In this document: piece after piece, positions 1-34,510 of the stretch
How the letters are laid out: every line of letters begins with the position of its first letter
How positions within the stretch are numbered: position 1 is the stretch's first letter
Origin: Desulfobacterales bacterium
GTDB lineage: Bacteria > Desulfobacterota > Desulfobacteria > Desulfobacterales > JAFDHS01
Reading direction: 5' to 3'
Assembly (NCBI GenBank): GCA_030589165.1
Contig: JAUUWG010000005.1
Span: forward strand, 1 to 34,510
DNA: 34,510 bases
Notes under the pieces: generated by a model
The model's input: the letters and a program-made list of their open reading frames with translations, nothing else
What the model was told of the DNA's origin: nothing
Databases searched by the model: none
Translations under genes and position numbers: made by a program

Positions 1-447
1 GTTTTTGAAAGAAAAAAGCGCCCTTCCCTGTTGGGCAGTGATGCTTTTATCCGTCGGATCCGGGATAAATTTTATCTCCAAAAGGACCATCAAGAGATTC
101 CGTCATCATCGGTTCTGGCGCCGGATATAAAAAGGATAAAGGATGTCGTTTGCAGACATTATAGGGTAAATGAATCTGTATTGGATAAATCCCAACGCGG
201 CGTATCCAATGAGCCGAGAAACGTGGCGATTTATTTGGCCAGGCAATTAAGGGGCGATGCGTTGGAGACGATCGGCAGAGAATTTGGATTGAAGCGATTC
301 AGCTCAACCAGCAGTGCCGTTCAAAGAGTCAAAAAACAAATCGTTAAGAACCGGAATTTCAGGGAAAGGATCGAAAAGATCAGACTGGAAATAACTAAAG
401 GGCATGGGCTTGGGACTTGCCTTGACTTCAATAATTTGAAGGTGTAG
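1..447 (+). pseudogene. REP-associated/Y1-type transposase C-terminal part, 5' end outside window; DnaA-like C-terminal helical domain
   Basis: Frame is open from base 1 (VFERKKRPSLLGSDAF...), so the gene runs off the left edge; motif NVAIYLARQLRGDALETIGREFGLKRFSSTSSAVQRVKKQI resembles the DnaA-C-like tail of RAYT proteins. Edge truncation, not necessarily a true pseudogene. Confidence 0.65.
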
Positions 448-487
448 GCTCACCCTTAAGACGTGTGCCGTGCCCGGCACACAACAA
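406..487 (+). repeat. 82-bp repeat copy A (transposase 3' end plus GTGTGCCG-TGCC-CGGCACAC hairpin)
   Basis: Nearly identical to 3048..3129; contains an 8-bp perfect stem GTGTGCCG/CGGCACAC. Confidence 0.85.
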
Positions 488-547
488 ATCAATTAAGCGG
501 AAAATAGGCCTGCGGCCTATTTTCCGCTTATCTCCGTCGTTATGTGC
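478..547 (+). other. attC-like integron recombination site 1
   Basis: R''-like CACACAAC, 14-bp perfect stem GCGGAAAATAGGCC-TGC-GGCCTATTTTCCGC, flanking TTAAGCGG/CCGCTTAT boxes, R'-like GTTATGTGC; 70 bp; cassette ORF begins about 22 bp later. Confidence 0.65.
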
Positions 548-568
548 TCACAAAATGAGGTAGAATAT

Positions 569-772
569 ATGAAACTTAAAGTAGTAATCCACGAAGCAGA
601 AGAAGGTGGCTATTGGGCAGAAGTTCCCGCTATACCAGGCTGTGCGACCCAAGGAGAAACCTTCGATGAGTTGCTTACCAATATCTATGAAGCTGTCGAG
701 GGTTGTTTATCCGTAGATATTCAAGACATCGAGATATCAGATAAGGACAAAGTAATGGAGATAGCAGTTTGA
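569..772 (+). CDS. hicB: HicB family antitoxin
   Basis: [47 protein letters not shown] is a typical HicB partial RNase H fold; ATG at 569 preferred over the ORF-track start at 542. Confidence 0.9.
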
Positions 773-975
773 AGGCAATTAGCGGAAAGCGATTTTGCAG
801 GCTGTTGAAATCGAAAGGGTGGGACTTAAAGCGTATCAGTGGAAGCCACCACATTTACACCAAAGCTGGAAGCACTGCCCGGATATCTGTTCCTGTTCAT
901 GGCAACACTCCATTGAAAATAGGGTTGCAAACGCATCTTATGAAGATAGCAGAAATTGATGAATCGGAATTATAA
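769..975 (+). CDS. hicA: HicA family mRNA interferase toxin
   Basis: [29 protein letters not shown]...[16 protein letters not shown]: HicA dsRBD-like fold with catalytic GSHH; TTG start overlapping the hicB stop. Confidence 0.9.
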
Positions 976-1085
976 ACCGCACATATAGGGATAGGGACGC
1001 CCATCACTGAGCGCCCCTCCCACAACACCGGACATACGGGTCGCGTATCCGGCGGTTCGGCTGATCAAAGCAGGCACAGATAAAA
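976..1085 (-). ncRNA. Probable group II intron 3' remnant (domain V/VI-like)
   Basis: Minus strand GAACCGCCGGATACGCGACCCGTATGTCCGGTGTTGTGGGAGGGGCGCTCAGTGATGGGCGTCCC: CCGGA..TACG-loop-CGTA-TG-TCCGG (stem, 2-nt bulge, stem) followed by a second G/C hairpin; no reverse transcriptase ORF present. Confidence 0.45.
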
Positions 1086-1110
1086 CAACATCCGCCCTGC
1101 CGGGCCTATA

Positions 1111-1248
1111 AAATAGGGTCAAGTCTACTTTTGACTGTTGATCGGTTTTACGTGTGCAGTAGTAGTTCTTTATACCATCAATTATGTTTTTGTGGATATT
1201 TTTCAGTATGATTTTATCCAAAGGTCAAAAGTAGACTTGACCCCTAAA
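1111..1248. repeat. 138-bp TIR-bounded repeat, left copy
   Basis: Starts AGGGTCAAGTCTACTTTTGAC and ends GTCAAAAGTAGACTTGACCCCT; direct copy at 2814..2951 with about 2 mismatches by eye. Confidence 0.9.
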
Positions 1249-1370
1249 GAGACCCCTAAAGACTAAAGAAAAATGCAATGCTTTTAAGAAGCAAGATATT
1301 TGAAAACCGAAATTTGTATTAATCTGACAGTAAATTATTACTGCGTGACAAAAATAACAAAGGAAAAAAA

Positions 1371-2789
1371 ATGAATAAATACAGGGTTGCTCTTGTTGAA
1401 GCTGTTTCGGATCTGACACATGTATACAGTCGAACCTGTTTACCACGCGTAGGGCTTGCTACTATAGCTTCAGTTCTTAATAAGAACGGTTATAAGTGCG
1501 ACTTATGGATAAAACCAATGACCGACTCGGAAAAAAAGAATCTGGCAAATTACGATCTTGTGGGTATTGGTTCATTATCAAACACTATTAATGAGGCTTA
1601 TAATCTGTCAGATTATTTAAGAAAAAAGGGAACAAAAGTTGTAATGGGCGGGCCTCATGTATCATTTATGCCTGAAGAAGCATTAAATCATTGTGATTAC
1701 GTTATTAAAGGTGAAGGTGATGAAACTTTTCTCTCATTGGTTAAAATACTTGAAAAGGGAGCAATTCCTAATGGACTTAAAAGTATTTCATATAAAAATA
1801 AAGACAACACTTTTCAGCACAATGAAATTCATGATGTTGTAAATTTTTCTGAAGTTCCTTCACCGGATTTTACCCTTTCTCCTCAGATTAACAATAATGA
1901 TATCCCACCAATAGTTGTTACATCCAGAGGTTGTCCCCACGACTGCTCATTTTGCAGTGTTACCCCACTTTTTGGAAGGAAATACAGGTTTAAATCCCAT
2001 GAACAGGTTATTGAGGAACTGCGCCCTATTCAACACAAAAGCGTCTGTTTTGGTGACGACAATTTTTGTGCTAACCCCAAACGTGCAAAATCGTTGATGC
2101 GGGAAATGATAAAAAGAGATGCTGTTCCGTTAAGATGGTCAGGTCAAATGTGTGTGAGTGCTGCATCAGACAATGAATTGCTTGAACTGATGGAAGAGAC
2201 AAGGTGCAGAATAGTGTATGTGGGAATTGAGTCAGTTGATCCTGAAACTCTAAATAGGTACGGTAAGGCACATACAGTGGATGTTGTAAAACAATGTGTT
2301 GAAAATCTTCATAAGCATAACATTGGCATACATGGCATGTTCGTAGTTGACAGCAAGGATAATCCGGATGCAGCAAAAAATATTGTCGATTATGCAATAG
2401 AAACGGACATAGATACAATTCAGGTTTTTTCCCTTACGCCATTTCCCGGAACAAGGGCGTATGAAGAAAACAGGGACATATTACTTCACAATCAATGGAC
2501 ACAATATGATGGCATGCATGTTGTTGTAAAACCAGAAAAATGCTCGGCATATACAATGCAAATGGCAATAGTAAACCAGATGAAAAGATTTTACAGTTTA
2601 AAGCGGATACTTACATCATACAGAAAAAAAAGGGGGTGGAGGGTTAAGTACCGTTTGGGAGGTAACCTGCTACTGAGAAAATGGATAAAGGAAAACTCAG
2701 AATATATTGAAAGCCTGAAAGAACACAGTGTGACAAATGGAAGTGTCAACATGTTTATGAAAAAAACTAAACGGGCATTAAACGGCTAA
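1371..2789 (+). CDS. B12-binding domain radical SAM protein
   Basis: N-terminal cobalamin-binding-like region (VGIGSLSNT..VVMGGPHVSFMPEEAL), CxxxCxxC motif CPHDCSFC, downstream SPASM-free radical SAM core. Confidence 0.88.
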   Translation: MNKYRVALVEAVSDLTHVYSRTCLPRVGLATIASVLNKNGYKCDLWIKPMTDSEKKNLANYDLVGIGSLSNTINEAYNLSDYLRKKGTKVVMGGPHVSFMPEEALNHCDYVIKGEGDETFLSLVKILEKGAIPNGLKSISYKNKDNTFQHNEIHDVVNFSEVPSPDFTLSPQINNNDIPPIVVTSRGCPHDCSFCSVTPLFGRKYRFKSHEQVIEELRPIQHKSVCFGDDNFCANPKRAKSLMREMIKRDAVPLRWSGQMCVSAASDNELLELMEETRCRIVYVGIESVDPETLNRYGKAHTVDVVKQCVENLHKHNIGIHGMFVVDSKDNPDAAKNIVDYAIETDIDTIQVFSLTPFPGTRAYEENRDILLHNQWTQYDGMHVVVKPEKCSAYTMQMAIVNQMKRFYSLKRILTSYRKKRGWRVKYRLGGNLLLRKWIKENSEYIESLKEHSVTNGSVNMFMKKTKRALNG

Positions 2790-2813
2790 AATATCAGTCC
2801 GTTGTAAAAAAAG

Positions 2814-2951
2814 AAATAGGGTCAAGTCTACTTTTGACTGTTGATCGGTTTTACGTGTGCAGTTGTAGTTCTTTATACCATCAATTATGTTGTTGTGGAT
2901 ATTTTTCAGTATGATTTTATCCAAAGGTCAAAAGTAGACTTGACCCCTAAA
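2814..2951. repeat. 138-bp TIR-bounded repeat, right copy
   Basis: Direct repeat of 1111..1248. Confidence 0.9.
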
Positions 2952-3047
2952 TTGACCCCCTCCGCCTCAGCGGAGCCACTGCCTTCCGAAGCACCGTCAC
3001 CGGATACCCCGTTGTGATAACACTATGCCCTTCGCCTCCATCCGGCT

Positions 3048-3129
3048 GGGCTTGGGACTTGCCTTGACTTCCATAATTGGAAAATGTAGGCTCACCCTTA
3101 AGACGTGTGCCGTGCCCGGCACACAACAA
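3048..3129 (+). repeat. 82-bp repeat copy B (transposase-end-like plus GTGTGCCG hairpin)
   Basis: Matches 406..487; here without the transposase gene upstream. Confidence 0.85.
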
Positions 3130-3188
3130 CCGGCTCAAGAGGGACGCGGCATAAAGCGCCGCGTCCCTCAGCCAAGAACTGTTGGGCC
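3120..3188 (+). other. attC-like integron recombination site 2
   Basis: CACACAAC...GGCTCAAGAGGGACGCGGC-ATAAAGC-GCCGCGTCCCTCAGCC...GTTGGGC (GTTRRRY consensus); 69 bp; antitoxin ATG begins 21 bp later. Confidence 0.65.
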
Positions 3189-3208
3189 TAAAAGAAAGGA
3201 TTGAAGTT

Positions 3209-3434
3209 ATGAAGTTAGAACAAATAGCCAAAGAAGTAATGAACCTAAGCCTCGAAGAAAGGGCAGAACTTGCCCAGCGACTTCTGGTCAGCTTGGACGA
3301 GCCCCCCCCCATTTGAGATCGAAAAATTATGGATGCAAGAGGCTGAACGTCGACTTCAAGAGTACCGGGAAGGTAAGGTCCAGGGTATACCAGCTGAAGA
3401 TGTATTTCGCCGGGCTATTAGTGAGATATCGTGA
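3209..3434 (+). pseudogene. Addiction-module antitoxin (TIGR02574-like), frameshifted in a C9 tract
   Basis: MKLEQIAKEVMNLSLEERAELAQRLLVSLDEP then stop; dropping one C gives ...PPPFEIEKLWMQEAERRLQEYREGKVQGIPAEDVFRRAISEIS*. Confidence 0.8.
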
Positions 3435-3538
3435 TAACTGAATCATTTCTCCCGGAGGCCGACGAGGAGTTTCGGGAAGCCGCGCGTTATTACGAGAGTC
3501 AACTACCCCTCCTGAATAGATTCAGGAGGGGTAGTTGA
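3431..3538 (+). pseudogene. RelE/ParE-type toxin, 5' fragment truncated by a palindrome
   Basis: GTG start overlapping the antitoxin stop; VITESFLPEADEEFREAARYYESQ then a non-homologous tail inside the palindrome. Confidence 0.7.
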
Positions 3539-3540
3539 CT
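3497..3540. repeat. 44-nt perfect palindrome followed by T-run (possible terminator or REP-like element)
   Basis: AGTCAACTACCCCTCCTGAAT-AG-ATTCAGGAGGGGTAGTTGACT then TTTTT. Confidence 0.9.
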
Positions 3541-3637
3541 TTTTCTGATTGTCATGAGTTATCTTTCCGTGTGTATTTCAAGTGTGGTTTCCGACTTTTC
3601 TCTTGTCCTTTTCCGCTGCAACGGCTATCTTCGTGCC

Positions 3638-4522
3638 ATGCATATGTTTACTGTAGAAGAATCCCAAAGCAATCTGACCGTTCTCGAATTTTTGCAACAG
3701 CGCATCCCGGCTGCTCCCAAAGGATACTTACGGCAACTGCTGAAAAAAGGCAAGGTTCACGGTACAACAGGACCCTTTACGGCACAGGACCACCTTAATC
3801 CCGGCGATAGGGTCAAGCTGCCCGATAGTGGCCGTCTTCGCAAACTGATCGACATGCCTCCGCCGCCGGTCATTGACTTGACCATCCTCTACGAAAGCCG
3901 GCAAATTCTGATCGTCGACAAACCGGCCGGATTGGCAATCCATTCCAGCGTCGGTCATGAAGACGACAACCTGACCGTCCGGGTCGAAAACTTACTTAAA
4001 CAGCGTGGTAATCCATTCAAGGTTGCCCCGATCCACCGTCTGGATCTGGACACCTCGGGGCCGGTCCTGTTCGGCAAGGGTAAACGGGCCTGCAGTGAAC
4101 TGGGCAAGATGTTCATGCATCATGACGTCGATAAATACTACCTGGCCCTTGCCTCCGGTAAAACGCCAGGCAGCGTAAAACTACAATCCACGATTCCGGC
4201 CAAAGGCAAACCAAAGGAAGCGCTGACCGAATTTTGCGCTCTGACTCGCACAAACAAAGCAACGCTGCTTGAACTGAAATTGCACAGCGGTCGTCAACAC
4301 CAGATCCGCCGCCAACTCGCCGACCTCGGGCACCCTCTATTCGGCGACCGTCGCTACGGCGGTCCGTGCCCCGCCGAACTGCCCCGCATTTTCCTTCACT
4401 GTTGCCGACTCGCCTTTGTTAACCCCTTCAGTGGCGCACGGCTCAATATTAAGAGCCTCCTTCCGGCCGATCTTTCAATTTTTTTGTCTGTTTGCGATAT
4501 GCAGTTGCCTGCAGGGCTTTGA
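3638..4522 (+). CDS. RluA family pseudouridine synthase with S4 domain
   Basis: IHRLDLDTSGPVLFGK, ILIVDKPAGLAIHSS, LHSGRQHQIRRQLADLGHPLFGDRRYGG; ATG at 3638 likely the true start. Confidence 0.9.
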   Translation: MHMFTVEESQSNLTVLEFLQQRIPAAPKGYLRQLLKKGKVHGTTGPFTAQDHLNPGDRVKLPDSGRLRKLIDMPPPPVIDLTILYESRQILIVDKPAGLAIHSSVGHEDDNLTVRVENLLKQRGNPFKVAPIHRLDLDTSGPVLFGKGKRACSELGKMFMHHDVDKYYLALASGKTPGSVKLQSTIPAKGKPKEALTEFCALTRTNKATLLELKLHSGRQHQIRRQLADLGHPLFGDRRYGGPCPAELPRIFLHCCRLAFVNPFSGARLNIKSLLPADLSIFLSVCDMQLPAGL

Positions 4523-4555
4523 CCGGCAGGCAGCCGGAATAGTCCTCATGGGTTG

Positions 4556-4643
4556 TTGTTTGCAGGCATTATATGATAAAAGAACCGGAATTGAGTAAAT
4601 CCCAACAGGGAAAGGATTGAGAAGTTCAGACGGGAAATAACTA
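4556..4643 (+). pseudogene. RAYT transposase 3' remnant with internal deletion
   Basis: GTTTGCAGGCATTATATGATAAAAGAACCGGAATTGAGTAAATCCCAAC joined to AGGGAAAGGATTGAGAAGTTCAGACGGGAAATAACTAA; matches 148..195 and 361..398 with the middle missing. Confidence 0.75.
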
Positions 4644-4660
4644 ATTTTGTTGATAGTTGT

Positions 4661-5266
4661 TCAATGAGGCTTTGAGAAGGCCATTTTCCATCTCTTCTTC
4701 GGATTGTCGAATTTAATCCTCTTTGCGTCAAAAGCTTCCGGATCGTATCGTCCATACCACCCACTTAACCATTCCATGGTGCTTTGGTACTCTTCATCAC
4801 CGGGGTCTCGTAAAATTTCAATCAGGTTTTGATACCCACCGACACCACCACAATCCTCGGGCGGACAGGCACGCTCACCGTCAATGCACTTGGGATACCT
4901 GACACCTTTTTCTTTCAACAATATTCCTTCAAGCAGAATTTTGTGACGCCAGCCGTCGCCAAAGTCATATTCATAATCTATTGTTTTCCCGGGTTCCACC
5001 CAATAATCGGCAATGCGTTCATCCCAACCTGGAAGTATGACCATATCATCATCAATCGGAATACCGATTTCAATAACTTTCTTTCCGTGTGGCCTTTTAA
5101 ATCGGAATGCATGGAGATGGCAGTCAAACCACCCCATTGCATCTTGTATTGCTACGTGCAGATCCCAAAAAGAATATTTTGCAGGGACTTGAATTCTTCG
5201 CCAAATCGGCGGGTCAATATCTTGCAATGTGATTTTGAATTGAAAAATAAGATTCTGCCATTTCAT
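4661..5266 (-). CDS. Plasmid pRiA4b ORF-3 family protein
   Basis: FQFKITLQDIDPPIWRRIQVPAKYSFWDLHVAIQDAMGWFDCHLHAFR...YDFGDGWRHKILLEGI. Confidence 0.9.
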   Translation of the reverse strand: MKWQNLIFQFKITLQDIDPPIWRRIQVPAKYSFWDLHVAIQDAMGWFDCHLHAFRFKRPHGKKVIEIGIPIDDDMVILPGWDERIADYWVEPGKTIDYEYDFGDGWRHKILLEGILLKEKGVRYPKCIDGERACPPEDCGGVGGYQNLIEILRDPGDEEYQSTMEWLSGWYGRYDPEAFDAKRIKFDNPKKRWKMAFSKPH

Positions 5267-5421
5267 AATTTTTAGTCTTTTTTTATTTTCAGTAAACGGT
5301 TGCCATAAGAGGCGAGCGGCCAGTCAGTAAAAACATTGCCTGGCCACAGCCGCAAGGGGACTTTAATAAATATAACTATCATAACAATTAAAATGAGTTG
5401 CTTGCAAATATAATCTTAGAG

Positions 5422-5475
5422 TGCGAAAGATAAACTTTCGCAGTTTTGATTCGTACGAAACCGTATGTTTCGTAC
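5422..5475. repeat. Two tandem intergenic hairpins
   Basis: TGCGAAAG-ATAAA-CTTTCGCA (5422..5442) and GTACGAAA-CCGTATG-TTTCGTAC (5453..5475). Confidence 0.7.
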
Positions 5476-5723
5476 TCCGGAGATATTCAGCTATGATGAT
5501 TAAACCGCTTACAGGGTAAATTATTTTTTCGGTGGAAAGTGTATGTGAAAAACTATATTGTGTGAACTAAACTCGCAACATAGTGACCTAATCGCATACA
5601 AAATTATAGAGCCTTCGCACAAACTAAAAAAATACCATTTTATCAAAACGTTAAACTAAAAGTTTACTTAATTATTTTGTAAATATTACTACAAAAAGTA
5701 CTACCTATAAACGCCAAATGCCT

Positions 5724-5912
5724 ATTAAGGGACTCGGCACAAATAAATTATCCCATTTAGCATCTCCTCTTCAGGCCATCTTTATTCGATACTCAATCAA
5801 ATCGTCCTCGAAATAGAACGACTATTCCTGTGGCAATTAGATTTCGGATCGAATAAATCTGACCTGAACATGAGCGCTATCTGGGACACTTTATTCGTGC
5901 CGAGTCCCTAAT
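5724..5912. repeat. MITE-like element with TIRs, self-complementary
   Basis: ATTAAGGGACTCGGCACAAATAAA... and ...TTTATTCGTGCCGAGTCCCTAAT; internal imperfect palindrome; related sequence at 34345..34510. Confidence 0.8.
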
Positions 5913-6048
5913 GCTGAATTTATTATCATTACAAAGTAAAATAAAAAGTATTTTTTACAATGATTTACAATAAAATTATGTAACCAATTGAATTAATTGG
6001 ATGCAAAAACCTTATGCGTCCACTCTAAAGTAAAAAGGACATAATATT

Positions 6049-7629
6049 ATGTTTGTAACATTTTACGGTGCCGTACGGGAAGTAACCGGTTCAATGCATC
6101 TGGTTATGACGGAAAACGACCGGATCTTACTGGATTGCGGCCTGTATCAGGGCCGCCGAAAAGAATGTGCCGAAAAGAATAAAACCCTTCCGTTTGATCC
6201 GGCCATCATAACGAATGTCGTGTTGTCTCACGGCCATATCGACCATTCAGGACGGATACCGCTTCTAACAAATCGAAATTTTCAGGGGCGTATCATCTGT
6301 ACCGATGCCACGTCGGATGCCTGCGAATATCTATTGTTGGATTCTGCCTCTATCCAGGAATCGGATGCCCGCTATCTCAATTATAAAGCAGTCCGCTCTT
6401 TTCTGCACAAGGTGGAAGGATCGCAACACACCCATAAGCTTTCCCCCAAAAAAGTCCAAAAAATCAGGAATTTTTTGAAAAAAGACGGACATGAACTGAA
6501 TGTTGACGTCATCAACGATCTGATGGTCAAACATCACCTGGAACAGGTGCAGCCCCTGTACAATATCGAAGATGCCAGGCATGCCCTCTCATTTTTTAAA
6601 GGCTATTCCTATCGCTATCCGATTAAAATCGGCAATAATATGACCTGCAAACTTTACGATGCCGGTCATATTCTGGGTTCCGCCATCTGCATCATAACAG
6701 CGCACGAAAACAGCAGCACCTATAAAATCGGATTTACCGGCGATCTCGGTCGGTTCAACCGGCCCATATTAAAAAATCCAACGCTGGTTTTCGATGAAGA
6801 AGACCGGGATCTTGACCTGCTGATTATGGAAAGCACTTACGGCAATCGCCATCATGAACCGACCGAAAATATGAAAGACCTGTTAAAAGATGTAATCGTA
6901 AAAACCGTCAACCGCGGTGGCACGCTGTTGATCCCGGCGTTTGCCTATGGACGGACCCAGGAGCTTCTGTATGATCTGCATGAGCTTCGGAATGAAGGCC
7001 GAATTCCCAGTGTTCCGGTTTATGTTGACAGTCCGCTGGCCAAAAACCTGACCCGGGTTTTCGGAGAGCATCCGGAGGTCTATGACCTCAAAACCCATGA
7101 GAACTTTCTCAACCAGGGAATCAATCCCTTTTCGTTTAAACGGATGCATTTTATCGGTTCGGTTGAAGAATCCATGGAATTAATGCGCGAGGAAAAGCCG
7201 CATATTGTCATCGCAGCTTCAGGCATGTGCGAAGCCGGCCGCATCCTGCATCACCTGCGCTATAAAATCCACAATGAGCGAAACACCATTCTGATCGTCG
7301 GCTACATGGCTCAAAATACGTTAGGACGGCGAATTCTGGAAGAAGGACGCGCGTACCGGAAAGCCGGCAGACGCGGCCGGCCACCTGTATTGAAATTTAT
7401 GAACAAATATTATCCATTAAAGGCCGAAGTGGTCAAACTCAACGGTTTCAGTGCTCATGGGGATCAGGGGGAACTGCTGCGATTCCTCAATAAATCGAAT
7501 CTGAATATCAAAAAGATTGCCGTCGTTCATGGAGAAGAGGATCAGTCTCTGGCGTTTGCCAAAAAACTGAATGGCAATGGCTTTTCAGCATTCGTCCCCC
7601 ATTTCGGAGAAACCTGTTGGATTCGATAG
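6049..7629 (+). CDS. MBL-fold beta-CASP ribonuclease (CPSF/RMMBL family)
   Basis: SHGHIDHSGRIP, GFTGDLGRFNRPIL, ESTYGNRHHE, IPAFAYGRTQELLYDL, AASGMCEAGRILHHL, GFSAHGDQGELL. Confidence 0.93.
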   Translation: MFVTFYGAVREVTGSMHLVMTENDRILLDCGLYQGRRKECAEKNKTLPFDPAIITNVVLSHGHIDHSGRIPLLTNRNFQGRIICTDATSDACEYLLLDSASIQESDARYLNYKAVRSFLHKVEGSQHTHKLSPKKVQKIRNFLKKDGHELNVDVINDLMVKHHLEQVQPLYNIEDARHALSFFKGYSYRYPIKIGNNMTCKLYDAGHILGSAICIITAHENSSTYKIGFTGDLGRFNRPILKNPTLVFDEEDRDLDLLIMESTYGNRHHEPTENMKDLLKDVIVKTVNRGGTLLIPAFAYGRTQELLYDLHELRNEGRIPSVPVYVDSPLAKNLTRVFGEHPEVYDLKTHENFLNQGINPFSFKRMHFIGSVEESMELMREEKPHIVIAASGMCEAGRILHHLRYKIHNERNTILIVGYMAQNTLGRRILEEGRAYRKAGRRGRPPVLKFMNKYYPLKAEVVKLNGFSAHGDQGELLRFLNKSNLNIKKIAVVHGEEDQSLAFAKKLNGNGFSAFVPHFGETCWIR

Positions 7630-7664
7630 AATAAAAGATTCAGACGGGGTCTCCTGCCGCGTTT

Positions 7665-8003
7665 ATGATGAAATGCATTGATGCAATTGAAGGCGTCACC
7701 AAAAGTATTATTATCGGTTTGTATCAAGACTTTATTGAAAACCGTCTTGATGACACGGAATATATCAGGAACATCAAGGCTGTCATCACTCAAACCGATC
7801 TATTTGTCAGCGAGAACAGAGAAATAATTCTGAGTGACTCTAAAATGGTCAAAAAGATTCTCTACTCGTTTGCCAAAAATTTATGGTTGGAAAATCACAT
7901 GAAAGAATCCGCGTCATCCGACGACAAATCCGGTTCCGATAACAGAGAATATTATGAATACTACTACGACCATATTTATCAACAGGGGACGTATCCCCGT
8001 TAG
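7665..8003 (+). CDS. Hypothetical protein
   Basis: 112-aa ORF downstream of the beta-CASP gene, no recognised domain. Confidence 0.5.
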   Translation: MMKCIDAIEGVTKSIIIGLYQDFIENRLDDTEYIRNIKAVITQTDLFVSENREIILSDSKMVKKILYSFAKNLWLENHMKESASSDDKSGSDNREYYEYYYDHIYQQGTYPR

Positions 8004-8045
8004 GGACTTCCTTCGCAGGAATAACGAACCGAAGGATTCTGAAAC

Positions 8046-9740
8046 TCAAGTGCTTAACCATACGTACTGATAAGGGGTTAAACAAATTGAGCTTGTGGAA
8101 AAAGTTTCCCCTGAAATAAGATCCTTCATAATATGAGGAACATCCCCTGATAATGAGACCGTAAGTGTCTGAGATGAAATATTTGTCAATGCAAATATCA
8201 CCTGCTCCTTGACAAATCTTTTGACGGCAAAAACTCTGGGATCGACGTCCAGTATTTCAAAATCGGCGTTCGGGTGAAAAGCCTGCTGTTTTCTTCTTGT
8301 TTTGATCAACTCGATATATGGAAAGAATATTCTGGAACGAAATGATTCAGGATCATTCAATTCCGACAAAAGATCATCCAACTGTAGTTTTTGTCTGTTG
8401 ATTGTCCTGGCTCTTTTGGTTTGTTCAACCCCTTTTGTCCAATTGTGAGAACCGAGGATGCTGTGTATATATACGGCCGGCACACCCGGAAAAACAAATT
8501 CTATCGCCTGTGAAGCCAGAAACCTCTTTGCATGATAAGGATCGGTCTTATTTTTTTTGTCCAGCAAGGCATCAACATAGGTGATATTCAGTTCATAGGG
8601 ACTTTCCGAACCGTCCGGATTTTTTTTATACGATACTTCACCCCCGTTTTCCTTCACGATTTCAATCAGTTGATCGATTTTCTCTTTTGCCGGAATTCCT
8701 TCAAGGGGGCGGACCCCGATGCCGTCGTGGGATGCCGTGAAGTTGAAAAAGGAATTCTCATCCGATTTGAGCTCAAGCCCCTTTGCCCAATGGGATAAAA
8801 CGGTTGAATCCTCATTTGCAAAAGAATAAAAAAGCAGAGGGGGCAACGTAAAATTATAAACCATCTGTGCCTCACCGTGCCCTTGGCCAAAATAGCTTAT
8901 ATTCTCTTCATGGGGAACATTGGTCTCCGTAATAATCATGACATCGGGAGCGACTGTATCCAATATTTTACGAAAAAGCCTGACCATGTCGTGAGTCTGC
9001 TTCAGGTGGATACAGCTTGTACCGATCTCCTTCCATAAGTAAGCGATTGCATCGAGGCGTATACAGGTTGCGCCCTGGGTCACATAAAAAAGAAGGGCTT
9101 CAATCATCTTCTCCAGAACATCGATACTTTTATAATTAAGATCGATCTGGTCGGAACTGAATGTTGTCCACACATGCACGGTCTTCCCGGAAGTTTTCGT
9201 GAATTCGGTTAAAAGCGGCAGCGACCTGGGTCTGGTGACCCCGGACAAATCAATGGAAGAATCCACTTCAAACGCAAGCTCTTCAAACCCCTGTTTCCCT
9301 TGGAGATAATATTCAAACCATTTGCTCTTTGCGGAAACATGATTCAGCACAAGATCGAACATCAGCTTGAAATCTTTACCCAATGCATTGATATTGTCCC
9401 ATGATCCAAGTTCAGGATTGACTGCAAAATAATCGATGACAGAGAAACCGTCATCTGAGGAAAACGGATAAAAGGGAAGAACATGTATGGTTGAAAATAC
9501 CCCTTTGAAATATTGCCCGGCAAATTCACAAAGAACGGACAGGGAGGGCTCTCCTTTCCTGTTCAAAGAGTCGCCGTAGGTTATCAGAACGATATCTTCC
9601 TGGGAATAATAGTCTTTCTTCTTTCTCTTTTTAACCGGAAACCCCTTCAGCAAGGCAGAAATTTTATTAAACGCCAGGCTTCCCTTTTCTTCACCATATA
9701 TCTCTTCCAGCAAACACTTGATACTTTGGATCTCTTCCAT
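8046..9740 (-). CDS. GH13 sugar phosphorylase (sucrose/glucosylglycerate phosphorylase-like, GH13_18)
   Basis: ITYGDSLNRKGEP..VLPFYPFSSDDGFSVIDY, IRLDAIAYLWKEIGTSCIHL, ITETNVPHEENISYFG, NFTASHDGIGVRPLEG; ATG at 9740 preceded by AAGGAG. Confidence 0.88.
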   Translation of the reverse strand: MEEIQSIKCLLEEIYGEEKGSLAFNKISALLKGFPVKKRKKKDYYSQEDIVLITYGDSLNRKGEPSLSVLCEFAGQYFKGVFSTIHVLPFYPFSSDDGFSVIDYFAVNPELGSWDNINALGKDFKLMFDLVLNHVSAKSKWFEYYLQGKQGFEELAFEVDSSIDLSGVTRPRSLPLLTEFTKTSGKTVHVWTTFSSDQIDLNYKSIDVLEKMIEALLFYVTQGATCIRLDAIAYLWKEIGTSCIHLKQTHDMVRLFRKILDTVAPDVMIITETNVPHEENISYFGQGHGEAQMVYNFTLPPLLFYSFANEDSTVLSHWAKGLELKSDENSFFNFTASHDGIGVRPLEGIPAKEKIDQLIEIVKENGGEVSYKKNPDGSESPYELNITYVDALLDKKNKTDPYHAKRFLASQAIEFVFPGVPAVYIHSILGSHNWTKGVEQTKRARTINRQKLQLDDLLSELNDPESFRSRIFFPYIELIKTRRKQQAFHPNADFEILDVDPRVFAVKRFVKEQVIFALTNISSQTLTVSLSGDVPHIMKDLISGETFSTSSICLTPYQYVWLST

Positions 9741-9794
9741 AATATTTCTCCTTAGTTTCTGAAATTTGTGCGTTTTATGGCAAAAAAGATTCGT

Positions 9795-9870
9795 TTCGCC
9801 ACTAAGACACAAAGACACGAAGAATATGATCTAAAAATATTACTTTGTGTCTTTGTGACTTTGTGGCAAA
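9795..9870. repeat. Intergenic inverted repeat (CACAAAGACACAAAG type)
   Basis: TTCGCCACTAAGACACAAAGACACGAAGAATAT...ACTTTGTGTCTTTGTGACTTTGTGGCAAA. Confidence 0.8.
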
Positions 9871-9911
9871 TAATTTTGGTTGCGGTTTATCCCGGATAAC
9901 AACGTATAAAT

Positions 9912-10715
9912 TCACATTTTAAGGAGACTTGTGTCAAAAACAGGGCCGTCTACACAGACATGCCAGTATTTTCCGGGATTATCTCTTTTTTCCACGGCGC
10001 ACCCGAGGCAGGCGCCGATACCGCAGGCCATTATTGTCTCGATAGAGACCTGGCAGGGCACATGATGCATTTTCGCAATCCCGGCAACAGATTTCAGCAT
10101 TGCAAAAGGCCCGCATGCGCATACGATATCCGGTTTTTTTTCTGCCATGGCCCTGTCAAGTGCCTCGGTAACAAAGCACTTTTCCCCCGCACTTCCATCA
10201 TCAGTTGTTTTCTGCACACCAATTCCAAGGGGGGAAAAGTCATCTTCACACAAAAGATCATCCTTTGTTTTTCCTCCCACGAAAACTTTACTTTCCGACA
10301 AGTCAACATTTCTGTTTCTTAGGGAAGATGCCAGAAAAAGCATTGGAGCGATTCCGACCCCTCCGCCGACAATATATATACGCCGGCATTCTTCCGAAAC
10401 AGAAAATCCATTGCCCAGGGGCCCAAGAATAATTACGGACTCGCCCTTTTGGACACGGGAAAGTTTTGCCGTACGATTTCCTACTACCTTGTAAAGAACT
10501 TCAATGCCCTCTATGCCGTCATGCTTTGGAATACATCTGTTTATGGAAAAAGGACGGGAAAGAAGTGCCGCCGACCTGTCCGGCATCCGTAACATGATGA
10601 ACTGACCGGGTTTTGCATCCGAATAACCGGTGCATTTTAAACCGATTCTGTAATATGATGGGCAGACCTGTTTATTCCATAATACCTGAACTTTTTTTTG
10701 AAACATATCAAACAA
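9912..10715 (-). CDS. pyrK: Dihydroorotate dehydrogenase electron-transfer subunit PyrK-like (FAD/NAD, [2Fe-2S])
   Basis: LLSRPFSINR, YIVGGGVGIAPMLFLA, CACGPFAMLKSVA, ETIMACGIGACLGCAV...HVCVDGPVFD. Confidence 0.88.
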   Translation of the reverse strand: MFDMFQKKVQVLWNKQVCPSYYRIGLKCTGYSDAKPGQFIMLRMPDRSAALLSRPFSINRCIPKHDGIEGIEVLYKVVGNRTAKLSRVQKGESVIILGPLGNGFSVSEECRRIYIVGGGVGIAPMLFLASSLRNRNVDLSESKVFVGGKTKDDLLCEDDFSPLGIGVQKTTDDGSAGEKCFVTEALDRAMAEKKPDIVCACGPFAMLKSVAGIAKMHHVPCQVSIETIMACGIGACLGCAVEKRDNPGKYWHVCVDGPVFDTSLLKM

Positions 10716-10739
10716 ACCCTAACCCGGATAAACCGGAAA

Positions 10740-10771
10740 AGTGAGCTAAAGTTTGAAGTGAGCTAAAGTTA
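10740..10771 (+). repeat. AGTGAGCTAAAGT tandem repeat, 2 units
   Basis: AGTGAGCTAAAGTTTGAAGTGAGCTAAAGTT, preceded by ACCCGGATAAACCGG. Confidence 0.8.
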
Positions 10772-10854
10772 ATGTGTCGCTTTGCTCCTTCTTTAAAAAA
10801 TACAGCCTGGGACGTGGGCCTGCAATACATTTTTCAAACAGGTTTTTTAAAGCT

Positions 10855-12129
10855 TCATAGTTCTGAAATCGCTTTTAATCGTTCCAAAACCGGTGGATGG
10901 GAATAATTTAAAAACACATAGAAAGGATGGGGAATAAGGTTGGAAAGGTTATGAACCGAAAGTTTTTTTAAGGCATCGGACAGAGACCGGGGATCTTTGG
11001 TTGTTTCCACGGCGAATTGATCCGCCTCATATTCATTTTTGCGGGAATACCTGTGCATGAAGAGCTTCAGAAAAAAATGTATGGGTGAATATAAAACACT
11101 AAAAAAAATCAGTCCCGCATATACAGAGTTTCGGTCCATGTAGAATGCATCAAAAAGCCCCTGGCAGGAAAGGAACAGGGACAATAAAAACAGCATGATT
11201 CCTGTCTGCACAATGCCGATAATCATTGCTTTCAGAATGTGTTTTTTTTTGTAATGCCCCATTTCATGCGCCAGAATTGCCACCAGTTCCGAAACGGAGT
11301 GTTGTGCAATAAGCGTGTCAAACAAGACGATACGCTTATGCTTACCAAAACCGGTAAAAAAAGCATTGGACTTCCCTGACCGCTTGGAGCCGTCCATAAC
11401 AAAAATATTTTCCAGAGAAAAATTTATGGAACGCGCATAAGACATTATGGAATCTTTTAGTTCACCATCCTCGATAGGGCTGAATTTATTAAAGAAAGGC
11501 AAAATCCAGGTCGGCGCTATAAACTGAACCAAAAGCATAAATAAAGTAATGGCTATCCAGCAATACCACCAGGCATCGGCCCCGGCATATTCAAAAAAAG
11601 CAAGTATCCCCGCTAAAAGCGGTACTCCCAGCAGTATCGAAATAATCAGGGTTTTAACCAGATCCATCATAAAGGTGGGCCATGTGGTTTTGTTAAATCC
11701 AAAGCGCTGCTCAATCACAAAGGTTGAATAAATGCTGAACGGCAAAGATAAAAACGATTTAAACAAGGCCAAAACACCTATGTATATCAGGCCGGTCAAA
11801 ACAGCCCCCTGGTTCCAGGATCGAACCCATTGATCCAGAAGAGGGAATCCTTTTCCGAACCAGAATACCAGAAACACAAGAATATTAAACGTGGAGGTAA
11901 CCCATTCAAAACGGGTATTTACACGCAAATATTCCTGAGACTTGCGATAACGGTCTGCATCATACAATCCACGGAAGGTCTCAGGGAGTTCATCCCTCAA
12001 CATCTTGAGGTTCAAAAAATCCGCCAGACCGTTCAGTGCAAGGCCAACAAAGATGGCAACCAGAACAATGGCAGCAATACTCGAGCTGGAAACGGACATA
12101 CAAACAAAAAACGAGCTTTCAGGTGACAT
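10855..12129 (-). CDS. M48 family metallopeptidase, Ste24/CAAX prenyl protease 1-like
   Basis: VAILAHEMGHYKKKH zinc motif, NAFFTGFGKHKRIVLFDTL, YSRKNEYEADQFAV, multiple TM segments. Confidence 0.92.
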   Translation of the reverse strand: MSPESSFFVCMSVSSSSIAAIVLVAIFVGLALNGLADFLNLKMLRDELPETFRGLYDADRYRKSQEYLRVNTRFEWVTSTFNILVFLVFWFGKGFPLLDQWVRSWNQGAVLTGLIYIGVLALFKSFLSLPFSIYSTFVIEQRFGFNKTTWPTFMMDLVKTLIISILLGVPLLAGILAFFEYAGADAWWYCWIAITLFMLLVQFIAPTWILPFFNKFSPIEDGELKDSIMSYARSINFSLENIFVMDGSKRSGKSNAFFTGFGKHKRIVLFDTLIAQHSVSELVAILAHEMGHYKKKHILKAMIIGIVQTGIMLFLLSLFLSCQGLFDAFYMDRNSVYAGLIFFSVLYSPIHFFLKLFMHRYSRKNEYEADQFAVETTKDPRSLSDALKKLSVHNLSNLIPHPFYVFLNYSHPPVLERLKAISEL

Positions 12130-12146
12130 GTTTGAATTTTTGTTTT

Positions 12147-12428
12147 TTATTTGTTAATCATTTCCTTCAACTTGCCGGAACATTTAAACGTTACGATTCG
12201 CCTTTTGGGCAGTATCATATCTTCTCCGGTTGCCGGATTTCTTCCTTTCCGTTCTTTTTTTTCAGTTACGCAAAATTTCCCGAATCCGCTGATCATAACA
12301 TCTTCCCCATTTTCCAATGTATCCTTGATTATTTCCAAAAGCGATTCAATCACATCGGAAGATTCATTTTTGGAAAAGCTGTGTCTCTGGCGAATGGATT
12401 CTGTTATCTGTGTTTTTGTAAGGGTCAT
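12147..12428 (-). CDS. ihfA: Integration host factor alpha-type HU-family DNA-binding protein
   Basis: MTLTKTQITESI...IKDTLENGEDVMISGFGKFCVTEKKERKGRNPATGEDMILPKRRIVTFKCSGKLKEMIN. Confidence 0.9.
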   Translation of the reverse strand: MTLTKTQITESIRQRHSFSKNESSDVIESLLEIIKDTLENGEDVMISGFGKFCVTEKKERKGRNPATGEDMILPKRRIVTFKCSGKLKEMINK

Positions 12429-12787
12429 GGATAAAGATACTCCTTTGATATGTAAGGTTTTTTTATGCATTAATATCTGTGAGGGGGAAACTACTTTCAA
12501 TACTTTATTTTGTCAAGAACTTAAGAACCGGGTTTTTAGGAACGCAGACAAAATAATGGAGAAATTATTTAACAGTCTACTATTTTTTCCAAAATTCAAC
12601 AACACAAAACACGATAAATCGATGAAAAAACAAGAATATCACAACCTATGGCTTTTAAAACAGGTCATGGGAAAAAGGCTTATTATACTCAATTTATGCA
12701 TTGACAACCCATTAATAAATGGATACAGAGTACAGCTTGCTTATTATTAAGATTAAAATTCACAACTTTGAATTTCTTCATTATTAT

Positions 12788-12908
12788 TAAAGGGTGTTAA
12801 AAAGATGTATATTTTTGATAATAAAATCAAAAGGTTATATAAAAATATCGCTTTAACGTAACTATTTGATATTGTTAAGAAATATTACTATTGTTTTAAC
12901 ACCCTTTA
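12788..12908. repeat. AT-rich intergenic element with 15-bp perfect terminal inverted repeats
   Basis: TAAAGGGTGTTAAAA ... TTTTAACACCCTTTA. Confidence 0.75.
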
Positions 12909-13109
12909 TTAATGATGTGGAAATAAAAAATGCATGTTCACGTTTACCTAAAGCCCGGGAAGGATTTCGTATCGGAGCCGTAAATACTTTTTTTGAACGG
13001 TAACTGCGAAGCGTCTCTTAAAAAAACTAAATTTACGGGCATTTAATGGAATTGGAAAGAAGAGCTCTGCTAAAACCTTCAACGTCATGCAAAGCTCTCA
13101 GAAGGGAGT

Positions 13110-14171
13110 ATGGGAATGAGTTCAGTGGACTATTTGACACAATTTGTGGAAGTAAACCGCGCCCTGTGCGATGGAGCCGATAACCGCAGTGTCATGAATC
13201 TCATCGCGCAGCGGTTGGCGACAAGTCTCGATTTGAAAGGGTGTCTGATCAAAATTAAACCGACCGATGGAGGCGCCCTGGAATTGCTTTCCAGCTATGG
13301 TTTGACCGAAAATTTCCTTTTCTCCGACTTCTGCAAGTCGTCCCAGAGTCTTTGTTTCCGGATTCCGAAGGAAACCATCAGCATCAGGGAAGTGGAGAAC
13401 ATGGAAGAAAGCGCCGACTATGATACAATGATGATTGAAGGTATACGTTCCGCTACGGCCATCCCCATTGAAGTGGACCAGAAACCCATCGCCATCGTTG
13501 TTATGTTTGACGGCAAGGTACGTGATTTCACCAAAGAAGAATTACAATTTGCCGAAGCGCTTGTCTCTCGAGGAATCTTATCCGTTATCTACGAACGCCG
13601 CATCAACACTTTAATTGAGCGCGAACGAAATTTTCTGCACGGTTTCCAGGAGATCAGCAGTGCAATCAACTCGACACTCACCATTAATAAGGTTTTGAAA
13701 CTTGTCGTCACCAAAATCACGGATTTGTTTAAGATAAAAGGTACGACGGTACGTCTGCTGGATGCCAAAACACAAAATCTGTACCTGGCTGAAGCTTGCG
13801 GCCTGAGCAAGGAGTTCCTTGAAAAGGGAGATGTAGAGGCCGCAAAAAGTATCGCTGAAAATATGGCCGGAAAAGTAATTGTCATTGACGACGTTTATAC
13901 GGATCCACGCATACAGTACCCCGATGAAGTCATCAAGGAGGGAATTCGTAAAATCCTTTCCATTCCTCTTGCCGCAAGGGGTAAAATCATTGGCGTGTTA
14001 CGACTTTTTTCGGAAGACCGCCCACCCTTTACCGAAGAGGAAAAACAGTTCGCCACGGGCATTGCTCTGCAATGTGCGCTGGCCATTGAAAATGCCCGTA
14101 TGTATCAGCGTGTAAAATACGAATATCAACAGTTGCTCGTCGATTTCGGTTACGAGGGGAGCAGCAATTAA
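13110..14171 (+). CDS. Double GAF domain protein
   Basis: Two GAF-like units (VNRALCDGADNRSVMNLIAQRLATSLDLKGCLIKI...; EISSAINSTLTINKVLKLVVTKITDLFKIKGTTVRLL...GIALQCALAIENARMY). Confidence 0.88.
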   Translation: MGMSSVDYLTQFVEVNRALCDGADNRSVMNLIAQRLATSLDLKGCLIKIKPTDGGALELLSSYGLTENFLFSDFCKSSQSLCFRIPKETISIREVENMEESADYDTMMIEGIRSATAIPIEVDQKPIAIVVMFDGKVRDFTKEELQFAEALVSRGILSVIYERRINTLIERERNFLHGFQEISSAINSTLTINKVLKLVVTKITDLFKIKGTTVRLLDAKTQNLYLAEACGLSKEFLEKGDVEAAKSIAENMAGKVIVIDDVYTDPRIQYPDEVIKEGIRKILSIPLAARGKIIGVLRLFSEDRPPFTEEEKQFATGIALQCALAIENARMYQRVKYEYQQLLVDFGYEGSSN

Positions 14172-14321
14172 AAAAAGTGTGAAGTGACTAAAGTGAGCTA
14201 AAGTGCCTAAAGTTGAGGTATTTTGTCAATTTTATAAAAAAAGACGGAGCGAAGCGGCTCATTCACTTTAGCTCACTTTTAATTTCTTCGGTTTATCCGG
14301 GTCAGGAGAATAAAAAACAGT

Positions 14322-14903
14322 ATGGGACGCCTTAATGTTCTTTTCCCGCAAAAAACCTGTGATACGGATTTCATCCGCCGGGTTGAAAAGGAAAGCAGGC
14401 AAAATATCGTCAAATGTTACCAGTGCGGCAATTGCACCGCCAGTTGCATCTATACGGATGTTTACGATTATCCCGTCAACCAGATTATGCGTTTGGTTCA
14501 GTTGGGTCAAAAGGATACCGTTTTAAAGGCTCGTTCCATATGGTTGTGTGCAAATTGCCAGGCATGCACCACGCGATGTCCGTGCAATATTGACGTTGCC
14601 GGGGTCATGAAGGTGTTGAGAACCATGTCCTTTGAGGAAGGCGCCGTTTCCATAAGGAATATTCAAGTCTTTTATGATGAATTCCTTAATTCGGTAAAAA
14701 CCTTTGGCCGCCTCTTTGAATCAGGCTTGATCGTGATGTACAACCTTAAAGCCAAAAAACCTTTTACGGATGTGGATCTGGTACCACGGGTACTGATGAA
14801 GGGCAAGCTGGCCCTGAAACCACCGGAAATAAAGGGAAAGAAAGAGGTCGCCGATATTTTTGAACGCTTTAAAGAATATCAAAAAAAATCCCACAAAGAT
14901 TAA
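14322..14903 (+). CDS. hdrC: Heterodisulfide reductase subunit C-like, 2x[4Fe-4S]
   Basis: CYQCGNCTASCIYT and CANCQACTTRCPCNI; followed by HdrB and HdrA. Confidence 0.88.
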   Translation: MGRLNVLFPQKTCDTDFIRRVEKESRQNIVKCYQCGNCTASCIYTDVYDYPVNQIMRLVQLGQKDTVLKARSIWLCANCQACTTRCPCNIDVAGVMKVLRTMSFEEGAVSIRNIQVFYDEFLNSVKTFGRLFESGLIVMYNLKAKKPFTDVDLVPRVLMKGKLALKPPEIKGKKEVADIFERFKEYQKKSHKD

Positions 14904-14906
14904 CCT

Positions 14907-15788
14907 ATGAACGTAGAGAAAACAATGCCTAAACGTATCGCCTATTATCCCGGATGTTCTTGTGAAGGTATGGCCAACGAGTACGATCAATCCACCCGGG
15001 CTTTGTGCAAGGTTCTGAATATTGACTTGGTAGATATCCCCGATTGGAATTGTTGCGGCTCAACACCGTCGAATTCCTATGACCCCCTGCTTGGCGCAGC
15101 TCTGGCCGGACGAAATCTGGCACTGGCGGAAGCAGAAGGCTTTGATCTGGTCATGACCCCGTGTCCGAGCTGCCTTAAGTCTCTTAAAACCGCCATCAAG
15201 GTTTACAACGATCAAAAACAGGATTTTGCTCATCTTCTGAACATGCCTTTTTCAGGTAAAATCAAGGTAATTTCAGTGCTTCAATTATTATATGAAGAGG
15301 TCGGAGTAGAAAAAATCAAGGAACGCATCAAGAAACCTCTTACGGATAAGGTTATTATTCCGTATTATGGCTGTTTGCTCTCACGTCCGCCGGAATTTGC
15401 CGAGTTTGACGACCCGGAGAACCCGGTTTCCATGGATGAACTCCTCCTGGCAGCAGGCGCAAAAGTACCTGATTTCCCTTATAAAACAGAGTGCTGTGGA
15501 GCAGCCTACGGGGTCACAATAAATAATATCGTGGGCAAGTTGGCAGGAAGAATTCTGGATATGGCCCAGAGCTTGAAAACTGATGCCGTTGCCGTTGCCT
15601 GCCCGCTGTGCCAGCAGAATCTGGATCTTCGCCAGAGCCAAGTCAACCGATTTTGTCATCGTAATTTTAAAATTCCGGTTCCTTACATTACCCAGCTCAT
15701 TGGTTATGCTCTGGGAATCGATTTGAAAGAACTCGGCATTCACAAGCTGTTTGTCAACGCCGATAATCTTTTCAAGGAAACCGTCTGA
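14907..15788 (+). CDS. hdrB: Heterodisulfide reductase subunit B-like (two CCG domains)
   Basis: YYPGCSCEG..DWNCCGSTP..CPSCLKS and PYYGCLLSRPP..KTECCGAAYG..CPLCQQN. Confidence 0.92.
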   Translation: MNVEKTMPKRIAYYPGCSCEGMANEYDQSTRALCKVLNIDLVDIPDWNCCGSTPSNSYDPLLGAALAGRNLALAEAEGFDLVMTPCPSCLKSLKTAIKVYNDQKQDFAHLLNMPFSGKIKVISVLQLLYEEVGVEKIKERIKKPLTDKVIIPYYGCLLSRPPEFAEFDDPENPVSMDELLLAAGAKVPDFPYKTECCGAAYGVTINNIVGKLAGRILDMAQSLKTDAVAVACPLCQQNLDLRQSQVNRFCHRNFKIPVPYITQLIGYALGIDLKELGIHKLFVNADNLFKETV

Positions 15789-15812
15789 CGAACTGAAATA
15801 AGGTAGAAAAAA

Positions 15813-17771
15813 ATGCGTATCGGAGTTTTTATCTGTAAATGTGGGACCAACATTGCAAAGACGGTAGATACGGAAGCTGTAGCCCGTAAGGCTTTGGAAT
15901 ATCCGGATGTGGTCTATGCCACGGATTACATGTACACGTGTTCGGAACCCGGGCAGGAAGAAATACGGGAAGCAATCACTAAGCACCGTCTGCAGGGAGT
16001 GGTCGTTGCGGCGTGTACGCCGCGTATGCATGAGCCTACTTTTCGCCGGGCTGTTGAAAAGGCCGGGCTGAACCGTTATATGTTCGAACAGGCCAATATC
16101 CGGGAACATGTTTCCTGGGTCAACAACGACCGGGAATCAAATACACTCAAAGCCATGGACCTGGTTCACATGGCCGTAGAAAAACTGCGCTTAAACCATC
16201 CTCTGTTTTCATCAAAGGTACCGATTAACAAAAGAGTTTTGGTTATCGGCGGAGGGGTTGCTGGCATTCAAGCGGCCCTGGATTGCTCGGAAGGCGGCCT
16301 GGATGTGGTCATGGTGGAACGGGAGGCGACCATTGGCGGGAAAATGGCTAAACTTGACAAGACATTCCCGACCATTGACTGTTCCTCATGCATTCTGGGG
16401 CCCAAAATGGTTGATATATCTCAAAAAGAAAACATCAGTCTGCATGCCTACAGCGAAATCGAATCGGTTTCAGGTTACATCGGCAATTTTAAGGTAAAAA
16501 TACGTAAAAAAGCAACGTATGTTGATTGGAACGCCTGTACCGGCTGCGGGGAGTGTACTCAGAAATGCCCCTCGAAAAAGACCCATGACAAGTTCAATGA
16601 AGGCCTGGGAAGCACCACTGCAATCAATATCCCCTTTCCCCAGGCCATTCCGAAAAGAGCGCGTATAAATGCTGAATCCTGTCTTTATCTGACCAAGGGC
16701 AAGTGCAGAAAGTGTGAAAAGGTCTGTCCCGCAGACGCTATCCGCTTTGACATGGAGGATGAAATAATTACGGAAGAAGTCGGGGCTATTGTCGTTGCTA
16801 CAGGATACGATATGTTCGATTATTCGGTATATGGGGAATACGGTGGAGGCCGATATCCGGATGTCATTACTTCTCTTCAATATGAGCGTATTCTAAGTGC
16901 TTCAGGTCCCTATGGCGGACATATTGTTCGTCCGTCCGACGGCCGGGAACCCAAGGATATCGTCTTCCTCTCCTGCGTCGGTTCCAGGGATGCATCCGTA
17001 GGCCGTCCATACTGTTCCGGAGTCTGCTGTATGTATATCGCCAAGCAGGCGATTATTACACGGGACCATCTGCCGGATTGCAACTGTTATGTCTCGTATA
17101 TGGATATCCGCTCTCCCGGGAAAAATTACGATGAATTTGTACGTCGTGCTCAGGAAGAATACGGCATTAATTATATTCGCGGACGTGTCGGCAAAATTTA
17201 TCCCAAAGGTAACAGGCTCATCGTTCAGGGTGTGGATACCTTGATGGGTGTTCAAATGGACATAGAGGCCGATCTCGTTGTTCTGGCAACCGGTTTGGAA
17301 GCCTCTGACGGTGCAAGAGAACTTGCTGAAAAACTGCGTATTTCCTATGACCAGTACGGCTGGTATATGGAGAGTCATCCCAAGCTGCGCCCCGTGGAAA
17401 CAAATACTGCCGGGGTCTACCTTGCAGGTGTGTGCCAGGGCCCCAAAGATATTCCCGCTTCGGTTGCCCAGGGCAGTGCCGCGGCAGCCAAGGTTTTGGT
17501 CCTTTTTTCACGGGATACGATCGAAACAGACCCACAGGTGGCATTCGTTAATGAACGTGTCTGTATCTCTTGTGGAAAATGTATTGAGGTCTGCCCGTTC
17601 GGGGCAATTCAGTGGAAAACCTTGCGGGACGGCTCACAAAAAGCGGAAGTACTCCCAACAGTGTGCCAGGGTTGCGGTTTGTGTAACGCCACCTGTCCGC
17701 CCAAGGCCGTACAGTTACAGCATTGCACCGACGACCAGATTTTGGCTGAAGTCAATGCCGTGTGTGAATAG
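15813..17771 (+). CDS. hdrA: Heterodisulfide reductase subunit A-like flavoprotein with ferredoxin domains
   Basis: RVLVIGGGVAGIQAALDCS, IDCSSCILGPKM, CTGCGECTQKCP, CRKCEKVCPADAI, YCSGVCCMYIAKQA, CISCGKCIEVCPFGAI, CQGCGLCNATCPPKAV. Confidence 0.95.
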   Translation: MRIGVFICKCGTNIAKTVDTEAVARKALEYPDVVYATDYMYTCSEPGQEEIREAITKHRLQGVVVAACTPRMHEPTFRRAVEKAGLNRYMFEQANIREHVSWVNNDRESNTLKAMDLVHMAVEKLRLNHPLFSSKVPINKRVLVIGGGVAGIQAALDCSEGGLDVVMVEREATIGGKMAKLDKTFPTIDCSSCILGPKMVDISQKENISLHAYSEIESVSGYIGNFKVKIRKKATYVDWNACTGCGECTQKCPSKKTHDKFNEGLGSTTAINIPFPQAIPKRARINAESCLYLTKGKCRKCEKVCPADAIRFDMEDEIITEEVGAIVVATGYDMFDYSVYGEYGGGRYPDVITSLQYERILSASGPYGGHIVRPSDGREPKDIVFLSCVGSRDASVGRPYCSGVCCMYIAKQAIITRDHLPDCNCYVSYMDIRSPGKNYDEFVRRAQEEYGINYIRGRVGKIYPKGNRLIVQGVDTLMGVQMDIEADLVVLATGLEASDGARELAEKLRISYDQYGWYMESHPKLRPVETNTAGVYLAGVCQGPKDIPASVAQGSAAAAKVLVLFSRDTIETDPQVAFVNERVCISCGKCIEVCPFGAIQWKTLRDGSQKAEVLPTVCQGCGLCNATCPPKAVQLQHCTDDQILAEVNAVCE

Positions 17772-17796
17772 GGTTTCATGAAAAAAGAAAAGGGAC

Positions 17797-18276
17797 ATGA
17801 TGATTTCTGAAACAGGTACCCAGAGAGAAAAAGAAATAAAAATTATCGGTTTTTTGTGTAACTGGTGTTCCTACGGCGGAGCGGATACGGCAGGTGTGTG
17901 CCGGTTTAAACAACCTACGGATTTACGAATCATCCGCATTCCGTGTACAGGACGTATGGATCCCCTATTCGTTGTTAAAGCGTTGATTTACGGAGCCGAC
18001 GGAGTGCTTGTATCCGGATGCCATCCTAAAGATTGCCATTATGCCGTCGGTAATTTATACGCCCGGCGGCGTATGGAACTCCTGAAACGGTTTCTCCCCT
18101 TTATCGGCATTGATACGAATCGATTTCGCTACACGTGGGTATCGGCTTCCGAAGGACAGCTATGGCAGCAGGTGGTTACGGAATTTTCCGAGGAGATACA
18201 CCGGTTGGGCCCCAATGCCGGATTAAATGAAAAAATGGATGCCGAAACGGCTTTATCGCTGTTTAATACAAAATAA
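17797..18276 (+). CDS. MvhD/FlxD-like hydrogenase iron-sulfur subunit
   Basis: IIGFLCNWCSYGGADTAGVCR...VRIPCTGRMDP-type motif, GADGVLVSGCHPKDCHYAVGNLYARRRMELLKRFL. Confidence 0.9.
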   Translation: MMISETGTQREKEIKIIGFLCNWCSYGGADTAGVCRFKQPTDLRIIRIPCTGRMDPLFVVKALIYGADGVLVSGCHPKDCHYAVGNLYARRRMELLKRFLPFIGIDTNRFRYTWVSASEGQLWQQVVTEFSEEIHRLGPNAGLNEKMDAETALSLFNTK

Positions 18277-18283
18277 GATAGTG

Positions 18284-18305
18284 GGGTCACGTTGCAACGT
18301 GACCC
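18284..18305. repeat. 22-bp perfect palindrome, GTTGCAAC core
   Basis: GGGTCACGTTGCAACGTGACCC. Confidence 0.9.
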
Positions 18306-18584
18306 TGCTAAAATAAAATTATGCATTATTATGTGACGGCTCTCGGCAATGAATTACCGAGCATCTATGGGACTAAATACCCAACCGACCACCGCCCTGG
18401 TCGGGGATGACTATACCTACAAGGTTTTACGTATCTCAGGATTGCGAGGCACAACCCGATACCTTGTCAAAGAGCATATGTTTACTTATAGCAAACCGAA
18501 TATACTGTCAACAGTTGCAATTCATCCCGGCGTTGAAAACACCGGGAATTCTTGCAACAAAATCTTAAATCGCTCAGGAACATA

Positions 18585-19559
18585 ATGCCGATGGATGAGA
18601 AGACAAAAACATTACAGGAAGACTTTGAAAAAAACTTTGCAGATCTGGAGCTGGTGATCGGCTGGGAAACGGGTTTTGACCGTTTGCACGCAACACCCGT
18701 TTTTATCCGTCAACCGTCAGAACTCGGCAAGTTGGTCTGGAATCCTCTTTGCTCCCAGAATCTCAGCGGTTATTTGGCGAAAAACCTGGATGCTTCCATT
18801 CAGGAAGACGGAAAAAAAATTGGTATTTGTGTTAAAGGCTGTGACAGCCGCTCTCTGGTTGCCTTGATCCAGGAAAATTTTATCGACCGGAAACGTTTGT
18901 ACATCGTCGGCATTCCTTGCGAAGGAACAGTGGATTTACGCCGCCTTATGCGCCTCAACCCTTCCCTTAAAAATGTCAGAAAAGTTGATATTGAAGGAAA
19001 TAAAGCCGTTGTTGAAACCGATCAGGAAACGCTCCGTTTTCCGATAGAGGATGTTCTGGCACGAAAATGCTTACGTTGTCTTTATCCCAACCCGGTCATT
19101 TATGACACAATTATCGGCACACCGGTAAAACCACGAATCAGTGAGGACAAAGCCTACACGGCCGTAGAAAAACTTGACTCGTCTGATCGAAAACAACGCC
19201 TGGCATTCTGGAAGACCGAATTTGACCGATGTATCCGCTGTTATGCATGCCGCAATGCCTGCCCGCTTTGTGTCTGTCAGGACAATTGTATTGCGGAAAG
19301 CCGAAAACCAAAGTGGCTGACACAACGCGACGGAATCCGGGAAAAATTTCTCTTCCATATGATACATGGCTTGCATTTGGCTGGCCGCTGTACCGAATGC
19401 GGGGAATGTGAACGTGTCTGTCCCGTCGAAATACCGACAATGCTGATTAAGGAAAAAATGAATCAGATCGTCAAAGATATGCTGGATTACGAAGCCGGAA
19501 TTGATCCTGAAGCAAAGCCGCCTTTATTAACATTTGATCCTGGTGAAACCGGAATATAG
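18585..19559 (+). CDS. 4Fe-4S dicluster protein, FlxB/FrhB-like component of the Flox-Hdr operon
   Basis: GICVKGCDSRSLVALIQENFIDRKRLYIVGIPCEGTVD, CIRCYACRNACPLCVC, CTECGECERVCPVEIP; ATG at 18585 with AGGA upstream preferred over the TTG at 18552. Confidence 0.8.
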   Translation: MPMDEKTKTLQEDFEKNFADLELVIGWETGFDRLHATPVFIRQPSELGKLVWNPLCSQNLSGYLAKNLDASIQEDGKKIGICVKGCDSRSLVALIQENFIDRKRLYIVGIPCEGTVDLRRLMRLNPSLKNVRKVDIEGNKAVVETDQETLRFPIEDVLARKCLRCLYPNPVIYDTIIGTPVKPRISEDKAYTAVEKLDSSDRKQRLAFWKTEFDRCIRCYACRNACPLCVCQDNCIAESRKPKWLTQRDGIREKFLFHMIHGLHLAGRCTECGECERVCPVEIPTMLIKEKMNQIVKDMLDYEAGIDPEAKPPLLTFDPGETGI

Positions 19560-19574
19560 CAAACAACCAAAAAA

Positions 19575-19645
19575 AGTGAGCTAAAGTGAGCTAAAGTTTG
19601 AAGTGAGCTAAAGTTAAGGAGTCGCTTCGCTCCGTCTTTTTATAT
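19575..19645 (+). repeat. AGTGAGCTAAAGT repeats (3 units) plus GAGTCGCTTCGCTCCGTCTTTTT terminator-like segment
   Basis: Same module pattern as 10740..10790 and, inverted, 14230..14280. Confidence 0.75.
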
Positions 19646-19701
19646 AAGATTGATAGAATTCCTCAACCCCGGTTAAATAAGATGGGGCATTTAACGGGGT
19701 G

Positions 19702-19743
19702 AACTTTAGGCACTTTAGATCACTTTAGGCACTTTACACTTTT
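19702..19743 (-). repeat. ACTTTAGGCACTTTAGATCACTTTAGGCACTTT repeats, opposite orientation
   Basis: About 4 degenerate 12-13-mers. Confidence 0.75.
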
Positions 19744-19759
19744 TAAGTGAGGATAATCA

Positions 19760-20833
19760 ATGCGTGGGAAAACCTTTATTGCCCATGATGAACTGCCCGA
19801 AGTGTTGGAACGTCTTTCCAAGGCAATGGATGTATGGATTCCGACAGCCATAAATGACGAAAAGTACGAAATTCAATTTTTGCCTTATCAATCAGACCGG
19901 CTGCCTGTCCTGGACAGGCAAAGCACAATGCCGCCCAAGAAAGTCATCTTCCCCCAGGTGGAGACCCTGTTGCATTTCAGCCGCAAAAAGGATGAAAACA
20001 ACCCGTTCAAATCGCATATTAAACTGGAAGACGAAGAAGAGGTATCACCTGTACTGGTTTTTGGGGCACGTCCCTGTGATGTTCGCGGTTTTCTTGTTTT
20101 CGACGAGGTTTATTTAAACGGACCGTATAAAGACCCTTATTATGCCAAACGCCGTAAAAAAACCCTTTTTGCAACGCTTGTATGTGAAACATCCGACAAT
20201 GCCTGTTTTTGTTCCGCTGTGGGAAGCGGACCGGCGGACCAGACAGGGAGTGACCTGTGGATCATTCCTGTTGACGGCGGTTATGTAATTGAAGCGCTTA
20301 CTGAGCGGGGCGAAAACCTGATGCCTGAGATGGGCAAAGATGCCACCGAAGCACAGGTCGCCGAAGCGCGGGATGTTCAGGAAAAAGTTGCCGGCTTGCG
20401 TGTCGGCGAAGCTGATTTGACGCAAAATTCAGACGCTTTTGAGGATCGTTTTTCAGATAATGAATATTGGCGGGATATGGCTTTCAAGTGCATCAGTTGC
20501 GGAATATGTACCTATGTATGCCCCACCTGTTACTGTTTTAACATCACGGATGAAGCCAAAGACCTGGATGGAGAGCGCATACGCTCCTGGGATTCTTGTA
20601 TGTTCAATCATTTTACCCGGGAAGCCAGCGGCCACAATCCGCGCCCAAGCAAGCTGGAACGCTATCGTAACCGGATTGGTCATAAATTCAGTTATTTCCC
20701 GAAAAAATATAAGGGCATGATTGCCTGTTGCGGATGCGGCAGGTGTATACGCAGATGCCCTGTTGCATTGGATATTCGCAACGTGGTGCTCAGCTTGAAG
20801 AAGAACAAGGAGAATGTTGATGTTTGTAAATAA
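19760..20833 (+). CDS. 4Fe-4S dicluster protein, sulfhydrogenase-beta/AsrA/FlxC-like
   Basis: VLVFGARPCDVRGFLVFDEVY, ETSDNACFCSAVGSGP, CISCGICTYVCPTCYCFNITDE, CCGCGRCIRRCPVALDI. Confidence 0.85.
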   Translation: MRGKTFIAHDELPEVLERLSKAMDVWIPTAINDEKYEIQFLPYQSDRLPVLDRQSTMPPKKVIFPQVETLLHFSRKKDENNPFKSHIKLEDEEEVSPVLVFGARPCDVRGFLVFDEVYLNGPYKDPYYAKRRKKTLFATLVCETSDNACFCSAVGSGPADQTGSDLWIIPVDGGYVIEALTERGENLMPEMGKDATEAQVAEARDVQEKVAGLRVGEADLTQNSDAFEDRFSDNEYWRDMAFKCISCGICTYVCPTCYCFNITDEAKDLDGERIRSWDSCMFNHFTREASGHNPRPSKLERYRNRIGHKFSYFPKKYKGMIACCGCGRCIRRCPVALDIRNVVLSLKKNKENVDVCK

Positions 20834-21650
20834 TCCCTACCGTCCTGAACCGGCGGTGATTAAAGATATTATTCAGGAAACAACCAATATTCGTACTTTC
20901 CGCATTGTTTTGAACGATGAAGAAAAAATGCGTAATTTTTCCTTCAAACCCGGTCAGGTCGCTCAACTTTCCGTGTTCGGAGTCGGAGAATCGACTTTTG
21001 TAATCAACTCTCCGCCGACCCGGAAAGATTATTTACAATTCAGCGTTATGGCCGTCGGTGAAGTAACTCAGGCACTGCACAAGCTGGATGTCGGCGATGA
21101 GGTTGGTGTACGCGCGCCTTTGGGTAACGGATTTGATGTGGAAGCCCTGAAAGGCTATAATATCGTCTTTGTCGGCGGCGGCATCGGGATGGCTCCTTTG
21201 CGTACCCTCCTTCTCTACATGCTCGATAACCGCCAGGATTACGGAGATATTATCGTGATTTACGGCGCCCGTTCACCCGAAGATCTCTGCTACAGGTATG
21301 AATTCGATAAATGGCGTGACGGGGGGATAAATCTTGTATTGACCGTGGACGCAGAAGCTCCGGGATGGAAAGAGAATGTCGGGTTTGTCCCCACAATATT
21401 AGCGGAAGTTGAGCCGAGTGCTCACAATCGTATGGCCATAACCTGCGGTCCCCCGATCATGATCAAGTTTGTGCTGGCCGGACTCAAGGAGATCGGATTT
21501 GAAAACCACCAGATCCTTACAACGCTCGAAAAGCGTATGAAATGCGGCATCGGTATTTGCGGGCGCTGCAATATCGGCACCAAATACGTTTGCATTGACG
21601 GCCCTGTTTTCTCTTATGAAGAATTGAGTAAAATGCTTCCTGAGTTATAA
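20820..21650 (+). CDS. FAD/NAD(P)-binding oxidoreductase, FlxA/sulfhydrogenase-gamma-like
   Basis: RTFRIVLNDEEKMRNFSFKPGQVAQLSVFGVGES, VFVGGGIGMAPLRTLL, TCGPPIMIKFVLAGL, RMKCGIGICGRCNIG...CIDGPVFSYEEL. Confidence 0.88.
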   Translation: MFVNNPYRPEPAVIKDIIQETTNIRTFRIVLNDEEKMRNFSFKPGQVAQLSVFGVGESTFVINSPPTRKDYLQFSVMAVGEVTQALHKLDVGDEVGVRAPLGNGFDVEALKGYNIVFVGGGIGMAPLRTLLLYMLDNRQDYGDIIVIYGARSPEDLCYRYEFDKWRDGGINLVLTVDAEAPGWKENVGFVPTILAEVEPSAHNRMAITCGPPIMIKFVLAGLKEIGFENHQILTTLEKRMKCGIGICGRCNIGTKYVCIDGPVFSYEELSKMLPEL

Positions 21651-21666
21651 GATATAAGACCGGATA

Positions 21667-22062
21667 TCATTCCCACCGGTTGCCTCGTCTGTATTTAATG
21701 TCAACATACTTTAATGAACCGTGTTCAATGATAAAGGAATTAAGAAGCCAATTAAAAAAACTTATCAGAATTGAACCGAACACAGCCGACCAGAATCCAC
21801 GGACTTCAAAGCCGGATATAATGCCGGAGGCCATCTGAAGCATAAGAGCATTTACCACGAATGTAAAAAGGCCGAAACTCAACATGTTTATGGGAAGTGT
21901 CAAAATGATGAGTATCGGCCTTAAAAAAGCATTCAATATACCTAACACAGCCGCTGCGAAAAAGGCGGGGAAAAAACCGCTCACAGATATTCCATCCATC
22001 ATGTAGGAAACGATGATGACCGCTCCCGTCAAAAACAACCACCGTATAAAAATTTTTATCAC
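21667..22062 (-). CDS. Phage holin family membrane protein (Phage_holin_4_2-like)
   Basis: FFAAAVLGILNAFLRPILIILTLPINMLSFGLFTFVVNALML, four hydrophobic segments. Confidence 0.85.
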   Translation of the reverse strand: MIKIFIRWLFLTGAVIIVSYMMDGISVSGFFPAFFAAAVLGILNAFLRPILIILTLPINMLSFGLFTFVVNALMLQMASGIISGFEVRGFWSAVFGSILISFFNWLLNSFIIEHGSLKYVDIKYRRGNRWE

Positions 22063-22073
22063 CTTCCTGTTTT

Positions 22074-22237
22074 AGAGCCTGTTTAAAAACTGATGAATCC
22101 GCTGCAAAACCGTGAGAGCGGTTCAAATTGTCGTAAATTTTCGGCAAATAGGCTTGCTATTCACCTCAAATTTGCAACAATTTGCCCTCGCTCTCACACT
22201 TTTTCACTTGGATTCTCTAATCTTTAAACGGGCTCTT
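22074..22237 (+). repeat. 164-bp palindromic MITE-like repeat, copy 1
   Basis: AGAGCCTGTTTAAAAACTGATGAATCCGC...TCTAATCTTTAAACGGGCTCT; inverted copy at 28659..28821. Confidence 0.92.
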
Positions 22238-22460
22238 AAGCACATCAATTAATAATATTTATTCTAACCTCTTGTTTTGATAAAATTACTTTTAACACTT
22301 TATTTTGTCAACAGCTTAAACGGTTTTCGTTAACACGTTATTAACAATTATTTATCAAAATCCTTGCATATAAGTTAAAACAAGTGTATCTGCCAAACTG
22401 TGTTTAAAATCAATAAATATCGCTAACCTGGGCAAGCTGTAACCCAAACAATATTTTTAA

Positions 22461-22517
22461 ATCACGAAAACACGAAAAGTAAAATTTCATGGTTTCTTTG
22501 TTTCGTATTTTCGTGAT
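22461..22517. repeat. Intergenic hairpin upstream of transketolase
   Basis: ATCACGAAAACACGAAA ... TTTCGTATTTTCGTGAT, 16/17 pairing. Confidence 0.8.
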
Positions 22518-22589
22518 AATTTTTTAAACTTTCGGCCATAAAAAGTTCGAATTAAAAAATGAAGAAACAAAGAAGGAGAAAGGGGTATC

Positions 22590-24608
22590 ATGAATGAAAA
22601 ATTGCCTGAAACCGGGGCAAATATTGACGAACTCTGCATAAATACCATTCGCACATTGTCCATTGACGCCATTCAAAAAGCCAACTCCGGCCATCCCGGC
22701 GCACCCATGGGTCTTGCACCTGCGGGCTATGTTTTATGGACGCGTATTTTAAAACACAACCCGAAAAACTCCGCATGGCTCGACAGGGATCGTTTTGTAC
22801 TTTCAGGCGGTCATGCATCCATGCTTCTTTACAGCCTGCTTTATCTTACAGGTTATAGCGTGACCCTTGACGATATAAAAAATTTCCGGCAGTGGGGAAG
22901 TAAAACTCCGGGCCATCCTGAATTCGGACACACCGACGGTGTAGAGACGACAACCGGACCGCTGGGACAGGGCTTTGCCAATGCAGTGGGTATGGCAATG
23001 GCCGAACGCCATCTTGCAGCTCGTTTTAACCGGCCGGGACACGAAATCGTCGACCACCACACCTACATGATCTGCGGTGATGGCGACATGATGGAAGGCA
23101 TCTCTTCCGAGGCCGCCTCTCTGGCCGGTCACCTCGGTCTTGGCAGACTGATATGCATTTATGATGACAACAAAATCTCCATTGACGGAAGTACAGATAT
23201 AACATTTACGGAAGACGTGGCCCTCAGATTCAAGTCTTATAACTGGCACGTGCTGAAAGTCGATGATGGCAACGATACCCAAGCCATTTACGATGCACTC
23301 AAAGCAGCCAAAGCTGAAACCGAAAAACCCTCCCTGATTGTTATGCGTACACATATTGCATACGGCAGCCCCACTAAACAGGACACATCCGACGCCCATG
23401 GCGCACCTCTGGGTGAAGAAGAAATCCGCCTGACCAAAAAACGACTGGGCTGTCCGGAAAATGTCTCTTTTTGTGTTCCGGAAAACGTGCTGAATAAATT
23501 CAGAGCGTGCATTAAAAAAGGAGAAGACGCAGAATCCTTATGGCAGCAAAAATACGACGCTTACAATAAAACCTATCCGGATCTGGCAAACCAATGGGTA
23601 GATGCCATGTGTGGCTTTTTAGCGGAAGGATGGGACTACGATATTCCGAGGTTTTCAATTTCAGATGGTCCCATAGCCACCCGCGCTGCATCAGGCAAGG
23701 TTTTAAACGCCATTGCCGCGAAAGTCCCTACCCTTATGGGAGGATCTGCCGATCTGTCACCTTCAAACAAAACATTCTTAGAGGCTTCCCCTGAATTTCA
23801 GAAAGGTTCATACGAAGGCCGGAATATTCGTTTCGGCGTCAGAGAACACGCAATGGGAGGTGTGATGTCGGGTATGTTTCTTCATCACGGCGTCAGACCT
23901 TATGGGGGGACCTTTCTTGTTTTTGCGGACTATATGCGTGCAGCAATACGCGCTGCCAGTCTTATGAAACTGCCGGTAATATATGTTTTTACCCACGACA
24001 GCATTGCTGTGGGAGAAGACGGTCCTACGCACCAGCCTGTCGAACATCTGGCTTCCTTACGGGCAATTCCCGGTCTTACCGTTATCCGGCCCGCAGATGC
24101 CAAAGAAACAGCGGATGCATGGCGTCAGGCTCTCATGACCACCGACGGCCCCGTAGCTCTGATCCTGAGCCGCCAGAAACTCCCTGTACTGGGCAAAAGT
24201 TCAAAATTCAACCTGTCACAAGGTGCTTATGTTGTAGAAGATTCCGACGGCAAACCGGACATTATTCTTATTGCCACAGGATCGGAAGTACATATCGCAG
24301 TTGAAGCTCAAAAGATTCTCGCCCAAAAGGATATTTCAGCCAGAGTGGTGAGTATGCCCAGCTGGGAACTTTTTGACAAAAACCCGTCATCCTATCAAGA
24401 CCAAATACTGCCGCCGGATGTAACCGCACGTATTGCCGTTGAAGCAGGCAGTCCCATGGGATGGGAACGGTATGTAGGAGGAGAAGGTGAAATCATCGGG
24501 ATGACAGGATTCGGAGCTTCCGCACCGGGAGGAACCCTTATGAAAGAATTCGGGTTTACCGCTGAAAATATTGTTCAAAAGGCCATGGACATGTTGAACA
24601 AAAAATAG
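22590..24608 (+). CDS. tkt: Transketolase
   Basis: [106 protein letters not shown]. Confidence 0.98.
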
Positions 24609-24621
24609 AAAACAGATAGCC

Positions 24622-24643
24622 GGGGCACGTTGCAACGTGCCCC
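24622..24643. repeat. 22-bp perfect palindrome, GTTGCAAC core
   Basis: GGGGCACGTTGCAACGTGCCCC. Confidence 0.9.
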
Positions 24644-24668
24644 TACCCCGTAAAAGGATGCAGATGTT

Positions 24669-24947
24669 ATGGATTTTAAACTGATGCTGACAACATTTGC
24701 CTTGGTATTTATGGCCGAACTCGGTGACAAAACCCAGCTTGCCGTTTTCTGTCTTTCAGCGGAAAACAATTCAAAATTTTCTTTATTTATAGGTTCTGTC
24801 TGCGCACTTTCACTAAGTACTCTGCTCGCCGTAGTTTTCGGCGATGCAATAAGCCGGGTTTTACCTGCAAATTACATCAAAATCGGAGCCGGCGGTTTTT
24901 TTATTTTAGTGGGGATATGGACCTTATTTTCGGGAAACAGACTGTAG
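24669..24947 (+). CDS. TMEM165/GDT1 (UPF0016) family, single-domain form
   Basis: FALVFMAELGDKTQLAVFCLSAEN...GDAISRVLPANYIKIGAGGFFILVGIWTLF. Confidence 0.92.
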   Translation: MDFKLMLTTFALVFMAELGDKTQLAVFCLSAENNSKFSLFIGSVCALSLSTLLAVVFGDAISRVLPANYIKIGAGGFFILVGIWTLFSGNRL

Positions 24948-24969
24948 GGGAACGTGCAACGTATTCCCC
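24947..24969. repeat. Degenerate palindrome related to the GTTGCAAC-core elements
   Basis: GGGGAACGTGCAACGTATTCCCC. Confidence 0.6.
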
Positions 24970-24987
24970 TGCCCTACCCCTGCAAAA

Positions 24988-26328
24988 TTACCTTGGAATC
25001 ATTTTTTTCAGATCTGAAATCGTTTTCCACGAAAAAGCTTCCTTTTGGCACGGGAATATCGCATTGTTGGTAAAGATCGGGTCCGACTCGATATCATACC
25101 GGGAGGAAGCCACGGCCTTTTTCCACATGGCTGTATGAGGGATCGGGGTATAATAGGCCGGTATCGGTTTTATTCCAGCCTTTATAACCGTTTTTACAGA
25201 TGCCTTGATGGAGGCTGAACTCTGACCTGGAAGGCCGGCAAGCAGATATGCACCGACCTGATTCCTTTTAAAGCCCGCCTCCTTGAGATGGGAAACAGCC
25301 TGCCTGAACTCATCGGCCGTCACCTTTCCGTCAAGTTCCTCTCTTTTTTCAAATGCGGTTGTTTCAAGCCCTACACGCAGGGTTTTAAAGCCCGCCCTGA
25401 ACATCAGGCGGGCCGTCTTTTTTGAAATTTTCCTGATGTGAACCGCATTGGGTGTATGAAACCGGAGATTAAAACCTGTTTTTATTATACCTTCAAGGAT
25501 GAGGATAGCATGTTTTTCCGCGTTCACAAGCAACGCGTCATCATAAAACACAAAATCTCTTACGCCGAATTTTTTATGCCAGTACCCTATTTCCTCCACA
25601 ACCGATTCCGGCTTGCGAAGCATTCTCTTGGGATCCAGAAAATTGGATGCGCAGTATGCACATGAAAACGGGCATCCCTTTGAAGTAAGAACCGGGACAT
25701 AAGTAATTTTTCTCTGCAGATCAAATCGGGGATAAGGATAGGTATCAAGATCATCAGGATCAAATTTTAACTTCACCTGAAAGCCTGTGTAATCCCCGGC
25801 AAGTTTCAGAATGTTTTTCTCACCGGGTCCGGTCACAACCTTGTCGGCACCTGAATGGCTTTTAGCATGTTCGTGACACAGGCTTGCATAAATCCCTCCG
25901 AGAAGAACCGGGGTATTCGGAAAGATTTCCTTTATCACCCCTATGGTCTCATGCACCCCGGGATACCAGTATGTCATAACCGAGGTCACAAGAACAAGGT
26001 CGGGACGAGGGACGGACAAAAGATCCTCTTTGAACCATTGGGGCAGGATTCCGTACCTTGAAAATCTGCGGGGGATATCTTCAAGCCCTTCAGGGGTCGG
26101 GATTGCGGTTTTAAGATAGGCGCCCCGACCGTTTCTGGCATAGGGATCGGTTTCAGGCGCATTGGGATGAAACCTGTCAAGGCAGTCTATGTATGAAACT
26201 GAAAATCCGTGGTCATGGAGTATTGAAGCAAGGGTTAAAAGCCCTATGGGCTTTGCCCATACATCGTATGCAGCAAAATCGTGTATCCATGGATTTACCA
26301 GAAGTATATGGGGTTTGTCGCAATTCAC
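24988..26328 (-). CDS. B12-binding domain radical SAM protein
   Basis: ILLVNPWIHDFAAYDVWAKPIGLLTLASIL, LTSKGCPFSCAYCAS, DFVFYDDALLV. Confidence 0.9.
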   Translation of the reverse strand: MNCDKPHILLVNPWIHDFAAYDVWAKPIGLLTLASILHDHGFSVSYIDCLDRFHPNAPETDPYARNGRGAYLKTAIPTPEGLEDIPRRFSRYGILPQWFKEDLLSVPRPDLVLVTSVMTYWYPGVHETIGVIKEIFPNTPVLLGGIYASLCHEHAKSHSGADKVVTGPGEKNILKLAGDYTGFQVKLKFDPDDLDTYPYPRFDLQRKITYVPVLTSKGCPFSCAYCASNFLDPKRMLRKPESVVEEIGYWHKKFGVRDFVFYDDALLVNAEKHAILILEGIIKTGFNLRFHTPNAVHIRKISKKTARLMFRAGFKTLRVGLETTAFEKREELDGKVTADEFRQAVSHLKEAGFKRNQVGAYLLAGLPGQSSASIKASVKTVIKAGIKPIPAYYTPIPHTAMWKKAVASSRYDIESDPIFTNNAIFPCQKEAFSWKTISDLKKMIPR

Positions 26329-26352
26329 AGGCTAAAGAAAATTTCTATGCTC

Positions 26353-26829
26353 TTATGTTTCGTCCGGAAAGTACTGCATTGATGTTTTTTTCAGTTCCTG
26401 CCTGCTGAAAAGAAGCGTGTAGGTATCGATTGAAGCCTCCGCAGACATATTGCGGACCGTTTCCCTGCACGATTCCTCATCCTTTGCGTGAACCATGGTA
26501 TAGAGGTTATATGGCCACTCTTTTGTAGGATTTCGTCTGTAACAATGCGTAACCTCTTTATAAGAGGCCATTTTTTCACCCACTTCTTCTATTCGGTCTT
26601 CGTCGACTTTCCACGCGGCCATGGCATTTGCTGCAAAGCCTGATTTCTGGTGGCGAAGGGTGGCACCAAAACGACGTATAATTCCCCGGTCACAAAGGTC
26701 CTGCAATTTTTCAAGCAGCACCTCTTCTTCAATCCCCAGTTTATTGGCAATTTCAAGATACGGACGTTCGGTAACAGGAATATCACCCTGAATCGCGGAT
26801 ATTATTCTTTTTTCAAGATTGGTCAGCAT
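26353..26829 (-). CDS. Siroheme decarboxylase-like Lrp/AsnC-fold protein (AhbA/AhbB family)
   Basis: EKRIISAIQGDIPVTERPYLEIANKLGI...GIIRRFGATLRHQKSGFAANAMAAWKV...VTHCYRRNPTKEWPYNLYTMVHA. Confidence 0.85.
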   Translation of the reverse strand: MLTNLEKRIISAIQGDIPVTERPYLEIANKLGIEEEVLLEKLQDLCDRGIIRRFGATLRHQKSGFAANAMAAWKVDEDRIEEVGEKMASYKEVTHCYRRNPTKEWPYNLYTMVHAKDEESCRETVRNMSAEASIDTYTLLFSRQELKKTSMQYFPDET

Positions 26830-26851
26830 GAGAAGTTTTTTAAATAAGATT

Positions 26852-27367
26852 TTATTTGTTTTCAAAATCAGATATGATCCGATCTATTTCTTTTTGTATA
26901 TATGCAACAAGTGATTCCGCCTTGTCGGTTGTTATTTTAGAAATATCATCCGATAAGCTCTCTATTTCATCTTCATCAATACCGGTTGTTTTGCTGATCA
27001 GGAAGGATTCCACTTCACCGTCATCCAGGATCAGTCCGCACCCTCCGGCAACGCCCAGGTACTCATCACCCACAAAAATCGGGACGACCAATTTTACAAG
27101 TCCGGCGTCACATTCTTCGATAACCGGTTTTTTGGTTTGCATTGCCTGTGCTGCGATATTCTGATGCGCTGCGGAACAGATAAAGGTTTGCCCCTTTTCA
27201 TTGGCCTTGATAACGGGACACAACCTGTTCGGCCATTTTTTCAATTCAGTTATTCTAACGCCGTCTATATCGGAAACAGCAGCATTAAGACCTGATCTTT
27301 TATTAATCTCCTCTTCAAGTTCAGCCCATTTTTCAAGCGGTAAGATATCGGTAAGTTTCATCTTCAT
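26852..27367 (-). CDS. Stand-alone PocR ligand-binding domain protein
   Basis: EEEINKRSGLNAAVSDIDGVRIT...LCPVIKANEKGQTFICSAAHQNIAAQA...CDAGLVKLVVPIFVGDEYLGVAGGCGLIL. Confidence 0.88.
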   Translation of the reverse strand: MKMKLTDILPLEKWAELEEEINKRSGLNAAVSDIDGVRITELKKWPNRLCPVIKANEKGQTFICSAAHQNIAAQAMQTKKPVIEECDAGLVKLVVPIFVGDEYLGVAGGCGLILDDGEVESFLISKTTGIDEDEIESLSDDISKITTDKAESLVAYIQKEIDRIISDFENK

Positions 27368-27382
27368 ATTCCTTACTTTAGC

Positions 27383-28489
27383 TCACTTTTCCGAATCAGG
27401 GAAAAGCCTTTTTATATCGTGTTCACTTGCCTTGCAGATTCCTCTTTCCGTAATAAAACCGGTAACAAGTCTTGCCGGTGTAACATCAAAGGCATAATTT
27501 GCAGCAGGGCTTTCAGCCGGAGGGACCAGAACCATCTTTGTCTCCCCATGATCAAGGCCCTGCACATACCGTATTTCATCAGGATCGCGTTCTTCTATGG
27601 GGATTTCGTTTATTCCGTCTCTTATTTTCCAGTCGAATGTACTTGAAGGAAGGGCCACATAGAAGGGAACGTTGTTATCCTTGGCGGCAAGTGCTTTAAG
27701 ATAGGTTCCTATTTTATTTGCAACATCGCCGGTATACGTAGTTCTGTCCGTGCCGACAATGACCATGTCAACCATGCCGTGCTGCATAAGATGGCCGCCG
27801 GCATTATCCGTTATGACCGTATGCCTGACACCCTGTTTTCCCAATTCCCATGCCGTCAGTCTTGCCCCCTGATTCAGCGGCCGTGTTTCATCCACCCACA
27901 CATGTACATCAATCCCCTTTTCAAAGGCGGCATAAATCGGTGCGGTTGCAGTACCGTATTCTATGCAGGCAAGCCATCCGGCATTGCAGTGCGTAAGAAC
28001 ATTGACCGTTTTGCCTTTTTTATTACGACTGATCTCTTCAACCAGGGACAAACCATGCTCACCGATTTTTCTGCAGTTTTCAGCTTCCTCCTCAGCTATT
28101 CTTTCAGCCTCAAATCGTGCGGCAGCTATTCTTTCCGTGGCGTTTTCGACCTTTAACACCTCGGTGCAAACCCTGTCCACGGCCCATGAAAGATTAACGG
28201 CAGTGGGCCTGGCCGATTTTATTCTATTACATTCATTGATCAAATCGTTGTCAGCATTTTTTTCAGAATCAAAATTAACGGCGGCAAGATATACGCCATA
28301 AGCGGCTGCCACACCTATAAGCGGTGCCCCTCTTACAAACATTTCCTTTATTGCCGCTATAATATGGTCCACGGTTTTCAGGTCGGCAACAACAAATTCG
28401 TGGGGCAAAAGCCGCTGGTCTATGACCTTGACTGTTTTCAAATTCTCATCCAGCCATATGGGGCGAATCTCTTTACCGTCTACTTTCAT
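27383..28489 (-). CDS. mtnA: S-methyl-5-thioribose-1-phosphate isomerase
   Basis: IKEMFVRGAPLIGVAAAYGVYLA, VLTHCNAGWLACIEYGTATAPIYAA, VWVDETRPLNQGARLTAWEL, DNAGGHLMQHGMVDMVIVGTDR. Confidence 0.96.
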   Translation of the reverse strand: MKVDGKEIRPIWLDENLKTVKVIDQRLLPHEFVVADLKTVDHIIAAIKEMFVRGAPLIGVAAAYGVYLAAVNFDSEKNADNDLINECNRIKSARPTAVNLSWAVDRVCTEVLKVENATERIAAARFEAERIAEEEAENCRKIGEHGLSLVEEISRNKKGKTVNVLTHCNAGWLACIEYGTATAPIYAAFEKGIDVHVWVDETRPLNQGARLTAWELGKQGVRHTVITDNAGGHLMQHGMVDMVIVGTDRTTYTGDVANKIGTYLKALAAKDNNVPFYVALPSSTFDWKIRDGINEIPIEERDPDEIRYVQGLDHGETKMVLVPPAESPAANYAFDVTPARLVTGFITERGICKASEHDIKRLFPDSEK

Positions 28490-28658
28490 TCGTATCTTAT
28501 ATTCTAAAATTCGTGTATTTTATGTCAAAAAAATATGAATCGAAAAAAGTGTGAATCGAATTAAAAAATTATCCTATCATAACAAATAATTCAAGCAAGA
28601 GGAATTATACTCTTTTTTCAATTTTATTTGACGTTCGACTATTTTTTTCATAATCTTT

Positions 28659-28821
28659 AGAGCCTGTTTAAAAATTAGGGAATCCAAGTGAAAAAGTGTG
28701 AAAGCGAGGGCAAATTGTTGCAAATTTGAGGTGAATAGCAAGCCTATTTGCCGAAAATTTACGACAATTTGAACCGCTCTCACGGTTTTGCAGCGAATTC
28801 ATCAGTTTTTAAACAGGCTCT
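28659..28821 (-). repeat. 164-bp palindromic MITE-like repeat, copy 2 (inverted relative to copy 1)
   Basis: Reverse complement differs from 22074..22237 at about 5 positions by eye. Confidence 0.92.
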
Positions 28822-28885
28822 TGAAACAAGATAAACAGCATAACGACAAAAATCATACCCAAGGAACCATCACAAGGAACCATCA

Positions 28886-30133
28886 ATGGAAAACAAAGGC
28901 AATGTCATCAAAATTCTCGATCCGTCTCTTGAAAAACAGCATATTCTTCGCAACCAGGTTATTGATGATAAAGGGCCCGGAACTATTTTGCCTGATTTTG
29001 AAACCCTGTTAAACTCTATCGGGCAGCAAGGTATCAAAGTCAGCGGTAAACATAATTTTATCACTTTAAAACTTCTTCCCCAAATCAATGCCCAAATGAC
29101 GCATCCTGTCGAAATCGACCTCAAACGCCCCATACAGAAGTCATATCCTTATATTAACGGACTTTACCTTCTTGTTCGGGCTTCGGGCCTGGCTGTTGTA
29201 ACAGGCTCGGGAACAAACCAGAAGATGACTATCGATAATGAGGTGTTGCAATCCTGGAAAACCCTTAATCCGACAGAGCGTTATTTTACACTTTTAGAAA
29301 CCTGGCTGCTTAAGGGGCGACAGGAAATCATCGGAGAAAGAAGCGGTTATTCCGGTTTTCCTTTTTTGAAATGGGAGGATTTCTTTAAACGGATACCGGA
29401 TAAAGGTTTAAAAATCGCAGGAAATAAAGAAAGAGAGAGATCTATCAATTATTTGCCTGGATTATATACTATTGCGCTCCTGGATTTATTCGGACTGATT
29501 TCGCTAAAGCATGCCAAACCCGAAAAAGGTAAAGGATGGCGTATCGCCGAGGTGCAGCGTACGCCTTTTGGTGATGCACTGCTTACATTGCTTTCGGAAT
29601 ATTTCAGAGGCAAAGATTTTATTGAAAGTTACATTAATGAAAGTGAAATCGTCTTTGGTGCATTGCAGCCGATACTACAGCCTTTTTTTCCGGAAAAACG
29701 CAAAAATTTGATTATTCCGGAGCATAAAATTCATGACGGCATCTACGTATTCAAAGTATCCATAGACAGGGCCTGGCGGCAGATAGCCATACCCGGACAG
29801 ATGGATTTAGACGTTTTCAGCGCCGGCATTCTGGATGCCTTTGACTTTGAGCATGACCACCTTTACATGTTTTCCTACAAAAACCGTTTCGGTATACTTG
29901 AACACGTAAACCATCCCTATACGGAGGAACCTCCCTTCACGAACGAAGTCACCATTGGAGATCTGCCGCTTAATCCCGGCAACCTAATGATATTCCTCTT
30001 TGATTTTGGGGACAACTGGGAGTTTGATGTAAAACTGGAACGGATTAACCCGCCTGACCCGAAAATAAAGAAACCGGTTGTTACCGAATCTCATGGAGAA
30101 CCACCTGAACAGTACCCGGACTGGAATGAATGA
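28886..30133 (+). CDS. Protein with C-terminal pRiA4b ORF-3-like domain
   Basis: IYVFKVSIDRAWRQIAIPGQMDLDVFSAGILDAFDFEHDHLYMFSY...LMIFLFDFGDNWEFDVKLERI. Confidence 0.8.
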   Translation: MENKGNVIKILDPSLEKQHILRNQVIDDKGPGTILPDFETLLNSIGQQGIKVSGKHNFITLKLLPQINAQMTHPVEIDLKRPIQKSYPYINGLYLLVRASGLAVVTGSGTNQKMTIDNEVLQSWKTLNPTERYFTLLETWLLKGRQEIIGERSGYSGFPFLKWEDFFKRIPDKGLKIAGNKERERSINYLPGLYTIALLDLFGLISLKHAKPEKGKGWRIAEVQRTPFGDALLTLLSEYFRGKDFIESYINESEIVFGALQPILQPFFPEKRKNLIIPEHKIHDGIYVFKVSIDRAWRQIAIPGQMDLDVFSAGILDAFDFEHDHLYMFSYKNRFGILEHVNHPYTEEPPFTNEVTIGDLPLNPGNLMIFLFDFGDNWEFDVKLERINPPDPKIKKPVVTESHGEPPEQYPDWNE

Positions 30134-31193
30134 AATGGGCCAAATTATGAATTTTTTATATATCGACATTTTGATCTGGATCGGGATTCTTTTTTGTATT
30201 TCCCAATCGGCTATCTTTTCCGGTCTCAATCTTGCCTTTTTCAGCGTCAGCCGGCTTCGTCTGGAAATAGAAGCCAGAAACAACAATATGGCTGCCATCA
30301 AGGTCCTCAATATGAGAACCGATTCAAATTTTCTTCTGACCACCGTTCTCTGGGGCAATGTTGGTGTAAATGTTTTATTGGCGCTTTTATCAAATTCCGT
30401 GATGACCGGGATAAGCGCATTTATATTTTCAACATTTATTATTACCTTTTTAGGTGAAATTATTCCTCAAGCCTATTTCTCACGCCATGCACTTCGAATC
30501 GCTTCAGGTTTATCACCCTTTATAAGGATTTATCAGATCATATTATTCCCTGTTGCAAAGCCTTCGGCAAAATTGTTGGACCTGTGGCTGGGAAAAGAAA
30601 GTATTGAGTATTTCAAAGAAAAGAGTCTGAAACACTTAATTCAAAAACATGTTGAAGATGCAGAAGATATCGATCATGTGGAAGGAACCGGAGCGATCAA
30701 TTTCCTTGCTATAGATGACCTGATGGTAGGCCAGGAAGGGGAACCGATAGATCCGGACAGCATTATTTCATTACCCTTTCGTAACGGCAAACCCGTATTC
30801 CCCAAATTAAAAAAATCGGTTGATGACGCGTTTTTGAAAAAAATACACAAATCAAAAAAAAAGTGGATCATCATTACGGATAAAAAAAATTTTCCACGCG
30901 TGACAATGGATTCGGACGGTTTTTTAAGAAGCGCTTTGCTTGGGCCTGGGATTCCAAACCCTCATGATTTTTGTCATTCTCCGATTATTGTTTTAAATTC
31001 ATCAACTCCCCTTGGGAAAATTCTCAAACAGTTGGAATCCATGTATCCACCAGATGATGTAATCCATAAGGATATTATTCTGTTATGGGGAGATCAAAAG
31101 CGTATCATTACCGGGGCCGATATTTTGGGAAGATTGCTGCGTGGAATAAGCCGAAAAGTAAAACCGAAAAGAGAGCTGACCCAAACCCGATAA
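30126..31193 (+). CDS. DUF21/CNNM transmembrane domain protein
   Basis: SAIFSGLNLAFFSVSRLRLEIEARNNNMAAIKVLNMRTDSNFLLTTVLWGNVGVNVLLALLSNS, FLGEIIPQAYFSRHALRIAS; start overlaps the upstream stop. Confidence 0.85.
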   Translation: MNEMGQIMNFLYIDILIWIGILFCISQSAIFSGLNLAFFSVSRLRLEIEARNNNMAAIKVLNMRTDSNFLLTTVLWGNVGVNVLLALLSNSVMTGISAFIFSTFIITFLGEIIPQAYFSRHALRIASGLSPFIRIYQIILFPVAKPSAKLLDLWLGKESIEYFKEKSLKHLIQKHVEDAEDIDHVEGTGAINFLAIDDLMVGQEGEPIDPDSIISLPFRNGKPVFPKLKKSVDDAFLKKIHKSKKKWIIITDKKNFPRVTMDSDGFLRSALLGPGIPNPHDFCHSPIIVLNSSTPLGKILKQLESMYPPDDVIHKDIILLWGDQKRIITGADILGRLLRGISRKVKPKRELTQTR

Positions 31194-31237
31194 ACCGGAA
31201 AAGTGAGCTAAAGTTTGAAATGTCAGCCAGCCAGTAG

Positions 31238-31258
31238 GGGCGATCCTTGTGATCGCCC
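31238..31258. repeat. Short hairpin GGGCGATC-CTTGT-GATCGCCC
   Basis: 8-bp perfect stem between convergent genes; possibly REP-like or terminator. Confidence 0.6.
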
Positions 31259-31293
31259 GTTCAGTCGTAGTGTTAACATTCCGTATTGAATGA

Positions 31294-33003
31294 CTATAGA
31301 AACAGAGGAACAACACAAAACCGGGTCACATCCACAAGCCCCCTGTCGGTTATCTTGAGTTCGGGGATGACCGGAAGAGCTAAAAATGAAAGTGTCATAA
31401 AGGGATCATGGAGATCGGTACCCAATTGCCGTGCTGCACTGATCAACCGGTCAAGCTTGTCCCGAACCGTTTTAACCGGTTCAGGAGACATCAAACCGGC
31501 GATGGGAAGAGCAAGCCGTGCACAAACTTTCTTATCGCATGCCGCAACCAGCCCCCCTTCCATCTTGACCACGGATTCTGCAGCCATCTTCATGTCCTCG
31601 TCATTTGTCCCGACAACAATGATATTGTGTGAATCATGAGCTACGCTTGAGGCAATCGCTCCCTGTTTGAAGCCGAATCCCTTTACAAAGCCTTTTCCGA
31701 TATTGCCGGAGCCTGTGTGCCGATCAAGAACAGCAATTTTTATTATATCACGAGAAATATCGGACACAGCCGAATTGTCTACAACAAAAGTCTCTGTAAT
31801 AACCTGGCGGGTTATCAGTTGATCGGGAACTACTTCCATGACCCGTATGCGTTTTGACTGTGCAGGGATTGAAAAATCTATTTTTTCAATATTTACATTC
31901 ATGGCAGACGATAAGGGTATGGGAGCGGGTCTTTGAATTTCCGGCAACATCTCGCCGTCTTGGGCCACCGGAATGCCACGGCAAAAAACCTGGTCAACAC
32001 ATGGGTCGGCAAGATCTGAAAACACCACCAGATCCGCCCGCCTTCCCGGTGCAACAGCTCCGGCGTCCTTTATTCCGAAATACTCTGCCGGATTTAATGT
32101 CGCCATCTGAATGGCCGTTAAAGGATCAAGACCAAAGCGTACGGCTTCACGGACAATATGATCGATATGCCCCTCTCCGATGATGTCATGGGGATGGCGG
32201 TCGTCAGTACACCACATCATTCGGCGGGAGGTTCGTTCATTTATCAGCGGAAGCAGCGCATGTAAATTTTTAGCAGCCGTTCCTTCCCGGATCATGATGT
32301 GCATGCCGGCCATCAGTTTCTCTTGTGCCTCTTGCAGGGTCGTACATTCATGGTCACTTGAAATACCGGATGAAACATAAGCGTAAAGCTCTTTTCCCGT
32401 AAGCCCCGGTGCATGGCCGTCTATGGGTTTTTTATATTTTTTTGCGTTTTTGATTTTACTGAGCACATCAAAATCGCCGTGAATGACACCCGGATAATTC
32501 ATCATTTCAGCCAGTGCCAGAATCTTGTCCGTTTTTAAAAGAGGCGAAAGATCATCCGCCTCGATCCTTGCGCCTGAAGTCTCCATATGTGTTGCCGGCA
32601 CGCAGGAGGGGAGTGTAAAACAGATGTTCATCAACTGGTGCTCGCTGGACCGGATCATGTAGTTTATCCCGTCAATGCCAAGCACATTGGCAATTTCATG
32701 GGGGTCTGCAACCACCGTCGTGGTGCCGTGGGGGATTACGGCACGGGCGAATTCGGTGATACAGGCCATGGCGCTTTCAATATGAACATGGGCATCGATA
32801 AAACCGGGGGCAACAAAGCGCCCTTTGAGATCGACTCTTTTTTTTGCCGGATATGAGCCGAATCCAACAATATAACCGCCGGCAACGGCAATGTCCCCTG
32901 AAACGATCTGTCGTGAAAATACATTAATAATTCTGGCATGGGTCAAAAGCAGATCAACTTCTTTTTCACCTCGTGCCGATTTGATGATTTCATCAAGATT
33001 CAT
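31294..33003 (-). CDS. ade: Adenine deaminase
   Basis: GRFVAPGFIDAHVHIESAM, VIPHGTTTVVADPHEIANVLG, DGHAPGLTGKEL, CTDDRHPHDIIGEGHIDHIVREAV, SVAHDSHNIIVVGTNDEDM. Confidence 0.97.
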   Translation of the reverse strand: MNLDEIIKSARGEKEVDLLLTHARIINVFSRQIVSGDIAVAGGYIVGFGSYPAKKRVDLKGRFVAPGFIDAHVHIESAMACITEFARAVIPHGTTTVVADPHEIANVLGIDGINYMIRSSEHQLMNICFTLPSCVPATHMETSGARIEADDLSPLLKTDKILALAEMMNYPGVIHGDFDVLSKIKNAKKYKKPIDGHAPGLTGKELYAYVSSGISSDHECTTLQEAQEKLMAGMHIMIREGTAAKNLHALLPLINERTSRRMMWCTDDRHPHDIIGEGHIDHIVREAVRFGLDPLTAIQMATLNPAEYFGIKDAGAVAPGRRADLVVFSDLADPCVDQVFCRGIPVAQDGEMLPEIQRPAPIPLSSAMNVNIEKIDFSIPAQSKRIRVMEVVPDQLITRQVITETFVVDNSAVSDISRDIIKIAVLDRHTGSGNIGKGFVKGFGFKQGAIASSVAHDSHNIIVVGTNDEDMKMAAESVVKMEGGLVAACDKKVCARLALPIAGLMSPEPVKTVRDKLDRLISAARQLGTDLHDPFMTLSFLALPVIPELKITDRGLVDVTRFCVVPLFL

Positions 33004-33004
33004 T

Positions 33005-34321
33005 TTATCCGCCCGCTATTTTATCTGCAATCCGGTTAACGCCTTTCATTATATTTTCGATGTCCATCGTAAGAAGAGATCCGTCTTTCATTATCAATTT
33101 ACCGTTTACAATCGAAGTGGTCACATCACTTCCCTTTGCGGTATAGACAATATGGGACACGGGGTGATACATGGGAACCAAATGGGGGCTGTTTATATCA
33201 ATAATGATAAGATCCGCCTGCTTGCCGGCCTCCAGCGACCCTACCTCCCTGTCAAGGCCTATGGCTTTTGCGCCGTCAATGGTCGCCATTTTAATGACCC
33301 GGCCGGCATCCAGAACAGTCGGATCAAAGGTGTTGACTTTGTGGAGTTTGGCGGCGGTATCCATTTCCTGAAAAAAATCCAGATTATTGTTACTTGCGCA
33401 TCCGTCCGTGCCCAGGCCGACCGTTATTCCGGCTTTTATAAACTCGGGAACCGGAGCAATCCCGGAGGCAAGCTTTGTATTACTTTCCGGGTTATGAGAA
33501 ATTTTTGCATCACGTTTCGCTATGATTTCCATATCCTCTTCATCAACCCATATGTCATGGACAAGCAGCGTATGCCGGTCAAGTATTCCGATTTTGTCCA
33601 GGTACTTAACAGGCGTAACATGGTACTCTGAGCGAATCTGATCCCGTTCATTTCGTGTTTCCGCTACATGGATCTGAAAAAGGAGATCTTTTGAAGCCGC
33701 AGTATCTTTGGCCTTTTTTAATGTCTCAGCCGAACAGGTATAGGGGGAATGACAAAATATCGAAGGGGTTACGGCAGCATTTACGCCCTTCCACTTTTCC
33801 GTAAATTCCACGGCGGTTTTAATATTATTTTTCGGATCAGGAACACCCGGTGCAGGAAAATCAATAACCCCCTGACCCAGAACAGCCCGCATGCCTGAAT
33901 CACAGACCGCCTTTGCCACTTCATCTTCATAAAAATATCCATCACAGCATGTTGTTGTCCCGGAGAGTATCATCTCCGCACAGGAGAGAAGGGTTGCGAG
34001 TCTGACGGATTCAGGGTTGATGTATTTGCTTTCGGCAGGAAATATATATTCATTGAGCCAGGTCATCAACGGAAGATCATCGGCAAGCCCCCTGAAGAGC
34101 GACATGGGCAGATGGGTGTGGGTATTGACCAGGCCGGGCATGACGATCCCGCCTTTTGCATTGATAACCGTATCTGCCGCCGGAACCTCAACGTCTTCAT
34201 CCCATGGTCCGATACGATCAAGCATGCCGTTCCTTATACAGACAACACCCTTATCGATAATGTCAAAATCAGGATTGACCGTTACGATAATACCATTGTA
34301 AACAACGATATCGAATTCCAT
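33005..34321 (-). CDS. mtaD: 5'-methylthioadenosine/S-adenosylhomocysteine deaminase-type amidohydrolase
   Basis: GLVNTHTHLPMSLFRGLADDLPLMTWLNEYIFPAE, HVAETRNE, LVHDIWVDEEDM, SHNPESNTKLASGIAPV, GLGTDGCASNNNLDFFQEM. Confidence 0.92.
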   Translation of the reverse strand: MEFDIVVYNGIIVTVNPDFDIIDKGVVCIRNGMLDRIGPWDEDVEVPAADTVINAKGGIVMPGLVNTHTHLPMSLFRGLADDLPLMTWLNEYIFPAESKYINPESVRLATLLSCAEMILSGTTTCCDGYFYEDEVAKAVCDSGMRAVLGQGVIDFPAPGVPDPKNNIKTAVEFTEKWKGVNAAVTPSIFCHSPYTCSAETLKKAKDTAASKDLLFQIHVAETRNERDQIRSEYHVTPVKYLDKIGILDRHTLLVHDIWVDEEDMEIIAKRDAKISHNPESNTKLASGIAPVPEFIKAGITVGLGTDGCASNNNLDFFQEMDTAAKLHKVNTFDPTVLDAGRVIKMATIDGAKAIGLDREVGSLEAGKQADLIIIDINSPHLVPMYHPVSHIVYTAKGSDVTTSIVNGKLIMKDGSLLTMDIENIMKGVNRIADKIAGG

Positions 34322-34344
34322 GCATTTTCCTTAGTCACTTCACA

Positions 34345-34510
34345 GTTAGGAACGGAGATTAAATAACTTACCAATATTCCATCTCATCTTCAGGTCGCCT
34401 TTGCCCGATCCTCAATCAGATAATCCTCAAAATAGAGTAACTATTCCTGCGGTTATCTGATTTCGGATCGAACAAATCCGACCTAAATCTGAACGTAATA
34501 ATGTGCAATT
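34345..34510. repeat. Diverged copy of the 5.7-kb MITE-like element, cut by window end
   Basis: CATCTCATCTTCAGGTCGCC..CGATCCTCAATCAGATAATCCTCAAAATAGAGTAACTATTCCTGCGG..GATTTCGGATCGAACAAATCCGACCT aligns with 5760..5875. Confidence 0.75.

Follow-up and report, generated by a model that had tools for sequence, protein, structure and literature searches.

How did a single AT-rich enzyme gene come to lie between two nearly identical direct repeats? This question is raised by one end of a 34,510-nucleotide stretch of DNA (the window), positions 1 to 34,510 of contig JAUUWG010000005.1 in the Desulfobacterales assembly GCA_030589165.1, a metagenome-assembled genome (MAG) of 2.17 Mb that is 65% complete and divided into 247 contigs. 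A reading of the sequence alone had suggested a composite mobilisation unit of MITE-like repeats with a radical SAM cargo or, alternatively, recent recombination between the repeats. The components of the bracketed unit are as follows.

1111..1248, plus strand: miniature element copy 1, a dimer of terminal inverted repeats (TIRs), homology extending with 2 mismatches to 1256
1116..1135, plus strand: left arm of copy 1, the outermost left arm of the unit
1224..1243, minus strand: right arm of copy 1
1371..2789, plus strand: B12-binding radical SAM gene, 472 aa, PF04055 and PF02310, the sole gene in the unit
2814..2951, plus strand, oriented as copy 1: miniature element copy 2 (TIR dimer), homology extending to 2959
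2819..2838, plus strand: left arm of copy 2
2927..2946, minus strand: right arm of copy 2, the outermost right arm of the unit

The repeats lie exactly where the sequence-only reading had placed them, and its estimate of about two differences is precise: copies 1 and 2 are identical at 136 of 138 positions (98.6%), with mismatches at 1161 (A/T) and 1189 (T/G), and 8 bp beyond the 138 extend the match to 146 bp at 97%. The inverse ends it described are 20-bp inverted arms, GGGTCAAGTCTACTTTTGAC and its reverse complement, which bound both copies; in the window the left arms read AGGGTCAA. Each copy folds into one long hairpin (DNA z-score −6.3; 0 of 200 shuffles equally stable), and the 19-mer arm occurs four times in the window, where 0.03 occurrences would be expected. 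For two random insertions to fall within 1703 bp of each other, the chance is about 0.0016. The genome search that had been proposed for the 138-bp element returned only these two copies in the assembled 2.17 Mb, the remaining matches being single arms of 26–34 bp; given that the MAG is 65% complete and in 247 contigs, the copy number is a lower bound. Target site duplication was absent from the outer flanks of the unit (1101–1110 compared with 2952–2965), and none is expected from IS200/IS605-type movement or from recombination. A promoter or terminator role for the repeats was considered and dropped, as a consensus scan yielded nothing usable.

With repeats of this kind, an artefact has to be weighed, namely that one real element was duplicated, or its junctions created, by the assembly or by tandem duplication. 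The MAG is fragmented and incomplete, pieces of broken mobile elements make up much of the region, and a short-read assembly could in principle chimerise at 146-bp repeats. Against this stand the two internal differences, a longest identical run of 59 bp and distinct flanking bases on all four sides, which make an assembly or local rearrangement artefact quite improbable.

A MITE is taken here to be a non-coding element of 70–300 bp with terminal inverted repeats in common with an autonomous element. The window repeats, at 138 bp with 20-bp TIRs, carry arms of the kind found around Y1 transposase genes in relatives (L014, L016, L026, L035, L195). Such arms are present in 31 of 146 genomes of the order (E ≤ 0.001), and in 24 by an exact degenerate pattern, with a reversed control giving 0. 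They are arranged as singles, as inverted dimers of ~60–70 or ~140–160 bp, and as pairs ~1.0–1.4 kb apart. In L014, L016, L026/L195 and L035, these pairs of ~1–1.4 kb, their arms likewise inverted, enclose a protein of 325–331 aa with an IS200-like Y1_Tnp domain and a C-terminal Bac_DnaA_C domain (Pfam); two of these proteins match NCBIfam REP_Tyr_transpos just under its cutoff. Judged by sequence, the 138-bp repeats are MITEs, each a dimer of the repeats that end elements with a RAYT/TIRYT-type HUH transposase. The earlier label 'MITE-like' is thereby borne out, the arms being those at the ends of an element with a tyrosine (HUH/Y1) transposase. In the relative G069, two direct arm–transposase–arm elements of 1063 bp (L195 1397–2459 and 6712–7774) lie 4.25 kb apart with 99.2% identity; the pair is sharply bounded, and the bases directly outside TAAAAGGGG...CCCCTT differ between the copies. 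Near-identical full elements of this sort are evidence that the RAYT/TIRYT class can copy itself. The full 138-bp element is absent from 145 relatives, its 22-base core pattern is absent from a collection of genomes from 84,980 species, and inspection of the arm sites in the 146 genomes of the order revealed no second MITE–cargo pair. Two further ideas about the arms were set aside: a preference for GGGGTC as target (9 of 67 outer flanks) and a viral origin (viral contigs lack paired arms).

The window itself holds remnants of a cognate transposase, which, together with the enclosing intron and cassette-like setting described below, go beyond what the sequence-only reading had seen.

1..399, plus strand: C-terminal part (Bac_DnaA_C) of a RAYT/TIRYT transposase, the N-terminus lying off the contig
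4551..4644, plus strand: decayed transposase 3' fragment, 80–90% identical to 141–196 and 360–398

A transposase copy in a sister species has 91–92% DNA identity to the 1–399 fragment and is directly followed by GGTCAAAAGTAGACTTGACC, an exact arm of the 138-bp elements. Elsewhere in the genome of the window, a further copy (G000 C61 1–921, L201), 93% identical in the common part and followed by a degenerate arm, is the best candidate for a cognate transposase that the assembly offers, 35% of the genome being unseen. Its N-terminus is off the contig, and it reads NHYY where relatives have NHYH. Since a histidine is lost by this replacement, the HUH motif is broken, and the protein, with HYY for HYH, is probably inactive, as judged from its residues.

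These features place the repeats close to several described families. RAYT-like genes flanked by long TIRs, which may also be dispersed as dimers, are known as TIRtron or TIRYT (PMC3733652), and a DnaA-like domain is assigned to TnpA_REP subclass 2.1 (PMC6006769). The present family shares with TIRtron/TIRYT (RAYT group 1) the same transposase domains and long inverted flanking arms, as well as the scattering of arms as singles and inverted dimers. The combination of HUH/Y1, a DnaA-type C-terminal domain and inverted repeats is seen in relatives, with the C-terminal part in the window. The arm start GGGGTCAA agrees with 7 of 8 bases of the published GGGGWSAS, the last base being A, and the arm GGGGTCAAG is one base off the same consensus. 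What differs is that two direct dimers here bracket a cargo gene, whereas the TIRtron/TIRYT descriptions in the available portions of PMC3733652 and PMC6006769 mention no cargo. REPINs are similar in having two palindromic inverted arms that form a long hairpin and in being RAYT-linked, but they occur in many copies (PMC3116915), compared with two here. Moreover, the GTAG tag of REPINs lies outside the palindrome, whereas the corresponding G(T/C/G/A)AG sits within the loop of the arm.

Several other repeats were seen in the window. Inverted repeats of 167 bp at 22074–22240 and 28655–28821, 96% complementary and 6.4 kb apart, enclose transketolase, another radical SAM gene and mtnA, and are a second miniature-element candidate. 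A hairpin element, AGGGACTCGGCAC...GTGCCGAGTCCCT, is present at 5728–5909 and 34371–34495 (copies 76% similar), and AGTGAGCTAAAGT repeats of another family are dispersed between genes (10718–10794, 14172–14285, 19563–19744 and 31180–31222).

The unit, 1.85 kb long, lies inside the remains of a group II intron, itself seated in a cassette-like region.

405..482, minus strand: 5' fragment of another intron of this family (second copy), truncated where the transposase 3' end begins
483..550, strand not assigned: second attC-like hairpin, GCACATAAC ... GTTATGTGC once the intron is removed
569..772, plus strand: HicB-like antitoxin (PF15919)
769..975, plus strand: HicA toxin (PF07927), the cassette ahead of the intron-occupied attC-like site
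985–3124, minus strand: relict ORF-less group II intron, split by the unit
985..1110, minus strand: intron 3' part with domain V/VI (Rfam Intron_gpII at 1057–985, 31.9 bits, gathering score 40)
2960..3124, minus strand: intron 5' part, beginning GTGTGCCGGGCAC at 3124 and ending against the unit at 2960
3125..3186, strand not assigned: attC-like hairpin forming the 5' exon of the intron, its end TTGTT abutting the intron and GTTGGGC at the far end

Group II introns begin with GUGYG, end with AY and contain a domain V; the relict has GTGTG at 3124, a CCCTAT end at 985 and a domain V at 31.9 bits, below the gathering score. Its 5' part (3124–2960) matches 27 of 146 genomes of the order, and in several relatives both parts lie within one ORF-less intron of ~690–830 nt, the window parts being collinear with relatives of ~690–715 nt; the full-length relatives pass the Rfam group II models (RF02001/RF01998). 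The 5' exon of each intron copy forms a hairpin whose last bases are TTGTT or similar, and that at 3125–3186 has a folding energy of −33.7 compared with −20.9 for shuffles. Its attC-like site carries ACATAAC with the GTTGGGC, to be set against the attC boxes RYYYAAC/GTTRRRY. Group IIC-attC introns insert at TTGT/T in the bottom strands of attC sites, opposite to the cassettes (PMC7923331). The window intron shares with them the attC-like hairpin, the position after TTGTT and the strand opposite the cassettes, lying on the minus strand antisense to the plus-strand HicBA pair; it differs in that its copies are ORF-less and ~700 nt long and in that the window copy is the broken host of a bracketed gene. 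By site and orientation, the intron agrees with the group IIC-attC type. Integron integrase is represented in the own genome by IntI fragments only, the best with two stops and 109.7 bits (cutoff 265), and by matches above the family cutoff in the relatives G050, G022 and G058. Rfam microRNA and STnc400 matches near the hairpins did not reach the gathering score and were attributed to chance resemblance between palindromes. Beyond the intron, an interrupted antitoxin-like ORF (3209–3316, by eye) lies upstream of an apparent RelE-like toxin gene remnant (3431–3500, named by eye), in which a palindrome with 22-bp arms is found (3495–3542).

Other copies of this intron are damaged as well. The fragment at 482–405 ends against the transposase fragment of the window, and in a third copy of the same genome (C60) a single arm interrupts the sequence; encounters between these elements and this intron have thus recurred in the genome. 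Another copy, C112, is likewise internally deleted. Three intron copies of this genome (window 399–482 and 2960–3124; L082 1036–1209) are interrupted by an arm or a transposase end of RAYT type, an association that looks more frequent than chance would give.

The boundaries between unit and intron bear most directly on how the package arose. Intron homology reaches ~1108–1110 on one side and 2960 on the other; between the latter point and the strict end of copy 2 there is only TTGACCCC. The outer gaps to the intron are thus 0 and ≤8 bp, as against inner gaps of 122 and 24 bp between the elements and the gene. Junctions so tight speak against a gene already in place that was flanked by two MITEs inserting independently. 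For two separate insertions, the second perhaps by a short-range hop, to have flanked a gene already in the intron, the gene must have reached the intron unaccompanied by the elements, and both of these must then have landed exactly at the gene/intron junctions. Near-identical neighbours are known in the family, as the G069 pair attests, and single arms do lie in or beside other intron remnants of the genome (window 399/405, L082 1173–1190). With these points in its favour, the two-insertion sequence is still considered unlikely.

The flush junctions favour instead the arrival of the whole unit, or of a circle of MITE plus gene at a resident MITE. About 400 nt of intron between its two window parts are missing, and the unit stands in their place; the event was therefore not a clean insertion, and a separate deletion would best explain the loss.

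The cargo itself conforms to the sequence-only reading on two points. The radical SAM gene is the only credible gene between copies 1 and 2, and it is AT-richer than its surroundings (GC 0.377 and GC3 0.317, compared with a GC3 of 0.44–0.58 in sixteen other genes measured in the window). Its expression probably relies on the 122-bp leader of its own, and copy 2 would serve as a 3' hairpin. Its product resembles HpnJ/BchE-like B12-binding radical SAM enzymes in domain order and in partial profile matches, but it lies far under every NCBIfam equivalog cutoff (the best, HpnJ, gives 127 bits where 578 are required) and belongs to a separate clade of Desulfobacterales and a few other phyla. Orthologues occur in 8 of 146 relatives of the order, the window genome counted, with 64–82% identity when its own copy is excluded, and the next-best matches in the order are at ~34%. 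The gene is absent from a same-genus genome that is 80% complete. A scan of named genomes, from which a tree was made, adds further Desulfobacterales and single MAGs of Phycisphaerae, Nitrospiraceae and Syntrophaceae. In comparison with G082, the radical SAM protein is 82–83% identical, as opposed to 68% for the housekeeping transketolase and 71% for MtnA. In the nearest relative (L115 4645–7971, 85%), the gene lies between genes that by eye resemble cobU and a cobalamin adenosyltransferase, neighbours that would suit a B12 enzyme.

Arms were found at none of the 17 orthologue loci inspected, and direct repeats around the gene at none of the 15 loci with enough flank; the spread of the gene is therefore independent of this element. 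The homology of the orthologues to the window ends ~12 nt ahead of the start codon, and their neighbourhoods differ from one another and from that of the window. The gene thus seems to move between genomes singly, by means other than this element. The sequence-only reading had held that synteny in relatives without the repeats would speak against a mobilisation unit; only half of this applies, in that the orthologues lack repeats, yet their neighbourhoods are syntenic neither with the window nor mutually. Four other explanations of the gene's position were set aside. An apparent span common to L115 and L116, which would have meant conserved synteny in the nearest relatives, is tblastx noise, the gene alone being in common. 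Were the gene itself an integron cassette, an attC-like hairpin should follow it, yet only 24 bp lie between its stop and copy 2 and they hold no such hairpin. As the normal domain IV cargo of the intron, it would conflict with full relatives that are ORF-less at ~700 nt and with the missing ~400-nt core of the window copy. As for plasmid copies, just distant radical SAM proteins with 25–31% identity were among the matches listed.

Near-identical bounding copies, a cargo and junctions at the outer ends are all present, as in a composite unit. No second site was found in the 84,980-species collection (by the 22-base core pattern) or in the 145 relatives (by the full element), and no empty site was found. 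The closest parallels are TIME-COMP, IMU and MITESen1, in which a gene likewise lies between two near-identical MITEs; these are Tn3-derived with 5-bp duplications, whereas the parent here is an HUH/Y1 element, no duplication is seen and the cargo is an enzyme of metabolic type (PMC13367494). For MITESen1, direct MITE-bounded cargo has been attributed to the integration of a circle at a resident MITE (PMC13367494).

In the account to which we lean, with modest confidence, two direct TIRYT/RAYT MITEs bracket a horizontally moving gene, and the package took the place of the central part of a relict IIC-attC-type intron through insertion of an element followed by integration of a circle. A miniature element would first have inserted into the group II intron; a circle carrying one miniature element and the gene would then have integrated at the resident element by homologous recombination, giving rise to the direct repeats. 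This route is preferred because it has been proposed for direct MITESen1 units and needs no active transposase. Recombination between repeats, the second suggestion of the sequence-only reading, is accordingly retained as a good candidate with a published precedent, one that we infer rather than observe. No empty site, single-MITE intron at the same position or second cargo pair was found.

A less likely alternative is true composite transposition, in which a transposase supplied in trans would have recognised the outermost arm on either side (1116, 2946) and moved the ~1.84-kb package whole in one step. This is possible because these arms have the layout of a full element: they are intact, correctly oriented and inverted as in arm–transposase–arm elements, and in relatives, 1.06-kb full elements that share this layout do move. 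It is made doubtful by the want of a second location and of other cargo, by the target deletion and by the degenerate transposase. With equally low probability, the locus might represent an HUH/Y1 (TIRYT) composite unit in which two dimers mobilise a gene in single-strand fashion, with decaying integron-associated introns as landing places. Of the composite mobilisation unit first suggested, the outer junctions, flush or within 8 bp, fit an arrival as a unit or via a resident MITE; because there is no other cargo pair and the orthologues lack repeats, a mobilisation unit with radical SAM cargo is read from one locus. The circle reading likewise comes from one locus in one MAG. The gene looks like one relocated with or through the miniature elements, which would make it mobile.

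MITE-bounded cargo is already known, namely for Tn3-derived elements; what differs at this one locus is the TIRYT-type parent element, and relocation of a gene by miniature elements looks unusual for the RAYT/TIRYT transposase family. The near-identical pair of full elements in G069 bears on whether this class is mobile at all. For the locus, the reading accounts for a lone AT-rich enzyme gene inside a broken intron. If RAYT/TIRYT miniatures do as their Tn3-derived counterparts, a role in moving genes would fall to a transposase family that is abundant and, as a rule, 'domesticated'.
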